DNA from: Acuticoccus sp. MNP-M23
GTDB taxonomy: Bacteria > Pseudomonadota > Alphaproteobacteria > Rhizobiales > Amorphaceae
Direction of reading: 5' to 3'
Assembly (NCBI RefSeq): GCF_031195445.1
Contig: NZ_CP133480.1
Location: 3,216,501 to 3,280,500, forward strand
Length of the DNA stretch: 64,000 nucleotides
Below, piece after piece: positions 1 to 64,000 of this stretch. Made by a program: the position numbers and the translations under genes. Numbering within the stretch: the stretch's first letter is position 1; the number at the start of each line of letters is the position of its first letter. The notes below the pieces were generated by a model. That model did no database searches. It was not told the DNA's origin and worked only from the letters and a program-made list of their open reading frames with translations.

Positions 1-1
1 T

Positions 2-274
2 GCGCACCTCATGCGGATGATCCACCAGACGCAGATTGCGCTGGTTGTGAACCGCGTCTTTGCCGACGCGGTGGGCGGGCGTCCTTTTCTGGTCTCGCTG
101 CGAGAACACGCGATCGTGCTGGAATTTCTCGCCCGCGGCTCCAGCGGCGCGGCGGCCAATGCGCTGCGCGAGCATCTCGTCCTCTCCGCCCAGCGGACGC
201 GGCGCCGGCTGATGGCGTTCTCGCTGTTCAGCCCGCCCGACCTGCCGGACTGGCTCCGCCGCGTTCCAGGTTAG
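2..274 (+). CDS. GntR-family regulator, FCD domain C-terminus (5' truncated by window edge)
   Basis: Only the last ~90 residues are present; the frame is open to the window start, so the DNA-binding half lies outside. The visible part has the helical pattern of the end of an FCD ligand-binding domain: an REHAIVLEFLARG helix, then AAANALREHLVLSAQRTRRRL, with the histidine spacing of FCD metal/ligand sites. FCD regulators bind small carboxylates and control catabolic genes. The gene ends tail-to-tail with the minus-strand pxp operon (stop codons overlap), so it is a plausible regulator of that operon. The family call rests on pattern recognition of a fragment. Confidence 0.7.
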   Translation, partial: AHLMRMIHQTQIALVVNRVFADAVGGRPFLVSLREHAIVLEFLARGSSGAAANALREHLVLSAQRTRRRLMAFSLFSPPDLPDWLRRVPG

Positions 275-1467
275 GTGTGTGGGGTCGCCAGCGCGTCGTC
301 CCATCGGCGGACAAGGTAGTTGTGCTCCGTCATGACCGTATCCCACACCACAATCTGGGACATGCGTTCGGCGTAACTGCCACCGCCGCGCACGTCTCCG
401 GCGCCATAGACAGCGCGGCCCAGCGGATCGCGGATTGTTTCGGCAGCCGGCTCTCCCCCGTACCAGAAGTCCCATTCGGCGGCCGACAAATGGCGCCGCA
501 CCGCGGCGGGGGCCGCCATGTAGGCGCCGTTGCGGGCGAGGATCGCGCCGGCACGCCCCTCGAGCCACCAGTTGAGATAATCGTAGGCGGCGTCGCGCGC
601 GTAGCCGGTGGCGAGCGTTGAGAGGGCGAGGCCGCCAAACCAGCCGCGGCAGCCTTCCGCCGGCATCACCATGCGCACCGGCACCCCTTCGGCGCGAAGC
701 CGGATCACCCCGGACCACCACAGCGTCCCCATCGTCGGCGCGCCGCGGCCCATTGCTGCGATGGCCTCCGCCTCGTCGGTCCACACCCGCAGAAACTGGC
801 CCGCGGACAGGGCCGCAGAGAGCCGCGCCACAAGCGTGTCGATCTCGTCCACCGAAAGGTCGAACGGGTTGGCGGGCGCAAACCCTTCCGCCGCCTGCAT
901 CGCCAGCGCAAACTCGACGGCACCGATCGCAGGGTCCGAGTGGAGGACGATACTGCCTGCATGGGCCGGGTCGAGAAACGCGCCCCAGCTGGTGGCGTCC
1001 ATGTCGCCGACAACGGCAAACCCGTCGGCATTGTGGACGGTGGGCAGCATCGAGATGGCGTCCGTGGGCGTGGCCCCCAGCGTTGCGTCGAGCTGGACGA
1101 ACAGGTTGCGCGACGGGTCGCTGTAGGCCGCGCGCTGTGCCTCGCCGCCGGTGCGGGACAGGGCGTTGGCATCGCCCCAGCGGGGGACCCGCGAAAGCGC
1201 GATGGGCTGGAGGGAGCCTGTCGGCCACACAAGGTCGAGGTCGTGGAACCACTGATCGTAAACATCGAAGGTGGCCGGGGCGAGGCCGCCCCGGCGCTGC
1301 GCTGCCGTCCCGTCCAGCGTGATGAACTCCAGCGCGAGGCCGAGGTCCTCTTCCGCCGCCTGCTTCACCGGCTCGATCTGCGTGACCGATGTGCCGAGGA
1401 CGCGCAGCGGTTCGCGGGGGCGCGCCACCCACGGTGCCTTCAGCGGCATCGGGGTGAGCGCGTCCAT
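271..1467 (-). CDS. Extracellular solute-binding-like protein without signal peptide
   Basis: This 398-residue protein resembles family 1 / polyamine-type ABC solute-binding proteins. It has the internal pattern FDVYDQWFHDLDLVWPTGSL, an aromatic-rich C-terminal lobe (DYLNWWLEG, WDFWYGGEP) and the usual length. The N-terminus (MDALTPMPLKAPWVARPREP) has no hydrophobic core, lipobox or twin-arginine motif, so export is not apparent. The start is the ATG two bases after the pxpC stop; longer in-frame readings only run through the pxpC coding region. It is the last gene of the 5-oxoprolinase operon and no permease or ATPase lies beside it. It may be a cytoplasmic ligand-binding subunit or sensor, or export could use an unrecognised route. 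Confidence 0.65.
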   Translation of the reverse strand: MDALTPMPLKAPWVARPREPLRVLGTSVTQIEPVKQAAEEDLGLALEFITLDGTAAQRRGGLAPATFDVYDQWFHDLDLVWPTGSLQPIALSRVPRWGDANALSRTGGEAQRAAYSDPSRNLFVQLDATLGATPTDAISMLPTVHNADGFAVVGDMDATSWGAFLDPAHAGSIVLHSDPAIGAVEFALAMQAAEGFAPANPFDLSVDEIDTLVARLSAALSAGQFLRVWTDEAEAIAAMGRGAPTMGTLWWSGVIRLRAEGVPVRMVMPAEGCRGWFGGLALSTLATGYARDAAYDYLNWWLEGRAGAILARNGAYMAAPAAVRRHLSAAEWDFWYGGEPAAETIRDPLGRAVYGAGDVRGGGSYAERMSQIVVWDTVMTEHNYLVRRWDDALATPHT

Positions 1468-1469
1468 GC

Positions 1470-2441
1470 TCAGGCGGTCTCGGCGCGGATCTGGTCGACC
1501 AGGGTGGCCCGTTCGTGCCGGGCGGCGAGGGCGGCGGGCATGTCCACCTCCTCGAAGTTCACTTTGACGTTGGGCTGGAGCTGGCCGATCAGGTCCATGT
1601 CGGCGGAGATGATCGTGCCGATCATGAAATAGCCGCCGCCGGACACCGCATCGCGGTGGAGGACGATGGGCTCGGTGCCCCCCGGCACCTGAATGGAGCC
1701 GTAGGGATAGCACCCGTCGACAATGTTGGACGGGTCCGACCCCGCGCCGAAGGGCGGATCGCGCGGCACGAACTCCAGCGGCCGACCGCCCTTGAAGCGG
1801 TAGCCCATCCGGTCTGCCTCCGCCGCCACCATCCACGTGTCGGCAAAGAAGTTCGCCTGGCTCTCCTCGGTGATCCGGTGCCAGTAGAGCCCCGGCAGAA
1901 CGCGCAGGCGTGCCGGTGCGCCCGGTCGGCGCCGGAGTGTGGCGGACACCGACCGTCCTTCGGCAGCGCCGGCACTGTCGCCGAGCGGCAGCACGTCGCC
2001 CGCAGCAACGGCGCGGCCGTCCACCCCGCCAAGCGCGCCGATGGCATAGGTGGAGCGAGAGCCGAGCTGCGGCGGGGTGGCGATACCGCCGGAAACCGCA
2101 ATGTAGATCCGCGCGCCGTCCTTCAGGTAGCCGAAGGAGAGGACCTGTCCGGCTTTGACCGCCAGCGCGGTCCAGCCCGGTTTCTCCTCGCCGTCGATCA
2201 TCACGGGCATTTCGGCGCCGGTGACCGCCACCGTCGCGTCGCGGCCGAAGACGATCTGCGGGCCGATGAAGACCGCTTCCAGCGCAGCGGCGCCTTCGTC
2301 ATTGCCGACAAGGCGGTTGGCGGCAATCAGCGCCAGCCGGTCCATGGCGCCGCCAATGGGAATGCCGAGGTGGAAATAGCCCGGACGGCCAAGGTCCTGG
2401 ATAGTGGTCAGAAGGCCGGGTTTGACGATCTCAAGCGTCAT
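1470..2441 (-). CDS. pxpC: 5-oxoprolinase subunit C / biotin-dependent carboxyltransferase family (KipA-like)
   Basis: This 323-residue protein is of the KipA/PxpC/AHS2 family, which with PxpA and PxpB hydrolyses 5-oxo-L-proline to glutamate using ATP. The family signature is at the N-terminus (IVKPGLLTTIQDLGRPGY, then GIPIGGAMDRLALIAANRLVGN), and the FRVGP-like substrate-loop region lies mid-protein. Its start overlaps the end of pxpB by 11 bases, indicating translational coupling. The order pxpA-biotin carrier-biotin carboxylase-pxpB-pxpC is a recurring arrangement. Database annotation of this family alternates between carboxyltransferase, allophanate hydrolase subunit 2 and PxpC; the neighbouring pxpA and pxpB decide in favour of PxpC. 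Confidence 0.88.
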   Translation of the reverse strand: MTLEIVKPGLLTTIQDLGRPGYFHLGIPIGGAMDRLALIAANRLVGNDEGAAALEAVFIGPQIVFGRDATVAVTGAEMPVMIDGEEKPGWTALAVKAGQVLSFGYLKDGARIYIAVSGGIATPPQLGSRSTYAIGALGGVDGRAVAAGDVLPLGDSAGAAEGRSVSATLRRRPGAPARLRVLPGLYWHRITEESQANFFADTWMVAAEADRMGYRFKGGRPLEFVPRDPPFGAGSDPSNIVDGCYPYGSIQVPGGTEPIVLHRDAVSGGGYFMIGTIISADMDLIGQLQPNVKVNFEEVDMPAALAARHERATLVDQIRAETA

Positions 2442-3306
2442 TGAGGGCCTCCATCAGCCGTTTGTTGGTGCCGTCGATATCCGCGTTGAAGGCGGCAAGG
2501 TCGAATTCCACCTCGGCGATCTTCGGCGACCATGTGCCTGCCTTCACGGCGGCCTCGATCCGGTCGTGCTCGGCCCGGTCGATCGGGTTCCACTTCACGA
2601 TATCGCCGGGCCGGAAGAAGACCATGAAGTCCTTCATGTAGCTGATGGTCTGCGTCGGATCGAAGATCGGCATCGGCGTGATGCCGAACATCTGGTAACC
2701 GCCGGCGCCGCGCACCGAGTAGACGCAGCCGAAGCAGCCGCCATAGCCGACCGTCAGCTTGGGCGTGTCGGTGCGCGGGCGCAGATATTTCGGCACCTGC
2801 AGCTGCCGCTCGCGGTCGACGAGCTGGTAGAGGAAGGGCAGGCCCGACACGAACCCCACCATGGACACGAACCACGGGTTGGAATGGTGCGCCTCGATGA
2901 AGGCCTCGACGCTGTCGAACCCGTTGATCCGCGCGGCATAGTCGAGGTCGGTGCCGTCCGGGTCCTGATGGCGCTCGCGAAAGCGCATGAGGGTCTCGTG
3001 GGTCCACGGGTCGCGGTAGTAGACCGGCACCTCGACGATCCGGGTGGTGATCCGCTTGGGCGCATCCGCGGCGCGGCTTTCCAGCGCCTTGAGCTCGGCC
3101 ATCATCGCCTCGGGGGCAATCACGTCGGGGTCGAACTTGACCTGGAAGCTGGCGTTGGCGGGGCAGATCTCGGTCACGCCGGCGATCTTCTTTTCGGCAA
3201 TCGCGCCGGTGATCGAGAGCGCCTTGAAGAAGGCGTCGAGGCTCATCTCGTGGTCGACCTCGACGAAGATGTGCTCGTCTCCCCCAAAGGAGTATCGGGT
3301 TTCCAT
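2431..3306 (-). CDS. pxpB: 5-oxoprolinase subunit B (KipI/allophanate hydrolase subunit 1 family)
   Basis: This 291-residue protein belongs to the KipI/PxpB (AHS1) family, the partner of PxpC in 5-oxoproline hydrolysis. The family core is seen in VEVPVYYRDPWT, GFVSGLPFLYQLVD and the glycine-rich VGYGGCFGCVYSVRGAGGY segment. At 291 residues it is longer than the ~220 of Bacillus KipI, because of an N-terminal extension and an extra C-terminal stretch (FRPGDIVKWNPIDRAEHDRI). The start at METRYS is supported by GGAGG four bases upstream; an ATG five codons earlier has no such site. Its end overlaps pxpC. Confidence 0.85.
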   Translation of the reverse strand: METRYSFGGDEHIFVEVDHEMSLDAFFKALSITGAIAEKKIAGVTEICPANASFQVKFDPDVIAPEAMMAELKALESRAADAPKRITTRIVEVPVYYRDPWTHETLMRFRERHQDPDGTDLDYAARINGFDSVEAFIEAHHSNPWFVSMVGFVSGLPFLYQLVDRERQLQVPKYLRPRTDTPKLTVGYGGCFGCVYSVRGAGGYQMFGITPMPIFDPTQTISYMKDFMVFFRPGDIVKWNPIDRAEHDRIEAAVKAGTWSPKIAEVEFDLAAFNADIDGTNKRLMEALNDA

Positions 3307-3331
3307 GCGTCCTCCGTCCAAAGGGTTCGGC

Positions 3332-4693
3332 TCAGGCGCCGAGGGGATTGTTCGCGAGCCAGTCTTCCAGAAAGCGTGTGTGTACCGTGTCCGCGATCAC
3401 GGCAGGATCGTCGGCCAGTGCGGCGTGAAGGGGGAGTGTGGTCTTGAGCCCTTCGAGCGTCATTGCCGCGATTGCCGTGCGCAGCGCTGCCAGCGCGGCA
3501 GGCCGGTCCGCACCGTGGACGATCAGCTTGCCGAGGAGACTGTCGTAGAAGGGGGGGATCGCGTAGCCCTCGTACAGCATCGTGTCGAAGCGGACATTTT
3601 CGGGCACGGTCATCGCACCGCAAACGCCGGGGAAGGGCATGAAGTTCTTCGCCGGGTCTTCGGCGTTGATACGCACCTCGATGGCATGGCCGGTCCGCGT
3701 GACATCCTCCTGGCGCAGCGAAAGCGATGCGCCGAAGGCAACGCGGATCATCTCGGCCACAAGGTCGATGCCGGTGATCGCCTCGCTGACGGGATGCTCC
3801 ACCTGAATGCGGGTGTTCATCTCCAGAAAGTAGAATTCGCGCCGCTCGTCATCGAAGAGATATTCCAGTGTGCCTGCGCCGCGGTAGTTCACGCGCTCGG
3901 CAAGCCGGACGGAGGCTGCGCAGATTTCGGCACGCTCCGCTTCGGTGAGGCATGCGGCGGGCGCTTCCTCCCACACCTTCTGGCGGCGGCGCTGGAGCGA
4001 GCATTCGCGCTCGAAGGCGTGGATGGCGCGGGTGCCGTCGCCCAGGATCTGCACCTCAACATGGCGGGCGCGCTCGACCAGCCGCTCGATGTAGACGCCG
4101 CCATCGCCGAAGGCGGCACGCGCCTCTGCCTCGGCCTGCGGGATCTGCTTTTCCAGCGCCTCGGCGTTCTCCACCACGCGGATGCCGCGGCCACCGCCGC
4201 CGGCCGCCGCCTTGATCATTAGCGGATAGCCGATTTCCGCCGCAACGGCGCGGGCGGCCTCCAGCCCTTCGAGCCGTCCCTCCGAGCCCGGCGTGATCGG
4301 CACGCCCGCAGCCTTTGCGGCGGCGCGGGCGGCCACCTTGTCGCCCATGGTGGCGATGGTCTCGGCGCGCGGGCCGACGAACACCATGCCAGCCGCCTCA
4401 ACCGCTTCGGCAAAGCGCGGGTTCTCCGCCAGAAAGCCGTAGCCCGGATGAACCGCATCGGCCCCGGCATCCCTGGCGGCAGCAACCACGCGCGCAATGT
4501 CGAGATAGGACTTGGCGGCCTGCGGCGGGCCGACATTGGCAGACGCATCGGCAAGGCGGACGGCCAGCATGTCGGTGTCCGCGTCGGAACAGGCCTGGAC
4601 GGTCCGCAGCCCGAGTGCCCTTGCAGCGCGCACGATGCGCACCGCAATCTCGCCGCGGTTGGCGACGAACAGGGTCTTGCCGGAGAGGTCCAA
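3332..4693 (-). CDS. accC: Biotin carboxylase (acetyl-CoA carboxylase AccC-type)
   Basis: This 453-residue biotin carboxylase carries out ATP-dependent carboxylation of biotin on the carrier protein encoded just upstream. Visible features are the N-terminal KTLFVANRGEIAVRIVRAARALG, the ATP-grasp glycine loop AAGGGGRGIRVV, HPGYGFLAEN, the MNTRIQVEHPVSE active-site strand and EVRINAED near the C-terminus. Length is as expected for AccC. The start is a TTG three bases after the biotin-carrier stop, with only a weak ribosome-binding site, so expression probably relies on coupling. This copy sits inside a 5-oxoprolinase cluster and is probably not the housekeeping subunit. Confidence 0.9.
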   Translation of the reverse strand: MDLSGKTLFVANRGEIAVRIVRAARALGLRTVQACSDADTDMLAVRLADASANVGPPQAAKSYLDIARVVAAARDAGADAVHPGYGFLAENPRFAEAVEAAGMVFVGPRAETIATMGDKVAARAAAKAAGVPITPGSEGRLEGLEAARAVAAEIGYPLMIKAAAGGGGRGIRVVENAEALEKQIPQAEAEARAAFGDGGVYIERLVERARHVEVQILGDGTRAIHAFERECSLQRRRQKVWEEAPAACLTEAERAEICAASVRLAERVNYRGAGTLEYLFDDERREFYFLEMNTRIQVEHPVSEAITGIDLVAEMIRVAFGASLSLRQEDVTRTGHAIEVRINAEDPAKNFMPFPGVCGAMTVPENVRFDTMLYEGYAIPPFYDSLLGKLIVHGADRPAALAALRTAIAAMTLEGLKTTLPLHAALADDPAVIADTVHTRFLEDWLANNPLGA

Positions 4694-4696
4694 GCG

Positions 4697-4933
4697 TCAG
4701 TCCATCTCGGCGAGGGTGGCGCCTGCCGTCACCGGATCTTCGTTTTCCACCTTGAAACGCACGTTGGTGCCGCTCTCTTCGGCCGTCACCTCGTGAAAGC
4801 TCTTCATCACCTCCACGAGGCCGATGACGGCGCCGGCTTCCACCGCGGCCCCGTCTTCGACGAAGACGGGCTCGTCCGGCGAAGGGCGACGGTAGAAGGT
4901 GCCGGGAAGCGGCGAACGGATCTCTTTGGCCAT
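4697..4933 (-). CDS. Biotin/lipoyl carrier domain protein (AccB-like, minimal)
   Basis: A 78-residue protein consisting of one biotinyl domain. The modified lysine is probably Lys44 in LVEVMKSFHEV, a variant of the usual EAMKM motif with Ser in place of the Met after the lysine. The flanking turns (IRSPLPGTFYRRPSPDEP and ENEDPVTAGATLAEMD) match the hammerhead fold. It lacks the long Pro/Ala-rich N-terminus of housekeeping AccB (~150 residues), so it is a minimal dedicated carrier. It lies between pxpA and the biotin carboxylase and is presumably that enzyme's substrate. Confidence 0.85.
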   Translation of the reverse strand: MAKEIRSPLPGTFYRRPSPDEPVFVEDGAAVEAGAVIGLVEVMKSFHEVTAEESGTNVRFKVENEDPVTAGATLAEMD

Positions 4934-4944
4934 GAAGTCCCCTG

Positions 4945-5721
4945 TCAGGCGGCGGCAGCGAGATGGGCGGGCGGCGCGATGGTGATCCCGGCGCCGGTCA
5001 GCCCCTCGCGGACCGCCTTGCCGATGGCGAGCGCGCCCGGCGTATCGGAATGGAAGCAGATGGATTCAAAATTGACGTCGATGGTGCCGCCGTCGACCGT
5101 CGCCGTCTTGCCCTCGGTGCAGGCGCGCACGCACTTGTCGGCCACTTCGGCGGGGTCGAGCACGCGCATCTTGCGGGCAAAGACGATGTTGCCGGTCCTG
5201 TCGTAGTCCCGGTCGGCATAAAATTCACGCACGACCGGCTGGCCTGCGGCGGTGGCCGCGTTGAACGCTTCAAAACCCTGAAGGCAGTAGAGGAACGCGT
5301 CCGGCGCCGTCTTGCGGAGGGCATCCACCAGGGCGCGCGCCAGTTCGGCATCCTTGCCGACCGTCATGAACAGCGCGCCGTGGGGTTTTACGTGCTGGAT
5401 CGCAATGCCGTGACGGCGACCGAACTCGCGCAGCGCACCCAGCTGATAGATGATGTCGTTGACCAGCTCGTCCGACGTTGCCGCAATGGCGCGGCGGCCA
5501 AAGCCCTGCCGGTCGGCATAGCCCGGATGGGCGCCGAGGCCGACGCCGTGCTCGGCGCAAAGCGCGGCCACGGCATTCATGATGTTGGGGTCGCCGGCGT
5601 GGTATCCGGTGGCGACATTGGCCGACGAGACGATCTCCATCAGCGCGTCGTCTGTCGCATCGCCGTAGCGCCAGTGGCCGAAGCCTTCGCCCATGTCGCA
5701 GTTGAGATCCACCGTGCGCAT
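4945..5721 (-). CDS. pxpA: 5-oxoprolinase subunit A (LamB/YcsF family)
   Basis: This 258-residue LamB/YcsF family protein is the PxpA subunit of ATP-dependent 5-oxoprolinase. The diagnostic N-terminus VDLNCDMGEGFG is followed by ANVATGYHAGDPNIM, GAHPGYADRQGFGRR and VKPHGALF, all conserved in the family. The start is the ATG at MRTVDLN; an AGGAG lies about 12 bases upstream, and a TTG ten codons earlier is the alternative. It is the first gene of the minus-strand pxp operon. A short inverted repeat lies ~45 bases upstream, where a regulator could bind. Confidence 0.92.
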   Translation of the reverse strand: MRTVDLNCDMGEGFGHWRYGDATDDALMEIVSSANVATGYHAGDPNIMNAVAALCAEHGVGLGAHPGYADRQGFGRRAIAATSDELVNDIIYQLGALREFGRRHGIAIQHVKPHGALFMTVGKDAELARALVDALRKTAPDAFLYCLQGFEAFNAATAAGQPVVREFYADRDYDRTGNIVFARKMRVLDPAEVADKCVRACTEGKTATVDGGTIDVNFESICFHSDTPGALAIGKAVREGLTGAGITIAPPAHLAAAA

Positions 5722-5762
5722 CACAGCCGCAGTCTCCTGTCGCGTTCGCAAATAAACGACAC

Positions 5763-5778
5763 CGTTCAGGATTGAACG
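5763..5778. promoter_or_regulatory. Inverted repeat upstream of pxpA (possible operator)
   Basis: CGTTCA-ggat-TGAACG is a perfect 6-bp inverted repeat with a 4-base centre, 42 bases before the pxpA start codon in a 130-base gap. The GntR-family gene at the other end of the operon is a possible binder. This is inference from position and symmetry only. Confidence 0.35.
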
Positions 5779-5851
5779 TCAAGCGCTCCATTGCGGCGCC
5801 GGGCCGGGACCCGCGTGCCTGAAGAAGGGCGGCGGTTGCACGGGGCCCACC

Positions 5852-6616
5852 TCAGCGCGCGAGCCATCCGCCATCGACGACAAGTGTGTGCCCGGTGACG
5901 TAGGACGCAGCGGGCGAGGCGAGGAACACGGCCGCGCCTGCAATCTCTTCAGGCTCGGCGAAGCGGCCGGCCGGAATGCGTTCGAGGAGCTGGCGCGTGC
6001 GCTCGGGGTCTTCCCGCAGCGCCTTTGTGTTCGCGGTGATGGTGTATCCGGGTGCGATCGCGTTCACCGTGACCCCTTTGCGCGCCCACTCGTTGGCAAG
6101 CGCCTTGGTGAGGCCCGTCACCGCATGTTTTGCCGTTGCATAACCCGGCACGCGCAAACCGCCCTGGAAAGAGAGAACGGACGCGACATTGACGATCCGC
6201 CCCGTCTCGCGCGCGCACATCCCCCGGCCGACGGCCTGGGAGAGATACCAGACCGAATCGAGATTGGTGGCGATCACCGCCCGCCAGTCGGCCTCGGCAT
6301 GGTCGATGGCATCGCCGCGGCGGATGATGCCGGCATTGTTGACCAGAATATCGATGGACCCGAACGTGGCGGCCACCTCGTCCGCAAACCGCTCCGCACC
6401 GCTGGCGTCCAGCGCGCCCATGTCGGCGGAAAACGCCATCCCGCGCTGCCCGGCCGCCTCGATGGCCCTGATGGTGTCATCACCCGGCGAGACGTGGACG
6501 GTGATCGCAACGTCGGCGCCAGCGTCGGCGAGTGCAGTGGCGATGGCAGCGCCAATGCCGGTAGCGCCGCCCGTCACCAGCGCGCGTTTGCCCTTCAGTG
6601 AAAACGGGATCGTCAC
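5852..6616 (-). CDS. Short-chain dehydrogenase/reductase (SDR)
   Basis: This 254-residue classical SDR has the NAD(P)-binding TGGATGIGAAIA motif, NNAG (LVNNAGIIRR), catalytic Ser in VASVLSFQGG and YATAKHAV (YxxxK), and a C-terminal YVTGHTLVVDGGWLAR typical of gluconate/3-oxoacyl-type reductases. The chosen start is GTG, with AGGAGG seven bases upstream, overlapping the preceding E2 stop (GTGA). It is the last gene of the dehydrogenase-complex operon and may interconvert a hydroxy/keto substrate for that complex. The substrate cannot be read from the sequence. Confidence 0.85.
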   Translation of the reverse strand: MTIPFSLKGKRALVTGGATGIGAAIATALADAGADVAITVHVSPGDDTIRAIEAAGQRGMAFSADMGALDASGAERFADEVAATFGSIDILVNNAGIIRRGDAIDHAEADWRAVIATNLDSVWYLSQAVGRGMCARETGRIVNVASVLSFQGGLRVPGYATAKHAVTGLTKALANEWARKGVTVNAIAPGYTITANTKALREDPERTRQLLERIPAGRFAEPEEIAGAAVFLASPAASYVTGHTLVVDGGWLAR

Positions 6617-7527
6617 AATGCGGCCTCCTGCACCAGCAGCCGGCGCGGTTCGGCAATCAGCGTGGCAAAGCGCGACAGGAAGCGCGCAGCGTCCGCACCG
6701 TTCACCACGCGGTGGTCGTAGGAAAGGTCGAGCGGGACCATGGGCACCGGCTGCCATGCCGCATTGTCCCACACGGGGACGGTCTCGGTTCGCGTGATGC
6801 CGAGGATCGCGACCTCCGGCGGATTCACGATGGGTGTGAACCCGCATCCGCCAATGGCGCCAAGATTGGATATAGACATTGATGCACCGCCCATTTCGTC
6901 GGGCCTCAGCTTGCGCGCCTGCGCGCGTTTGGCAAGGTCGCCGATCTCGCGCGCGATCTCGAACAGCCCCTTGCGGTCCGCATTGCGGATGACCGGGACC
7001 ATCAGCCCGGCAGGCGTATCGACCGCAATGCCGATGTGGACATAGTCCTTGAGCACCAGAGTTTCGCCGCCCGGTTTCAGCGAGGCGTTGAACCGCGGAA
7101 ACTCGATCAGGCACCGCGCAAGCGCTGCCACATGGAAGGCGAGCGCGGTGAGGCGCACGCCCCGTTGTTCGGCTTCGCTGCGATAAGCGGCACGGAGGCT
7201 CTCGACGGCGCGCATGTCGGCCCGGTCGTGGTGGGTGACCTGCGGGATCATCGCGCTGGCGGCGGAAAGGTTGGCGGCCGCGGCGCGGAACACCTTGGCC
7301 ACCGGCTCTTCGCGCACCGGGCCGAACGCAGCGTGATCGACGTCCCAGTAGCGCTCCGGGCTGGCGCTGGCTGGCGCAGCAGCGTTCTGGCGCGGCGTCC
7401 CGGAAAGGAAGGCGTCGACATCTTCGCGGCCGATGAGCGACCGCCCGGTGGCGCGGGCCAGCGCGTCGAGGTCGACACTGTTGTTGGCCGCGTAGGTGCG
7501 GGTGCTGGGGCTTGCCGTATAATTCAT
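6613..7527 (-). CDS. E2-type acyltransferase catalytic protein without lipoyl domain
   Basis: This 304-residue 2-oxoacid dehydrogenase E2 catalytic protein has no lipoyl domain. An N-terminal peripheral-subunit-binding-like segment (NNSVDLDALARATGRSLIG, ~residues 15-45) leads into the acyltransferase domain (~75-300) with SISNLGAIGG and the active-site LSYDHRVVNGADAARFL. The general-base His is present; Asn replaces the usual Asp of DHRxxDG, a substitution known from the Azotobacter vinelandii E2p. It overlaps the aldehyde dehydrogenase stop by one base and the SDR by four. The lipoyl part is on a separate gene at 9000-9986, so the E2 function seems split. Confidence 0.85.
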   Translation of the reverse strand: MNYTASPSTRTYAANNSVDLDALARATGRSLIGREDVDAFLSGTPRQNAAAPASASPERYWDVDHAAFGPVREEPVAKVFRAAAANLSAASAMIPQVTHHDRADMRAVESLRAAYRSEAEQRGVRLTALAFHVAALARCLIEFPRFNASLKPGGETLVLKDYVHIGIAVDTPAGLMVPVIRNADRKGLFEIAREIGDLAKRAQARKLRPDEMGGASMSISNLGAIGGCGFTPIVNPPEVAILGITRTETVPVWDNAAWQPVPMVPLDLSYDHRVVNGADAARFLSRFATLIAEPRRLLVQEAAL

Positions 7528-8981
7528 CACCACGCCGCCGAGATGTACTGGGCTTCCATGAACTCGTGCATTCCCTCGTGCCCGCCCTCGCGCCCGAGGC
7601 CGGACTGTTTGGTGCCGCCGAAGGGCGCTGCCGGATCCGACACGAGGCCCCGGTTGAGGCCCACCATGCCGTAGTCCAGCCGCTCGCAGACCTGCAGGCC
7701 GCGCTTGAAATTCTCGGTGAACACGTAGGCGACGAGGCCGTATTCGGTCTCGTTGGCCCGGCGGATCACGTCTTCGGTGTCCGTGAACGACTGGATCATC
7801 GCGACCGGGCCGAAGATCTCGTCGCTCACGCAGTCGGCGGTGAGAGGGACGCCGGAGATCACCGTGGGCGGATAGAAGAAGCCCGGTCCGTCCGGCGCCT
7901 CGCCGCCAAGGTGCAAGGTGGCGCCCTTGCTGAGCGCATCGCGCACGAAGTGAGCCACCTTGTCTCGCGTGTCCGCATTCACCAGCGGGCCGACATCGAC
8001 CCCTTCGTCCAGGCCATTGCCCATCCGGAGGCGGCCCATGGCGGCGGTGAACTTCTCCACGAACGCGTCGTGGATGGTTTCGTGGACATAAAAGCGGTTG
8101 GCGGCGGTGCAGGCCTCGCCAAGGTTGCGCATCTTGGCGAGCATCGCGCCTTCGACCGCCACGTCGAGGTCGGCATCGTCGAACACGATGAGCGGCGCGT
8201 TGCCGCCCAGCTCCATTGCGGGCTTGAGCACCTGATCGGCGGCAGCCTTCAGGAGGATGCGGCCCACGCCGGTGGACCCGGTGAAGCTGACCACGCGCAC
8301 CCGCGGGTCGTGCATCAGATGGTCGACGATCGGCCCCGTCCGCCGCGACGGCAGCACGTTGACCACGCCGTCCGGCACGCCGGCTTCCCTCAGAAGGGGC
8401 ATGAGGGCGAGCATTGTCAGCGGCGTCTCGCTGGCGGGCTTGATGATGACGGGGCAGCCGGCGGCCAGCGCCGGCGCGATCTTGCGGGTGCCCATGGCGG
8501 CCGGGTAGTTCCACGGCGTGACGAGGACGGCGATGCCGGCTGGCTTGTGCTGAACGATAATCCGCGCACCGGACGCAGGCGCGCGCCCGATCAGCCCGTC
8601 GGCACGCACCGCTTCTTCGGCAAACCAGCGGAAGAATTCCGCCGCGTAGGTGGCCTCGCCCATGGCATCGGCCCGCGCCTTGCCGTTTTCCAGGGTGATG
8701 AGGCGGGCAAATTCCTCCTTGCGCGCGTCCATCAGCTCCCATGCGCGGCACAGGATTTCAGAGCGCTGGCGCGGCGTGCGGCTGGCCCAGTCCGCAAAGG
8801 CGGCGCCGGCGGCATCCAGCGCCGCGCCGGCATCTTCGATCGTTGCCGAGGCGACGGAGGCAAGCGCGGTCTCGTCTGCGGGGTTGATGATCTCGAAGCG
8901 GGCACCGTCCGACGCCGGCCGGAATGCGCCGTCGATGAAGAGGTCGGTTTCGAAATGATCGGTTTGCACGGCTTTTTGCAT
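7527..8981 (-). CDS. NAD(P)-dependent aldehyde dehydrogenase (succinate-semialdehyde dehydrogenase-like)
   Basis: This 484-residue aldehyde dehydrogenase has cofactor motif SFTGSTGVGRILLKAA, catalytic Glu in MELGGNAPLIVFDDADLD and catalytic Cys in NLGEACTAANRFYVHE. It ends with the usual PFGGTKQSGLGREGGHEGMHEFMEA block cut into PFGGTKQSGLGREGG and a short tail. The GEACTAANR context and overall pattern are closest to succinate/glutarate semialdehyde dehydrogenases. It is embedded between the two E2 halves, with short spacing on both sides, so it belongs to the same transcript and may oxidise an aldehyde product of the pathway. Specificity is not established. Confidence 0.88.
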   Translation of the reverse strand: MQKAVQTDHFETDLFIDGAFRPASDGARFEIINPADETALASVASATIEDAGAALDAAGAAFADWASRTPRQRSEILCRAWELMDARKEEFARLITLENGKARADAMGEATYAAEFFRWFAEEAVRADGLIGRAPASGARIIVQHKPAGIAVLVTPWNYPAAMGTRKIAPALAAGCPVIIKPASETPLTMLALMPLLREAGVPDGVVNVLPSRRTGPIVDHLMHDPRVRVVSFTGSTGVGRILLKAAADQVLKPAMELGGNAPLIVFDDADLDVAVEGAMLAKMRNLGEACTAANRFYVHETIHDAFVEKFTAAMGRLRMGNGLDEGVDVGPLVNADTRDKVAHFVRDALSKGATLHLGGEAPDGPGFFYPPTVISGVPLTADCVSDEIFGPVAMIQSFTDTEDVIRRANETEYGLVAYVFTENFKRGLQVCERLDYGMVGLNRGLVSDPAAPFGGTKQSGLGREGGHEGMHEFMEAQYISAAW

Positions 8982-8999
8982 TTTTGTTTTCGCCTTTCG

Positions 9000-9986
9000 T
9001 CAAAGGAGCTGGCGCATCGGGTCTTCGATCCGCTCGGCAAAGCCGGCGATGAAATCGAGCGCGGTGACTTCGCCCATGCGGTCGGGGTCGGCATCGAGGC
9101 GGATGGTGAGAGCGTTGCCGGCTCTCGTCAGCGTCAGTGTGGGGATGCCGGTGGCGCTTGCCGGTGCCTTCGTCACGCGCGTTGCGGTGAGGTTGCGCAG
9201 GATGAAAGCCGGCGCGGTGCCGTCTGCCGAGGAGCGCGCAAAGTCCGGATCGGTGAGCGTTTGCACCTTCGGCCCCTCGCGCAGCTCCACCGTGACGGGC
9301 GCTGCGGAGATCGACTGGCGGAGCGCGCCGGCGGCAAAGGCGGCGAGTGTGCGGCTCATGTCTGCGCCAAGGTCTGCCACCAGCGCATCAAGCTGCGCGG
9401 GATCGGCCGCCGCCTCCACGACAATTCCCGCCACGGTGGCCGGATATTGTTGCGCTGACGGCGCAGCATTTGCGGGGAGTGCGGCAAGGGTTTCGAGGTC
9501 GGCTGCATGGTAGGGCTGCGGATGGCCGGCGGCGACGAGGCGCGCCAGATCTAGGCCGCGCTCGGCTGCCAGCCGCCGCGCCCTGGGCGACGCGAGAATG
9601 CGACCGTCCTTCGGGCATGCCGACGGTTTGGCCGGGCCCGCCGGTGCCGGGTCGGACGGGCGGCTGTCCGCAACAGGCGCAGCGCCATTTGCAGGTTTGG
9701 CCTCCGGTTTCGCTTCGGCCATTGCCAGGGCCACCGGATTCTCTGGCGGCTCGGCGGAGAGGATTGCAACCGTCCGGCCGACCGGCACGTCCTCGCCAAC
9801 GGCGGCGTAGGTGGCGCCGAGCCAGCCGTCGCGGTCTGCCTCCACCTCCATTGCGGCCTTGTCGGTTTCCACCTCGAAAAGGACCTCACCGGCGGCAACG
9901 GCATCGCCCGGCGCCTTGCACCAGGCAAGCAGCTTGCCGGTGTCCTGCGCCATGCCCAGCGCCGGCATGATCACGTCATGCGGCAT
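9000..9986 (-). CDS. Lipoyl-domain E2-like protein with degenerate C-terminal domain
   Basis: This 328-residue protein has an N-terminal lipoyl domain (residues ~1-78; lysine in FEVETDKAAMEVEAD), a Pro/Ala linker, a peripheral-subunit-binding domain (ILASPRARRLAAERGLDLARLVAAG, ~125-150) and a ~150-residue C-terminal domain. The C-terminal part ends like an E2 (DFIAGFAERIEDPMRQLL) but has no DHRxxDG: the corresponding stretch reads RLDADPDRMGEV, without the catalytic His. It therefore probably presents the lipoyl arm and docks E1, while acyl transfer is done by the protein at 6613-7527. It overlaps the E1 beta gene by 11 bases. Confidence 0.82.
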   Translation of the reverse strand: MPHDVIMPALGMAQDTGKLLAWCKAPGDAVAAGEVLFEVETDKAAMEVEADRDGWLGATYAAVGEDVPVGRTVAILSAEPPENPVALAMAEAKPEAKPANGAAPVADSRPSDPAPAGPAKPSACPKDGRILASPRARRLAAERGLDLARLVAAGHPQPYHAADLETLAALPANAAPSAQQYPATVAGIVVEAAADPAQLDALVADLGADMSRTLAAFAAGALRQSISAAPVTVELREGPKVQTLTDPDFARSSADGTAPAFILRNLTATRVTKAPASATGIPTLTLTRAGNALTIRLDADPDRMGEVTALDFIAGFAERIEDPMRQLL

Positions 9987-10974
9987 GGAGAAGCTCCCCG
10001 CGGCAGATTTTTCGCGCGCCCTCTGCGACCGCTTCGGGCGTCGGCACCGTCAGGTCCTCGAGCGCGGGCGAAAACGGGATCGGCACATCCATGGCGCCGA
10101 AGCGGAGCACCGGCGCGTCGAGGTGGTAGAACGCCTTTTCGGTGATGCGCGCGGCAATTTCGGCGGTGACGCCGAAGGCGCGGTGGCCCTCGTCGACCAC
10201 GATGGCGCGGGAGGTCTTCTTCGCGCTGTCGATGATGGTCGCCTCGTCGAGCGGGACGATGGTTCTGGGGTCGATCACTTCGGCCGAAATGCCGTCCTTT
10301 TCGAGGAGCGACGCCGCCTTCAGGCACACCTGAACCATCGACGACGTGCCGATGAGCGTCACGTCGCGCCCCTGCCTGAGGATGTTCGCCTGGCCGAAGG
10401 GGATGAGATATTCCTCCTCCGGCACCGGCGCCTTGTCCTGGTACATCAGCTTGTCCTCGAAGATCACGACGGGGTTGTCGTCCCGGATCGCGGTCTTGAG
10501 GAGGCCCTTCGCTTCATAGGCGGAGGAGGGGAGCGCCACCTTCAGCCCCGGAATGTGCGCCACCAGCGCGTGGAGCGACTGCGAGTGCTGGGCGGCCGAC
10601 CGGCGGGTGGCGCCAAGGTTGGTTCTGAGGACGAGCGGCACCGTCAGCTTGCCGCCGGACATGTAGTGGGTTTTGGCCGCCTGATTGCAGAGCTGATCCA
10701 TGACGAGATAGAGAAAGTCGCCGAACATCAGGTCCACCAGCGGGCGCGAGCCGGTCATTGCGGCGCCCACGGCCATCCCCATGAAGCCGGGCTCGGCAAT
10801 CGGCGTGTCGATGATCCGCTCCTTGCCGAACTCGTCGACAAGGCCCGCCAGCACCTTGAACGGCGTGCCGGCCTCCGCAACATCCTCGCCGATGACGAAG
10901 ACGGTCGGATCGCGCCGCATCTCCTCGCGGATCGCCTCGTTGACGGCCTGGCTCAGCGTGATTTCGCGGGTCAT
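9976..10974 (-). CDS. 2-oxoacid/acetoin dehydrogenase E1 component, beta subunit
   Basis: This 332-residue transketolase-type E1 beta subunit has family blocks FVIGEDVAEAGTPFKV, IIDTPIAEPGFMGMAVGAAMTG, LRTNLGATRRSAAQHSQSLHA, SSAYEAKGLLKTAIRDDNPVV and VIDPRTIVPLDEATI. It pairs with the E1 alpha subunit, overlapping it by four bases, to form the thiamine-diphosphate decarboxylase. The pattern is closest to acetoin/pyruvate-type E1 beta. The true substrate (acetoin, pyruvate, branched-chain or other 2-oxoacid) is not determined by the sequence. Confidence 0.9.
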   Translation of the reverse strand: MTREITLSQAVNEAIREEMRRDPTVFVIGEDVAEAGTPFKVLAGLVDEFGKERIIDTPIAEPGFMGMAVGAAMTGSRPLVDLMFGDFLYLVMDQLCNQAAKTHYMSGGKLTVPLVLRTNLGATRRSAAQHSQSLHALVAHIPGLKVALPSSAYEAKGLLKTAIRDDNPVVIFEDKLMYQDKAPVPEEEYLIPFGQANILRQGRDVTLIGTSSMVQVCLKAASLLEKDGISAEVIDPRTIVPLDEATIIDSAKKTSRAIVVDEGHRAFGVTAEIAARITEKAFYHLDAPVLRFGAMDVPIPFSPALEDLTVPTPEAVAEGARKICRGELLHAA

Positions 10975-12011
10975 CGGATGGCTCCGTCAAGGTAGGGCAG
11001 GGCATGGGCGACGCCTGCGAAGACGTGCGCGTCCACTTCCGACACATCCGGGTAGGCCGCGTTCAGTGCGTATTCGACGGCAGCTTCCGCGTCGGCCTTG
11101 ATCTCGTCATTGAGGGAGACCAGTTCATCGGCGCCGACGATGCCTTCGCGCTCCAGCCACTTGCCGAAATTGGTGATGGGATCGCGGACCTTTTTCCACT
11201 CCGCCTCCTCGTCCTTGGCGCGGTAGTAGTCGCGGTTGATGTCGCCCACGTGGTGGCCGTGATAGCGGTAGGTCTTCAGCTCGATGAAGAAGGGGCCTTC
11301 GCCCTTGCGTGCCCTTGCCACCAGCTCGCGCGTGAGCTCGTTGACGGCCAGCACGTCCTGCCCGTCGACGGTGTGGCTTTCGATGCCGAACGCTTCGGCG
11401 CGGGCGGTGATGGAGCCTGCCGCAATCTCGTCGGTGCGGGTATATTCGGAGTAGCCGTTGTTCTCGCAGGCGTAGATGACGGGGAGCTGCCAGAGGGCGG
11501 CCATGTTCATGACCTCGTACCAGAGGCCCTGGGCGGTCGCCCCGTCGCCGAAGAAGCAGACGGTGACGTGGCCGGTCTTCTGCATCTTGTGGGTGAGCGC
11601 AGCGCCCGTCGCGATCCCCATCGAGCCGCCGACGATGGCGTTGGCGCCAAGGTTGCCGTTGGACTGGTCGGCAATGTGCATCGACCCGCCCTTGCCCCGG
11701 CAATAGCCTTCCGCCTTGCCCAGAAGCTCGCAGAACATCTCTCGGAATTCGGCGCCCTTGGCGACGCAGTGGCCGTGCCCGCGGTGGGTGGAGGTGATGT
11801 TGTCCTCGGGCGTCAGCGCCTCGCAGATGCCGACCGCGACGGCCTCCTGGCCGGAATACATGTGCGTGAGGCCGGGCATCTTGGCGGAGAGGTAGAGCTG
11901 GTTGGCGCAGTCCTCGAAGGCGCGGATGCGGACCATCTGGCGGTACATGGTGAGATAGTCCTCGGCGTTGTGAGCCGGGTCGGCGGATGCGCTCGCGTCA
12001 ATATCGGTCAT
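10971..12011 (-). CDS. 2-oxoacid/acetoin dehydrogenase E1 component, alpha subunit
   Basis: This 346-residue E1 alpha subunit has the thiamine-diphosphate motif FFGDGATAQGLWYEVMN ending at ENNGYSEYT, and the GHGHCVAKGAEFREMFCELL and GKGGSMHIAD blocks are typical of AcoA-like acetoin dehydrogenase alpha subunits. The start at MTDIDAS has GGGAGG six bases upstream; a longer reading has no such support. It is the first gene of a six-gene minus-strand operon (E1 alpha, E1 beta, lipoyl E2, aldehyde dehydrogenase, E2 catalytic, SDR). No E3 gene is present, so the complex presumably shares a housekeeping E3. Confidence 0.9.
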   Translation of the reverse strand: MTDIDASASADPAHNAEDYLTMYRQMVRIRAFEDCANQLYLSAKMPGLTHMYSGQEAVAVGICEALTPEDNITSTHRGHGHCVAKGAEFREMFCELLGKAEGYCRGKGGSMHIADQSNGNLGANAIVGGSMGIATGAALTHKMQKTGHVTVCFFGDGATAQGLWYEVMNMAALWQLPVIYACENNGYSEYTRTDEIAAGSITARAEAFGIESHTVDGQDVLAVNELTRELVARARKGEGPFFIELKTYRYHGHHVGDINRDYYRAKDEEAEWKKVRDPITNFGKWLEREGIVGADELVSLNDEIKADAEAAVEYALNAAYPDVSEVDAHVFAGVAHALPYLDGAIR

Positions 12012-12065
12012 GGTTTCCCTCCCGGGGACGGACGGCGCGCTGCGCCGGCATTGTTTTTCTAGAAG

Positions 12066-12088
12066 GTGAGGGGCGTTCCTCCCCTCAC
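12066..12088. repeat. Hairpin upstream of the E1 alpha operon
   Basis: GTGAGGGG and CCCCTCAC form a perfect 8-bp stem around a 7-base loop. There is no T-run on either strand, so it is not a standard intrinsic terminator. It lies in the 252-base gap between the M24 gene and the E1 alpha gene, next to two more imperfect hairpins. Confidence 0.5.
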
Positions 12089-12113
12089 GCACCCCTCCCG
12101 TTCGCCACGTGGC

Positions 12114-12176
12114 AGGGGTTCAGGGGGCTTCCGGTGCTCACGCTTCGCGCTGCGCTCCGGGTCCTCCTGATCCCCT
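12114..12176. repeat. Imperfect inverted repeat, intergenic
   Basis: Arms at 12114-12127 and 12163-12176 pair at 12 of 14 positions around a GC-rich centre. It is the middle of three stacked hairpins in this gap, an arrangement like bacterial intergenic palindromic elements. No second copy was noticed elsewhere in the window. Confidence 0.4.
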
Positions 12177-12188
12177 ATGCGAGGCTTG

Positions 12189-12251
12189 GTCGGGATCGGG
12201 CCGCTTCAAGGGACGCTTCGCTCTTCGCCCTTGACCCGGCCCAATCCCGAC
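12189..12251. repeat. Long imperfect intergenic hairpin
   Basis: GTCGGGATCGGGCC at 12189-12202 pairs with GGCCCAATCCCGAC at 12238-12251 (13 of 14), and inside it CAAGGG (12207-12212) pairs with CCCTTG (12228-12233). It lies just past the stop of the minus-strand M24 gene. It could stabilise or end that transcript, or be a dispersed palindromic element. Confidence 0.5.
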
Positions 12252-12263
12252 GGCCGTGCCGGG

Positions 12264-13571
12264 TCAGTAGCGGTTGGCGATGGGAAGATCCTGCGCGGGG
12301 AAGAGGCTGATGACCTCGCAGCCGGTGTCGGTGACGACGACCTCCTCCTCGATGCGGGCGGCCGAGTAGCCGTCACTGGCGGGGCAGTAGGTTTCGAGCG
12401 CGAACACCATGCCGGTCTGGATCTCCATGGGGTTTTCCAGGCTGACGGCGCGGGAGATGATCGGGCGCTCGTGCAGCGCAAGGCCGAGGCCGTGGCCGAA
12501 CTGCAGGCCGAAGGCGGAGAGTTCGTCGGGAAAGCCGAATTCTTCTGCGGCGGGCCAGAGCTTGGCCACCTGGTCGGTGGTGACGCCGGGCTTGATGGCG
12601 GCGATGGAGGCGTCGATCCACTCGCGCGCCTTGACGTAGGCGTCGTTCTGGGACGGCGTCGACATGCCGATGTTGAAGGTGCGGTAGTAGCAGGTGCGGT
12701 AGCCCTGGTAGGCCTGCAGGATATCGAAGAAGGCCTGGTCGCCGGGGCGGAAATAACGGTCGGTGAAATTGTGCGGGTGCGGGTTGCAGCGTTCGCCGGA
12801 GATGGCGTTGATCGCCTCCACGTCGTCCGAGCCCATCTCGTAAAGCATTTTGTTGCTGAGGGCGACGATGTCGTTCTCGCGGACGCCGGGTTTCAGCTCC
12901 TCGTAGATCATGTGGTAGACGCCATCGACCATGGAGGCGGCCTGGGTGAGAAGCTGGATTTCGTCCCAGTTCTTGATCTCGCGCGCGGACAGCATGATCT
13001 GCTGGCCGTCGACGACGTTGATGCCGGCCTCCTTGAGGGCGTGGAACATCGCCGTCTCGGCATAGTCGACGCCGACGGGCATGCCCTTCATGCCGGCGTC
13101 TTCGATGAGGCCGGCGATTTCTTCGGCATAGCGCTTCATCAGGCCGAACGACGGGGGAATGGTGCCGCGCATGCCGACGACGCCGGCGCGGCAGTGGTCC
13201 GGCACCAGCCAGTCGGAGAATTTCTTGTGGTGGACGGCGGCGGAGCCGAAATCCCACACGTAAGGGGCCTCGTCGCCGGTCAGGAGGCAGAAGCGGCACA
13301 TCTTGTCCCGCTCCCACTCGCCGATCTTGGTGCCGGAGACGTAGCGGATGTTGTTGACGTCGAACAGAAGAAGCGTTGCGCAGTCGGAGGCTTTCAGCGC
13401 GTCAACCGTGCGGGCGAGGCGGTAGCGGCGCAGGCGGTCGTGGTCGACGCGGCGCTCGAAATCCACCGAGGTGTGGCCCCAGGCGGGGAGGCGGCCTTCC
13501 CAGCGCCAGCCGGGTTCGCGGTCGACGGGCGTCAGGATGTTGGGCGTGAGGGCGGGGTTGTGAAGGTTCAT
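12264..13571 (-). CDS. M24 (aminopeptidase P/creatinase) family protein with altered metal site
   Basis: This 435-residue pita-bread-fold protein has a creatinase-type N-terminal domain (FDVNNIRYVSGTKIGEWERD) and a C-terminal M24 domain. Comparison with the canonical M24 protein at 49146-50363 shows the ligands Asp283 (FFDI), His360 (FGHGLGLALHE), Glu393 (FALETYC) and Glu408 (ARIEEE). The second metal Asp of the SDMTR motif is Cys294 here (YRTCYYRTF). It may therefore be a single-metal or non-peptidase member such as creatinase or DddP-type lyases. It is the first of a run of minus-strand genes followed by an SDR. Substrate unknown. Confidence 0.8.
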   Translation of the reverse strand: MNLHNPALTPNILTPVDREPGWRWEGRLPAWGHTSVDFERRVDHDRLRRYRLARTVDALKASDCATLLLFDVNNIRYVSGTKIGEWERDKMCRFCLLTGDEAPYVWDFGSAAVHHKKFSDWLVPDHCRAGVVGMRGTIPPSFGLMKRYAEEIAGLIEDAGMKGMPVGVDYAETAMFHALKEAGINVVDGQQIMLSAREIKNWDEIQLLTQAASMVDGVYHMIYEELKPGVRENDIVALSNKMLYEMGSDDVEAINAISGERCNPHPHNFTDRYFRPGDQAFFDILQAYQGYRTCYYRTFNIGMSTPSQNDAYVKAREWIDASIAAIKPGVTTDQVAKLWPAAEEFGFPDELSAFGLQFGHGLGLALHERPIISRAVSLENPMEIQTGMVFALETYCPASDGYSAARIEEEVVVTDTGCEVISLFPAQDLPIANRY

Positions 13572-13612
13572 GGCGGGTTCCTTGGGCTTTTATATTTGGG
13601 TGGGTGCGCCGG

Positions 13613-14425
13613 TTACTGGATGCACCAGCCGCCATCGATGTGAATCATCTGTCCGGTCATGTAGTCGCTGTCCGGGCTTGCGAGATAGGCTGCGGTTCCA
13701 ACGATGTCGTTGGGGTAGGACACGCGCTTGATCTGGAGGGCATCGCGGACGATGTCGTCGTAGGCCTGCCCCTCGCGCTCCTTGAAGCCGATGTCGACGA
13801 GGTCCTTGTCGAGTTGTTCCCACAGCGGTGTGACGACCACGCCCGGCGCATAGCCGTTGACGGTGATCCCGTGTTCGGCCAGCGCGATGGCCCCGCAGTG
13901 GGTGAGCGCCAGGCAGCCATACTTGGACGTGCAGTAGACGGTGACGTCGACCAGTGGCTTGCGCGATGCGATGGAGCCCACGTTGATGAGCTTGTAGGGA
14001 TAATCGCGCTTGCCCTGTGCGATCATCTGCCTGGCAGTCTCCTGCATGCCCAGCCACATCGCCTTGGTGTTCACGTTCATGATGAGGTCCCAGTTGTCCT
14101 CGTCGATGTCCATGAAGAAGCGCGGCTTGTTGAGGCCGGCATTGAAGACGGCGACGTTGATTTCCCCGAACGCCTCCACGGTGGCAGCGACGGCGGCGGC
14201 GTTGTCCTCGCGCTTCGTCACGTCCATCCGCACCGCGACCGCCTTGCCGTTGCCGCGCTCGTTGATGCGCTCGGCCACGCCTTGGGCTTCCTCGAGGTTG
14301 AGGTCGCCGAGGGTGACGTTGGCGCCCTGCTCGGCAAAATTTTCGGCGTTGGCGGAGCCCATCCCGCGGGCTGCGCCGGTGATGAGGATGTTCTTGCCCT
14401 TAAGGCGTGTGGGGTTGATGTCCAT
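13613..14425 (-). CDS. Short-chain dehydrogenase/reductase (polyol/sugar type)
   Basis: This 270-residue classical SDR has cofactor motif TGAARGMGSANAENFA, VFNAG in place of NNAG, catalytic Ser in VGSIASRKPL and YCTSKYG (YxxxK), and a YMTGQMIHIDGG C-terminus. It resembles meso-butanediol, sorbitol or glucose dehydrogenases. A related SDR lies at 17468-18265 on the other side of the regulator, sharing NKPRFFMDIDEDNW versus NKPMRFMDVDESNW and the same LWEQLDKDL/MWEEVDRDL region, so the two look like duplicates. It probably oxidises a polyol or sugar brought in by the adjacent ABC importer. Confidence 0.87.
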   Translation of the reverse strand: MDINPTRLKGKNILITGAARGMGSANAENFAEQGANVTLGDLNLEEAQGVAERINERGNGKAVAVRMDVTKREDNAAAVAATVEAFGEINVAVFNAGLNKPRFFMDIDEDNWDLIMNVNTKAMWLGMQETARQMIAQGKRDYPYKLINVGSIASRKPLVDVTVYCTSKYGCLALTHCGAIALAEHGITVNGYAPGVVVTPLWEQLDKDLVDIGFKEREGQAYDDIVRDALQIKRVSYPNDIVGTAAYLASPDSDYMTGQMIHIDGGWCIQ

Positions 14426-14437
14426 TGTTGTTCTCTC

Positions 14438-16213
14438 TCAGGGACTGGTGGCGAGGGTCGTTTCCGTCCGTTCCTGGATGCGCGCCAGCGCGTCCGGGGC
14501 TGTGATGAGGCCGCGCAGCATGTCGTGGATGCCTTCGCCGCAGATGCGGATGATTTCGCTGATCTGCGGGATCGGAGGGCGCGGCCAGAACTGGAGCTCG
14601 TCGCGCCAGCTCATCCCTTCGATGGCTTCGAAGATGGGCGACAGGCGCCGCACCTCGGGATCGGCGCTGACCGAGTAGCGCGGCACGGTGCGCGAGCCGT
14701 TGAGGACGTAAAGCTTCTGCGCTTCGGGCGAGGTGAAGGTGACGAGGGCGTCGGCGACTGCTTCGCGGCGTTCCGGCGCAAGGTTCGTCGGTATCCCCAG
14801 AACGTAGCCGCCCACGGGGGCGACGTTGGTGCGGCCGGGCTTTGCGGGGTGGGGGAGGTAGCCGGTCTTGCCGTGCGCGGGCGAGTCCGGATCAAGGTCG
14901 AAATAGGGGGCGACGAGGGTGTAGCCGAACGCCATCGGCACCTTGCCGGTGCCGTAGGGGCGCACGCGCTCGTACCAGCTCATCGACAGGATTTCCGGCG
15001 GCGAATAACGCAGGAGCTCAAGCATGTACTCTGCTGCTTCCAGCGCTTCGGGCGCATCGAAGCCGCCGTGGTAGGAGCCGCCTTCCAGGTGCGTGGCGTT
15101 GAAGCCGCCGGCGATCTTCGGCAGGTCGATCACGGTGGCGCCGAAGTCTGCGCAGATCATCATGAACTGGTGGCCGAGCGCGGTGCCGCGTGCACCGTTC
15201 CAGGCAATGCCGTAGCGGCCCTGGTCGGGCTTGTGGAAATGGCGGGCGGCGGCGAGCAGCTCGTCGGTGGTCTGCGGTGGGGCAAAACCTGCTTCTGCGA
15301 ACAGGTCGCGCCGGTAGAACAACACTTCCGGGGTGGTCTGCACCGGAACGCCGTAAGGGCGGTCGCCCCAGTGGCTCGCCTGCCAGCCGGCGGTGTGGAA
15401 GTCCGGCGGGTCGAGCTTTGCGGTCTCGACGAAATCGTCCAGCGGGGCAAGAACGCCGCGCTCGGCGAACTCGCCGATCCAGGGAAGGTCCACCGCGATG
15501 ATGTCGTAGCGGCTTTGCCGGCGCTCTGCGTTGCGAAGGGCCTCTTCGCGCAGCCTGTCGATGGAGAAGGCGCGCTGGTGGATCTCCGTGCCGATGATCT
15601 GCTGAAACTGGCGCTTGAGGTTGCCCATGACCATGAAGGTCGGGTCGCCGTGGACGAGGATGCGCAGGCCGCCGGCAAGCTGCAGCGGCTCTGCGATCGC
15701 GGGGACCGGCCCGATGGTGCGGGTCGCGTTGTAGCTGGCGCCGAAAAAATAGTCGTCGTACCGGTCGGTCACCAGGCGGGCGGCCAGCCGCGGCACGCGG
15801 GAGGCGAGCTGGTCCCAGCGGTCGATCAGCGTTTCGGACGGGTGAAGGGTGAAGCTCTTGCCGGACTTCGTTTTCGCGCGCTGGTCGATCAGCCCGCTTT
15901 CGACAAGCTCGGCAAGACGGCGTGTGGCCGTTGCATAGGGAACGCCGGAGGCCGCGATGGCCGAGGATGGTGTGACCTGCCGGCCTTCCAGATGGCTGAG
16001 CATCAGGTGGGACAGGATTTTAAGGCGTGGATTGGGCTGTTCGAGCTCCAGAAGTGCATCGAGCTCGACACCGAGATCGCCGAGGAACGTCATGACCTGC
16101 CGCACGCGTGCCTGCCCGATAACGCCCTGGGCCGGCGTATCGTCGCGGGGGAGAAGGTCTCCGGTCGGCATTTCTTTTGAAAGATCCAATTTGGATTTCT
16201 TGGGGGTGCGCAT
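14438..16213 (-). CDS. Winged-helix / solute-binding-protein fusion, putative cytoplasmic sugar-sensing regulator
   Basis: This 591-residue protein joins a DNA-binding domain to a periplasmic-binding-protein fold. Residues ~62-125 form a MarR/IclR-like winged helix (TPSSAIAASGVPYATATRRLAELVESGLIDQ, cut here as helix-turn-helix 83-100 and wing 111-124). Residues ~183-590 look like a family 1 extracellular solute-binding protein (DIIAVDLPWIGEFAERG, then YGVPVQTTPEVLFYRRDLF). No signal peptide or membrane segment is present, so the binding domain is cytoplasmic. The start MRTPKKSK is chosen on composition; an ATG 15 codons upstream is possible. It is divergent from a ribose-type ABC importer and flanked by two SDR genes; the promoter region carries matching 13-bp palindromes. 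Confidence 0.8.
   Translation of the reverse strand: MRTPKKSKLDLSKEMPTGDLLPRDDTPAQGVIGQARVRQVMTFLGDLGVELDALLELEQPNPRLKILSHLMLSHLEGRQVTPSSAIAASGVPYATATRRLAELVESGLIDQRAKTKSGKSFTLHPSETLIDRWDQLASRVPRLAARLVTDRYDDYFFGASYNATRTIGPVPAIAEPLQLAGGLRILVHGDPTFMVMGNLKRQFQQIIGTEIHQRAFSIDRLREEALRNAERRQSRYDIIAVDLPWIGEFAERGVLAPLDDFVETAKLDPPDFHTAGWQASHWGDRPYGVPVQTTPEVLFYRRDLFAEAGFAPPQTTDELLAAARHFHKPDQGRYGIAWNGARGTALGHQFMMICADFGATVIDLPKIAGGFNATHLEGGSYHGGFDAPEALEAAEYMLELLRYSPPEILSMSWYERVRPYGTGKVPMAFGYTLVAPYFDLDPDSPAHGKTGYLPHPAKPGRTNVAPVGGYVLGIPTNLAPERREAVADALVTFTSPEAQKLYVLNGSRTVPRYSVSADPEVRRLSPIFEAIEGMSWRDELQFWPRPPIPQISEIIRICGEGIHDMLRGLITAPDALARIQERTETTLATSP
16184..16196. promoter_or_regulatory. 13-bp palindrome, site 1 (candidate operator)
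   Basis: ATCCAATTTGGAT has 6-bp arms around one base. It lies within the first codons of the fusion regulator gene. It matches site 3 at 11 of 13 positions, which suggests autoregulation by the adjacent regulator. Confidence 0.5.
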
Positions 16214-16265
16214 TGCTGTCCGTCCGAACGTGTTGGAAGTCGAACTCCGGTGATACATTCAAAAT

Positions 16266-16278
16266 ATTCAAAACGAAT
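16266..16278. promoter_or_regulatory. 13-bp palindrome, site 2 (candidate operator)
   Basis: ATTCAAAACGAAT is a weaker relative of sites 1 and 3: it differs from site 3 at three positions, two of them symmetric changes. Its start is exactly 21 bases from the start of site 3, i.e. two helical turns, so dimers at both sites would lie on one face of the DNA. Confidence 0.4.
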
Positions 16279-16286
16279 ACACAGGC

Positions 16287-16299
16287 ATCCAAAATGGAT
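16287..16299. promoter_or_regulatory. 13-bp palindrome, site 3 (candidate operator)
   Basis: ATCCAAAATGGAT has 5-bp arms around AAA. It lies in the 208-base divergent promoter between the fusion regulator and the ABC importer, about 120 bases before the binding-protein start codon. A TTGGAC just downstream (16303-16308) could be a -35 element for the importer, but no convincing -10 was found. Confidence 0.5.
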
Positions 16300-16421
16300 A
16301 AATTGGACGCACGCTCGTGGCGGCAAACACGGCAAGTTGGCCGCCATCGCTCCAGCGCCGCGAACACAGACGTCGCGGGCTGGTGAGACTTGATTGCGAA
16401 CACACTTGGGGAGGACGATTA

Positions 16422-17384
16422 ATGAAGAAGACCGCACTTACGCTGGCCGCCACCACGGCACTGGTAACCTTTGCCGGCGCTGCTCTGGCACAGGACAAGG
16501 CATTCACCATCGGCATCACGCAGAACAATGTCGGCGTGGACAGCTACCAGACCACGTATGAGCAGGCGTTCATCGAAGCGGCGGGCGCCAACGACAAGGT
16601 CGACACGGTCGTTCTGGATGCCGGCGGCGACGTGGCCCGCCAGATCGCCCAGATCGAAGACCTCATCCAGCAGGACGTGGATGCCATCATCATCTGGCCG
16701 ACCAATGGCGAGGCGGTCATCCCCGCTGTGCGCAAGGCCAAGCAGGCCGGCATCCCCGTGGTGGTCACCAATTCCAACATCGCCGAGCCGGGCTTCGACT
16801 TCGTGGCGTCCTTCTCCGGCCCCGACAACATCACGCAAGGCCGCTACGCTGCCGAAATCATGTGCGACAAGTTCAAGGCCGAAGGCACCGAGAACGAGGC
16901 GCAGATTGTCCAGGTTTCGGGTCAGCCGGGCTACACCACCGCCATCGAGCGGGCGAAGGGCTTTGAGGACCGCCTGCCGGAAGTGTGCCCCAACGTGACC
17001 CTGATGGAGACCCAGCCGGGCGACTGGAACCGCGAAAAGTCGCAGCAGGTGATGGAAGCCTTCCTCATCAAGTACGACGACATCGACGGTGTTTATGCCG
17101 GCGATGACAACATGGGCGTTGGCGCGCTGAACGCCGCCAAGGCTGCCGGCCGTGCCGGTGACATCGTGTTCGTGGGCGCCACCAACTTCGCCGTTGGCTA
17201 CGACGCGATGAGCGCGGGCGACTACTGGGGCTCGATCTACCAGTCGCCGGTGGACGATGCGAAGGCCGCACTCCAGACTGCGCTCGACGTGCTGGACGGC
17301 AAGGACGTGCCGTTCCTCAACTATTTCGACACGCCGAAGATCACCCAGGACAACATGAAGGACTACACCAAGCCGGTGTTCTGA
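16422..17384 (+). CDS. Ribose-type ABC importer, periplasmic sugar-binding protein
   Basis: This 320-residue Peripla_BP_4-family protein has a clear signal peptide (MKKTALTLAATTALVTFAGAALA, cleavage before QDKAF). The fold pattern includes TIGITQNNVGVDSYQTTYEQ near the N-terminus, QDVDAIIIWPTNGEAVIPAV, NSNIAEPGFDF and GVYAGDDNMGVGAL. GGGAGG precedes the ATG by eight bases. It is the first gene of a plus-strand operon with an SDR, two RbsC-type permeases and a double ATPase. The family takes up pentoses, hexoses, polyols or autoinducer-type sugars; the exact ligand is unknown. A hairpin follows the gene. Confidence 0.9.
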   Translation: MKKTALTLAATTALVTFAGAALAQDKAFTIGITQNNVGVDSYQTTYEQAFIEAAGANDKVDTVVLDAGGDVARQIAQIEDLIQQDVDAIIIWPTNGEAVIPAVRKAKQAGIPVVVTNSNIAEPGFDFVASFSGPDNITQGRYAAEIMCDKFKAEGTENEAQIVQVSGQPGYTTAIERAKGFEDRLPEVCPNVTLMETQPGDWNREKSQQVMEAFLIKYDDIDGVYAGDDNMGVGALNAAKAAGRAGDIVFVGATNFAVGYDAMSAGDYWGSIYQSPVDDAKAALQTALDVLDGKDVPFLNYFDTPKITQDNMKDYTKPVF

Positions 17385-17411
17385 GCCGGCTTTTTGACCC
17401 TTCGAGACCGG

Positions 17412-17433
17412 GAGGGGCGCCGAGGTGCCCCTC
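17412..17433 (+). promoter_or_regulatory. Hairpin after the sugar-binding protein gene
   Basis: GAGGGGC and GCCCCTC form a 7-bp stem around an 8-base loop, followed by CTCCAAAAG. It sits between the binding-protein gene and the SDR gene. Such hairpins often stabilise the binding-protein message or partly terminate, giving more binding protein than permease. No strong T-run is present. Confidence 0.4.
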
Positions 17434-17467
17434 TCCAAAAGACTATATAAAACAGTGGGAGGGCGCT

Positions 17468-18265
17468 ATGGGCAGGGTCACGGACCGTGTCTGTCTCGTG
17501 ACGGGCGCCGCACGCGGCATCGGTCGCGCCATCGGTGAGGCGTTGCTGGCTGAGGGCGCAAGCGTCTGCTTTGCCGACCTCGACGGCGACAAGGCGGCCA
17601 GGGTCGCCGACGCTGCCAGTGCAAAGGCAGACGGACGGGGCGGCAACGCCATGGGCATTGCCGTTGACGTGCGCGAACGCGACCAGGTGCGCGAGATGAT
17701 TGCCCGCACCGTGGAGCGGTTCGGCCGGCTGGACGTGAAGTTCAACAACGCCGGCGTCAACAAGCCCATGCGCTTCATGGACGTTGACGAGTCCAACTGG
17801 AATTTCATCATGGGCGTCAACGGCCTCGGCTGCCTCATCGGCATTCAGGAGGCGGCCCGCCAGATGATTGCCCAAGGCGGGGGCGGCAAGATCGTCAACA
17901 CCGCCTCGGTCGCGAGCCGCCAGGGCTTCGACAACGTCGCGCCCTACTGCGCGTCCAAGTGGGCGGTAGTCTCGCTCACCCAGTCTGCCGCGCGCGATCT
18001 TGCGCGCCACAACATCACCGTCACCGGTTTTGCGCCGGGCGTCGTCGCCACGGAGATGTGGGAAGAGGTCGACCGCGACCTGATGGAGATCGGCGCTGCC
18101 GAAAGGCCGGGCCAGGCGATGGAAGAGTTTTCAGCCAACATCTTGCGCGGACGCGTTGCGGTTCCCGGTGACATCACCGGCACCACCACGTTCCTCGCCT
18201 CCAGGGACAGCGATTACATGACGGGCCAGATCGTGATGATCGACGGGGGGATGACACTCGTATGA
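17468..18265 (+). CDS. Short-chain dehydrogenase/reductase inside the sugar ABC operon
   Basis: This 265-residue SDR has TGAARGIGRAIGEA (cofactor), FNNAGVNKPMRF, catalytic Ser in NTASVASRQG and YCASKWAV (YxxxK), and YMTGQIVMIDGG at the C-terminus. GGGAGGG lies four bases before the ATG. It overlaps the permease start by four bases (ATGA), so it is firmly part of the importer transcript, and probably acts on the imported sugar or polyol. It is similar along its length to the SDR at 13613-14425. Confidence 0.88.
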   Translation: MGRVTDRVCLVTGAARGIGRAIGEALLAEGASVCFADLDGDKAARVADAASAKADGRGGNAMGIAVDVRERDQVREMIARTVERFGRLDVKFNNAGVNKPMRFMDVDESNWNFIMGVNGLGCLIGIQEAARQMIAQGGGGKIVNTASVASRQGFDNVAPYCASKWAVVSLTQSAARDLARHNITVTGFAPGVVATEMWEEVDRDLMEIGAAERPGQAMEEFSANILRGRVAVPGDITGTTTFLASRDSDYMTGQIVMIDGGMTLV

Positions 18266-19305
18266 CGGATCATGCCGCCGACAACACCGCAAACCCCAAT
18301 CCACCAAATCAGCGCCCCGCCGCGCCCGCACAGGAGGCGGGACCGGGGCGCAACTGGGGCCAGATCCTGGCCTCACAGGGCATCCTCATTGCCTTTGCCG
18401 TCTTCATGATCGGCTTTACCATCGTCTCGCCCCGCTTCCTCAGCCCGGACAATGTCATGGGCGTGGTGCGGTCCTCGGCAATTCTCGGCGTGATGGCGCT
18501 GGGCGTCACCTTCGTGGTGATTTCCGGCAACCTCGATCTTTCGGTCGGCTCCATGATGAGCTTTTCCACCATTGTGGTGCTCGACCTTCACGACCGGCTG
18601 GGGCCGCTTCTGGCGATCCCCGGCATGTTCGTCATGACGCTGGCGCTGGGGGCCATCAACGGCTTCCTGATCGGCTATCTCAAGCTGAACTCGCTGATTG
18701 TGACCCTCGGCATGCTATCGGCGATTCACGGGCTGACGCTCACCTATTCGGGCGGCAAGAACATGGACATTGCCGACAAGGACGGCACCTGGTTCGCCTT
18801 CTTCGGCCAGGGCGACATTCTCGGCCTGCCGATGCCGATCATCATCTTTGCAGCCCTTGCCGTGCTCCTGACAATTCTCCTCGCCAGAACGCCCTTTGGC
18901 CGCAAGGTCTACGCGGTTGGCGGCAACGGTACGGCGGCAACCTTCTCTGGCGTTCGCCGGGCCCGCACGGTGTTCTTCTGCTACCTCATTTCGGCAGGGT
19001 GCGTGGGCGTTGCCGGCATCCTCCAGGCGTCCCGCTCGCTGGGCTCCCAGAATACTGTGGGGCAGGGGCTGGAACTTGAAGTTCTCGCCGCCGTCATCCT
19101 CGGCGGCGCATCCTTGCTCGGCGGCTCGGGCACCATCTTCAAGACCGTCATCGGCGTTCTCATTCTGGGCTTCATCCAGAACGGACTGCTCATTGCCGGG
19201 CTCCAGTTCTACGCCCAGTACGTGGTTACCTGGATCATCATCATCCTGGCGGTGTGGCTGGACGTGGCGGCCAAGCGCGGCCGGCTCCTGTCACCGATCG
19301 CTTGA
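18262..19305 (+). CDS. Ribose-type ABC importer permease 1 (RbsC-like)
   Basis: This 347-residue membrane protein is of the RbsC/AraH family with about ten hydrophobic segments. Family marks are VVISGNLDLSVGSMMS, NGFLIGYLKLNSLIVTLGM, RTPFGRKVYAVGGN and AAVILGGASLLGGSGTI. The N-terminal ~35 residues are a Pro/Ala-rich cytoplasmic extension. It starts inside the stop of the SDR gene. A second RbsC-like permease follows, so the channel is probably a heterodimer. Confidence 0.9.
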   Translation: MTDHAADNTANPNPPNQRPAAPAQEAGPGRNWGQILASQGILIAFAVFMIGFTIVSPRFLSPDNVMGVVRSSAILGVMALGVTFVVISGNLDLSVGSMMSFSTIVVLDLHDRLGPLLAIPGMFVMTLALGAINGFLIGYLKLNSLIVTLGMLSAIHGLTLTYSGGKNMDIADKDGTWFAFFGQGDILGLPMPIIIFAALAVLLTILLARTPFGRKVYAVGGNGTAATFSGVRRARTVFFCYLISAGCVGVAGILQASRSLGSQNTVGQGLELEVLAAVILGGASLLGGSGTIFKTVIGVLILGFIQNGLLIAGLQFYAQYVVTWIIIILAVWLDVAAKRGRLLSPIA

Positions 19306-19316
19306 GGAGGCAACCC

Positions 19317-20321
19317 ATGCAACCCGGCAGCCTGTCCACCTTTCTGAAGCGCGGCGCGATCTGGGCGTTCATCCTGATCGAGCTGGCCTTCTTCTCCATC
19401 GTCGGTGATGCGATCTCCGTCACCGACAGCGCCTTCCTGCAGCCCGACAACATGCTGCTTCTCATCAAGCAATCGGCCCCCATCGGCATCATCGCGCTGG
19501 GCATGACCGTCGTCATGATCAACGGCAACATCGACCTTTCGGTCGGCGCCATCTTCGCGCTGGCGGCCATCGTGCTTCTCACCGTTCTGGGTCTTCCCTC
19601 GGTGCAGGCGCTGGGCGATGTCGGCGCCATCATCGTCGCGTGGGCCGCCGCGCTCGGCACCGGTCTTCTGCTTGGCGCGGTCAACGGGCTGATCGTCTGG
19701 AAGACGGGCGTCGACGCGTTCATCGTCACGCTGGGGTCCATGCTCGGCTTCCGCGGCCTCGTGTTCATGATTAACGGCGAGCAACCCACCTCGGAGCTGA
19801 ACTGGACGCTGATCGACTTTTCCGAGGCCCATTTCCTCGGCCTGTCCACGCCCACATGGTTCCTCGTCGGCGCCACGCTGGTCCTGTGGTTCATGATGCG
19901 CTTCACCGTCCACGGCCGGAACGCTTACGCCATCGGCGACAACCGCGAGGCGGCCGTCAATGCCGGCATCCGCGTCGGTCCGCACATGATGATCAACTTC
20001 ATGCTGATCGGCCTTCTGGCTGCGCTGTCGGCGGTGGTGTTCTACTCCGAAAGCGGCTCGGTGAACCCCAACGACGGGACCCTTTACGAGCTTTGGGCCA
20101 TCACCGCGGTCGTCCTCGGCGGCACCAAGCTCACCGGCGGCTCGGGGTCGATCATCTCGACGCTGGGCGGGGTCATCGCCATCCAGCTCCTGCGCAAGGG
20201 GCTCGGCCACATCGGCGCCGACACCGAGACCGTGAACCTCGTCATCGGCATCATTCTCATCGCGGTCCTCTTCCTCGACCGCCAGCTCGACGTGAAGGGC
20301 AAGGAGGCGCTCAGGGTATGA
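19317..20321 (+). CDS. Ribose-type ABC importer permease 2 (RbsC-like)
   Basis: This 334-residue RbsC-family permease has GMTVVMINGNIDLSVGAIFA, NGLIVWKTGVDAFIVTLGS, YAIGDNREAAVNAGIRV and AITAVVLGGTKLTGGSGSI. The ATG at MQPGSLST has GAGGAGG six bases upstream. It overlaps the ATPase start (ATGA). It is diverged from permease 1, especially in the outer loops (INGEQPTSELNW), consistent with a heterodimeric channel. Confidence 0.9.
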   Translation: MQPGSLSTFLKRGAIWAFILIELAFFSIVGDAISVTDSAFLQPDNMLLLIKQSAPIGIIALGMTVVMINGNIDLSVGAIFALAAIVLLTVLGLPSVQALGDVGAIIVAWAAALGTGLLLGAVNGLIVWKTGVDAFIVTLGSMLGFRGLVFMINGEQPTSELNWTLIDFSEAHFLGLSTPTWFLVGATLVLWFMMRFTVHGRNAYAIGDNREAAVNAGIRVGPHMMINFMLIGLLAALSAVVFYSESGSVNPNDGTLYELWAITAVVLGGTKLTGGSGSIISTLGGVIAIQLLRKGLGHIGADTETVNLVIGIILIAVLFLDRQLDVKGKEALRV

Positions 20322-21829
20322 CCGATTTGAAACCGGCTCTTCGGCTGGAGGGCATCACCAAGACTTTCCCCGGCGTGCGTGCGCTCGACGATGTGTCCTT
20401 CTCCGTCCTGCCTGGCGAAGTCCATGCGCTGATGGGGGAGAACGGCGCCGGCAAGTCCACGCTGATGAAGTGTCTTGGCGGGGTGTACCAGCCCAACGGC
20501 GGGAAGATCATCGTGGATGATGCCGAGGTGCGGATGGCGACGCCCCTGGCGGCCAAGGCCAAGGGTATCATCTTCATCCACCAAGAGCTTTCGCTGGCGA
20601 CCGAGCTTTCGGTGGCGGAAAATATCTACCTTGGCGAACTGCCGCGCAAATCGTTCGGCCGGGTGGACTTCAAGCAGCTGTTCGACGCCACCGACGCCAT
20701 CCTCTCTAAATTGAATGTCAGCTTCGACGCGCGAACCCGCGTCGGCACGCTCTCCATCGCCAACCAGCAGATGGTCGAGATCGCTCGTGCGCTGACCCAC
20801 CACGCCAAGGCGGTCATCTTCGACGAGCCCACCGCATCGCTCACCGACGCTGAAAAGGTCGTGCTGTTCGACGTGATTGCCGATCTCAAGGCATCGGGTG
20901 TCGGGATCATCTACATCTCCCACCGGATGGAGGAGATCTTCAAGATCACCGATCGGATCACGGTCCTGCGCGACGGGCAGTTCCGCGGCACGCTCACCAC
21001 CGCCGAGACTGACGAGAACGAGGTCACGCAGCTGATGATCGGTCGCGCGCTGGACCTTTCGCGCAGCGTGTCCGACCATGCTCTCGGCGATGTGGCGCTG
21101 GAGGTGAAGGGGCTGTCCTGCGGCAAGCTTTTCTCCGACGTATCGTTTTCGGTGCGCCGGGGCGAGGTGGTCGGGTTTTACGGCCTTGTCGGCGCGGGGC
21201 GGACCGAGATTGCGGAGACGCTGTTCGGCCTTCGCGAACCGACCGCAGGTTCCATCTGGCTGGACGGGGTGGAGACGCGCATGGCCTCGCCGGTCGACGC
21301 CATCGCCAATGGCATCAGCCTCGTCCCGGAGGACCGGAAGGGGCAGGGGCTGGTGCTCGGCATGAACGGGCGCGACAACATCACCCTGCCGCAGGTGGAT
21401 GGGATGACCGCCGGCCCGTTCGTGTCCCACGGCGACGAGATCGAGATTTTCGACCGCTACAAGACCCTCCTCGACATCCGCACGCCGGGCTGGCGCCAGC
21501 AGGCAAAGAATCTGTCCGGCGGCAACCAGCAGAAGATCGTCATCGGTAAGTGGCTCGCCATGAAGCCGAAGGTGCTGATTGTCGACGAGCCGACCCGCGG
21601 CATCGACGTCGGCTCGAAGTCGGAGATCCACAACATCATCCGCAAGCTGGCGGCGGAGGGATACGCAGTGATCGTCATCTCCTCCGAGATGCCGGAGGTG
21701 CTGCACGTATCGGACCGGATCATCGCGATGTACCACGGCCGGATCAGCCGCACCTTCGAAACCGACGAGGTGACGGAGGACAACCTGATCCAGGCCATCT
21801 CCGGGATAGACGACGCGCACGCCGCCTGA
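20318..21829 (+). CDS. Ribose-type ABC importer, double ATP-binding protein (RbsA-like)
   Basis: This 503-residue protein has two ABC domains. Domain 1 has Walker A GENGAGKSTLMKCL, a signature-like LSIANQQMVEIARAL and Walker B AVIFDEPTASLTD. Domain 2 has the degenerate Walker A YGLVGAGRTEIAETL usual for RbsA-type proteins, signature NLSGGNQQKIVIGKWL and Walker B VLIVDEPTRGIDVGSK. It energises the two permeases upstream and ends the operon, 11 bases before a convergent gene. Confidence 0.93.
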   Translation: MTDLKPALRLEGITKTFPGVRALDDVSFSVLPGEVHALMGENGAGKSTLMKCLGGVYQPNGGKIIVDDAEVRMATPLAAKAKGIIFIHQELSLATELSVAENIYLGELPRKSFGRVDFKQLFDATDAILSKLNVSFDARTRVGTLSIANQQMVEIARALTHHAKAVIFDEPTASLTDAEKVVLFDVIADLKASGVGIIYISHRMEEIFKITDRITVLRDGQFRGTLTTAETDENEVTQLMIGRALDLSRSVSDHALGDVALEVKGLSCGKLFSDVSFSVRRGEVVGFYGLVGAGRTEIAETLFGLREPTAGSIWLDGVETRMASPVDAIANGISLVPEDRKGQGLVLGMNGRDNITLPQVDGMTAGPFVSHGDEIEIFDRYKTLLDIRTPGWRQQAKNLSGGNQQKIVIGKWLAMKPKVLIVDEPTRGIDVGSKSEIHNIIRKLAAEGYAVIVISSEMPEVLHVSDRIIAMYHGRISRTFETDEVTEDNLIQAISGIDDAHAA

Positions 21830-21840
21830 CCGGGGCAGAG

Positions 21841-22518
21841 TCAGCGTGCCTTTTCGGCAAGCCAGATGGTGTGGCGGCCGCCGCGCCTGGTGCGGCCGGC
21901 CCGGACGGTCCGGGTGCTGACGCTGAAGCCGCAGCGGGCAAGGCGGGCCGAAAATGCCTGGTCCGGTGCGGCAGACCAGACGGCAAGGACGCCGCCCGCC
22001 GTCAGTGCACGGCGTGTGGCAAGAAGCCCTTTGTCGGCGTAGAGCGCGTCATTCTCCGGGCGGGTGAGGCCGTCGGGGCCGTTGTCCACGTCAAGCAGGA
22101 TGGCGTCGTAGGTGCCGGATGCCTCGCGGATGGCAGTCCGGACATCGCCGGTTTCCACACGCACGCGCGGGTCGGCCAGGCATTCGCCGAAGACGGCCGC
22201 CATGTGTGCGCCGGCCCAGTCGATCAGCTCCGGCACGATTTCGGACACGACCAGACGGGCACCCGGCGGCGCGACCGATTGCGCCGCGCGCAGGGTGAAC
22301 CCCATGCCGAGACCCCCGATCAGAACGTGCGGAGCGGGGCGCTCGCCAAGGCGCTCCATCGCAAGGGTGGCGAGCGCTTCCTCCGAACCGCCGAGCCTGC
22401 TGTTCATCAGCTCGTTGCCGTCTGAAAGGCGAATGGAAAACTCGTCGCCCCGCCGCAGGAGCCTGAGTGCGCCGCCGCCCGGAGCGGTTGCCGTCGCAAG
22501 CGGTATCCACGGCAGCAT
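21841..22518 (-). CDS. Spermidine synthase-like / SAM-dependent methyltransferase-fold protein
   Basis: This 225-residue protein shows a Rossmann-type pattern of the spermidine synthase/methyltransferase superfamily: VLIGGLGMGFTLRAA (glycine-rich loop), LVVSEIVPELIDWAG (acidic end of strand 2), YDAILLDVDNGPDGL, and GGVLAVWSAAPDQAFSARL. It lacks the N-terminal beta-tetramerisation domain of true spermidine synthases (usually ~280-300 residues). AGGAG lies eight bases before the ATG. It stands alone on the minus strand between convergent operons. Function beyond the fold is not known. Confidence 0.7.
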   Translation of the reverse strand: MLPWIPLATATAPGGGALRLLRRGDEFSIRLSDGNELMNSRLGGSEEALATLAMERLGERPAPHVLIGGLGMGFTLRAAQSVAPPGARLVVSEIVPELIDWAGAHMAAVFGECLADPRVRVETGDVRTAIREASGTYDAILLDVDNGPDGLTRPENDALYADKGLLATRRALTAGGVLAVWSAAPDQAFSARLARCGFSVSTRTVRAGRTRRGGRHTIWLAEKAR

Positions 22519-22592
22519 CGTGCACTCCTGTCGCCTGATGGGACCTGCGGCGTATCCGATTGCAGCTGGTTGGTGAAGGCTGGGCGTGCGGT

Positions 22593-23351
22593 TTACCGGC
22601 CTCGCTTCTTCAGGAAATCGCCGACCCGCTGGCGGCGCTCGTCCGTATCGAGGATGAGGGAGGCGAACAGGCGCTCCATCCGCAGTGTCTGCTGGAGGTG
22701 CCCTTCGCTCGCCTCGCGAAGGATTTCACGCGCGAAGCGGACCGCGGGTTCGCTGCGTGCGGCAATGGCGTCTGCCACCTCGTGCGCGGTGGCAAGCACA
22801 TCTGCAGCCGGCGCCGTGCGGGCGACAATCCCGAGCTCCCGTGCTTCCACCCCCGACAGGATGCGCCCGGTGAGGACGAGGTCGGCGGCAATGGCCCGGC
22901 CGGCAAGCTGGAGGATGCGCTGCGTTCCGCCCTGTCCGGGGATGACGCCGATGCCGGTTTCGGGGAGCGACATGGCGGCATCTTCGGCGGCAACGATCAT
23001 GTCGCATGTGAGCGCCAGTTCGAAGCCGCCGCCCACGGCATGGCCGCGCACCGCTGCCACGATCGGCTTGGCGCAACGGGCGATCCTGTCGAATTCGTTC
23101 AGCCAGTTCGCCAGAACCGCATCCGTTGCGGTGAGCTTGTCCACGTCCCGCAGGTCCGCGCCGACGGAGAAGAAGCGCTCCGTCCCCGTCAGCACCATCA
23201 CGCGGATGGCGGGATCGGCTTCGGCCGCCAGAACGGCGCTGTGGAGGGCGGCAATCAGCGCCACCGAGAGCGGGTTGCCGCGGCTTGGCACGCCGGTCAT
23301 CGCAAGCTGGCGAACCGGGCCGCGGTCGGTGATTTCAAGGGATCCGGTCAT
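22593..23351 (-). CDS. Enoyl-CoA hydratase/isomerase family protein
   Basis: This 252-residue crotonase-fold protein has oxyanion-hole segments FFSVGADLRD and AVRGHAVGGGFELALTCD, and an active-site-region Glu in LPETGIGVIPGQGGTQRI, matching hydratase-type members. Its ATG overlaps the stop of the CoA-transferase gene by four bases, so the two are translationally coupled and probably act in sequence on an acyl-CoA. The substrate is unknown. Confidence 0.88.
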   Translation of the reverse strand: MTGSLEITDRGPVRQLAMTGVPSRGNPLSVALIAALHSAVLAAEADPAIRVMVLTGTERFFSVGADLRDVDKLTATDAVLANWLNEFDRIARCAKPIVAAVRGHAVGGGFELALTCDMIVAAEDAAMSLPETGIGVIPGQGGTQRILQLAGRAIAADLVLTGRILSGVEARELGIVARTAPAADVLATAHEVADAIAARSEPAVRFAREILREASEGHLQQTLRMERLFASLILDTDERRQRVGDFLKKRGR

Positions 23352-24874
23352 GCGCGAAACAGAGCCTCCGACATCGGTTTGACGTTCCGCACCACGGGCG
23401 CAAATTCCATCCGCGCCAGAATATCGCGATCAAGGTCGGCGCCGGGTGCAATTTCCATCAGCTCCACCCCGTCGGGGCCGAGGCGGAAGACGGCGCGTTC
23501 GGTCACGTAGAAAACCTCCTGCCCGCGTGCCAGAGCCTCCGCGCCGGAGAAGGTGATGGCGGCAACGCTGGGCACGAACTTGCGGATCTCGCCGTCTCGC
23601 TCGATCCGGATGCTGCCGTTGGCCACGTCCACCTTCGAGCCCCTGGCATCGAACGTGCCGCAGAACACCACTTTCTTTGCGTTCTGCGTGATGTCGATGA
23701 AGCCGCCGGGGCCGACAATCTCGCCGCCGATGTGGCTGACGTTGACGTTGCCGGTGGCATCCACCTCGGCAATGCCGAGGAAGGCGGCGTCGAGTCCGCC
23801 GCCATGGTAAAAATCGAACTGGTTGGAGGCGGGGAGGATCGCCACCGGGTTGACCGCCATGCCGAACATGTCGCCGGTCAGCATCGAGCCACCGTGAATG
23901 CCTTGCTCTATGGTCGTCCAGTATTGGTCGAATGCGTCGCGTTCGCTGATGATTTCGGCAACGCCGGCCGATGCCCCAAAGCCGAAATTGACGCATGCGC
24001 CGGGCGAAAGCTCCATGGCGGCGCGCAGCGCGATGACGCGCTTGGGGCCACCTGCAGCGTCCGTCTGTTCCGGCACGAGTGTGGTGCGCACGCGCCCTGC
24101 CAGCGCCGGGTCATAACCGCCGCGGTAGGTCTGGTCCTGCGCCGGACAAAGGGTGATGGCATCGACCAGAATGCCGGGGAGGCTCACCTCGCGCGGGCGG
24201 AGCGAGCCGGTCTGAACCCGGTCGCGAACCTGAACGTAAACGCGGCCGCCGCAATTGTGGCCTGCCAGTGCCACCGCAAAGGAATCGAGGTCGGCCGGTT
24301 CGTCCATCATCGAAATGTTGCCGGACGTGTCGGCGAAGGTGCCCTTGATGATTGCCACGTCCACCTTCAGCGGCAGGTAGCGAAGGTAGGTTTCGCCGCC
24401 AAGCTCCACCCGCTCCACAATGTCGTCCACCGCGGCGGCGTTGACCCTGCCGCCGCCGTGGAGGGGGTCGACGAACGTGCCGAGCCCCGTTCTGGTGATG
24501 AGGCCGGGGCGGCCCGCACCGCTTTCGCGCAAAAGCAGGCTGATGACGCCGCTTGGGAGGGAATAGGCCTCGATCCGGTTTGTTTTCGCCAGCGCCTGCA
24601 TGGGCTTCGACCACGTCCAGTGCCCGCCGATGACGCGGCGGACCATGCCGTCGTGCGCAAAGCGGTTGGTGCCGAGCGTCTTGCGGTCGCCAATGCCCAG
24701 CGCGTGTATCAGCGTCAGGTCCCGCGGGTGGCCGGTTGCCAGGAACCTTGCTTCCATCGCGGCATAGATGGTGTCGGCTTCCAGCATTCCGCCGCCGGAG
24801 CCGGTGACCGCGATGGTCGCCCCATCCGCAATTTCGGCGGCAATCGCCTCGGGTGTCATCACATCGATCTGCAT
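23348..24874 (-). CDS. Acyl-CoA:carboxylate CoA-transferase (class I, fused alpha/beta)
   Basis: This 508-residue family I CoA-transferase has both subunits fused, as in propionate CoA-transferase. The N-terminal half has VTGSGGGMLEADTIYAAME and HALGIGD; the catalytic glutamate is expected in TTIEQGIHGG; the C-terminal half has SNQFDFYHGGGLDAAFLG and GPGGFIDITQNAKKVVFCGTF cut at GPGGFIDITQ. The start MQIDVMTPE follows GGTGAG; an upstream in-frame reading has no coding-like composition. It probably activates a short-chain carboxylic acid that the coupled enoyl-CoA hydratase then processes. Confidence 0.88.
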   Translation of the reverse strand: MQIDVMTPEAIAAEIADGATIAVTGSGGGMLEADTIYAAMEARFLATGHPRDLTLIHALGIGDRKTLGTNRFAHDGMVRRVIGGHWTWSKPMQALAKTNRIEAYSLPSGVISLLLRESGAGRPGLITRTGLGTFVDPLHGGGRVNAAAVDDIVERVELGGETYLRYLPLKVDVAIIKGTFADTSGNISMMDEPADLDSFAVALAGHNCGGRVYVQVRDRVQTGSLRPREVSLPGILVDAITLCPAQDQTYRGGYDPALAGRVRTTLVPEQTDAAGGPKRVIALRAAMELSPGACVNFGFGASAGVAEIISERDAFDQYWTTIEQGIHGGSMLTGDMFGMAVNPVAILPASNQFDFYHGGGLDAAFLGIAEVDATGNVNVSHIGGEIVGPGGFIDITQNAKKVVFCGTFDARGSKVDVANGSIRIERDGEIRKFVPSVAAITFSGAEALARGQEVFYVTERAVFRLGPDGVELMEIAPGADLDRDILARMEFAPVVRNVKPMSEALFRA

Positions 24875-25007
24875 TGCGCTCACCCGCGCCTTTGGCCGTG
24901 CGGCACCGGTCGGGAGCGGCGGGCGGTGCAAAGGGTCGCGCAAAGCTGGTGAACGGGCATGGTTTTCTCCCCGGATCGGATTCTTGATTGTGCTTGATCT
25001 TGATCCG

Positions 25008-25021
25008 CTAGATCGATCTAG
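25008..25021. promoter_or_regulatory. Perfect 14-bp palindrome, candidate operator
   Basis: CTAGATCGATCTAG is a perfect palindrome in the 290-base divergent gap between the CoA-transferase operon and the SDR gene. Position and symmetry suggest a repressor site controlling one or both directions. The LacI-family regulator at 26077 is a candidate, although LacI sites usually have a central CG with other flanks. The rest of the gap holds no supportable gene. Confidence 0.5.
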
Positions 25022-25164
25022 TAAGTGCAATTATGTGATGGGGCCTGACGCTGTGCAAGCCCCGCAGCCGAGCTGCGTGCGCGGGACGATGAGGTTGAAG
25101 ATGGCCCGGGAAGGGACGAACGCCGCCGACATGACCGCGCGGGGCCTGCTGGCGGAGGAGCCGA

Positions 25165-25947
25165 ATGGACGCTGACTCACACCGCAAGGTCGCGCTGGTT
25201 ACGGGGGCCGGCCGGGGCATCGGCCAGGCCATCGCCATTGCGCTGGCAAAGGCCGGTTTCGATATTGCGGCCAACGACCTCACCGCCGACGGGCTGGTGG
25301 ACACACTGGCTGCGGTGCGCGCCGCGGGCCGGCGTGCCACGCCTGTTGCGGGCGACATTGCCGATGTTGCGAGCCACGACGCGATGGTGGACGCGGCCGC
25401 CGCGTTCGGGCCGCTGGCGTGCCTCGTCAACAATGCCGGCATTTCGGTCAGGACGCGGGGTGACATGCTGGACGTGACGCCGGAAAGCTTCGATCGTGTT
25501 GTCGGCGTCAACCTGCGCGGCACGTTCTTTCTCACCCAGGCCGTTGCCCGCCGGATGCTGGAGGATGCCGCCGCGGGCGATGGACATGGCCGCACCATCA
25601 TCACCGTGTCGTCGGCCAACGCATTCGCCGCTTCGCCTGACCGCGCCGAATATTGCCTCTCGAAGTCGGCGCTTTCGATGATGACCAAGCTTTACGCCGT
25701 GCGCCTTGCCGAGGCCGGGATCGGCGCCTACGAGATCCGCCCCGGCGTCATCCGCACGGCAATGACCGCCGTAGCGCGCGAACGGTACGACGGGCTTTAC
25801 GCGCGCGGCGACTTCACGCCGGTCAACCGCTGGGGCGAACCGTCGGAAGTCGGCAAGGCGGCCGCGTTGCTGGCGAGCGGCCAGCTTTCCTTCTCCACCG
25901 GCGACATCATCCATGTGGACGGCGGCATGCACATCGCGAGGGTATGA
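25165..25947 (+). CDS. Short-chain dehydrogenase/reductase (3-ketoacyl reductase-like)
   Basis: This 260-residue SDR has TGAGRGIGQAIAIA (cofactor), LVNNAGISVRTRGDM, catalytic Ser in TVSSANAFAASPDRAEY and YCLSKSAL (YxxxK), and STGDIIHVDGGMHI near the end. GGAGGAG lies four bases before the ATG. It is divergent from the CoA-transferase/enoyl-CoA hydratase pair and followed by a LacI-type regulator, suggesting that the hydroxy-acid or sugar-acid oxidation and the CoA steps belong to one pathway. Confidence 0.87.
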   Translation: MDADSHRKVALVTGAGRGIGQAIAIALAKAGFDIAANDLTADGLVDTLAAVRAAGRRATPVAGDIADVASHDAMVDAAAAFGPLACLVNNAGISVRTRGDMLDVTPESFDRVVGVNLRGTFFLTQAVARRMLEDAAAGDGHGRTIITVSSANAFAASPDRAEYCLSKSALSMMTKLYAVRLAEAGIGAYEIRPGVIRTAMTAVARERYDGLYARGDFTPVNRWGEPSEVGKAAALLASGQLSFSTGDIIHVDGGMHIARV

Positions 25948-26076
25948 TGGCGCTTGGCCACATCGGGCGGCCCGCACCTTCCCTTGATGGATCAGCCGGG
26001 CCGGAGAAGCCGCTTGCCGCGTGGCGCTTCGGCAGTGCGAAGGCGAGGGCGCCGTTCGATCCGAAGATTGCCCCGG

Positions 26077-27141
26077 ATGGCCGATGACCCGAAGCCGGGT
26101 GGCTCGCCCCGGAAGGTTCGCCTGATCGAAATCGCGCAGAAAGTGGGCCTGTCGCGCGCAACGGTCTCGCTGGCGCTGCGCCGCCACCCCTCCATCCCCA
26201 AACAGACGCGCGAGCGGATCGAAGCTGCCGCACGCGAACTCGGCTACGTCTACAACAGGGGCGCTGCCAGCCTGCGCACGGCCTCCACCCACACTGTGGG
26301 CATTGTCGTCAACGATCTCACCAACCCCTATTTTGCGGAGATCGTTGCGGCGGTGCAGGAGGAGATGACGCGGATCGGCCGGGTGGTCCTCTTCGGCAAC
26401 TCGCAGGAAACGCCGGAGCGGCAGGCCGAATTCATCGAGACATTCCGCGAATACAATGTCGACGGCATCATCCTGTGCCCCTCGGCGGGCACCGATCCGG
26501 CGACCATTCGCGACGTGCAGGACAGCGGGCTGCCTCTGGTCCTCTTCTCGCGCGACATGCCGGGCGTTGACGCGGACTATGTCGGCGGGGCGAACCTTGA
26601 CGGAATGCGCAGCGCGACAGCGCACCTCATTGCCCTTGGCCACCGGCGGATCGCCATGGTCGGCATCAACCGCAAGATTGCGACCGGGCGCGACCGGCTT
26701 GGCGGCTACGGTCGCGCGCTGGAGGAGGCGGGGCTGGCGTTCGACGCGTCGATCGTGGTTGACGGGCCTGCAACGCGGGAGTTCGGCATGGCCGCCATCG
26801 GCCAGCTTCTCGCGGCGGACGGCACCATCACCGCATGCGTGTGCTTCAACGATGTGGTGGCGTTCGGCGTGATGCTGGGGCTGCGGCGCGCTGGCCGGGA
26901 GGCGGGGGCAGACTTTTCGGTGGTCGGCTTCGACGACATTGCGGAGGCCAGTCTCTGGCAACCTGCGTTGACGTCGCTGTTCCTGTCCCGCCAGGAAATC
27001 GGCCGCCATGCGGCATCCCTTCTCATGCGCCGGCTTGGAAATCCGTCCGCACCGCCAAGCCGCGTCATCTTGCCATTCGTTCTGGCGGAGCGGGACAGCG
27101 TTCAGCCGCTGCACCATGCCGGGGGACGGGCCAGCCAGTGA
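26077..27141 (+). CDS. LacI-family transcriptional regulator
   Basis: This 354-residue LacI/GalR protein has an N-terminal helix-turn-helix (RLIEIAQKVGLSRATVSLAL, then hinge helix IPKQTRERIEAAARELGYVYN) and a periplasmic-binding-protein-like effector domain (VGIVVNDLTNPYFAEIV, VVGFDDIAEASLWQPALTS). Length is normal. The start MADDPKPG is the nearest ATG before the HTH; its ribosome-binding site is weak. It lies 129 bases after the SDR gene and may regulate it and the divergent CoA-transferase operon. It ends at a hairpin shared with the convergent fmdB gene. Confidence 0.92.
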   Translation: MADDPKPGGSPRKVRLIEIAQKVGLSRATVSLALRRHPSIPKQTRERIEAAARELGYVYNRGAASLRTASTHTVGIVVNDLTNPYFAEIVAAVQEEMTRIGRVVLFGNSQETPERQAEFIETFREYNVDGIILCPSAGTDPATIRDVQDSGLPLVLFSRDMPGVDADYVGGANLDGMRSATAHLIALGHRRIAMVGINRKIATGRDRLGGYGRALEEAGLAFDASIVVDGPATREFGMAAIGQLLAADGTITACVCFNDVVAFGVMLGLRRAGREAGADFSVVGFDDIAEASLWQPALTSLFLSRQEIGRHAASLLMRRLGNPSAPPSRVILPFVLAERDSVQPLHHAGGRASQ

Positions 27142-27182
27142 GTGCGCCTTGCTGCAAGCGCTCAGCCGCGTGCCATGAATGC

Positions 27183-27211
27183 ACCCCATGCCGGGCGGCG
27201 CGGCATGGGGT
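27183..27211. terminator. Bidirectional hairpin between the lacI-type and fmdB genes
   Basis: ACCCCATGCCG and CGGCATGGGGT form a perfect 11-bp stem around a 7-base loop, between two convergent genes. On the plus strand a T-rich stretch (TTCTTTTCT) follows about 15 bases later. The position and stem support termination, although the T-run is not immediately adjacent. Confidence 0.6.
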
Positions 27212-27232
27212 GGGTGTTCGGCCGGTTCTTTT

Positions 27233-27565
27233 CTAGTGCGAGATCATCCACGGCCGGGCAGCCGGGAACGACTTGGAGCCGTCGGGACGGTGGAGGGTCT
27301 TGCGGCTTTTCTTCGTGCCGGATGAGCAGCACGAACATCCGGGGCCGTGGGCGCTCAGGCGTTTGGGGCTGTCGGCGGAGCGCTCGTTCACGCCGTGGGC
27401 GTGGCGGGCGGCACCGTCCAGCGAACCCACCTGCGGCGCGGTGAGGATGGCGCGCGGGGCAGGCGCGCTGCAGGCCGGGCAGGGCACGGGATCGGCCGAC
27501 GCGCTCATCGGCCGGTGGGTCTGGAACGGGCCGTGCTCGGCGCAAAGATAGTCGTATGTGGGCAT
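27233..27565 (-). CDS. fmdB: FmdB-family zinc-ribbon protein
   Basis: This 110-residue protein has the FmdB zinc-ribbon: MPTYDYLCAEHGPF, then CPAC (PVPCPACSAPAPRAI). A second Cys cluster (GPGCSCCSSG) lies near residue 75. The family name comes from the putative regulator accompanying formamidase in Methylophilus methylotrophus. It begins four bases after fmdA, in the same transcript. Its role is unproven; a regulatory or metal-related function is usually assumed. Confidence 0.85.
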   Translation of the reverse strand: MPTYDYLCAEHGPFQTHRPMSASADPVPCPACSAPAPRAILTAPQVGSLDGAARHAHGVNERSADSPKRLSAHGPGCSCCSSGTKKSRKTLHRPDGSKSFPAARPWMISH

Positions 27566-27569
27566 GGGG

Positions 27570-28802
27570 TCAGAGATCCGGTGCGAGCGGCACGTCGACG
27601 GAGCCGTCAAGGTGGAGTTTCGGTCCGTCCTTTCCGGGCATCATGTCGAACTCGAAGATGTCGGTGGGGAGCCACAAGGTGGCGCAGGCGTTGGGGATGT
27701 CGACCACGCCGGAAATGTGCCCCTGTACCGGCGCTGTGCCCAGGATCGCGTAGGCCTGCGCGCCGGTGTAGCCGAACTTCTTCAGGTACTCGATGGCGTT
27801 GAGGCAGGCCTGCCGGTAGGCGATGTGCACATCCAGATAATGCTGCTTGCCGCCTTCATCGACGGAGATGCCCTCGAAGATGAGGAAGTCGTCGTACTTC
27901 GGCTTGATCGGGGAGGGGCGGAAGATCGGGTTCTTCACGCCGTACTTGGCCATGCCGCCCTTGATGAGATCGACCTTGATGTGCAGCCAGCCCGCCATCT
28001 CGATGGCGCCGCAGAAGGTGATTTCGCCATCGCCCTGGCTGAAGTGCAGGTCGCCCATCGAAAGCCCGGCCCCGTCGACGTAAACGGGGAAGTAGATTTT
28101 CGACCCGCGCGACAGATCCTTGATGTCGCAGTTGCCGCCATGCTCGCGCGGGGGAACGGTGCGGGCGCCGGCAGCGGCGGCCTTGTCGCGCGCCTCGCCG
28201 GAGAGTTTGCCCATGTGGGCGGAGGGCCCGCCGTCCGGCAGGGTGGCCAGCGCCGGGACCCGGTCGGGATCGGTGTCGAACAGCGCCTTCTCGCGTGTGT
28301 TCCACATGTCGAGCATCTTGTGGTCGGGCAGGCAGCCGATGAGGCCCGGGTGGATGAGACCGGCATACCGAACGCCCGGCACATGGCGCGACCTGGTGAA
28401 CATGCCCTCGAAATCCCAGATCGACTTCTGCGCTTCGGGGAAATGCTCGGTCAGGAAGCCGCCGCCGTTCTTCTTGGAAAAGAAGCCGTTGAACCCCCAG
28501 GTCATTGCGTCGAAGGCGCCGATGTCGAGGATGTCGACCACAAGCAGGTCGCCGGGTTCGGCGCCCTTGACGCCGATCGGGCCGGACAGGAAGTGGACCT
28601 GGCTGAGGTCGACGTCGCGCACGTCGGCGGCGTCGTCGTTGTTCTTGATCTGGTTGCCGGTCCAGTCATAGGTCTCGACGCGGAAGTCGTCGCCCGGCTC
28701 GACCCAGTCGGCCATCGGAATGTCCGGATGCCACCGGTTGTGGATCTTTTCGTTGGTGTAGGGGCTGTCGGACAGGTCGATCTTGATCAGAGTATCGGGC
28801 AT
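27570..28802 (-). CDS. fmdA: Formamidase (acetamidase/formamidase family)
   Basis: This 410-residue FmdA/AmdA-type amidase hydrolyses formamide to formate and ammonia. The family pattern runs through the protein: DFRVETYDWTGNQIKNNDDA, DLLVVDILDIGAF, GMFTRSRHVPGVRYAG, REHGGNCDIKDLSRGSKIYF, GDLHFSQGDGEITFCGAIEM and AYAILGTAPVQGHISGVVD. Length matches the family (~405-410). It lies downstream of the five urt-type genes in the same orientation, so uptake and hydrolysis are co-encoded. No urease gene is present, which favours amides over urea as substrate. Confidence 0.95.
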   Translation of the reverse strand: MPDTLIKIDLSDSPYTNEKIHNRWHPDIPMADWVEPGDDFRVETYDWTGNQIKNNDDAADVRDVDLSQVHFLSGPIGVKGAEPGDLLVVDILDIGAFDAMTWGFNGFFSKKNGGGFLTEHFPEAQKSIWDFEGMFTRSRHVPGVRYAGLIHPGLIGCLPDHKMLDMWNTREKALFDTDPDRVPALATLPDGGPSAHMGKLSGEARDKAAAAGARTVPPREHGGNCDIKDLSRGSKIYFPVYVDGAGLSMGDLHFSQGDGEITFCGAIEMAGWLHIKVDLIKGGMAKYGVKNPIFRPSPIKPKYDDFLIFEGISVDEGGKQHYLDVHIAYRQACLNAIEYLKKFGYTGAQAYAILGTAPVQGHISGVVDIPNACATLWLPTDIFEFDMMPGKDGPKLHLDGSVDVPLAPDL

Positions 28803-28869
28803 CTGAATTTACCTTCTCGTTCGGGTCGGGTGGGCACGGGCCGCCGTCCACGGGCAGCCGGTTGGGGGA

Positions 28870-29622
28870 TCAGACGGAGAGGAAGCGGGAGACCTTCGCC
28901 TCGTCGATGCTGTCGCGCGGGCTTTCGTGGGCGATCCTGCCGTTCTCGATCACGAGGACGCGGTCGGCGACATCGAGCGCAAATGACAGCACCTGCTCGG
29001 ACACGACGACCGAGAGGCCCCGCTCGTCGCGGATCTTTTTCAGCGTGCGCGCCATGTCGCGGATGATGGAGGGCTGGATGCCCTCGGTCGGCTCGTCCAG
29101 CAGCAGAACCTTCGGCTCGGCGGCGAGCGCACGGGCAATGGCAAGCTGCTGCTGCTGGCCGCCGGAGAGGTTGCCGCCCCGTCGCCTGCGCATTTCGAGG
29201 AGGACGGGGAAGAGATCGTAGATCGAAGCCGGCACGGCGGCGTTGCCGGTCACGGTGAGGCCGGTCTCGATGTTCTCCTCCACGGTCATGGTGGAGAAGA
29301 TCTGCCGGCCCTGCGGCACGTAGCCGATGCCGGCCGCAACGCGCCGGTGGCTCTTCAGCCCGGTGACGTTGGCGCCGCCGACCGCCACGGTGCCCGACCT
29401 GGACGGGATGATCCCCATCAGCGACTTCATGAGCGTGGTCTTGCCCATGCCGTTGCGGCCCATGATGGCGACGATCTCGCCAGGCGCCACATCGAGGTCG
29501 ATGCCGTGGATGACCTCGCTCTCGCCGTAGGCAACGTGGAGGCCGGAGACACGGAGGGCGGCGCTGCCTTCGATGGCGACAGGCGGGGCGGCGTTGGTGG
29601 CGCGCAACAGATTTTGCAACAT
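28870..29622 (-). CDS. urtE: Urea/short-chain amide ABC importer ATP-binding protein UrtE
   Basis: This 250-residue LivF/UrtE-type ATPase has Walker A GRNGMGKTTLMKSL, the UrtE-typical GYVPQGRQIFSTMTVEEN, signature LSGGQQQQLAIARAL and Walker B VLLLDEPTEGIQPSI. The start MLQNLLRA is the ATG two bases after the urtD stop. The ~20-residue lead before the ABC domain is unusual but is continuous with the frame. Last urt gene, 67 bases before fmdA. Confidence 0.92.
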   Translation of the reverse strand: MLQNLLRATNAAPPVAIEGSAALRVSGLHVAYGESEVIHGIDLDVAPGEIVAIMGRNGMGKTTLMKSLMGIIPSRSGTVAVGGANVTGLKSHRRVAAGIGYVPQGRQIFSTMTVEENIETGLTVTGNAAVPASIYDLFPVLLEMRRRRGGNLSGGQQQQLAIARALAAEPKVLLLDEPTEGIQPSIIRDMARTLKKIRDERGLSVVVSEQVLSFALDVADRVLVIENGRIAHESPRDSIDEAKVSRFLSV

Positions 29623-29624
29623 GA

Positions 29625-30395
<771 letters not shown>

Positions 30396-30400
30396 CGGGC

Positions 30401-31540
30401 TCACTCCGCGGGGTTCGGTTGCGCGGCGGCGGCGGCCGGGCGGTCGGCGGTCTTGCGGTCGCGCAAGCGGCGGATCGGGGTCTCCACGTAGTCGGTCCAC
30501 AGGCCGGCGAGGCCGGACGGGAAGGCGAGCACCACGCCGATGAAGAGGGCGCCCATGGCAAACAGCCAGAGTTCGGGGAAGCTCTCGGAGAAGGTGGTTT
30601 TCGTCCAGTTGACGAGGAGCGTGCCGTAGACCGCGCCGAAGATGGAGTAGCGGCCGCCGACGGCGCAGAAGATCACCATCTCGATCGACGGCACGATGCC
30701 GACGAAGGAAGGCGACATGAAGCCCACCTGGAGGGTGAACATCGCCCCGCCGATCCCCGCAAACGCGCAGCCGAGGCAGAAGATGAAGATCTTGAAGTTG
30801 GCGACGTCGTAGCCGGAGAAGCGCACCCGGTCCTCACGGTCGCGGATGGCAATCAGCAGGCGGCCGAGCTTCGAGCGCCGGACGAAGTGGGCGATGAACA
30901 GGCAGGCGAACAGCAGCCCGCCGTTGACGAAGTAGAGCGTGACCTTGGCGCTGTCGGTGCGGATGTCCCAGCCCAGCAACGTGCGAAGGTCGGTGATGCC
31001 GTTGACGCCGCCGGTGAAGCCCTGCTGGCCGATGATGAGGATCGTCAGGATTGCGGCGATCGCCTGGGTGATGATGGCGAAGTAGACGCCGCCCACCCGC
31101 CGCCGGAACATCGCAACGCCGATGATGAAGGCGAGCGCGACCGGCACGAGGACCACCGCGATCATGGCAACCGGGAGGGAGTGGAAGGGCTGCCACCACC
31201 ACGGGATCTCGGTGATCTGGTTCCAGTCCATGAAATCGGGGATGCCGGGGGTGGACTGGATCGACGTGTTCTCCGGTGAGGACGCTTCCAGCTTCAGGAA
31301 CATCGCCATGCAGTAGCCGCCAAGGCCGAAGAAGACGCCCTGACCGAGCGAGAGGATGCCCCCCGCGCCCCAGCACAGAACAAGGCCGAGCGCGACAAAC
31401 GCATAGGTGAGGTACTTGCCGAAGAGGTTGAGGCGGAAAACGTCGAGCACCGAGGGCAGGACAACGAAGATGATGGCGGCGAGGACGACGAAGCCGAGCA
31501 GCTCCGACGGGGTGAAATAGCGGTTGGCAAGGCGGTTCAT
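30401..31540 (-). CDS. urtC: Urea/short-chain amide ABC importer permease UrtC
   Basis: This 379-residue LivM/UrtC-type permease has multiple membrane segments: LCWGAGGILSLGQGVFFGLGG, FAIITQAIAAILTILIIG, RTDSAKVTLYFVNGG, and SPSFVGIVPSIEMVIFCAVGG near the C-terminus. The WNQITEIPWWWQPFHS loop is typical of UrtC. A short Pro/Ala tail ends the protein. It lies between urtB and urtD with 5-7 base gaps. Confidence 0.93.
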   Translation of the reverse strand: MNRLANRYFTPSELLGFVVLAAIIFVVLPSVLDVFRLNLFGKYLTYAFVALGLVLCWGAGGILSLGQGVFFGLGGYCMAMFLKLEASSPENTSIQSTPGIPDFMDWNQITEIPWWWQPFHSLPVAMIAVVLVPVALAFIIGVAMFRRRVGGVYFAIITQAIAAILTILIIGQQGFTGGVNGITDLRTLLGWDIRTDSAKVTLYFVNGGLLFACLFIAHFVRRSKLGRLLIAIRDREDRVRFSGYDVANFKIFIFCLGCAFAGIGGAMFTLQVGFMSPSFVGIVPSIEMVIFCAVGGRYSIFGAVYGTLLVNWTKTTFSESFPELWLFAMGALFIGVVLAFPSGLAGLWTDYVETPIRRLRDRKTADRPAAAAAQPNPAE

Positions 31541-31547
31541 GGCGGGC

Positions 31548-32474
31548 TCAGCTCCGGATCTTGAGGCTGAAGAGGCCCTGGGGGCGCAGCATGAGGATGC
31601 CGACGACCGTCAGGAGGGTGAGCACCTTGGCCATCGAGCCGGAGAGGAAGAACTCCATGATCGACTGGGCCTGGCTGATGGAAAAGGCCGAGGCGATGGT
31701 GCCGAAGAGGCTCGCCGTGCCGCCGAAGACGACGACGAGGAAGGTGTCGACGATGTAGAGCTGGCCCGACGACGGCCCGGTCGAGCCGATCATCGTGAAG
31801 GCGGCACCCGCGACGCCCGCAATGCCGCAGCCGATGCCGAAGGTCATCCGGTCGACGCGCTCGGTGTCGATGCCGACGGCGCCGGCCATCTGGCGGTTGA
31901 ACATCACCGCGCGGACCTTCTTGCCCCAGCCGGAGCGCAGCATCAGGACGCCGACGCCGACGGCGATGGCGAGCGCCAGCGCCATGACGAAGAGGCCGTT
32001 GATGGGGATCTCGATCATGTCCGTCAGCGGCAGCGAGCCCATCATCCAGTCCGGCAAGCTGACGCCGACCTCGCGCGCGCCGAACACGGTGCGGTAGGTC
32101 TGCTGAAGGATCAGCGAGACGCCCCATGTGGCGAGCAGCGTATCGAGCGGGCGCTTGTAGAGGTGGCGGATGATGAGCCATTCCACCGCCATGCCGAGCG
32201 CACCGGCGGCAAAGAAGGCGAGGATCATCGCCACGAAGAAGTAGATGCCGAAAAGCGCTGGCAGATATTCGCTGAAGAAGCCTGAGCACAGGTAGGTGAC
32301 GTAGGCGCCCAGAATCATGAATTCGCCGTGCGCCATGTTGATGACGCCCATCTGTCCGAAGATGATTGCAAGGCCGAGCGCCATCAGGACGAGGACGGAA
32401 AACAGGATCAGGCCGGCAAACCCCTGCATGGCAAAGATCGCGACGAGTTCATTGGAAGTATAGCCTTCGAACAT
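31548..32474 (-). CDS. urtB: Urea/short-chain amide ABC importer permease UrtB
   Basis: This 308-residue LivH/UrtB-type permease has the diagnostic IIFGQMGVINMAHGEFMILG, LYKRPLDTLLATWGVSLIL, GWGKKVRAVMFNRQMAGAVG and DTFLVVVFGGTASLFGTI. The start MFEGYTSN is chosen because it matches the family length; a GTG twelve codons upstream is possible. It forms the channel with UrtC. Confidence 0.92.
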   Translation of the reverse strand: MFEGYTSNELVAIFAMQGFAGLILFSVLVLMALGLAIIFGQMGVINMAHGEFMILGAYVTYLCSGFFSEYLPALFGIYFFVAMILAFFAAGALGMAVEWLIIRHLYKRPLDTLLATWGVSLILQQTYRTVFGAREVGVSLPDWMMGSLPLTDMIEIPINGLFVMALALAIAVGVGVLMLRSGWGKKVRAVMFNRQMAGAVGIDTERVDRMTFGIGCGIAGVAGAAFTMIGSTGPSSGQLYIVDTFLVVVFGGTASLFGTIASAFSISQAQSIMEFFLSGSMAKVLTLLTVVGILMLRPQGLFSLKIRS

Positions 32475-32593
32475 GGCCGTTACGCCCCTGGCTGTTGGCG
32501 AAGAGGGCACCGCGACGGGCGCGGCGGTGACACTGGCGCGGACGGCGCGCGAGGCGCCGTCCGGCTGCGTTCAGGCGGCCGGGCCGCCGCGGC

Positions 32594-33868
32594 TTACTGG
32601 TAGCCTTCGGGGAAGGGGTTCGGCTCGACGAGGTCTTCCGTCTCGTAGACGACCTCGTACTGGCCATCGGCCATCGCGTGGCCGACGCGGGTCTTGGACC
32701 AGAGGTGATGGTTCTCGTGGATCCGCACGTAACCTTCGGGCGCCTTGTCGAACTCGATGCCGGGGGAGGCCTCGCGCACCTTGTCCACGTCGAACGACCC
32801 GGCCTTCTCGACCGCGGCCTTCCACAGCCAAGGGCCGAGATAGGCGGCCTGCGTCACGTCGCCGATCACCATGTCCTCGCCCCACATGTCCTTGAAGGCG
32901 GCGACGAATTCCTGGTTGTTCTCATTCGGCAGGGACTGGAAATACTTCATGCAGGCGTAGGCGCCTTCGATGTTCTCGCCGCCAATCCCGCGGATCTCGT
33001 CCTCGGTTACCGAGATGGTCAGGAGGAGGGGCTTTTCCTCCGTCATGTCGATCCCGGCTGCCTTCAGCTGCTTGTAGAAGGCAACATTGGAGCCGCCGAC
33101 GACGATCGCGTAGATCACGTCAGGCTTTTTCAGGCGGATCTTGTTGATGACCGAGTTGAACTGGGTGTGGCCAAGCGGATAGTAGTCTTCGCCGACCACC
33201 TTGGCGCCATCGAGGAACTTCTCGATGTGGGCCCGCGCAATCTTGTTGGACGTGCGCGGCCAGATGTAGTCCGACCCCAGAAGATAGAAGGTCTTCGCGC
33301 CCTTCTCGCGGTTGACCCAGTCGAGCCCGGCGATGATCTGCTGCGTGGCTTCCTGGCCGGTGTAGATGACGTTGGGGCTTTCCTCCAGGCCTTCATAAAA
33401 GGTCGGATAGTAGAGAAAGCCATTATACTGCTCGAACACCGGCAGCACTGCCTTGCGCGACGCGGAGGTCCAGCACCCCATGACGGAGGCGACCTTGTCG
33501 TTGACGAGGAGCTTGCGCGCCTTTTCGGCGAAGGTCGGCCAGTCGGACGCGCCGTCTTCCTGGATGAACTCGATCTTGCGGCCAAGGATGCCGCCTTGCG
33601 CGTTGATCTGCTCGATGGCGAGTTTTTCGGCCTGGACCGAGCCCGTCTCCGAGATCGCCATCGTGCCGGTGACCGAGTGCAGGATGCCGATGGTCACCGT
33701 GTCGTCGGTGACGGCAAGGCCGGTGGTGTTCACCTCGGCCGTGGGAAAGTCCTGCGCGCGCAGTGCCTTCGGCATGAAGAGTGCAGCGGACAGGGCCGCC
33801 GTGCCCATCATCATGTTTCGGCGGCTGAGCGGCATGAAGGGCCGCTTCGTCTTGTCTTGTTCGCTCAT
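32594..33868 (-). CDS. urtA: Urea/short-chain amide ABC importer binding protein UrtA
   Basis: This 424-residue UrtA/FmdD/AmiC-type binding protein has an N-terminal twin-arginine-like signal (SRRNMMMGTAALSAALF) before ALRAQDFPT. The mature part has TIGILHSVTGTMAISETG, QEDGASDWPTFAEKARKLL, MGCWTSASRKAVLPVFE and YYPLGHTQF, all typical of urea/amide binders. GAGGAG lies five bases before the ATG. As first gene of the urt-fmdAB operon it is divergent from the sensor-kinase fusion. With formamidase downstream, the ligand is probably formamide or a related short amide, as for FmdD of Methylophilus. Confidence 0.94.
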   Translation of the reverse strand: MSEQDKTKRPFMPLSRRNMMMGTAALSAALFMPKALRAQDFPTAEVNTTGLAVTDDTVTIGILHSVTGTMAISETGSVQAEKLAIEQINAQGGILGRKIEFIQEDGASDWPTFAEKARKLLVNDKVASVMGCWTSASRKAVLPVFEQYNGFLYYPTFYEGLEESPNVIYTGQEATQQIIAGLDWVNREKGAKTFYLLGSDYIWPRTSNKIARAHIEKFLDGAKVVGEDYYPLGHTQFNSVINKIRLKKPDVIYAIVVGGSNVAFYKQLKAAGIDMTEEKPLLLTISVTEDEIRGIGGENIEGAYACMKYFQSLPNENNQEFVAAFKDMWGEDMVIGDVTQAAYLGPWLWKAAVEKAGSFDVDKVREASPGIEFDKAPEGYVRIHENHHLWSKTRVGHAMADGQYEVVYETEDLVEPNPFPEGYQ

Positions 33869-33961
33869 CGTGCTCCTCGCATCGTGTTCGGTTGGCGAAA
33901 CAGGGGCGCGGGGCGCGCCGCCGATGTGAAGGAGCATCGCTGAGCGTGTTGCGTCGCAACA

Positions 33962-33979
33962 ATGGGTGGTCCTACCCAT
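33962..33979. promoter_or_regulatory. Inverted repeat in the urtA/kinase divergent promoter
   Basis: ATGGGT-ggtcct-ACCCAT is a perfect 6-bp inverted repeat with a 6-base centre, ~95 bases before urtA and ~150 before the kinase gene. It is a plausible site for the LuxR-type response regulator encoded at 37478. A further TAGGTATTTATGG stretch follows. Inference from symmetry and position. Confidence 0.4.
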
Positions 33980-34131
33980 GGCGCTAGGTATTTATGGGGG
34001 GCATTCTCCTAAAACCGGCTTGGCGCATGGCAGGATTTCGCAGCGCATTTGTTTGCGTTGGGAAGACAGCGGAACTTTGTTGCCATGCCGAAATATCAGG
34101 CGACGTTCGAAATACTGGGAGATTTGGCCAG

Positions 34132-37100
34132 ATGACGCGGGTTCACACGATCACGCGCCGCCGCCGGACCTACAACCAGTGGGTCGCAAACGAAACGCTG
34201 GAAGACTTCGCGCTGCGCTTCACTGCGCGGCGGGCCCGGCGCTGGACACCCATGCGGGTTGCCAACACCGCCATCGGGTCGATCTCGTTTCTGGCGCTGG
34301 AGGCGATCGGCGCCGCGCTCACCCTGTCCTACGGGTTCGACAATGCCGTCGCGGCGATGATGATCGTCGGCGCATTGCTCTTTCTCACCGGGCTGCCGAT
34401 CTCCTATCACGCCGCAAAGTCCGGCGTGGACATCGACCTTCTCACCCGCGGCGCAGGGTTCGGCTATATCGGCTCGACCATCACGTCGCTGATCTACGCC
34501 TCGTTCACGTTCATCTTCTTTGCGCTGGAGGCGGCAATCCTGTCGCTGGCGCTGGAATATTGTTTCGGCATCCCGCTCGGCGTCGGCTACCTCCTCAATG
34601 CGCTGGTTGTCATTCCGCTGGTGACGCACGGCTTCACCAAGATCTCCTTCTTCCAGAAATGGACGCAGGCGATCTGGGTGGTCCTCCATATCGTGCCGTT
34701 CGTCTGCGTTGCGTTTGCCGGCGGCGTTTCGCTGCGCGAATGGGGAAGCTACACGCCGCCCGGCAGCACCGGCGGGCTCGACCTTCTGATGCTGGGCGCT
34801 GCCTCCGGCGTGGTGTTTTCGCTGATTGCGCAGATTGGCGAGCAGGTGGATTTCCTGCGCTTTCTGCCCGAGCCGAAAACCGCGCGGGAGCGGCGGCGCT
34901 GGTGGGCTGCGCTGGTTGTGGCGGGGCCGGGCTGGTCGGTGCTGGGCGTCGCGAAAATGCTCGCCGGCTCCTATCTTGCCGTGCTGGCGCTGTCGGCTGG
35001 TGCGTCCGCCGTGGATGCGGCCGACCCGACGCACATGTACCTCGCCGCCTTTCAGACCGCGATCACGAACCCGGCAATTGCGACCGCTCTGGTCGGTGCG
35101 TTCGTCATGATTTCGCAGCTGAAGATCAACGTCACCAATGCGTACGCCGGCTCGATTGCGTGGTCGAACTTCTTCTCGCGCCTCACCCATGCCCATCCGG
35201 GGCGGGTGGTGTGGCTCGTCTTCAACGTCCTCATCGCATTGGCGCTCATGCAGCTCGGGGTGTTCGCGGCGCTGGAGGCGACGCTCACCATCTACGCCAC
35301 GGTGGCGGTGGCGTGGGTCGGTGCGCTGGTGGCGGACCTCACCGTCAACAAGCCGCTCGGCCTCAGCCCCAGGGGCATCGAGTTTCGCCGCGGCCACCTT
35401 TACGACATCAACCCCGTGGGGCTCGGCGCGATGGTTGGCGCGGTCGCCGTGGGGTTTGCGGCCCACGCCGGCCACTTCGGCGCCACCGCCGCGGCCTTTG
35501 CAACGCCGCTGGCATTCGTCGTCGCCTTCGTGCTGGCGCCGCTGATTGCGGCGGGCACGCGCGGGCGCTTCTACATTGCCCGCCCCGCCGAACCCGCCGC
35601 CACCGGCGAGGCCGAATGCACGGTCTGCGGCAACCATTTCGAGACCGACGACATCCTCCACTGCCCGTTTTATGCCGGAATGATCTGCTCGCTGTGCTGT
35701 TCTCTGGACGCGCGCTGCGCTGATGCCTGCCGGCCCCACGCCCAGTTGCGCGAGCAGGCAAGCCACCTGGTCGACTTCCTGTTCCCCCCGCGGCTCGGCC
35801 ACATCTTCAAGACACGCTATGCCGCGTTTGCGGCGCTGATGACGCTGGCGGTCATCCTCATGGGCATCCCGCTGCGTTACGTTGCCATTGTGGCCAACGA
35901 TCCGGCATCGGTCACGACGCCGGCGCAGGCGGTGTGGCTTTCGTTCGCGGTTCTGGTGTTTGTGGCCGGCGTTGCCATCTGGCTCTTCGTGCTGGCGCAG
36001 GAAGCCTCCCGCACCGCCATGCGCGAGAGCGACGAGCAGGCCCAGCTTCTGATGCGCGAGATCCGCGCCCACAAGCGCACCGACGCGCAGTTGCGTCAGG
36101 CACGCAAGGAGGCGGACGCCGCCAACGGGGCCAAGAGCCGCTACGTGGTCGGCATCACCCATGAGCTTCGCACGCCGCTCAACGCCATTCTGGGATACGC
36201 CCAGCTTATGGAGGCGGACCCGGACCTGCCGCCCCGCCGGCACGAGGCGGTGTCGGTGATCCGCCGCAGCGGCGAGCATCTGTCCGGCCTGATCGAGGGG
36301 TTGCTCGACATTTCCAAGATCGAGGCGGGGCGGCTGGAAATCCATTCCGGCACCGTGAACCTGCCGGATTTCCTCAACCAGCTGGTGGCAGTGTTCCGCA
36401 TGCAGGCGGACGACAAGGGCCTCGCCTTCACCTACGTGGAAGAAGAAAAGGTGCCCGACTGGGTGCGCTGCGACGAGCGGCGCCTGCGCCAGATCCTGAT
36501 GAACCTCCTCACCAACGCCATCCGCTACACCGAAAAGGGCGAGGTGGTGTTCAAGGTCGGCTACCGCAGCGAGGTGGCCCATTTCACCGTGTCCGACACG
36601 GGCGTCGGCATCGACCCGGCGGAGGTGCCGCGGATCTTCATGCCGTTTGCGCGGCTGAAGCGGCCTGGCGGGCCGGTGGTGCCCGGCACCGGGCTCGGCC
36701 TCACCATCACCAAGCTGCTGACCGAAGTGCAGGGCGGCGAGATCAAGGTGGTGTCGGCTCCCGGCGCGGGCAGCGCCTTCTCGGTGCGGCTGATGCTGCC
36801 GCGGGTTCACCGCACCACCTCGGTTCCGGTGACGGACACCCGCATCGTCACCGGCTACACCGGGCCGCGGCGCACCTTGATGCTGGTGGAGGACGAGCCG
36901 GACCATGGCGGCCTGATGGCCGATGTCCTGCGCCCGATCGGCTTCACCCTCCATGTTGCCGGCACGGCGGAAATTGCGCTCGACCTTGTGAGGGAGATGG
37001 AGCCGGACCTCTTCCTGCTCGACGTGCGGCTCCCCGGCATGAGCGGCTGGGACCTTGCCGAACAGCTGCGGGCCGGCGGGTGCGATGCCCCCATCGTGAT

Positions 37101-37488
37101 GGTTTCGGCCCATGCCGCGGACCGGCTTGCGCGGGAGGCGCGGGCAGGGCTTGCCGACGAGTTCATCGCCAAGCCGATCAACATCGAAGACCTTCTGGTG
37201 CGCCTGGAGCGGCAGCTCGGGCTTGCCTACACGCTCGCCCGGCCCGGCCTGGCGCCGGCGCCCCGCCGCGGCCATCTGGTGCCGCTTCCCACCGCGCACA
37301 TCGAGGAGCTTCGCCATTTTGCCGAGATCGGATGGCCCCGCGGCCTGTCACGGGCGCTCGCCCGCATCGAGGCCGATGCCCCGGACCTTTCCGGCACGGT
37401 TGCGCACCTGCGCTCCGTCGTCGCCACCTTCGACATGCAGCGCCTCGGAACCATCCTCGACGAGATGGAGGAGTCCGATGAAGCATGA
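34132..37488 (+). CDS. NCS1 permease / Cys-rich / histidine kinase / receiver fusion sensor
   Basis: This 1118-residue protein has an N-terminal (~1-480) permease of the NCS1 (cytosine/purine/allantoin) family with ~12 membrane segments, e.g. NTAIGSISFLALEAIGAA and FVMISQLKINVTNAYAGS. A Cys-rich segment follows (Cys496 to ~534: CTVCGNHF, HCPFY, CSLCC, RCADAC), then two membrane helices and a HisKA domain with His677 in THELRTPLNAILGY. A HATPase domain (GTGLGLTITKLL) and a receiver (~918-1035) with Asp964 in LLDVRLPGMSG complete it, with an ~80-residue helical tail. It overlaps the response-regulator gene by 11 bases and is divergent from the amide importer/formamidase operon, so it probably senses a nitrogenous compound. 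Confidence 0.9.
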   Translation: MTRVHTITRRRRTYNQWVANETLEDFALRFTARRARRWTPMRVANTAIGSISFLALEAIGAALTLSYGFDNAVAAMMIVGALLFLTGLPISYHAAKSGVDIDLLTRGAGFGYIGSTITSLIYASFTFIFFALEAAILSLALEYCFGIPLGVGYLLNALVVIPLVTHGFTKISFFQKWTQAIWVVLHIVPFVCVAFAGGVSLREWGSYTPPGSTGGLDLLMLGAASGVVFSLIAQIGEQVDFLRFLPEPKTARERRRWWAALVVAGPGWSVLGVAKMLAGSYLAVLALSAGASAVDAADPTHMYLAAFQTAITNPAIATALVGAFVMISQLKINVTNAYAGSIAWSNFFSRLTHAHPGRVVWLVFNVLIALALMQLGVFAALEATLTIYATVAVAWVGALVADLTVNKPLGLSPRGIEFRRGHLYDINPVGLGAMVGAVAVGFAAHAGHFGATAAAFATPLAFVVAFVLAPLIAAGTRGRFYIARPAEPAATGEAECTVCGNHFETDDILHCPFYAGMICSLCCSLDARCADACRPHAQLREQASHLVDFLFPPRLGHIFKTRYAAFAALMTLAVILMGIPLRYVAIVANDPASVTTPAQAVWLSFAVLVFVAGVAIWLFVLAQEASRTAMRESDEQAQLLMREIRAHKRTDAQLRQARKEADAANGAKSRYVVGITHELRTPLNAILGYAQLMEADPDLPPRRHEAVSVIRRSGEHLSGLIEGLLDISKIEAGRLEIHSGTVNLPDFLNQLVAVFRMQADDKGLAFTYVEEEKVPDWVRCDERRLRQILMNLLTNAIRYTEKGEVVFKVGYRSEVAHFTVSDTGVGIDPAEVPRIFMPFARLKRPGGPVVPGTGLGLTITKLLTEVQGGEIKVVSAPGAGSAFSVRLMLPRVHRTTSVPVTDTRIVTGYTGPRRTLMLVEDEPDHGGLMADVLRPIGFTLHVAGTAEIALDLVREMEPDLFLLDVRLPGMSGWDLAEQLRAGGCDAPIVMVSAHAADRLAREARAGLADEFIAKPINIEDLLVRLERQLGLAYTLARPGLAPAPRRGHLVPLPTAHIEELRHFAEIGWPRGLSRALARIEADAPDLSGTVAHLRSVVATFDMQRLGTILDEMEESDEA

Positions 37489-38386
37489 GGAGCCCGGCAA
37501 CCTCGTTCTGGTGGTGGACGATGCACCCGACACACTGGCGATGCTGATCGACACGCTGGAGGAGGCCGGCCTCACCGTGCTGGTGGCACGGGACGGGTCA
37601 ACCGCAATTTCGCTCGCCCGCCGCGTGGAGCCGGATGCGATCCTGCTTGATGCGCTGATGCCTGGCCTCGACGGCTTCGAGACCTGCCGGCGCCTGAAAT
37701 CGGGTCCCGACGCGACGTCCGCCCCGGTGATTTTCATGACCGGGCTTTCCGGTACGGAGCACATTGTGGCGGGGCTTGCGGCGGGCGGTGTCGACTACAT
37801 CACCAAGCCGGTGAAGGTGGATGAGCTGATTGCCCGCGTTGCCGTCCATGTCTCCAACGCGCGGGTGGTGCGGGAGGCGCGCAGTGCGCTGGACGCCGTG
37901 GGGCAGCCGCTGATTGCCGTGTCCCGCACCGGCGTGGTCACCTGGACCGCGGCCAATGCGGCGGACATGGCCGCGTCGGTGCTCGGGTCGCGCGGGCGCG
38001 ACGTGGTGGTGACCGACGCGTCGCTGATCGCCTTTGTGGAGGAGGTCGTGCACACGGCCGTGTCGGCGGCGACGCCGTGGCGTGCCGGCAACGGGCGGTT
38101 GACGATGACCTATATCGGCCGCACCGCGTCGGGCGACGTTCTTCTCAGGATTGCGCCGGGGCTGGTTGCCGATGAGCAGAGGCTGTCGGAGCGCTTCGGC
38201 CTGACACAGCGCGAGTCCGAGGTTTTGAACTGGATCGTCAAAGGCAAGTCAAACCGAGACATTGCCGAGATCCTGACGCTGAACCCCGGCACGGTGAACA
38301 AGCATCTGGAGAAGATTCTCGCCAAACTCGGTGTCGAGAACCGCACGGCGGCTGCCGTTTCCGCCGTGCGTGCGCTGGGCGCCTGA
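37478..38386 (+). CDS. Response regulator, receiver plus LuxR-type DNA-binding domain
   Basis: This 302-residue protein has an N-terminal receiver with the acidic pair VVDDAPD, phospho-acceptor Asp58 (AILLDALMPG) and Lys in DYITKPVKVDEL. The ~70-residue middle (LDAVGQPLIAVSRTGVVTW) has a PAS-like flavour. The C-terminal LuxR/GerE helix-turn-helix is LTQRESEVLNWIVKGKSNRD and onwards (IAEILTLNPGTVNKHLEKIL). GGAGGAG lies four bases before the ATG. It is coupled to the kinase fusion and is the expected output for the divergent urt-fmd operon. Confidence 0.93.
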   Translation: MKHEEPGNLVLVVDDAPDTLAMLIDTLEEAGLTVLVARDGSTAISLARRVEPDAILLDALMPGLDGFETCRRLKSGPDATSAPVIFMTGLSGTEHIVAGLAAGGVDYITKPVKVDELIARVAVHVSNARVVREARSALDAVGQPLIAVSRTGVVTWTAANAADMAASVLGSRGRDVVVTDASLIAFVEEVVHTAVSAATPWRAGNGRLTMTYIGRTASGDVLLRIAPGLVADEQRLSERFGLTQRESEVLNWIVKGKSNRDIAEILTLNPGTVNKHLEKILAKLGVENRTAAAVSAVRALGA

Positions 38387-38396
38387 GTTCAGCGGA

Positions 38397-38419
38397 GAGG
38401 GGCGGGTGCGCGGCCCCTC
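38397..38419. terminator. Hairpin between convergent genes
   Basis: GAGGGGC and GCCCCTC form a 7-bp stem around a 9-base loop in the 45-base gap between the response regulator and the convergent molybdenum-subunit gene. No T-run follows, so it is a weak terminator candidate. Confidence 0.4.
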
Positions 38420-38431
38420 CCGGCGCAGCCC

Positions 38432-40684
38432 TCAGCCGATGAGATGCTCGATGCGGATAGGGAAGCGCGCGGCACGGATGCCCGTTGCATGCCACACGGC
38501 ATTGGCGATGGCGCCCGCCGTACCCGTGATGCCCACCTCGCCAACACCCTTGATGCCGAGCGCGTTCACATGGGGATCGTCCTCCGCGACCAGCAGGGCC
38601 TCAACCGACGGGCAGTCGGCATTGACCGGGATGTGGTAGCCGGCAAGGTCGGCATTCATCGGGCGGCCGGTGCGCGGGTCATGGACCGCCTCTTCGTGCA
38701 GGGCAAAGCCGATGCCCCAGATCATCCCGCCCGTCAGCTGGCTTCGTGCCAGCCGCGGGTTGATGATCCGGCCCGCCGCAAACGCCCCCACAAGCCGGGT
38801 GACGAGAATCTGGCAAAGGTCCGGGTCCACCTTCACCTCGGCAAACACGGCGCCGTGGGTGAACATGGCGTATTCCTCGGCCGATGCGGGGTTGCGCGCG
38901 CCGGTGCCGTTGCCTTCGATCGACGCGATGCCGGCGCGGGCCATGATGTCGGCATAAGCCTCGCTGCGGCTGTCGTCGTCGGCCCGGTGCAGCCGCCCGC
39001 TGCGGCCGACCACACCGGCATTGCCGGCGCCAAACAGGGGCGATGCCGGATCTGCGGTGGCAATGTCCGCAAGCTTCCGGATGGCGTCGCTGCCGGCGGC
39101 GAAGATGGCATTGCCGGCCGTGGCGGTGTGCCCCGAACCGCCTGCGATGCCGGCATCGGGCAGGTCGGAGGAGCCGGTGCTGAAGGTCAGCGCATCGCTG
39201 TCGATGCCGAGCCCGTCGGCGCCAATCTGGCCAAGTGCCGTCAGTGCGCCCTGGCCCATTTCTGCTGCCGAGCTTTCCATCAGTGCCGTGCCATCGGCGC
39301 GCAGTGTCGCCCGCGCCGCGGCGTTGAACATCGGGCACGGAAACATGGCCGTGCCCATGCCCCAGCCGGTGAGCATTCCGCTGGCGTCCCGCATCTGGCG
39401 CGGGCGGAGCGGACGGCCGGCCCAGCCGAACCGCGCTGCCCCTTCGGCGTAGCATTCCCGCAGCGCCTTGGACGAGAACGCCTTGCCGGTGGCCGGGTCA
39501 GTCTCGGCATAGTTGGCAAGGCGGAAGGCGAGGGGGTCCATCCCGCACGCCTCGGCTGCCTCGTCCATGGCGCACTCCAGCGCGGCCGAGCCGGTGGCCT
39601 CGCCCGGTCCGCGGACCGGCCCCGGCGTTCCGGTGTCGATCCGCGCGCCGGTGTGGTGCATGGCCATGTTCGGGCTTGCGTAGATGTTGTGCGAGGCGTT
39701 GGAGGCGGGCTCCACAAAATCGTCGAACCGGCTTGTGGTGGCCGTGGTGTCGTGGCTGAGCGCGGTAAGGTGGCCGGCATCATCCATGCCCAGCCGCAAA
39801 TGCTGGCGCGTGGCGCCGCGGTGGCCGACCGGGCCGAACATCTGCTCCCGGCGCAAGGCGAGCTTGACCGGCTGGCCGACCATCTGCGCTGCCAGCACCG
39901 CAAGCACCGTCGGGCCGACGAGGATCGCCTTGGAGCCGAAGCCGCCGCCGATGAACGGGCTGCGGATCAGGATATTGTCCGCCGGTACGCCGAAATAGGC
40001 CGCAAGGTCTGCCCGCGCGACGCCCACGGCCTGATGCGGCATGTCGACGGTGAGGTGATCCCCGTCCCAGGCGGCCACAAGCGCGTGGGGCTCCATGGCG
40101 TTGTGGTACTGGAAGGGGGTCTCGATGCGGGTTTCGGTGGTGGTCGCAGCTTCGGCGAGGCCGGCTGCGAGATCGCCTTTCACCAGCGTGGGCGGCGCAC
40201 CGGGGCCGACAGCTTCGGGCGCAAACATCTCGCTGTCTTCGAACGTGATTCTGACAGGTTCATTTGCGTATTGCGGCGCCAGAAGGCGGGCGCCTTCGGT
40301 GGCCGCCTCCAGCGTCGTTGCCACAACCAGTGCGATCGGCTGGCCGGCGTAGCGCACGGTATCGTCCTGCAACACCTCGATCCGGAAGTTGAGGCGGTGC
40401 ATCTTTTCGGCAGGGTCGTGGGCGAGTGGCGGCCGGTTAGCGGGCGTGATGATCCGGACCACGCCCGGATGCGCGCCGGCCGCCGCCAGATCCATGAATG
40501 TGACCCGGCCGCGGGCAATGCCTGCAGTCGCCAAGACCGCATATAGAAGCCCATCCGGCCGGTTGTCGGCGGCGAAGGTTGCAGCGCCCGTCACCTTCAG
40601 GGGGCCGTCGTGGCGGGTGGCGGGCTGGCCCGCGCTGGAGCCGAGCCGAACGTGGCTTGCGGGGAATGCCAGTGTTTCAGCCAT
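38432..40684 (-). CDS. PaoC-like molybdenum-binding subunit of aldehyde oxidoreductase
   Basis: This 750-residue xanthine-oxidase-family large subunit, at the ~730-residue length of PaoC/YagR, carries the molybdenum cofactor. Visible are TRHDGPLKVTGAATFAADNR, RSPFIGGGFGSKAI, MEPHALVAAWDG, SSAAEMGQGALTALGQ, and the catalytic glutamate in GIKGVGEVGITGTAG. The start MAETLAFP overlaps the FAD-subunit stop by eight bases. With the two upstream genes it makes an alpha-beta-gamma enzyme oxidising aldehydes or N-heterocycles. A twin-arginine signal would be expected on the iron-sulfur subunit if periplasmic, as in E. coli PaoA; none is seen, so it may be cytoplasmic. Confidence 0.9.
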   Translation of the reverse strand: MAETLAFPASHVRLGSSAGQPATRHDGPLKVTGAATFAADNRPDGLLYAVLATAGIARGRVTFMDLAAAGAHPGVVRIITPANRPPLAHDPAEKMHRLNFRIEVLQDDTVRYAGQPIALVVATTLEAATEGARLLAPQYANEPVRITFEDSEMFAPEAVGPGAPPTLVKGDLAAGLAEAATTTETRIETPFQYHNAMEPHALVAAWDGDHLTVDMPHQAVGVARADLAAYFGVPADNILIRSPFIGGGFGSKAILVGPTVLAVLAAQMVGQPVKLALRREQMFGPVGHRGATRQHLRLGMDDAGHLTALSHDTTATTSRFDDFVEPASNASHNIYASPNMAMHHTGARIDTGTPGPVRGPGEATGSAALECAMDEAAEACGMDPLAFRLANYAETDPATGKAFSSKALRECYAEGAARFGWAGRPLRPRQMRDASGMLTGWGMGTAMFPCPMFNAAARATLRADGTALMESSAAEMGQGALTALGQIGADGLGIDSDALTFSTGSSDLPDAGIAGGSGHTATAGNAIFAAGSDAIRKLADIATADPASPLFGAGNAGVVGRSGRLHRADDDSRSEAYADIMARAGIASIEGNGTGARNPASAEEYAMFTHGAVFAEVKVDPDLCQILVTRLVGAFAAGRIINPRLARSQLTGGMIWGIGFALHEEAVHDPRTGRPMNADLAGYHIPVNADCPSVEALLVAEDDPHVNALGIKGVGEVGITGTAGAIANAVWHATGIRAARFPIRIEHLIG

Positions 40685-41738
40685 GTTGGTCACCGTTGAT
40701 TGTGGTGGATGCGAAGACCGAGCCGGGCATGGCGGGCATTTGCGCAGGCGTGCCGCTGGCAGCCAGCGACAGCGCGCGGGTCGCGGTCCGGATGGCAAGT
40801 TCGATCTTGTAGCCATTGTTACCGGAGGGGCGGGCCCCCTCCAGCGCGGCCTCGGCCGCACGGCGGAACAACGTGCCATCCGGCGTGCTGCCGGTGAGCA
40901 CGGCTTCTGCCGCGGGAACGCGCCAGGGCCGCGCGGCAACGCCGCCCAGCGCCAGCCGCGCTTCTGCGATCACGCCATTTTCAAGCGTCAGCGCCGCTGC
41001 TGCCGACACGAGGGCAAACGCAAATGACGTGCGCTCGCGAACCTTGAGGTAGCGCGAATGTCCGGCAAACCTGCCAGCGCCAGCCGGCAGGCGCACGGCG
41101 GTGATCATCTCGCCGGCGGCAAGTGCGGTGTGCTGCGCGGGCGTCTCGCCGGGGAGGTTGTGGAACGCGGCCAGCGCGGTTTCCCGCGTGCCGTTCGGCC
41201 CGGCGATCTCCACCACCGCGTCCAGCGCCACCAGTGGCACGCAAAGGTCCGACGGATTGGTGGCGATGCAGGAGTCCGACCAGCCGAGGACGGCGTGGCT
41301 CGCTGTGTTGCCGCCGCGGGCGTCGCACCCGGCGCCGGGCGTGCGACGGTTGCAGGCGCTGTGCGGGTCGTAGAAATAGGCGCAGCGGGTGCCCTGCATC
41401 AGGTTGCCGCCCACCGTGGCAGCGTTGCGCAGCTGCGGCGATGCACCGGACAGCAGCGCCTCCGCAACCGCGGGCGCTGCCGCCGCAAACGCCGCGTCTC
41501 GGGCAAGGTCGGCGTTGGAGACAAGCGCGCCGATACGCATGTCGCCGGACGGCAGTGTCTCGATGCGGCCCAGCTCCGGCAGGTGCGAGATGTCGACGAT
41601 CCGGGCCGGCTGCGCGACGCCGGCCTTCATCAGGTCCATCAGGTTGGTGCCGCCGGCAAGATAGGCCGCGCTCTCGCTGCCAGCCGCGGCAACCGCCTCC
41701 GAAACGGAGGTGGGGCGGACATATTCGAAGACATTCAT
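40677..41738 (-). CDS. PaoB-like FAD subunit with extra cysteine cluster
   Basis: This 353-residue FAD-binding subunit of a molybdenum hydroxylase has AYLAGGTNLMDLMKAGV and RNAATVGGNLMQGTRC at the FAD site. A Cys-rich insertion (GTRCAYFYDPHSACNRR, GAGCDARGG, then a further Cys at SDSC) matches the additional [4Fe-4S] site known in PaoB of E. coli. The C-terminal domain has LKVRERTSFAFALVSAA. It overlaps both neighbours by 4-8 bases. Confidence 0.9.
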   Translation of the reverse strand: MNVFEYVRPTSVSEAVAAAGSESAAYLAGGTNLMDLMKAGVAQPARIVDISHLPELGRIETLPSGDMRIGALVSNADLARDAAFAAAAPAVAEALLSGASPQLRNAATVGGNLMQGTRCAYFYDPHSACNRRTPGAGCDARGGNTASHAVLGWSDSCIATNPSDLCVPLVALDAVVEIAGPNGTRETALAAFHNLPGETPAQHTALAAGEMITAVRLPAGAGRFAGHSRYLKVRERTSFAFALVSAAAALTLENGVIAEARLALGGVAARPWRVPAAEAVLTGSTPDGTLFRRAAEAALEGARPSGNNGYKIELAIRTATRALSLAASGTPAQMPAMPGSVFASTTINGDQHG

Positions 41739-42229
41739 GCCGGCTCTCCGTCGCTCTTTGCCATCCGCTGCTGGGCGTCACGGACGGCCTCTGCAATGCC
41801 GGGGTAGGCAGCGCACCGGCACAGATTGCCGCTCATTCCTTCGCGAATTCGGGCCGGATCGTCGCCGGCGCCACCCTCGGCGATGAGGCCGACCGCGCTC
41901 ATGATCTGGCCCGGCGTGCAGTAGCCGCACTGGAAGCCGTCATGCGCCACGAAGGCGGCCTGAACCGGGTGAAGGCTGCCATTGCGGGCAAGCCCTTCGA
42001 TGGTGGTGATCTCGGCGCCGTCGACGCTGAGCGCGAGCGTGAGGCAGCTGTTGACGCGGCGGCCGTCGACCAGAACCGTGCACGCACCGCACTGGCCACG
42101 GTCGCAGCCTTTCTTGGTGCCGGTGAGGCCGAGCCGGTCGCGCAGGACATCGAGCAGCGTCGGGCGGGGATCTTCGAGATGGACGTCGTGGGGGTGGCCG
42201 TTTACGGTCAGACGCAGGGGATGGGTCAC
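41735..42229 (-). CDS. PaoA-like [2Fe-2S] subunit of aldehyde oxidoreductase
   Basis: This 164-residue iron-sulfur subunit has two clusters: a plant-ferredoxin-type [16 protein letters not shown] with NSCLTLA, and a C-terminal helical domain with [10 protein letters not shown] and [11 protein letters not shown]. No N-terminal twin-arginine signal is present, unlike E. coli PaoA. It is first in the operon, overlapping the FAD subunit by four bases, and is divergent from a TetR-type gene. Confidence 0.92.
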
Positions 42230-42331
42230 ATCGTCCCTCCATGAAAAAGGTCGGCTGCGGGCTGATTGAAAAGTTGTTCAGGCGGGCTGGCTGCGCTTGC
42301 AGGGCGCAGGGGTTGGTCCACGATTTATATA

Positions 42332-42346
42332 CGGAGGGGGCCTCCG
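42332..42346. promoter_or_regulatory. Inverted repeat in the oxidoreductase/TetR divergent promoter
   Basis: CGGAGG-ggg-CCTCCG is a perfect 6-bp inverted repeat with a 3-base centre, 27 bases before the likely TetR start and just after a TTTATATA stretch (42324-42331) that could be a -10 element. It is a good candidate operator for the TetR-type protein. Confidence 0.45.
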
Positions 42347-42372
42347 CTTTCAAGCTGGGGTTATTCTTTTTC

Positions 42373-42963
42373 GTGTCAGACGCCGACGGAGATCCGCCGA
42401 AACGCAAGCCACGCGCCGATTTTTTGCGTAACCGCGAGCGCCTTCTGGAGGCGGCCCGCACCGTGTTCGCGGGCGGTGGTCCCGATGCGAGCCTTGAGGC
42501 TGTGGCGCGCACGGCCGGTGTCGGGATCGGCACGCTCTACCGGCATTTTCCCACGCGCGAGGCGCTGTTTGAGGCGGTCTACCGGCGTGAGGCGGACGAA
42601 CTTGCCGGCCTTGCGGCCCGGCTGGCAGCCGAAGAGGCGCCGCTCGATGCGCTGCGGCTCTGGCTGAAGGGCGCGGTCCGGATGGTTGCCACCAAGAAGG
42701 GCATGCTTGCGGCGCTGGTGCAGAAATATGATGCAGCTTCCACACCGCTGCAGGATGCCTCCGCGCTGAATCGCCGGTCGCTGGAGGGCTTGATGGCGCG
42801 GGCACAGAAAGGCGGCGCCGTGCGGGCCGACGTGGCGCCCGGAGAGGTCCTGAACGCCCTGTGGGGCCTCTGCCATGCGTTTGAGATGCCCGCTCAGGTA
42901 GACCGGATCCTGCATCTGATCGACGTGTTCGTGGATGGTCTCGCCACCCCGCCGCCGGGCTGA
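42373..42963 (+). CDS. TetR-family transcriptional regulator
   Basis: This 196-residue TetR-type regulator has an N-terminal DNA-binding domain RERLLEAARTVFAGGGPDAS followed by LEAVARTAGVGIGTLYRHFP. The C-terminal ligand domain (~residues 75-190) is helical and unassigned. The GTG at VSDADGDPP gives the usual short lead; an upstream ATG would add 44 residues that overlap the promoter and are not coding-like. It is divergent from the PaoABC-like operon and probably represses it. Confidence 0.88.
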   Translation: MSDADGDPPKRKPRADFLRNRERLLEAARTVFAGGGPDASLEAVARTAGVGIGTLYRHFPTREALFEAVYRREADELAGLAARLAAEEAPLDALRLWLKGAVRMVATKKGMLAALVQKYDAASTPLQDASALNRRSLEGLMARAQKGGAVRADVAPGEVLNALWGLCHAFEMPAQVDRILHLIDVFVDGLATPPPG

Positions 42964-43066
42964 GCGCGCGCCCGTCCCGTGCAGCTATAAAAAGCTGCAT
43001 GACAATGAACGCGCCAATGCGCAAACTTGGCAAGACGCAGCCTTGAGCGAACCGCGGGACACGATC

Positions 43067-43519
43067 ATGACCAAAGAACTGGATGGCGGCATCACGCCGG
43101 AGGGCGACGGCTTCGAGGGGGTGTCCTGGAACATTCTCGGCCAGGTCTATTTTCCGAAGGCCGATTGCGAAACGAGCTTTGCCTTCGAGGCGAATTCGGA
43201 GCCGGGGCAGTTCGTGCCCGTCCATATCCACCACACGCAGGACGAGTTCATTCTGGTGCAGGAGGGGCAGCTGGAGCTGAAGCTCGACGGCAAGTGGTCC
43301 ACCGCGAAGGCCGGTGATCTCGTGCGCATGCCGCGCGGCATTCCCCACGGCTATTTCAACAAGTCGGACAAGCCGGCCCGCGCCTTCTTCTGGGTTTCTC
43401 CGGCAGGCAAGCTGAAGGATCTGTTCGTCGGCCTCGATGAGATGACCGACGTGGTGGAGGTGGTGCGGATGTCTGCGGCGCACGACGTGGAGTTCCTGCC
43501 CGCCGAAGCAAACGACTGA
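43067..43519 (+). CDS. Cupin-domain protein
   Basis: This 150-residue single-domain cupin has the first metal motif as PVHIHHTQDEFILVQEGQLEL and the second as MPRGIPHGYFNKSD, with the two His of HIHH, Glu and the later His available as ligands. Its start MTKELDGG has only a weak ribosome-binding site 103 bases after the TetR gene. The fold supports a metal-dependent dioxygenase, isomerase or binding role; nothing narrows it further. Confidence 0.82.
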   Translation: MTKELDGGITPEGDGFEGVSWNILGQVYFPKADCETSFAFEANSEPGQFVPVHIHHTQDEFILVQEGQLELKLDGKWSTAKAGDLVRMPRGIPHGYFNKSDKPARAFFWVSPAGKLKDLFVGLDEMTDVVEVVRMSAAHDVEFLPAEAND

Positions 43520-43561
43520 ACCGCTGCCGCGCAATCTGGCACACGCCCGGCTGCATGCGCG

Positions 43562-43574
43562 GTGCGTATTGCAC
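43562..43574. promoter_or_regulatory. Inverted repeat GTGC-N5-GCAC
   Basis: A 4-bp inverted repeat with a 5-base centre in the 470-base gap before the liv operon, immediately ahead of an ACATATAAT stretch that could be a -10 element. Weak evidence by itself. Confidence 0.25.
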
Positions 43575-43580
43575 ATATAA

Positions 43581-43597
43581 TGCATGGAAAGCATGCA
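43581..43597. promoter_or_regulatory. Inverted repeat TGCATG-N5-CATGCA
   Basis: A perfect 6-bp inverted repeat directly after CATATAA, where it could overlap a transcription start. A single TGCATGC also lies ~30 bases upstream (43552-43558). Candidate operator for the downstream liv-type operon. Confidence 0.4.
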
Positions 43598-43654
43598 GAA
43601 TCGGGACTGCGGGAGGCGGTGAAGCAGACCGGGAATGTGTCACCGGCACAAGAA

Positions 43655-43671
43655 GATTGCGCTTTGCAATC
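43655..43671. promoter_or_regulatory. Inverted repeat GATTGC-N5-GCAATC
   Basis: A perfect 6-bp inverted repeat with a GCTTT centre, between the cupin gene and the liv-type operon. The remaining ~300 bases to the first ATP-binding gene hold no gene that can be supported. Confidence 0.35.
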
Positions 43672-43989
43672 GATCGCCCGCGCTGCAACAAATTTGTGCG
43701 CCGGGGCCGGCGCGGCGCGGCAGCATGGACAAACAAGGCGCGAAATCCCCGCTGGCTTGGCCGGTTGGCCGGCGTCTCGGTGTATGCAGGATCATCCATC
43801 GATGCTGCGAGGCAAGAATTTATGTCAGTCGAGATTGACGTGACCGAAAAATGAGCGGAAATTTCAAATCCAAGGGCTGGCTGTTCCAATGACAGGCACC
43901 GGGTCGGCGATGGCACGGGCGTTGCTTTTCGGCAAGGCACGTTGATCGCAAGCCCTCGGTCGTGCCGGGGGCTTTACGAAGGTAGATTT

Positions 43990-44754
43990 ATGGCGGGCCT
44001 GCTATCGGTCGAAGGTCTGACGCGCAGCTTCTATGGCGTGCACGCGCTGAACGGCGCTGCGTTCACCGTCGCGCCGGGCAGCATCACCGGGCTGATCGGT
44101 CCCAATGGCGCCGGCAAGACCACGGTGTTCAACTGCATCTCCGGTGTCATCCCGCCCGAAACCGGGCGCGTGACCTTCGACGGCACCGAAATCACCGGCT
44201 GGCGGCCTGACCAGATCAGCCTGCGCGGCCTCGTCCGCACCTTCCAGATTGCGCGCGGCTTTCCCAAGCTCACCGTGTTCGAGACCCTGCTCCTGCATGG
44301 CGACAAGCAGCCTGGCGAACATGTGGGCAATGCGCTGTTCCGCCCCGGCCGCTGGATGAAGCGCGAGCGGGAACTGGCCGACCGCGCCCGCGAAGTCGCC
44401 CGCCGCCTCAAGCTCGACCATGTGCTCACCAACATGTCTGCCGACCTGTCCGGCGGGCAGAAGAAGCTTCTGGAAATTGGTCGGGCGCTGATGGGGCGGC
44501 CCAAGCTCATCCTGCTCGACGAGCCGGTGGCGGGCGTGAACCCCACGCTGGGCCGCGAAATTGCCGAGCGCATCCGCGAGCTGGCGGAGGAGGGGCTCAC
44601 CTTTCTCATTGTCGAGCACGACATGGCGCTCGTGGCCGAGCTTTGCGACACGGTGATCGTGATGGCCGAGGGCACCACCCTGGTGGAAGGCACCTTCGAT
44701 GAGGTGACGTCCGACACCCGCGTTCAGGACGCATACCTCGGACGGCGCACATGA
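43990..44754 (+). CDS. Branched-chain amino acid-type ABC importer ATP-binding protein (LivG-like)
   Basis: This 254-residue LivG-type ATPase has Walker A GPNGAGKTTVFNCIS, RTFQIARGFPKLTVFETLL, signature LSGGQKKLLEIGRAL, Walker B LILLDEPVAGVNPTLG and switch His in VEHDMALV. The start MAGLLSVEG has an AGGT site; an upstream ATG would add 16 residues. It overlaps the LivF-type gene by four bases. The operon order (G-F-binding protein-H-M) is intact. Confidence 0.92.
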   Translation: MAGLLSVEGLTRSFYGVHALNGAAFTVAPGSITGLIGPNGAGKTTVFNCISGVIPPETGRVTFDGTEITGWRPDQISLRGLVRTFQIARGFPKLTVFETLLLHGDKQPGEHVGNALFRPGRWMKRERELADRAREVARRLKLDHVLTNMSADLSGGQKKLLEIGRALMGRPKLILLDEPVAGVNPTLGREIAERIRELAEEGLTFLIVEHDMALVAELCDTVIVMAEGTTLVEGTFDEVTSDTRVQDAYLGRRT

Positions 44755-45461
44755 CGACGCTCGACATCGAAAAGATCGTTGCAGGCTACACCCGCGCCGA
44801 CATGATCCTGAAGGGCGTGTCGATGACGGCGGACGCTGGCGAGATTGTCGCCGTGCTCGGCCCCAACGGCGCCGGCAAGTCCACCATGCTGAAGGCCATC
44901 ACCGGCCAGATCGACGTGCGCGAAGGCGCGGTCATGCTTGGCGGCAAGAACCTCACGGGCATGCGCCCGCGCGACGTGGTTGCCAGCGGCATCGCCTATG
45001 TGCCGCAGGAGGCCAACGTCTTCGCCACCATGAGCGTGCGCGAGAACCTCGAGATCGGCGGCACGGTCGACCGCGCCAATGTTCGCGCGCGCATTGCCGA
45101 GCTGTTCGAGCGGTTTCCGGTGCTGGCTGAAAAGCGCAGCGATCCCGCGCGCACCCTGTCGGGCGGCCAGCGGCAGCTCCTGGCCATGGCCATCGGGATG
45201 ATGGTCGAACCGCAGGTGATGCTGCTGGACGAACCGTCCGCCGGCCTCTCGCCCGTCGCCGCGCAACAGATGTTCAGCGTCATCAAGGAAATTGCCGCAA
45301 GCGGCGTTGCGATCGTGCTGGTGGAGCAGAACGCCATGGAAGCGCTCGCCATCGCCGACCGCGCCTACATTCTGGCAGCCGGCCTCAACCATGCCGATGG
45401 CACGGGCAAGGCCCTGTCTTCAGACCCCGATATCCGCCGAACTTTCCTCGGAATGCACTAA
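44751..45461 (+). CDS. Branched-chain amino acid-type ABC importer ATP-binding protein (LivF-like)
   Basis: This 236-residue LivF-type ATPase has Walker A GPNGAGKSTMLKAI, YVPQEANVFATMSVREN, signature LSGGQRQLLAMAIGM and Walker B VMLLDEPSAGLSP. Its start lies inside the stop of the LivG-like gene. It ends 11 bases before the binding-protein gene. Confidence 0.92.
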   Translation: MTTLDIEKIVAGYTRADMILKGVSMTADAGEIVAVLGPNGAGKSTMLKAITGQIDVREGAVMLGGKNLTGMRPRDVVASGIAYVPQEANVFATMSVRENLEIGGTVDRANVRARIAELFERFPVLAEKRSDPARTLSGGQRQLLAMAIGMMVEPQVMLLDEPSAGLSPVAAQQMFSVIKEIAASGVAIVLVEQNAMEALAIADRAYILAAGLNHADGTGKALSSDPDIRRTFLGMH

Positions 45462-45472
45462 GGGAGCTTAAA

Positions 45473-46681
45473 ATGGCCAAGTTCAGCTTTACGCGACGCG
45501 GCGTCCTCGCCGGGATGACGGCAACCATTGCCGCGCCCTACGTGCTGCGCGTGCCCGCTGCGCTCGCACAGGACGGACCGATCCACCTCGGCTCCCTCAC
45601 GCCGCTCACAGGCGTCGGCGGCAACTACGGCCCGTCCATGCGGGACGCCATTGCCGGCGTCATCGACGGGGTGAACGCTGCGGGCGGCGTGCTCGACCGC
45701 CAGATCGCGCTCACCTCCGAGGACACGCAGACGTCGCCGGAAGCGGCCATTCGCGCGGCCCGCAAGCTGATCGACGTGGATGGCGTATCGGCCATCATGG
45801 GCACGTGGGCCTCCTCGGTGACCACCGCCGTTGCACCGCTGTGCTGGGAAAACCAGACGATGCTGTTCTGCGTTTCGGGCGCCGACTCCATCACGCTCTT
45901 GCCGCACAAGGGCTACATCGCCCGCACCCAGCCCAACTCCAAGCTCCAGAACGACGTTGCGACCAAGTTCATGATCGACGAGGGCGCGACGCATCTCGGC
46001 TGGATCGGCCCGCAGACCCCGTTTGCCCAGGGCAACATCGACAACATGACCCGCATCGCCAGCGAGGCCGGGCTTGAGGTGGACAGCCTCATCTACGAGG
46101 CCGACAAGAGCACCTACCGCTCCGAGGTGGACACCATCATGCGCTCGGGCGCGGACTTCATCCTGCTTGGCGGCTACACGGCCGACTCCACGGTGCTCCT
46201 GCGCGATCTCTGGCAGGCAGGCTACGAGGGCAAGATCATCGGCCCGGCCTACGCCGTGAACCAGACCGTTCTCGATGCGCTGCCCGCCGAAGTGCTGGAA
46301 GGCATCTTCACCTGGGCACCGGCGCCCGCCATCGGCAGCGCAGCCTACGCCAACGTCGCCAAGATCCTCGGTGTCGAGGTTGTCGATCCCTATTCGGCCC
46401 AGTGCTACGACCACGCCAATCTCGCCATCCTCGCCATGGCCGCGGGCGGCTCCGCGTCGGGCGAAAGCATCATGGAAAATCTGCGGACCGTCAGCCAGGG
46501 CGAGGGGACCGAGGTGTCCAGCGCGCTGGAAGGGCTGCCGATCCTCGCCGACGGCGGCGCCGTCAACTACACCGGCGCCAGCGGGCCGTGCGACTTCAAC
46601 GAGGTGGGTGACATCACCGGAACGCAGTTCCTGTTCCAGCGCATCGAAGACGGCGCAGCGGTCGACTTCTCGCGCACCTGA
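45473..46681 (+). CDS. Branched-chain amino acid-type ABC importer binding protein
   Basis: This 402-residue LivJ/Peripla_BP_6-type protein has a signal peptide with twin arginines (TRRGVLAGMTATIAAPYVLR, cleavage near AALAQDG). Mature features are HLGSLTPLTGVGGNYGPSMR, EDTQTSPEAAIRAARKLIDV, IMGTWASSVTTAVAPLC and GFNVVN-like DFILLGGYTADSTVLLRDL. Ligands of this family include amino acids, amides, urea and aromatic acids; none is identifiable. Its stop overlaps the permease start by one base. Confidence 0.9.
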   Translation: MAKFSFTRRGVLAGMTATIAAPYVLRVPAALAQDGPIHLGSLTPLTGVGGNYGPSMRDAIAGVIDGVNAAGGVLDRQIALTSEDTQTSPEAAIRAARKLIDVDGVSAIMGTWASSVTTAVAPLCWENQTMLFCVSGADSITLLPHKGYIARTQPNSKLQNDVATKFMIDEGATHLGWIGPQTPFAQGNIDNMTRIASEAGLEVDSLIYEADKSTYRSEVDTIMRSGADFILLGGYTADSTVLLRDLWQAGYEGKIIGPAYAVNQTVLDALPAEVLEGIFTWAPAPAIGSAAYANVAKILGVEVVDPYSAQCYDHANLAILAMAAGGSASGESIMENLRTVSQGEGTEVSSALEGLPILADGGAVNYTGASGPCDFNEVGDITGTQFLFQRIEDGAAVDFSRT

Positions 46682-47547
46682 TGATCGACCTTCTCCCCCA
46701 GTTCCTCGTCAACGGCATCGTGATGGGAACGCTGCTCGCGATTCCCGCCATCGGCTTCACGGCAATGTTTGCCGTGTTGCGCTTCCCCAATTTCTCGGTG
46801 GCCTCCCACGCCACCATTGGCGCGTTTGCGGGGTTTGCGGCCAATGTGGGGCTGGGGCTGCCGATCGAGCTGTCGCTGGTGGCGGCGTTCATCGTGCCGG
46901 CCATCATCGGCGTTGCCTCCGACGAGGTGGCGCTGCGGCCGCTGCGCAAGCACGGCGCGCTGACCACGGCCATTGCGTCCATCGCGCTCACCATCGTCCT
47001 CGAAAATGCGGTCCGCTTCTTCTACGGCAACGACCTGCGCGGATACGATCTGCCGCTCGTGCGCGACTGGCGCATTCTGGGCGTGCGCATCGGGCCGCAG
47101 CAGGTGGAGAACTTCCTGCTCGCCGTTGCCATCATGGTGGCCGTGTTTCTGGCGCTTCGCTACACGCGGGTCGGCAAGTCGATGCGCGCGGTGGCCGATA
47201 ACCCGGCGCTGGCGGAGCTGAAGGGGATCGACCCCATTCTGGTCGGCCGCCTCACGGTCTTCTTCGGCATGGGACTGGTCGGCACCGGCGGCATGCTCCT
47301 TGGCGTCGGCACATCCATCGACCCGCTCACCGGGTTCCGCTTCATCCTGCCGATCTTTGCGGCGGCCGTTGTGGGCGGGCTCGGCTCTATCCCGGGTGCG
47401 GTGCTGGGCGCCATGGTGGTGGGGATCGGCGAGGAGCTTTCGCTGATTGTCCTGTCGCCATCCTACCGAAGCGCGGTGGGCTTCTTTGCCATTGTGCTCG
47501 TCCTCACCTTCCGCCCGCGCGGCCTTCTCGGGGAGCGGGAATATTGA
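46681..47547 (+). CDS. Branched-chain amino acid-type ABC importer permease (LivH-like)
   Basis: This 288-residue LivH-type permease has GIVMGTLLAIPAIGFTAMFA, RFPNFSVASHATIGAFAGF, YTRVGKSMRAVADNPALAEL and AAVVGGLGSIPGAVLGAMVVG. It has about eight hydrophobic segments. Forms the channel with the LivM-like protein. Confidence 0.92.
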   Translation: MIDLLPQFLVNGIVMGTLLAIPAIGFTAMFAVLRFPNFSVASHATIGAFAGFAANVGLGLPIELSLVAAFIVPAIIGVASDEVALRPLRKHGALTTAIASIALTIVLENAVRFFYGNDLRGYDLPLVRDWRILGVRIGPQQVENFLLAVAIMVAVFLALRYTRVGKSMRAVADNPALAELKGIDPILVGRLTVFFGMGLVGTGGMLLGVGTSIDPLTGFRFILPIFAAAVVGGLGSIPGAVLGAMVVGIGEELSLIVLSPSYRSAVGFFAIVLVLTFRPRGLLGEREY

Positions 47548-47587
47548 GCGTGCGTTCAAAACTCCAACGCAGGCCGGAGGCTGAGGC

Positions 47588-48505
47588 ATGCTGAGCTACC
47601 TTCTGGCCACACTCACCTTCGCCGGCATCTACGCCATGCTGGCGCTTGGCCTCAACGTCATCTGGGGCATGACGGGGATGATCAACCTCGGTCTTGCCGG
47701 CTTCTTTGCCGTTGGCGCGTATGTCTCGGCGCTCACCACCATTGCGGGGTTGCCGATCCCGCTGGGGGCAGTGTGCGCCATGGCGGCGGCGGCGCTGGTT
47801 GGCGCGCTGGTCTCGCAGCTGACGCTCAAGCTGCGGGGGGACTATCTCGCCATCGTCACCCTCGGGTTTGGCGAAGTGATCCGCCTGGTGGCAGCCAACG
47901 AGATCTGGCTGACCAACGGGTCGGACGGGATTTCCGGCATTCCGGGACCGTTCCGCAGCGCACTCTCGCCGCTTCAGTTCAATGCCCTGTTTGCCGCCAT
48001 TACCATGGTTGCGGTGGCGGTTGCCTGGTTCCTGTCGCGCCGCATGATGGGGAGCCCCTACGGCCGGGCCCTGCGCGCACTGCGCGACGACGAGACCGCA
48101 GCCGCGGTGGCCGGCAAGCCGGTGCGCCGCATGAAGGTGGAGGCGTTTGCGCTGGGGGCCGCGCTCCTCGGCCTCGGCGGCGTTCTTTACGCCCACTTCA
48201 CCAGCTACATTGCGCCGGACATTTTCCGCCCGCTTCTGACCATCTACATCTTCCTGTCGCTGACGGCGGGCGGCACCGGCAATGCCACCGGCGCGGTGGT
48301 CGGCGCCTTCCTCGTCATGGTCATTCTGGAAGGAAGCCGCTTTCTGGAGGGAATGCTGCCCGTTCTTTCCGGCGCGCAGGGTGCAGCCTTGCGCGAAATG
48401 GTGATCGGCAGCCTTCTCATCCTCATCATGCGCATCAAGCCGACGGGCCTTCTGGCGGAGCGTCCGCCACGGCCGCCGGTGGCCGTGGCGAACCCGTCAA
48501 TCTGA
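47588..48505 (+). CDS. Branched-chain amino acid-type ABC importer permease (LivM-like)
   Basis: This 305-residue LivM-type permease has LGLNVIWGMTGMINLGLAGF, LRGDYLAIVTLGFGEVIRLV, SPYGRALRALRDDETAAAVA and LTAGGTGNATGAVVGAFLVM. It ends the liv-type operon, two bases before the convergent GAF gene stop, so the two transcripts converge without room for a terminator. Confidence 0.92.
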   Translation: MLSYLLATLTFAGIYAMLALGLNVIWGMTGMINLGLAGFFAVGAYVSALTTIAGLPIPLGAVCAMAAAALVGALVSQLTLKLRGDYLAIVTLGFGEVIRLVAANEIWLTNGSDGISGIPGPFRSALSPLQFNALFAAITMVAVAVAWFLSRRMMGSPYGRALRALRDDETAAAVAGKPVRRMKVEAFALGAALLGLGGVLYAHFTSYIAPDIFRPLLTIYIFLSLTAGGTGNATGAVVGAFLVMVILEGSRFLEGMLPVLSGAQGAALREMVIGSLLILIMRIKPTGLLAERPPRPPVAVANPSI

Positions 48506-48507
48506 TG

Positions 48508-49002
48508 TCAGGCTTCGAGCAAATCGCCCCACTGACGCTCGATCAGGAGCGCGGTGGCGGCGGCGTGGCTCAGCTTTTGTGCAGCCTCGATCCGCTCCGG
48601 CGTGTAATGCCCGGCGTCGTGCAGGAGGTTGATGGAGCCCAGCACCTCGTCCGCCACCACAATGGGGACGTTGAGGCAGCTTTCGCAGCCGAGCGACATG
48701 ATCAGCTCGTGGTCGAAGAAATTGGCCTTTACTTCGTCGGCGCCGTCACTCAGCACCCACGTGCGATCCTTCAGCATCGTGTCCGTGATGCGGGTGTCGG
48801 TCATTTTCTTGGTGCCCTTGGCAGGGTAGGCGTCCGGCATGTTGGAGAAGCTGCGGCGCAGCAGCCCCGCCGTCTGGTCGATGGTGAGCACGGTGAAGAG
48901 CTTCACGCCGACGTGCGCCGCCGCCATGTCGCAAAGCGCCTCGAAGGCGGCGGTCGGCTGGTTCGGCGCGGCAATGGCGCGGGTGAAAGCAGTCATGTCC
49001 AT
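48508..49002 (-). CDS. GAF-domain protein
   Basis: This 164-residue single GAF domain has an N-terminal helix (FEALCDMAAAHVGVKLFTVL), then MSLGCESCLNVPIVVADEVLGSINLL with two cysteines three apart, and a C-terminal helix (AAQKLSHAAATALLIERQWG). GAGG lies eight bases before the ATG. Stand-alone GAF proteins bind small ligands; some reduce methionine sulfoxide, but their three-Cys pattern is not complete here. It lies convergent with livM and divergent from the M24 peptidase gene. Confidence 0.75.
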   Translation of the reverse strand: MDMTAFTRAIAAPNQPTAAFEALCDMAAAHVGVKLFTVLTIDQTAGLLRRSFSNMPDAYPAKGTKKMTDTRITDTMLKDRTWVLSDGADEVKANFFDHELIMSLGCESCLNVPIVVADEVLGSINLLHDAGHYTPERIEAAQKLSHAAATALLIERQWGDLLEA

Positions 49003-49145
49003 GAAAAGACCTCATGTTACGCGCGGCCCGGATCGGGCGGCAGTGCATGTTTGCAATACCTCATATCGGGCACGAGTGCGCCCGATCTCTATTCGAACAC
49101 GGAGCAGACAATGGACGCGGCTTTGACAGTGACGGTGTGCACGCG

Positions 49146-50363
49146 ATGACGATTGGCGTTGGTGGATCGTCCGCGCAGGACGAGCTCGACAAGATGGTTT
49201 CGATGACCGCCGGCATCGAGCGGATTGGCGTCGACGAGCATCAGGACCGCGTGGCGCGCGCCCAGGCACTGATGAAAAAGGAGGGCATCTCCGCCCTCTA
49301 TCTCGATACCTCGGTCAACCTCTTCTACTTCACCGGCGTGAACCTGAAGCTCACCGAGCGGCTGCATGGCGCGATCATTCCCGCAGAAGGCCCCGTCACC
49401 TACCTCAGCCCCGCGTTCGAGGAGCCGAAGACGCGCTCGATGCTGAAGTTCGGCGACGACATCCGCGTGTGGGAAGAGCACGAGGACCCCACCGCACTGG
49501 TGGCCGACACCATCGCCAGCCTTGGTTACGAAAATGGCGTGGTGGCGGTGGACCCGGCCACCCCGTTCTACATCTTCGACGGACTGCGCCGACACGGTAA
49601 CCGCTACGATTTCATCAGCGGCACCGAGGTTGCGTCACGGCTCCGCTCGGAAAAATCGGATGCCGAGCTGGCACTGATGCAGATGGCGTTTTCCGTCACC
49701 GAAACGGTGCAGAAAGCCGTTGCCCGGGTGCTGCACGAGGGGATGACCACCACCGAGGCGCAGGCCTTCGTGCAGGAAGCGCACCGCCGTCTTGGCGCAA
49801 CGCCAACCCCGTCCGCCCCGCTGATCCTGTTTGGCGAGGCCTCTGCCTATCCCCACGGCGTCGACTATCCCCAGACGCTGAAGGACGGCGACATGGTGCT
49901 GTTCGACCTTGGTTGCTTTGTCGGCGGGTACCGCTCCGACATGACGCGCTCCTACGTGTTCGGCGAGCCGACGGCGCGCCAGCGCGAAGTGTGGGACCTT
50001 GAGAAGAAGGCACAGGTGGCCGGTTTCGAGGCAGCCCAGATCGGCGCGCCGTGCCACGCGGTCGACGATGCGTCCCGCGGGGTCATCGAGAATGCCGGCT
50101 TCGGCAAGGATTATGGCTTGCCGGGCCTGCCGCACCGCACCGGCCACGGCATCGGCCTCGAGGTCCACGAGGAGCGTTACATGGTGCGCAGCAACACCAC
50201 CCCGCTCACGCCCGGCATGTGCTTCTCCATCGAGCCAACCATTTGCATTTACGGAGAATTCGGCATCCGCCTGGAGGACTGCGCCTACATCTCGAAGGAC
50301 GGCCCGCGATGGTTTTCGGGGCCTTGCCACACCGTCGATGACCCGTTCGGTTATGAGGCATAA
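49146..50363 (+). CDS. M24-family peptidase (Xaa-Pro dipeptidase/aminopeptidase P-like)
   Basis: This 405-residue M24 protein has the complete metal site: FDLGCFVGGYRSDMTR (both Asp), GHGIGLEVHEE (His), CFSIEPTIC (Glu) and FGIRLEDCAY (Glu). The N-terminal creatinase-like domain has LYLDTSVNLFYFTGVNLKL. The start MTIGVGGS is not supported by a clear ribosome-binding site; MVSMTAG 16 codons later is possible. It heads a plus-strand set with two amidohydrolases and a polyamine-type importer, so it probably cleaves an imported proline- or imino-containing peptide or derivative. Confidence 0.85.
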   Translation: MTIGVGGSSAQDELDKMVSMTAGIERIGVDEHQDRVARAQALMKKEGISALYLDTSVNLFYFTGVNLKLTERLHGAIIPAEGPVTYLSPAFEEPKTRSMLKFGDDIRVWEEHEDPTALVADTIASLGYENGVVAVDPATPFYIFDGLRRHGNRYDFISGTEVASRLRSEKSDAELALMQMAFSVTETVQKAVARVLHEGMTTTEAQAFVQEAHRRLGATPTPSAPLILFGEASAYPHGVDYPQTLKDGDMVLFDLGCFVGGYRSDMTRSYVFGEPTARQREVWDLEKKAQVAGFEAAQIGAPCHAVDDASRGVIENAGFGKDYGLPGLPHRTGHGIGLEVHEERYMVRSNTTPLTPGMCFSIEPTICIYGEFGIRLEDCAYISKDGPRWFSGPCHTVDDPFGYEA

Positions 50364-50472
50364 TCACGCCCAAAAGTTCACCAACTCACGCCTTGATCAT
50401 TGATATTTGCTAGCGCATTCTTTTTGCGCCAGCGCGTAACCCCACCGCTCACAAACAATCGGAGACCGCTCC

Positions 50473-51708
50473 TTGGGGCAGATCCTGTTCAAAAACTTCG
50501 CAATGCTTGACCCGACGAAGGATGACATCCTTCCCGGTTACGAGCTTCTGGTCGAAGACAATCTCATCCGCGAAGTCTCCGACAAGCCGATTTCCGCACC
50601 CAATGCCGGCGTCGTCGACTGTGCCGGCGGCACCTTGATGCCGGGGCTGATCGATTGCCACGTCCATGTGGTGCTCGCCGAAGTCTTCATCAGCCGCATG
50701 GAAACGATGCCGCTGACGCTGATGTCCGCCCACGCCATGGCCGCCATGAAGGGGATGCTAGACCGCGGCTTCACCTCCGTGCGCGACACCGGCGGTGCCG
50801 ACTGGGGGCTGAAAGCCGCCGTCGATCAGGGCTACTGCGTCGGCCCGCGCCTCTTCATTGCCGGCCGCGCGCTCGGCCCCACAGGCGGCCACTCCGACAT
50901 GCGCCGCCGGACCGATCCCGGCGCGCTTTGCCCCTGCTGCAACGCGCTCGCCTTCTGCATGGGCGTTGCCGACGGCAAGACCGAGGTGCGCAAGGCCGTG
51001 CGCGAGGAAATGCGCCAGGGCTGCGACCATGTGAAGATCATGATGTCGGGCGGCGTCGCCTCGCCGTTCGACCCGCTGGATTCGCTTCAGTTCTCGGTGG
51101 GCGAAGTGGCCGCGGCAGTGGACGAGGCGCAGAATTTCGGCCGCTACGTCTGCGCCCACGCCTATTCGCCGGAAGCGATCACCCGCGCGGCCCACGCCGG
51201 CGTGCGCACCATCGAACACGGCAACCTGATCGACGAAGAATCCGCCAAGCTGATGGCCGGCAAGGACATGTTCCTCGTCGCCAACCTTGTCGCCTACTAC
51301 GCGATGAAGGAGCGGGCGGTGGACTACGGCATGTCTTCCGACATGCTGGAGAAGAACGACGTGGTGATTGAAGGCGGCCTCCGCTCGCTGGAGATCTGCA
51401 AGCGCGCCGGCGTTCCCGTCGCTTACGGCTCGGACCTTCTGGGACAGCTTCAGGCCGAGCAGAGCCGCGAGTTCGAGCTGCGCAGCGAGGTCGTGCCCGC
51501 GCTCGACATCGTGCGCTCGGCCACCACCATCGCCGCCAAGGTGCTGCGCCAGGAAGGCAAGCTCGGCTGCCTCGAGCCCGGCGCGTTTGCCGACCTTCTG
51601 GTGATCGACGGCAACCCGCTGAAGGACCTGTCGCTGTTCGGCGAACAGGGCAAGCACATGAGCCTCATCATGAAGGATGGCGCCATTCACAAGAGGACGC
51701 TGCATTGA
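50473..51708 (+). CDS. Metal-dependent amidohydrolase 1 (imidazolonepropionase/dipeptidase-like)
   Basis: This 411-residue amidohydrolase has HxH in GLIDCHVHVVL, metal-bridging Lys in HVKIMMSGG, His in VCAHAYSP and IEHGNLID, and Asp in AYGSDLLG, i.e. a complete binuclear site. A Cys cluster CPCCN begins at residue 153 right after GPTGGHSDMRRR. It starts with TTG, with GGAG eight bases upstream. It resembles the Xaa-Pro/Xaa-Arg dipeptidase branch of the superfamily. The next gene is a close paralogue, so substrates may differ slightly. Confidence 0.88.
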   Translation: MGQILFKNFAMLDPTKDDILPGYELLVEDNLIREVSDKPISAPNAGVVDCAGGTLMPGLIDCHVHVVLAEVFISRMETMPLTLMSAHAMAAMKGMLDRGFTSVRDTGGADWGLKAAVDQGYCVGPRLFIAGRALGPTGGHSDMRRRTDPGALCPCCNALAFCMGVADGKTEVRKAVREEMRQGCDHVKIMMSGGVASPFDPLDSLQFSVGEVAAAVDEAQNFGRYVCAHAYSPEAITRAAHAGVRTIEHGNLIDEESAKLMAGKDMFLVANLVAYYAMKERAVDYGMSSDMLEKNDVVIEGGLRSLEICKRAGVPVAYGSDLLGQLQAEQSREFELRSEVVPALDIVRSATTIAAKVLRQEGKLGCLEPGAFADLLVIDGNPLKDLSLFGEQGKHMSLIMKDGAIHKRTLH

Positions 51709-51748
51709 CCGGCGCCCCCTTCCACCGTGCAGCGTTAAAGGCCCGGCC

Positions 51749-52996
51749 ATGAGCCAGATGTTCCTGTTCAAGAATCTCCGCCTCCTCGATCCCGCGTTCG
51801 ACGAACCGCGCGACGGCTACGAGGTGCTGGTCGAGGGCGAAAAGATCCGCGAAGTGTCGGACACGCCGATCACCTCGTCCGGCGCCACCGTGGTCGACTG
51901 CGAGGGCAAGGTGCTGATGCCCGGCCTGATCGACTGCCACGTCCACTGCATGCACGACGAAGTCTACATGCGGCGCATGGAAGACGTGCCGCTGACCCTG
52001 GCCGCCGCGCGCGGTGCCAAGCGCATCAAGGCAATGCTCGACCGCGGCTTCACCACCGTGCGCGACACCGGCGGCACCGACTGGGGCATGAAGACCGCCA
52101 TCGAGAAGGGCATCATTCCGGGTCCGCGCCTGTTCATCGCAGGCCGCTCCATCGGCCCGACCGGCGGCCATTCGGACGGCCGCGCCCGCACCAACCCCGG
52201 CTTCAGCTGCCCGTGCTGCAACACCGCCGCCTATCTCCGCGTCGTCTGCGACGGCGAAGAGGAAGTGCGCAAGGTGGTGCGCGAGCAGATGCGCCAGGGC
52301 TGCGACCAGGTGAAGATCATGGCGTCGGGCGGCGTTGCCTCACCCAACGATCCGCTGGATTCGCTGCAGTTCACCGTTGAGGAGATCGAAGCGGCGGTGG
52401 AGGAGGCGGAAGCCTTTGGCCGCTATGTCTGCGCTCACGCCTATTCGCCCGAGGCGATCAAGCGTGCGGCCGGCAACGGCGTGCGCACGATCGAGCACGG
52501 CAACCTCATCGACGAGAGCGCCGCCAAGGTGATGGCCGAGAACGGCGCCTACCTTGTCGCCAACCTTGTTGCCTATGTGGCGATGGGGGAGCGGGCCGAG
52601 CAGTTCGGTATGCCGCCTGTGATGCTGGAAAAGAACGCCGTGGTGCTTGAAGGCGGCTACAAGTCGCTGGAAATCTGCGAGGCAGCCGGCGTCAAGGTCG
52701 CCTACGGGTCCGACCTTCTGGGCGATCTTGCCGAAGACCAGAGCCGCGAGTTCTCCATCCGCGCCGAGGTGCAGAAGCCGATCACCGTCATCCGGGCCGC
52801 GACGACGATTGCGGCGGAAGTGGTGCGCCGTCCGGGCCAGCTCGGCACCATTGCGCCGGATGCGTGGGCCGACCTCATTGTGGTCGACGGCGATCCGACC
52901 AAGGACGTGACGTTGCTCGAAGGGCAGGGCGCGCACCTGTCGGCCATCGTGAAGGGTGGTGCGTTCTACAAGAACCGGCTCGGGGCGGCGGCTTGA
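51749..52996 (+). CDS. Metal-dependent amidohydrolase 2 (paralogue of the previous gene)
   Basis: This 415-residue protein is clearly homologous along its whole length to the protein encoded just upstream. It shares GLIDCHVHCMHDE, TVRDTGGTDWGMK, GPTGGHSDGRAR, the CPCCN cluster at residue 154, QVKIMASGGVASPNDPLDSL, CAHAYSPEAIKRAA, IEHGNLIDE and AYGSDLLG. All metal ligands are present. It starts at MSQMFLFKN after a short AAAGG site and its stop overlaps the TTG start of the permease gene, tying it to the importer. Confidence 0.88.
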   Translation: MSQMFLFKNLRLLDPAFDEPRDGYEVLVEGEKIREVSDTPITSSGATVVDCEGKVLMPGLIDCHVHCMHDEVYMRRMEDVPLTLAAARGAKRIKAMLDRGFTTVRDTGGTDWGMKTAIEKGIIPGPRLFIAGRSIGPTGGHSDGRARTNPGFSCPCCNTAAYLRVVCDGEEEVRKVVREQMRQGCDQVKIMASGGVASPNDPLDSLQFTVEEIEAAVEEAEAFGRYVCAHAYSPEAIKRAAGNGVRTIEHGNLIDESAAKVMAENGAYLVANLVAYVAMGERAEQFGMPPVMLEKNAVVLEGGYKSLEICEAAGVKVAYGSDLLGDLAEDQSREFSIRAEVQKPITVIRAATTIAAEVVRRPGQLGTIAPDAWADLIVVDGDPTKDVTLLEGQGAHLSAIVKGGAFYKNRLGAAA

Positions 52997-53844
52997 GCGT
53001 TACGGCAGAAACCTCGTCGCCTTCGCGCCGGCCGTGGCTTCGGCTGCGGCCGGGCCGCTGGGCGCTGAAGACGGCGGCATTCCTTGCCTTCGTCTACATT
53101 CTCACACCGCTGATCTTCATCACCTGGCTGTCCTTCTACAGCCAGGAGATCCCGTCCTATCCGCCCGAAGGATACTCCCTCAAGTGGTACGGTCAGGCGA
53201 TTGCCAACGACCGGTTCATTGATGCCTTCATCATCAGTGCGGAGGTGGGCATTCTTGCCACCCTCATCGGCCTTGCGGTTGCACTGCCTGCATCCATCGG
53301 CCTGTCACGGCTGAAATTCTTCGGCCGGGGGGCGGCCAACAACCTCCTTCTGATGCCGTTGATCGTGCCGGGTATCGTCCTTGGCTTTGCCATCTATGTG
53401 ATGCTCGTCGAGTTCACCATCTTGTCCGGTTACTCGGTGATGAACTCGTTCGGCGGGCTGGTGCTCGGCCACGTCCTTCTGGTGATCCCGTGGATGACGC
53501 GGCTGATCATGGCGAGCCTTTCCGGCTTTGACCGGACACTGGAAGAGGCCGCGCAGAACCTTGGCGCCAACCGTCTCACCACCTTCCGCCGGATTACCCT
53601 GCCGGGCATCCTGCCGGGCGTCGTGGCAGGCTCGATGTTCGGTTTCGTCGCCTCGTTCGGCAACCTTGAACTCTCGCTGTTCCTGGTCGGGCCGGGGCGG
53701 ACCACGCTCCCCATCGCCATCCTTCAATATCTCCAGTGGAAGATCGACCCGACCATTGCGGCCATCTCCGTCCTGCAGATCCTCATCATTGCGGTCGCCA
53801 TGCTGATCACCGACCGCTTCGTCAAACTCTCACGGGTGGTCTGA
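52993..53844 (+). CDS. Polyamine-type ABC importer permease (PotC-like)
   Basis: This 283-residue PotC/BPD-type permease has about six membrane segments: FLAFVYILTPLIFITWLSFY, ATLIGLAVALPASIGL, and the ATPase-contacting loop LEEAAQNLGANRLTTFRRITLP. The start is a TTG overlapping the amidohydrolase stop (TTGA); no ATG fits before the first membrane helix. Paired with the PotB-like permease at the end of the operon. Confidence 0.88.
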   Translation: MSVTAETSSPSRRPWLRLRPGRWALKTAAFLAFVYILTPLIFITWLSFYSQEIPSYPPEGYSLKWYGQAIANDRFIDAFIISAEVGILATLIGLAVALPASIGLSRLKFFGRGAANNLLLMPLIVPGIVLGFAIYVMLVEFTILSGYSVMNSFGGLVLGHVLLVIPWMTRLIMASLSGFDRTLEEAAQNLGANRLTTFRRITLPGILPGVVAGSMFGFVASFGNLELSLFLVGPGRTTLPIAILQYLQWKIDPTIAAISVLQILIIAVAMLITDRFVKLSRVV

Positions 53845-54905
53845 TGGCGCGCCTCGAAATCGACAATCTCACCAAGCGCTATGGTGATTTCCATGCCGCG
53901 CGTGACGTCACGCTCGACGTGCCGGAGGGGGAGTTTCTCGTCCTCCTCGGCCCGTCCGGCTGCGGCAAGACCACGACATTGCGCATGATTGCGGGCTTTG
54001 TGGAGCCGACCGCGGGATCGGTGAAAATTGGTGGCCGCGACGTCACGATGCTGCCGCCCTGGAAGCGCAACACCGGCCTTGTGTTCCAGAATTACGCGCT
54101 GTTTCCGCATCTGACCGTCGGCCAGAACGTGGCGTTCGGCCTCGAGATGCGCAGCGTTCCGAAGGCGGAGATCGACACCAAGATCGTGGAGGCGCTGAAA
54201 CTCGTCCGCCTCGACCATCTGATCGACCGGCTGCCGCGCCAGCTCTCCGGCGGCCAGCAGCAGCGCGTGGCGCTTGCCCGCGCGCTCGCCTTCCGGCCGG
54301 ATGTGCTGCTGCTCGACGAACCGCTCTCCAACCTCGACGCAAAGCTCCGCGGCGAGGTGCGGGTGGAAATCCGCAACCTGCAGCAGCGCCTCGGGATCAC
54401 CACGGTGATGGTGACGCACGACCAGGAAGAGGCGCTCACCATGGCCGACCGGCTTGTGGTGATGCGCGCTGGCGGCATCCGGCAGATCGGCACGCAGCAG
54501 GATCTTTACGAGCGCCCGTCGGACCATTTCGTGGCGGACTTCGTGGGCCGGTCGAGCTTCCTCAAGGGCACCATGTCGGGACACGACCTGACCACGCGCG
54601 GCGGGCTCCATGTGCGCTGCGCCGCCACTGTGGAGGGGCCTGCGGTGATGGCGCTGCGCCCGGAGCGCGTGTTCGTCGACACCAAGCCCATTGCGGATGT
54701 TGAAAACACATTCGAGGGCAAGGTGGAGTTCGTCTCTTATCTGGGCGGCATGATCGACATTCACATCCGCCTCTCGCCGGAGGATCAGGTGATCGCGCAG
54801 GTGCCAAACCACGACATCGCGCTGCCCGGCGTGGGCGAGACCGTTCACGTCGGCTGGGCGGCCACCTCGGCGGTGTTCCCCGCCGATGCAGACCTTCAGG
54901 AATAA
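53844..54905 (+). CDS. Polyamine-type ABC importer ATP-binding protein (PotA-like)
   Basis: This 353-residue PotA-type ATPase has Walker A GPSGCGKTTTLRMIAG, LVFQNYALFPHLTVGQNVAFG, signature LSGGQQQRVALARAL, Walker B VLLLDEPLSNLDAKLR and His in VTHDQEEAL. A C-terminal TOBE-like domain is present (VMALRPERVFVD, VEFVSYLGGMIDIHIRL). Start overlaps the permease stop by one base. Confidence 0.93.
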   Translation: MARLEIDNLTKRYGDFHAARDVTLDVPEGEFLVLLGPSGCGKTTTLRMIAGFVEPTAGSVKIGGRDVTMLPPWKRNTGLVFQNYALFPHLTVGQNVAFGLEMRSVPKAEIDTKIVEALKLVRLDHLIDRLPRQLSGGQQQRVALARALAFRPDVLLLDEPLSNLDAKLRGEVRVEIRNLQQRLGITTVMVTHDQEEALTMADRLVVMRAGGIRQIGTQQDLYERPSDHFVADFVGRSSFLKGTMSGHDLTTRGGLHVRCAATVEGPAVMALRPERVFVDTKPIADVENTFEGKVEFVSYLGGMIDIHIRLSPEDQVIAQVPNHDIALPGVGETVHVGWAATSAVFPADADLQE

Positions 54906-54950
54906 AGGGCCGCGGCGGTGGCCGGGCCAGAACACAGGGAAGAGTGAGCA

Positions 54951-56015
54951 ATGACGAAATTTGACAAGGGCATCGGCCGCCGCGGCGTGCTGAAGGGGAT
55001 TGCCGCAACGGCAGGGCTGTCGACGCTGGGTATGCCGTCCATCGTGCGCGCCCAGTCCGCCGGAACCGCAGTTGTCGGCACGTGGGGCGGCGACTATGCG
55101 CGTCTCCTCAACAAGAACATCGAGCAGCCGTTCCTGATCGACAAGGGCTGGGAGGTCCTGCAGGATCAGGCCGGCGACCCGGAACGCCGCGCCAAGATGA
55201 TGGCCGAGCGCCGTCTGCCGCAGGGCTCCACCGACGTGCAGGGCCTCAACGGTCCCAACATGTACCAGGTGTACGAGCTCGGCCTGACGCAGCCGATCGA
55301 CTATTCGAAGATCCCCAACGCCAAGAACCTGCTTCCCTCGATGAAGTATGAGTACGGCGTCGGCCACATCTATTCGGCCAAGGTCCCGGTCTATAACCCC
55401 GATCTCGTGTCCGAAGCCGAAATTCCGCACAGCTACGCCGACGTGTTCAACCCCAAATGGGGCGACAAGCTGGGCATCATCGACATCCAGTACCAGTACA
55501 CCGTCGTCGCCGCATCGCTCGCCGCAACCGGCACCCTGACCGACTTCGAGGCCGCCAAGGCGCTGCTGATGGAAGTGCGCAAGGCCGGCTGCCGGATCTA
55601 CCCCACCAACGAGGCATTCGCGCAGGGGATGAAAGCCGAAGAGATCGCCACCGGCATCATGTGGAAGGCCCGTGTGGTGCAGTGGCAGAACGCCGGCATC
55701 CCGGTGAAGGCATCGTGGCCGGAAGGTGGCGCGATCTCCTACGTGTCTGGCTTTGTGGTGCCGAAGAACTCGCCCAATCCGGAAGGCGCGTGGGCCTACC
55801 TCAACGCCATGCTGGAGCCTGGCGCACAGGAAAACTTCGCCATCGACATGGGCTACAACCCCACCGTCACCAACGCTACCGTCGCGCCCGACCTCAACGA
55901 GCGCATCGGCTTCAAGCCCGAAGAAATCGAGCAGCTGAAATCCATGGACTTCGGTGCGATGCTCGAAAACGACGTCGACCTCAAGACCTGGTGGGACCGG
56001 GAGTTCAAGGCTTGA
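54951..56015 (+). CDS. Polyamine-type ABC importer binding protein (PotD-like, Tat signal)
   Basis: This 354-residue solute-binding protein has a twin-arginine signal (GRRGVLKGIAATAGLSTLG, mature from ~QSAGTAVVGTWGGDYA). WGGDY, PVYNPDLV, YADVFNPKWGDKLGI and WPEGGAISYVSGFVVPKNS are typical of the spermidine/putrescine-type family. This family also binds opines, mannityl compounds, 2-aminoethylphosphonate and amino acid derivatives, so polyamine specificity is not implied. It sits between the ATPase and the last permease. Confidence 0.9.
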   Translation: MTKFDKGIGRRGVLKGIAATAGLSTLGMPSIVRAQSAGTAVVGTWGGDYARLLNKNIEQPFLIDKGWEVLQDQAGDPERRAKMMAERRLPQGSTDVQGLNGPNMYQVYELGLTQPIDYSKIPNAKNLLPSMKYEYGVGHIYSAKVPVYNPDLVSEAEIPHSYADVFNPKWGDKLGIIDIQYQYTVVAASLAATGTLTDFEAAKALLMEVRKAGCRIYPTNEAFAQGMKAEEIATGIMWKARVVQWQNAGIPVKASWPEGGAISYVSGFVVPKNSPNPEGAWAYLNAMLEPGAQENFAIDMGYNPTVTNATVAPDLNERIGFKPEEIEQLKSMDFGAMLENDVDLKTWWDREFKA

Positions 56016-56050
56016 TCACAGCGATTGCCCTGACCTGCGGAGCGGCCTGA

Positions 56051-56929
56051 GTGGCCGCTTCCACTTCTGATTCCGGCCCGCGCGGGGGACGTCTCGTCCT
56101 CAGCGCGGCGTCGCTGATCGGTCCCGCGACGTTCATCGTCGCGCTGGGCGTGATTGGCCCGTTGCTGATCCTCCTGCGCTACAGCTTCAACGATTTCGAT
56201 TCCCGGATGGGGATGATCGAAGCGTTCACGATGAAGAACTTCGTGGAGTTCTTCACCGACTCGTACTTCCTCAGTGTCTTCTTCGTGACGGTCCGGGTGG
56301 CCCTCATGACGACGGCGATCTGCCTCGTCATCGGCTTTCCGCTCGCCTATGTGCTGGCGCGGACGCAAACGCGGTTCAAGAATCTCCTGCTGATTGCCGT
56401 GGTGATTCCGCTGTTCGTGGGCAATGCGGTGCGTGCGGCCGGTTGGATGACGCTGTTCGGCAGCCGGGGCTTCTTGTCGGTCACGCTGATGGACCTTGGC
56501 ATCACCACGGAGCCGACCGAGATCATGTTCACCGAAACGGCGGTGATCATCGGCATCATTGCAGTGAACCTGCCTTACATGGTGCTGACGCTGCAAAGCG
56601 TGCTGGAGGGCATCAACCGGAACCTCGAAGAGGCGGCGTTCAGCCTCGGGGCGCCGCCGATGACCATGTTCCGGCGGGTTCTCTGGCCGATGGCGCTGCC
56701 GGGGATCGCCGCCGGCGGCATCCTCACCTTCATCCTGGCGATGAATGCCTATGCAACGCCGGTGCTGCTGGGTGGTCCGGAATTCCGGATGATGGCGCCT
56801 GTGGTCTACAGCCAGTTCCAGCTCAACGCGTGGCCATCCGCTGCGGCCGTGGCCTTTGTCTTGATGGGGACGACGCTGATCCTCACCATTGTTGCCAGTG
56901 TGGCCACCCGCCAGCGCTTCCGCGACTGA
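56051..56929 (+). CDS. Polyamine-type ABC importer permease (PotB-like)
   Basis: This 292-residue PotB-type permease has IGPLLILLRYSFNDFDSR near the N-terminus, VALMTTAICLVIGFPLAYVL, VIPLFVGNAVRAAGWMTLFG and the loop LEEAAFSLGAPPMTMFRRVLWP. The start is a GTG with GGAG eight bases upstream. It is the last gene of the plus-strand operon and is followed by a strong terminator. Confidence 0.9.
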   Translation: MAASTSDSGPRGGRLVLSAASLIGPATFIVALGVIGPLLILLRYSFNDFDSRMGMIEAFTMKNFVEFFTDSYFLSVFFVTVRVALMTTAICLVIGFPLAYVLARTQTRFKNLLLIAVVIPLFVGNAVRAAGWMTLFGSRGFLSVTLMDLGITTEPTEIMFTETAVIIGIIAVNLPYMVLTLQSVLEGINRNLEEAAFSLGAPPMTMFRRVLWPMALPGIAAGGILTFILAMNAYATPVLLGGPEFRMMAPVVYSQFQLNAWPSAAAVAFVLMGTTLILTIVASVATRQRFRD

Positions 56930-56952
56930 CGGGCGCTGCGCCGCTGAAATGA

Positions 56953-56983
56953 AAAAGGGCCGGCAGATGATGCCGGCCCTTTT
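56953..56983. terminator. Strong bidirectional rho-independent terminator
   Basis: AAAAGGGCCGGCA and TGCCGGCCCTTTT form a perfect 13-bp stem around GATGA, with a T-run on the plus strand and, through the opposite A-run, on the minus strand. It separates the plus-strand Pot-type operon from the convergent minus-strand hydrolase operon. Confidence 0.93.
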
Positions 56984-57004
56984 TTGCGTCCGCAGATCGG
57001 GATG

Positions 57005-57991
57005 TCAGCTTGCCGGAGCGTGTGCGAGGCAACCCTCGAACAATGCGGCAAGGGCCTCGGGGTCGATCTGGTCGTGCCGGCCGATGGCAACCAGCGTGCT
57101 GGTTTCGGGCGCGGGGTGTTCCTCGAACGCCATCTCTCTGCGCTTGCCGACGAGATGGAAAACGAGGCGGCGGCTGTCCGCATCGGTGCGCAGGACGCCC
57201 TTGGCCCGGAGAAGCCCGACGGGAAGCTGGTTCAGCGCACGGCGAAAGAGGCGCGCTTCCACCGGCTTGTCCGTGCTCCACTGCCACGTTGCATACTCCG
57301 TGCTGTGGTCGTGGTGGTCATGGTCGTGGTCGTGCGCATGGTCGTGATGGTGGCTGGCGTCGGGGTTGCGCGGTGCCGTCTCGCGCGGGCCGAACAGGAG
57401 TTCGTTCGGCACATCGGCATTGGTGGCGCGCAGGATACGCACACGTGGCAGGGCGCCGCGCAGGGTCGTCTCCACCTTTTCGATGGTGGCGGCTTGCGCA
57501 AGGTCGACCTTGTTGAGGACCACCATGTCGGACCCTGCCACCTGATCGAGCGCAAGCTCGGTGGAGGAAAAGTCGAGGTCGGAGAAGCTGTCAGCGTCGA
57601 CCAGGCAGAAGATGCCGTCGAGCACGGTCTTCGTGCTGAGCGCGTCCTGTTCCAGCGCGTCGGCGATGGCGAGGGGGCGGGAGACGCCGCTTGCCTCGAT
57701 GATCAGCCGGTCCGGGCTGTCGTCCCGGGCCAGAAGGTCCGCAATGGCCTCCACCAGATCGTCGCGGATGGAACAGCAGACGCAGCCATTTTCCAGCGCG
57801 ACGCTGTCCGCGGTGCGCTCCACCACAAGCTCTGCATCGATGTTGAGGGCGCCGAAATCGTTGATGAGGACGGCGTAGCGCACCCCCTTTGCATCGCTGA
57901 GGATGCGGCGAAGCAGCGTCGTTTTTCCGGCGCCCAGAAACCCTGTGAGGATGGTGACGGGAATGCGGGCGTCCGTGGTGGGGTCGGCCAT
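57005..57991 (-). CDS. CobW/COG0523-family GTPase (putative metallochaperone)
   Basis: This 328-residue G3E GTPase has Walker A GFLGAGKTTLLRRIL, the metal-binding GCVCC motif (ENGCVCCSIRDD), NKVD in MVVLNKVDLAQA, and a His/Asp-rich loop HHHDHAHDHDHDHHDH (~residues 216-231). The C-terminal CobW domain follows (EARLFRRALNQLPVGLLRAKG). Members deliver Zn, Co or Fe to client enzymes. It is last in an operon of metal-dependent or hydrolytic enzymes, so a client could be the amidohydrolase encoded immediately upstream. Confidence 0.92.
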   Translation of the reverse strand: MADPTTDARIPVTILTGFLGAGKTTLLRRILSDAKGVRYAVLINDFGALNIDAELVVERTADSVALENGCVCCSIRDDLVEAIADLLARDDSPDRLIIEASGVSRPLAIADALEQDALSTKTVLDGIFCLVDADSFSDLDFSSTELALDQVAGSDMVVLNKVDLAQAATIEKVETTLRGALPRVRILRATNADVPNELLFGPRETAPRNPDASHHHDHAHDHDHDHHDHSTEYATWQWSTDKPVEARLFRRALNQLPVGLLRAKGVLRTDADSRRLVFHLVGKRREMAFEEHPAPETSTLVAIGRHDQIDPEALAALFEGCLAHAPAS

Positions 57992-58059
57992 CGTGCGGTG
58001 GTTCTCCTCGGTGTCCGCGCGACAGTGCCGCGCCCGCCGCCGCAGCGCAACACGGGCCT

Positions 58060-59052
58060 CTAGGCGGCAGCGTCCAGGTTGAAGAATGCCGCAGCGACGC
58101 CGGACTGGATGGTGGCGCACTCCGCCTCGGTGAGGCCCGCTGCGCGCAAGGTGCCAACGGGGTCGGTGTCGCCCATGTCGAACGGGTAGTCGCTCCCCAG
58201 CATCACCCGCTCGGCGCCGACGAGGGCGACAAGCCGCGCCACATCGTCCGGCCGGAAGACGCACGTGTCGAAGGTGAGGCGCTTGAGGTAGTGCGACGGC
58301 GGCTCGGGCGAGAGGCAGCGCACTTCGGGCCGCACCTTCCAGGTGTGGTCGAACCGGCCGATGTAGGACGGCGCGAAACCGCCACCGTGGGGGATATAGA
58401 CCTTCAGCTTCGCAAATCGTTCAAGCACACCGCCGAAAACGAGGTGGTTGAACGCGATCAGCTCTTCCAGCGGCTGCGCAACCGAGTTGACCATGAAGAA
58501 GGGGGAGAGCCGCGCGCCATCGGAGAAGCCCAGCGGGTGGATCATCAACCCGGCGCCGTGGCTTTGCAGGGCATCATACACCGGGTCGAGCGCGCGATCG
58601 GAGAGTTCGCGCGTGTCGGCGCGGGTGTCGATCTGGAAGGCGCGGAGGCCTGCCTTCACGCCCCACGCGATCTCCGCGACGGACGCCTCGGGGTCGGTCA
58701 GGGGCAGCGTGCCGATGCCGGCAAACTTGTCCGGCGCCTTGGCGACCATTGCCACAACGTGCTCGTTCTGGGCGCGGCTCACTTCGGCAAGCAGCGCGGG
58801 CGGTGCCCAGTAATGCTGCTGGCCGGGGGCGGGGGCGACCACCTGAAAATCGACGCCCATGGCCGCCATGTCGGCCAGCCGCCTCTCGATGTTGTTGAAC
58901 TTGTCCGAAAGCTCGGCGAACTGCGCCTTGTCGGCCGCCTTGCTCTCGGCCGACATGTCGCGCTGGTAGGGAATGCTTTCTGGGCCGATATGGTCCGCCA
59001 CCATGGCGTTGACGGCGGGGCACAGCGTGTGGGTGTGCGCGTCGATGATCAC
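58060..59052 (-). CDS. ACMSD/amidohydrolase-2-family metal-dependent hydrolase or decarboxylase
   Basis: This 330-residue amidohydrolase_2 (ACMSD-like) protein has the N-terminal metal motif IIDAHTHTLC, His in GLMIHPLGFS and YIPHGGGFAPSYIGRFDH, and Asp in VMLGSDYPFDMG, the family's metal and catalytic positions. The start is a GTG overlapping the OsmC stop (GTGA). The family includes aminocarboxymuconate-semialdehyde decarboxylase, resorcylate-type decarboxylases and hydrolases. The substrate is unknown. Confidence 0.87.
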   Translation of the reverse strand: MIIDAHTHTLCPAVNAMVADHIGPESIPYQRDMSAESKAADKAQFAELSDKFNNIERRLADMAAMGVDFQVVAPAPGQQHYWAPPALLAEVSRAQNEHVVAMVAKAPDKFAGIGTLPLTDPEASVAEIAWGVKAGLRAFQIDTRADTRELSDRALDPVYDALQSHGAGLMIHPLGFSDGARLSPFFMVNSVAQPLEELIAFNHLVFGGVLERFAKLKVYIPHGGGFAPSYIGRFDHTWKVRPEVRCLSPEPPSHYLKRLTFDTCVFRPDDVARLVALVGAERVMLGSDYPFDMGDTDPVGTLRAAGLTEAECATIQSGVAAAFFNLDAAA

Positions 59053-59507
59053 GCGAAGGTCCAGTTCTGCTCGATCCTGGTGCCGGCCTGGCGGAGGATC
59101 ACGGACATGGGGCAACGCTCCTCAAGTTCATCCCGGAAGCCGGGGAGGTCGGCCTCGGCCATGTCGGTTGCGGCTCGAATATCGAGCACCACGCGGGGGA
59201 AGGGGACCGGCACGTCGGCCTCCCTGTCGATGCCGCGATGGTCGAGATAGCCGACGCAGGACATGCCCTTGAAGGTGAGCGCGACGCCGCGCTCGTGGGC
59301 GATGCGGGCGGCAATCACGTGGGTGCAGCTCATCAACGCGGCAAGCATAGTTTCGAGCGGGGTGGGGCCGACGTCGGTGCCGTGACGGAAAGGCGGCTCG
59401 TCCACCACGATCGAGTGGCCGCGCATCTTCACTTCCGTCAGGCTCATGGTCGGGCAGTGGGCCTCGAGCTTCACCTCGATCAGCGCCTTCTTGCGCACCT
59501 CGACCAT
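59049..59507 (-). CDS. OsmC/Ohr-family protein
   Basis: This 152-residue OsmC-fold protein has the two redox cysteines in ALMSCTHVIAARIA and EERCPMSVILRQAG, and the family TPLETMLAAL segment. OsmC/Ohr proteins reduce organic peroxides. Here it is embedded in a hydrolase operon by 1-4 base overlaps on both sides, so it might act on a pathway intermediate or protect the operon's enzymes. Confidence 0.87.
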   Translation of the reverse strand: MVEVRKKALIEVKLEAHCPTMSLTEVKMRGHSIVVDEPPFRHGTDVGPTPLETMLAALMSCTHVIAARIAHERGVALTFKGMSCVGYLDHRGIDREADVPVPFPRVVLDIRAATDMAEADLPGFRDELEERCPMSVILRQAGTRIEQNWTFA

Positions 59508-60154
59508 CAGTCGTCTCCCTTCCGGGCGCCGGAAAGGCCGAGCGCCATGATCTCTTCAGTGGATCGCACCCAGCCGAACGCAGTGTCGATGATGGCGAGT
59601 GCCGCGTCGTGCAGCGCAGGGTCGTCCATGGTGTCCACGCAGTCGCTGGCGACGATGACGGCATAGTCGAGCACGTTGGCAGCGGTGGTGGTGGCCATCA
59701 CGCACGAGTTCGTATTCACGCCGGTGATGATGAGTGTGTTGATCCCGTGGGCACGAAGGTGAAAGTCGAGGTCGGTGGCGCGGAAACAGTCGTAGCGCTT
59801 TTTGGTGTCGACGATCCGGTCGGCGGGGTGCAGAAGCTGCGGCATCACGGTGCAGCCGGGCATGCCGTCGAGATTGTGCCTGAGCACGTTCTTGCGTGTC
59901 GCGGCCGGATCTTCGGCGCGGGTGCGCCAGAAGGGGTTGGCGGCAATTTCGGTGGCATTGCGGTAGCGGGTGACGATGTGGATCACCGGAATTTCGGCAC
60001 TGCGGCACCAGTCCATCAGCCGCTTGTTGGCTGCAATCACGCGCTCCGCCGCCTCGGCGGCGACCGGCATCGTCGCCACGGCCGGGTCGAGGTGGCCGCG
60101 GTGGCAGTCGATGGCGACAAGGGCCGCGCGGGGGGCATCGACGCCGAGGTTCAT
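59507..60154 (-). CDS. Cysteine hydrolase of the isochorismatase superfamily
   Basis: This 215-residue isochorismatase-fold protein has the amidase-type triad: Asp in LVAIDCHRGH, Lys in VDTKKRYDCF and nucleophile Cys in NTNSCVMATTTAANVLDY (cut at NTNSCVMAT). Such enzymes include N-carbamoylsarcosine amidase, RutB and nicotinamidase, which release ammonia from amides or ureides. The start MNLGVDAP overlaps the alpha/beta-hydrolase stop (ATGA). Confidence 0.88.
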   Translation of the reverse strand: MNLGVDAPRAALVAIDCHRGHLDPAVATMPVAAEAAERVIAANKRLMDWCRSAEIPVIHIVTRYRNATEIAANPFWRTRAEDPAATRKNVLRHNLDGMPGCTVMPQLLHPADRIVDTKKRYDCFRATDLDFHLRAHGINTLIITGVNTNSCVMATTTAANVLDYAVIVASDCVDTMDDPALHDAALAIIDTAFGWVRSTEEIMALGLSGARKGDD

Positions 60155-61380
60155 GTCAGCGGCGCCCATGCGGTCTTCAGAAGCGCGCGCTGGTCGATGC
60201 CGAAGCGGTCAGCCAGCCAGTCGGCCAGGATCTCCTGGCCCAGCGTCGGGTTGTCGTGCTGGCAGTGCTCCGCGCCGGTTTCTTCCGGTGCGACGATGCG
60301 CAGCGTGGCATCGACGCCTTCCGCAACGGCCGCCTCATAGGTCTGGGTGGCGGCCTTTACGGTGAGGACGTCGTGGCCACCGTGGAGGACCAGAAAGGGG
60401 CAGGACATGTGGCCGATGTGGCCTTCCAGCGTGAAGGCCTTTGCGGTTTCCAGTGCCTCGGCCATGGTCTTGCCGCCCATCACCCAGCGGATGTGCATGG
60501 CAAGGCCGAAGCTGTCGTCCTTGTCGCCCCACATCTCGTGGACCGACCAGATCGCGCCGTGGGCGATGACTGCGGCAAGGCGTTTCTCGTAGCACCCGGC
60601 ACGGGCCGCATAGTAGCCGCCCATGGAGGAGCCGCAGCAGCCGATGCGGTCGGCGTCCACGTCGTCCCGCGTGAGCAGGTAGTCGATGCAGGCGCTGACC
60701 GGAACTTCGGTGTCGGCGCGGGCGGTGAGGCCGTGCCGGCGGAGCGTGCCGCCCTGGCCCGGAAGGTCCACCATCAGCACCGAGATGCCGCGCTGCAAGG
60801 CGCCGTGCGCCTGCATGAACCACATCTCGTCCTTGATGGAATCGAGGCCGCCGAAGCAGATCAGCACCGGCATCCTGTCGCCGGGGAAGGGCGCGCGGAC
60901 GAAGTAGCCGCAGATCGGCTTGCCGTCCTCGTAGGGAATGTCCACCACTTCGCCCGGCGGGTTGAGGTGGCGCAGGAAGCCCTGGGACGACGCCTCCATT
61001 TTCTCGAAGACGGGGAGGCGGCGGGGGTCGTCGGGCTCCAGGTGGAACTCGGCCTGGCGGTAGAGGTCCGCGGCGCGGCGGTAGGCGTTGATTGCCGTCT
61101 GGATGTGGCCGGCGCTCTCCGCCTCTGTGGCGCGCGCGAAATTGTTTTCGGCGACCGTCATGTACTCGCGGTGCCAGCTTTCCTTGTCGCCGGGGATCAT
61201 GCGCGAGGCGGCAAGGAAATGCTCGGAGACCGCGCCGCCGCCTTCCTGCGTTTCGCCGAGGCCCCGGCGAAACTGGTAGGACAGCCAGGGGAATTCGGGC
61301 CAGTGGTGCCAGCCCATCGGCTCGTAATGCGGCGACAGGTCGTCGGGCGCCGCGTCGATCATGTTCTCTGTGTCGGCCAT
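60151..61380 (-). CDS. Alpha/beta hydrolase (FrsA / dihydroxypseudooxynicotine hydrolase-like)
   Basis: This 409-residue alpha/beta hydrolase has a helical N-terminal ~130 residues (ESWHREYMTVAENNFARATE), followed by the hydrolase core: oxyanion region VLICFGGLDSIKDEMW, nucleophile elbow GCCGSSMGGYYAARA, Asp in LVLHGGHDVLT and His in GAEHCQHDN. This layout resembles C-C bond hydrolases of the FrsA-like group such as 2,6-dihydroxypseudooxynicotine hydrolase. It is coupled to the cysteine hydrolase gene and lies three bases after the deacetylase gene. Confidence 0.85.
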   Translation of the reverse strand: MADTENMIDAAPDDLSPHYEPMGWHHWPEFPWLSYQFRRGLGETQEGGGAVSEHFLAASRMIPGDKESWHREYMTVAENNFARATEAESAGHIQTAINAYRRAADLYRQAEFHLEPDDPRRLPVFEKMEASSQGFLRHLNPPGEVVDIPYEDGKPICGYFVRAPFPGDRMPVLICFGGLDSIKDEMWFMQAHGALQRGISVLMVDLPGQGGTLRRHGLTARADTEVPVSACIDYLLTRDDVDADRIGCCGSSMGGYYAARAGCYEKRLAAVIAHGAIWSVHEMWGDKDDSFGLAMHIRWVMGGKTMAEALETAKAFTLEGHIGHMSCPFLVLHGGHDVLTVKAATQTYEAAVAEGVDATLRIVAPEETGAEHCQHDNPTLGQEILADWLADRFGIDQRALLKTAWAPLT

Positions 61381-61383
61381 GGC

Positions 61384-62268
61384 TCAGGCGCCCTGCCGGG
61401 TGGTCTGGAACCAGTCGTGGATCTGCTCGCCGGTCCAGAACTCGACACCCTCGTGGCCGGCCATCCGCTCGAAGATCTCCTCAAAATACTTGATCCGGTG
61501 CGGGACGCCGGAAATGTACGGGTGGACGGCGACGGAAAGGAATTTCGCGCGCTCGGCGCCTTCCAAGTAAAGGCGGTCGAACTGGTCCATCACGCGGCGG
61601 GCGAAGTACTCGCTCTCGTGGTGCTGGACGAGCATCATCGGAATGTCGTTGAGCTCCACGGTGTAGGGCAGCGTGATCAGTTCGCCATTGTCGGTGCGCA
61701 TCACGGTGGGCTCGTCGTCGAAGACGAAGTCGCCGCAATATTTCACGCCGTGCTTGGTGAGAAGTTCCGGGGTCTCGTAGGTCTCTGTCAGGCCCGGACC
61801 CAGCCAACCGATGGGGCGCTTGCCGGTGAATTTCTCGCAGGTCTCCAGCGACTTGATGATCGTCGCCTCCTGGTCCTCCAGCTTGTGCGTCGGCATCTGG
61901 ACGAAGGAGTGGCCCATGAACTCCCACCCGGAATCGCGCGCCGCGGCGGCAACCTGGGGGTACTCATCGCAGACGCCGGCGTTGATGGAGAGGGTCGGCG
62001 TGATGTTCATCCGGTCGAGCGCGGCCTTCAGGCGCCAGAAGCCGACGCGCATCCCGTATTCGTGCCAGGCCCAGTTGGGGATGTCCGGCGTCAGCGTCTG
62101 TCCGGTGGGGGCGGGGAGGATCTGGCGCGCCATCGGCCGCTCGATTTCCCAGACCTCCAGGTTGACGATGGGCCACACCACGAGGCGCACGCCGTCCGGC
62201 AGCTTGAGGGGCGGGCGATCGACGATGGGGCTGAAGTCGATCCGCTGGCTCGGCGTCGTCTGGGTCAT
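61384..62268 (-). CDS. Polysaccharide-deacetylase-fold protein (PuuE allantoinase-like)
   Basis: This 294-residue NodB/PuuE-fold protein has a layout like metal-independent allantoinase PuuE rather than chitin deacetylases: the usual DD and HxxxH metal motifs are not intact (INAGVCDEYP, WEFMGHSFVQMPTHK). FAVHPY-like SVAVHPYISGVPHR lies near the end. The start MTQTTPSQ is the ATG that gives family length. It is the first gene of the six-gene minus-strand operon, divergent from an XRE-cupin regulator. An amide- or ureide-type substrate fits the neighbours. Confidence 0.85.
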   Translation of the reverse strand: MTQTTPSQRIDFSPIVDRPPLKLPDGVRLVVWPIVNLEVWEIERPMARQILPAPTGQTLTPDIPNWAWHEYGMRVGFWRLKAALDRMNITPTLSINAGVCDEYPQVAAAARDSGWEFMGHSFVQMPTHKLEDQEATIIKSLETCEKFTGKRPIGWLGPGLTETYETPELLTKHGVKYCGDFVFDDEPTVMRTDNGELITLPYTVELNDIPMMLVQHHESEYFARRVMDQFDRLYLEGAERAKFLSVAVHPYISGVPHRIKYFEEIFERMAGHEGVEFWTGEQIHDWFQTTRQGA

Positions 62269-62426
62269 GGTATGTCTGTGGCTCCGTGCAGCGTCCCGCC
62301 GGGCCAGCTTCATGGGCTGGGGACGGCGGCGACGAAACTCTTGTTGGCGGACTTGCGCCGCCGGATATGTCTGGCACGCTGATCGCATGGCAGGCGCAGA
62401 CCGCACCCGCCGGCGCATCAGTGTGC

Positions 62427-62445
62427 GCTTGACTGATAATCAAGC
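62427..62445. promoter_or_regulatory. Inverted repeat GCTTGA-N7-TCAAGC (candidate operator)
   Basis: A perfect 6-bp inverted repeat lies in the 225-base divergent gap between the hydrolase operon and the XRE-cupin gene. It contains GCTTGACTGAT, nearly repeated (GCTTGACTAAT) upstream of the TRAP gene, which suggests one regulator for both. Confidence 0.5.
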
Positions 62446-62493
62446 GGCCTTTCTCATTTGTAAAGTCACTTTGGTGGGCTCCGGAGGGTTCGG

Positions 62494-63084
62494 ATGGAAG
62501 ACAGCGCAGCTTTGGAGGAACGGGACGAGGTGGGCGTCGGCCTGCGCCTGCGGGAAATGCGCCGGGCCGCTCACCTCCGCCTGAAAGACGTGGCAGCGCT
62601 GGCGCACTGCTCGGAATCGATGCTGTCCAAGATCGAGAACGGCAATGTCAGCCCCTCGATCAACACCCTGCACCGGATCACCCGTGCGCTCGGCACGTCC
62701 ATCGGCGACCTGTTTGCAGAGCCCGATGCCGGCGCCCCCTTCGTCCTGCGGCAGGGGCGGCGGCCGACACTGGTCAGCCATCCGCTGCGCCATGGTGACG
62801 GGATCGTTCTGGAAAGCCTCACGCCGTTCGAGATCGACGGCATCCTTCAGGCGCAGCTTCACATCGTTGCGCCGGGCGGGGCGTCGGACGGCCTCATCAG
62901 CCACGAGGGCGAGGAGATGGGCTACGTCATCGACGGTTCGCTGGAGCTGACCGTGGACGATCATCGCGCAGTGCTGGGGCCGGGCGATTCGTTCTTCTTC
63001 TCCTCCAAGCGCCCCCATGGATACCGCAATGCGGGCGACATCGAGGTGCGTGTCGTGTGGGTCAACTCGCCGCCGACCTATTGA
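62494..63084 (+). CDS. XRE-family regulator with C-terminal cupin sensor
   Basis: This 196-residue protein has an N-terminal helix-turn-helix (RLREMRRAAHLRLKDVAALA, then HCSESMLSKIENGNVSPS) and a C-terminal cupin (~residues 110-190: ISHEGEEMGYVIDGSLELTV and FFSSKRPHGYRNAG). CGGAGGG lies six bases before the ATG. XRE-cupin proteins such as PuuR-type regulators control catabolism of polyamines, amino acids and related nitrogen compounds. It lies between the hydrolase operon and the TRAP gene and probably regulates both. Confidence 0.92.
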   Translation: MEDSAALEERDEVGVGLRLREMRRAAHLRLKDVAALAHCSESMLSKIENGNVSPSINTLHRITRALGTSIGDLFAEPDAGAPFVLRQGRRPTLVSHPLRHGDGIVLESLTPFEIDGILQAQLHIVAPGGASDGLISHEGEEMGYVIDGSLELTVDDHRAVLGPGDSFFFSSKRPHGYRNAGDIEVRVVWVNSPPTY

Positions 63085-63114
63085 GGTTTGTGCAACAAAA
63101 GAACTTTCTTCCTG

Positions 63115-63130
63115 GTCAAGTCTGCTTGAC
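63115..63130. promoter_or_regulatory. Inverted repeat GTCAAG-N4-CTTGAC (candidate operator)
   Basis: A perfect 6-bp inverted repeat lies 94 bases before the TRAP binding-protein start. It overlaps GCTTGACTAAT (63124-63134), which matches GCTTGACTGAT at 62427-62437 at 10 of 11 positions. Confidence 0.5.
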
Positions 63131-63224
63131 TAATGGCACGTCATTTGCAGGATTGGTGCAACAGCCAGTGGTGGCAACCGACACCGCACGGCACCCGAAC
63201 CCTGGTCCCAGAAGGATGGCAGCC

Positions 63225-64000
63225 ATGAAAATCGCCCTCAATGTGACGACAGCCCTCGGCCTTGCTCTGGCGGCCGGCGCAACATTCGCCCCGGACGCGA
63301 ATGCCCAGCAAGTGCTCAAGATTGCCCATATCCTGCCCGCTGGCGATCCGCGCGACCTTGGCGCCCGCAAGCTGGAAGAGCTGATCGAGGCAGATGACAC
63401 CTGCGACCTCGACGTGCAGGTCTACCCCTCCGGCCAGCTCGGCATGTTCAACGACATCAACGAGGGTGTGCAGTTCGGCTCCATCGAGATGAGCGTGATG
63501 CCGGCGTCCTACATTGTCGGCACCGAGCCGCTGTTCGGCGTGTTCGACCTGCCGTTCTTCTGGCCCGCCGACGCCGACAAGCTGAACGAACTTCAGCACG
63601 GTCCCGCCATGGAGAAGCTTGGCGCGACAATGGCCAACCACAACATGGTCCTGCTGGACGTGTGGCGCACCGGCTACAAGCAGTGGACCGCCAACCGCCC
63701 GCTGAAGGCGCTGCCGGACTATGACGGCCTCGTTGCCCGCGTGATGCCGTCCCCGGTGCTGGCCGAACAGCAGAAGGCGCTGGGGCTCACCCCCGTCACC
63801 ATGCCTTTCCCGGAGACCTACTCGGCGCTCCAGTCCGGTGCCATCGACGCGCAGGAAAACCCCAACCCCACCTCCTGGAACATGAAGTTCCACGAGGTGC
63901 AGAGCCACCTGACCATGACCAACCATGGCACGCTGGATCAGGTCATCCTCGTCAACAAGCCGTTCTGGGATGGCCTCTCGGATGAATGCCGCACCGCCAT
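63225..64000 (+). CDS. TRAP transporter substrate-binding protein DctP-like (3' truncated by window edge)
   Basis: The frame is open to the window end (258 codons seen of a usual ~330). A signal peptide MKIALNVTTALGLALAAGAT ends near DANAQQ, and the mature part has LKIAHILPAGDPRDLGARKL, YPSGQLGMFNDINEGVQFGS, the conserved arginine context GLVARVMPSPVLAEQQKALG and GAIDAQENPNPTSW, all typical of DctP/TAXI-free TRAP-P1 proteins. An in-frame ATG three codons upstream has its site too close. TRAP systems import carboxylates; membrane components are expected just beyond the window. Confidence 0.92.
   Translation, partial: MKIALNVTTALGLALAAGATFAPDANAQQVLKIAHILPAGDPRDLGARKLEELIEADDTCDLDVQVYPSGQLGMFNDINEGVQFGSIEMSVMPASYIVGTEPLFGVFDLPFFWPADADKLNELQHGPAMEKLGATMANHNMVLLDVWRTGYKQWTANRPLKALPDYDGLVARVMPSPVLAEQQKALGLTPVTMPFPETYSALQSGAIDAQENPNPTSWNMKFHEVQSHLTMTNHGTLDQVILVNKPFWDGLSDECRTA

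Follow-up and report, generated by a model that had tools for sequence, protein, structure and literature searches.

One-component regulators with a PBP-like sensor include LacI, the LysR-type proteins, GntR/AraR and the AraC-type Btr, which differ in PBP class and in DNA-binding head; proteins that combine GntR and SBP_bac_1 may exist in other phyla. MarR proteins are usually ~140-150 residues long and bind their ligand in the DNA-binding/dimer domain. The nearest design to the regulator described here is SgrR of E. coli, which matches SgrR_N (E 2e-43) and SBP_bac_5 in Pfam. According to excerpts of a preprint, SgrR represses itself (cited in PMC13060122) and its Vibrio cholerae homologue DsvR (Vca0578) is predicted to carry an N-terminal HTH and a C-terminal SBP_bac5 domain (PMC13060122). 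The sequence-only reading of the present locus had assumed that regulators of this kind borrow only smaller PBP domains, an assumption that fails because SgrR has a full family-5 domain (PMC13060122, excerpts). Since a winged helix fused to a complete solute-binding domain is already known from SgrR, the class of design is a described one, and what survives of the proposed 'undescribed class' is a cytoplasmic one-component regulator whose family and family-1 sensor look undescribed. Among the titles and abstract openings listed from open-licence papers, none describes a family of MarR + SBP_bac_1 proteins. The sensor fold, the family and the operator look new, while the design was known from SgrR.

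The regulator lies in a window of 64,000 nucleotides from Acuticoccus sp. MNP-M23, which is the whole stretch of DNA that was analysed (Table 1). Its translation gives a stop-free open reading frame of 591 residues. Starting at another in-frame ATG, at 16258, the protein would have 606 residues, but the start at 16213 is preferred because position 16258 coincides with a conserved GATAC-like element and the ATG there has no ribosome site in front of it. Like SgrR (551 residues), the protein has an N-terminal winged helix, a C-terminal complete solute-binding domain, a similar length and no importer role. Unlike SgrR, it is built from MarR_2-like and SBP_bac_1 parts, and neither SgrR_N (E<=1) nor SBP_bac_5 was found in it by Pfam. 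Direct comparison of the two proteins gives a BLASTP E value of 0.15, and a profile comparison aligns 48 winged-helix columns only (probability 8.9%, E 0.0037). The SgrR locus has no high-scoring site for the operator described below (best score 6.7), and SgrR controls the SgrS small RNA, whereas no such gene was seen at the regulator locus. Sequence similarity between the two proteins is too low to be usable. From its domain order and missing export signal, the regulator is predicted to work like SgrR, as a cytoplasmic winged helix with a complete solute-binding protein (SBP) as sensor, without being a member of the SgrR family.

Table 1. Features of the regulator locus, in window positions
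Feature	Position	Strand	Basis and occurrence
Putative lipoyl-domain (E2-like) protein	9000..9986	-	56/80 loci
E1-beta-like subunit	9976..10974	-	domain scan; 58/80 loci
E1-alpha-like 2-oxoacid/acetoin dehydrogenase subunit	10971..12011	-	named from Phaeobacter synteny; 58/80 loci
M24 metallopeptidase-fold protein (creatinase/DddP-like)	12264..13571	-	domain scan; 72/80 loci
Short-chain dehydrogenase SDR1, directly downstream of regulator	13613..14425	-	domain scan; 79/80 loci
Regulator of 591 residues, with MarR-type winged helix and family-1 solute-binding domain	14438..16213	-	
Family-1 solute-binding (sensor) domain, residues 181-588	14450..15673	-	Pfam, AlphaFold2, Foldseek, PDB sequence matches
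Winged-helix domain, residues 62-125	15839..16030	-	AlphaFold2, sub-threshold MarR_2, MarR-family Foldseek matches
Predicted recognition helix, residues 93-105	15899..15937	-	AlphaFold2 model and alignment
Probable intragenic operator O3, within regulator codons 6-10	16184..16196	.	
Probable operator O2, ATTCAAAACGAAT, centred at a distance of 21 bp from O1	16266..16278	.	
Probable operator O1, ATCCAAAATGGAT	16287..16299	.	
Importer solute-binding protein, Peripla_BP_4 (ribose type), secreted	16422..17384	+	Pfam; divergent in 79/80 loci
Short-chain dehydrogenase SDR2	17468..18265	+	domain scan; 67/80 loci
Importer permease 1, BPD_transp_2	18262..19305	+	domain scan; 78/80 loci
Putative importer permease 2, start uncertain	19317..20321	+	78/80 loci
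Importer ATPase, two ABC_tran domains	20318..21829	+	domain scan; 77/80 loci

The sensor half of the protein is readily recognized. SBP_bac_1 matches residues 236-500 (E 2.1e-30, 107.2 bits against a cut-off of 26) and SBP_bac_8 matches as well (E 1.5e-20); the closest PDB sequences are 1eu8, a trehalose/maltose-binding protein (E 1.8e-27), and 5iai (E 2.4e-27). The head is matched by MarR_2 at residues 69-112 below threshold (E 0.0016; 19 bits, where the cut-off is 27). Among the 69 orthologues scanned, SBP_bac_1 was found in all and MarR_2, at E<=0.1, in 59. An AlphaFold2 model from 69 sequences (mean pLDDT 76.8) places a winged helix at residues 62-125 (helices 62-75, 82-88 and 93-105, strands 109-113 and 121-125), followed by a long helix at 127-150, a badly modelled linker at ~141-160 and the SBP fold from ~181. 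Foldseek superposes the sensor domain on 5iai with a TM score of 0.91 and on 1eu8 with 0.87, both by target length, and also matches MalE3. Residues 39-178 modelled separately (pLDDT 81) have the MarR regulator 3e6m as top PDB match, and MarR-family proteins form the majority among the 50 matches listed, at whole-chain TM scores of only ~0.4-0.5. IclR models match 5 of 12 diverse family members. Of the earlier description of the head as 'MarR/IclR-like', the first half is preferred to the second, MarR being the leading fold match. The regulator resembles MarR-family proteins such as 3e6m in its predicted winged helix, a palindromic predicted site and divergent target genes, and differs from them in its added 400-residue SBP domain.

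With the secreted family-1 proteins 5iai (Arad_9887), 1eu8 and MalE3 (6dtq) the regulator has the whole fold in common (TM 0.87-0.91 by target length); unlike these exported importer parts, it has a DNA-binding head and no export signal. The maximum hydropathy over 15 residues at the N terminus is 1.21 in the regulator and does not exceed 1.5 in the 69 family rows aligned with it; the same measure gives 1.58-1.89 in four secreted SBPs. By hydropathy, the regulator has no signal peptide. In two orthologues (L013 and L077) a value of 2.4 is reached in in-frame codons that precede the aligned part, and these codons are probably non-coding. In the same genome, eight other tblastn matches to the regulator cover the SBP part only and, judged by eye, start like ordinary secreted binding proteins. 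Pfam, AlphaFold2, Foldseek and hydropathy accordingly agree with the original proposal of a winged helix joined to a complete family-1 fold without a signal peptide.

The fusion is conserved together with its surroundings. A scan of genome contigs gave 240 candidate stretches and 227 coding relatives, and the best 80 of the 227 were kept as orthologues (59-67% identical to the regulator). No stop interrupts either domain in any of the 80. A ribose-type binding-protein gene is present in 79 of the 80 loci and is divergent from the regulator in all 79, the exception (L030) being a contig end. The divergent importer with a binding protein of ribose fold, noticed at the outset, is thus borne out by the Peripla_BP_4 match and, with the missing signal peptide, is conserved across the family; the importer beside the regulator is not of the same family as its sensor, which belongs with the family-1 extracellular SBPs (PF01547). 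Automatic annotation names 26 of the 34 full-length relatives in plasmid records (E<=1e-30) 'extracellular solute-binding protein', as it would if the regulator were a misannotated secreted protein with an odd N terminus, or an artefact fusing two genes. Such an explanation is scarcely credible given 80 uninterrupted orthologues out of 80, which rule out a frameshift or assembly fusion, together with the missing export signal, a winged helix predicted twice and the matched operators.

Neighbouring genes were counted by tblastn with the window genes over the 80 loci, several of which are cut by contig ends (Table 1). The SDRs resemble acetoin/diol dehydrogenases. The M24-fold protein, 82-93% identical to its orthologues, has DddP (DMSP lyase) as nearest curated model at 112.8 bits against a cut-off of 600, and is perhaps a non-peptidase hydrolase or lyase of some pathway; its gene is missing from one locus (L066) that is full-length. 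As clues to a substrate, the E2-like, SDR and M24 genes named none and the literature was uninformative. A Phaeobacter gallaeciensis plasmid typed as conjugative (L113) carries the entire importer-regulator-SDR-M24-dehydrogenase cluster (window 9000-21829), with extra genes for ThuA, a succinate-semialdehyde-type dehydrogenase, E2 and lpdA; on a plasmid of conjugative type, the cluster looks like a catabolic module that is mobile.

When 22 sensor domains are placed in a tree with 10 ordinary family-1 proteins, the sensors group in one clade (100/99). In two loci (L111 and L120) a family-1 SBP is encoded beside the regulator, and both of these neighbours fall outside the sensor clade. A sensor copied from the neighbouring transporter is therefore not supported, in line with what the sequence-only reading had supposed. 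That a single fusion gave rise to the family is held with moderate confidence, since the outgroup is small and its branches are long.

Conservation within the protein bears on what the SBP domain does. Three residues of the predicted recognition helix (P92, A94 and R98) are invariant in 69 rows, R98 also in 12 diverse rows, and the invariant residues of the orthologue alignment lie mostly in the sensor domain. Mean identity over 10-residue blocks reaches 0.90-0.97 at ~211-220, 411-420, 431-440 and 535-547, and is 0.40-0.54 at residues 31-60. The domain might instead be a structural or protein-interaction module that answers, for example, to the importer ATPase, as MalT responds to MalK. The contacts of secreted SBPs need not all matter in the cytoplasm, and an aspartate of the trehalose/maltose-binding protein TMBP (1eu8), which we take to be a trehalose contact, aligns with a non-acidic residue of the regulator. 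However, the regions that face a family-1 pocket, for example residues 186-193, 211-220, 411-420, 429-438 and 535-547, rank with the best-conserved parts of the protein. The pocket regions are conserved more strongly than the DNA-binding half, as expected under ligand selection, and relatives retain the SBP domain while their gene neighbours change; we regard a module of this kind as improbable and a small-molecule sensor as the better reading.

The intergenic stretch between regulator and importer contains palindromes around TCCAnnnTGGA, with the consensus ATCCAwwwTGGAT, which we consider probable operators. They fall in the stretch (16180-16300) that had been singled out at the start for measuring DNA binding. 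Sites were counted in 80 intergenic sequences, those of 79 loci and that of the window, allowing no more than one mismatch over the eight fixed bases. They number 2.36 per sequence, compared with 0.177 in 1600 segments of matching length drawn at random from the same loci; 63 of the 80 sequences and 2.75% of the random segments have at least two sites, and three sequences have none. A matrix of 21 columns with the core T-Y-C-R-n-W-n-Y-G-R-A, built from these 80 sequences, finds a pair of sites at exactly 21 bp (20 and 22 being also allowed) in all 80, a count that is partly circular because the matrix was trained on the same sequences. For this reason the weight is carried by the fixed spacing and by the tests on codons and relatives given below, rather than by the bare count. 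Further matrix sites lie at +53 to +56 (42 counts), +103 to +107 (41) and +156 to +160 (19); the site at +55, present in about half of the family, was not detected in the window. O1, O2 and O3 are the only three matches to the looser consensus in the 64 kb, where 1.46 are expected and 20 of 100 shuffles reach three, so that only the clustering of the three sites is telling. Exact matches to the stricter pattern WTCCAWWWTGGAW number four in the 5.16-Mb genome, two of them O1 and O3. The others, at C1:686331-686343 and C1:1036760-1036772 (L123 and L124), are possibly extra targets, or chance.

Besides O1 and O2, two elements are conserved in the aligned promoters, a GATAC-like one towards the regulator (+36 to +41 from O1) and TGccg towards the importer (-41 to -37); a search for a sigma-70-like promoter detected none. 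If the two elements are read as -10 elements, O1 and O2 would lie over the promoter of the regulator, as for autorepression, and upstream of that of the importer, as for activation. The regulator could instead simply repress both divergent operons. Most proteins of the MarR family are repressors, and the sites do cover the presumed regulator promoter. With the conserved elements as -10, however, O1 and O2 would precede the importer start by ~50 and 70 bp, a usual place for activators, and SgrR, the nearest design, is by annotation a dual regulator and represses itself (PMC13060122, excerpts). Plain repression is thus quite possible without being the reading we favour, which is that the regulator probably represses its own gene and may activate the importer side.

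Part of the operator array lies inside the regulator gene. The sites at ~+105 fall in the first codons in one reading frame in 42 sequences, where they encode peptides such as KSKLD, PSNLN and SSRMD-like ones, and those at ~+158 fall in another frame in 19 sequences (for instance IQSGQ); an intragenic site is found in 60 of the 80 sequences, one of which (L037) has both. In synonymous-codon shuffles, which covered 69 of the 80 sequences (11 too short, window included), a site scoring at least 12 is expected in 4.1 and found in at most 10, and it is observed in 52 of the 69; in the control, downstream coding stretches of the same genes, sites of this type occur in 0 of 69. This excess indicates that the DNA motif is selected there beyond the requirements of the peptide. 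An excess of TCC serine codons at the intragenic site was set aside in favour of these shuffles, because that argument is circular where the sites had been picked by the matrix. The N-terminal stretch coded by the intragenic operator region has a pLDDT below 50 in the AlphaFold2 model.

Full-length fusions occur in 6 of 398 genomes of a phylum sample, 8 of 385 of a class sample and 5 of 10 of the family, all sampled from the Proteobacteria. In three genomes of 1.4 Mb, which belong to one family, the fusion is present at about 31-35% identity, and in the one examined (L132/L159) the regulator diverges from a gene for a binding protein whose start is signal-like. Twelve distant loci, one of them unannotated (L115), were read for gene neighbours. 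A Skermanella relative has the same importer and SDR; an Agrobacterium relative has two importers and Gfo/Idh/MocA oxidoreductases; several rhizobia have an intradiol dioxygenase, maleylacetate reductase, 2,3-butanediol dehydrogenase, YciI and Gfo/Idh/MocA; and a Paraburkholderia relative has an inositol-dehydrogenase-like gene. Five rhizobial loci (L112, L116, L118, L120 and L122) combine the intradiol dioxygenase and Gfo/Idh/MocA, mostly also with maleylacetate reductase and 2,3-butanediol dehydrogenase. This set is possibly a cyclitol-to-hydroxyquinol route, on which a literature search gave nothing useful.

The operator recurs in these relatives. The matrix from the close orthologues was applied to 18 loci (12-20 kb) of relatives 25-53% identical to the regulator, and for 16 of the 18 the highest-scoring match anywhere in the locus falls within a cluster promoter, with a chance level of 0.39 by area, although some intervals were drawn after the sites had been seen and that of L159 takes in 60 bases of the regulator frame. 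Palindromic column-shuffled matrices on the same loci give a mean of 1.8 and a maximum of 13, and none of 300 reaches 16. In one of the two remaining loci (L119) the best match lies elsewhere, and the promoter sites score 13.5 and are tied; in the other (L161) it lies inside a permease gene, and two promoters have lesser sites. On short flanks, 4 of 10 further relatives (L135, L155, L156 and L158) had no promoter site, and in longer DNA of the same four (L160, L163, L162 and L164, respectively) all have one. In these four loci the regulator stands behind importer genes and the site is at the promoter upstream of those genes, which argues that the site does not reflect mere proximity to the regulator and marks regulated promoters. 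In the AT-rich 1.4-Mb genome (L159), TATTCAwwTTGAATA-like sites are found at 4409, 7934 and 12726, at three promoters of one catabolic cluster that includes Gfo/Idh, TIM-barrel and SDR genes and two importers.

Our analysis makes it highly probable that the regulator is a cytoplasmic one-component transcription factor that couples import and catabolism to a solute through ATCCAwwwTGGAT palindromes. Computation supports the domains, the lack of an export signal, the conservation of orthologues and operon, and an operator that is conserved and returns at cluster promoters of distant relatives, whereas the dimer, the ligand, the allostery and the sign of regulation are inferences. In the proposed mechanism, the MarR-type winged helices, probably dimerized through helices 30-55 and 127-150, would read the palindromes of the divergent promoter. 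Two dimers would sit on O1 and O2, exactly two helical turns apart and on the same face of the helix, and auxiliary sites further downstream, often in the regulator's own first codons, would add to the array. The family-1 domain, on its poorly ordered linker, would close around a cytoplasmic solute and thereby alter the occupancy of the DNA. The likeliest solute is the imported substrate itself or the product of its first oxidation, and a polyol or cyclitol-like compound is suggested by the likeness of the SDRs to acetoin/diol dehydrogenases and by the Gfo/Idh/MocA and inositol-type genes of the relatives.

For the family as a whole we lean towards a joint reading in which one ancient fusion of a MarR-type winged helix and a family-1 domain founded a proteobacterial family of cytoplasmic sensors with one DNA code, TYCRnwnYGRA. 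Its sensors and targets would since have diversified, into importer/SDR, Gfo/Idh, intradiol-dioxygenase and inositol-like clusters and into 1.4-Mb genomes, and in the close orthologues the operator array would extend into the first codons, so that part of the N-terminal peptide is dictated by the DNA rather than by what the protein does. If the reading as a regulator is right, proteins annotated as secreted sugar-binding proteins (among the full-length relatives on plasmids, 26 of 34) would turn out to be transcription factors whose operator can be predicted, and their regulons would be legible from sequence. The solutes of uncharacterised catabolic clusters in marine and rhizobial bacteria would be traceable through one soluble sensor. 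The family would also provide a natural soluble switch on the maltose-binding-protein fold, of use in studying how a periplasmic flytrap becomes a cytoplasmic one.
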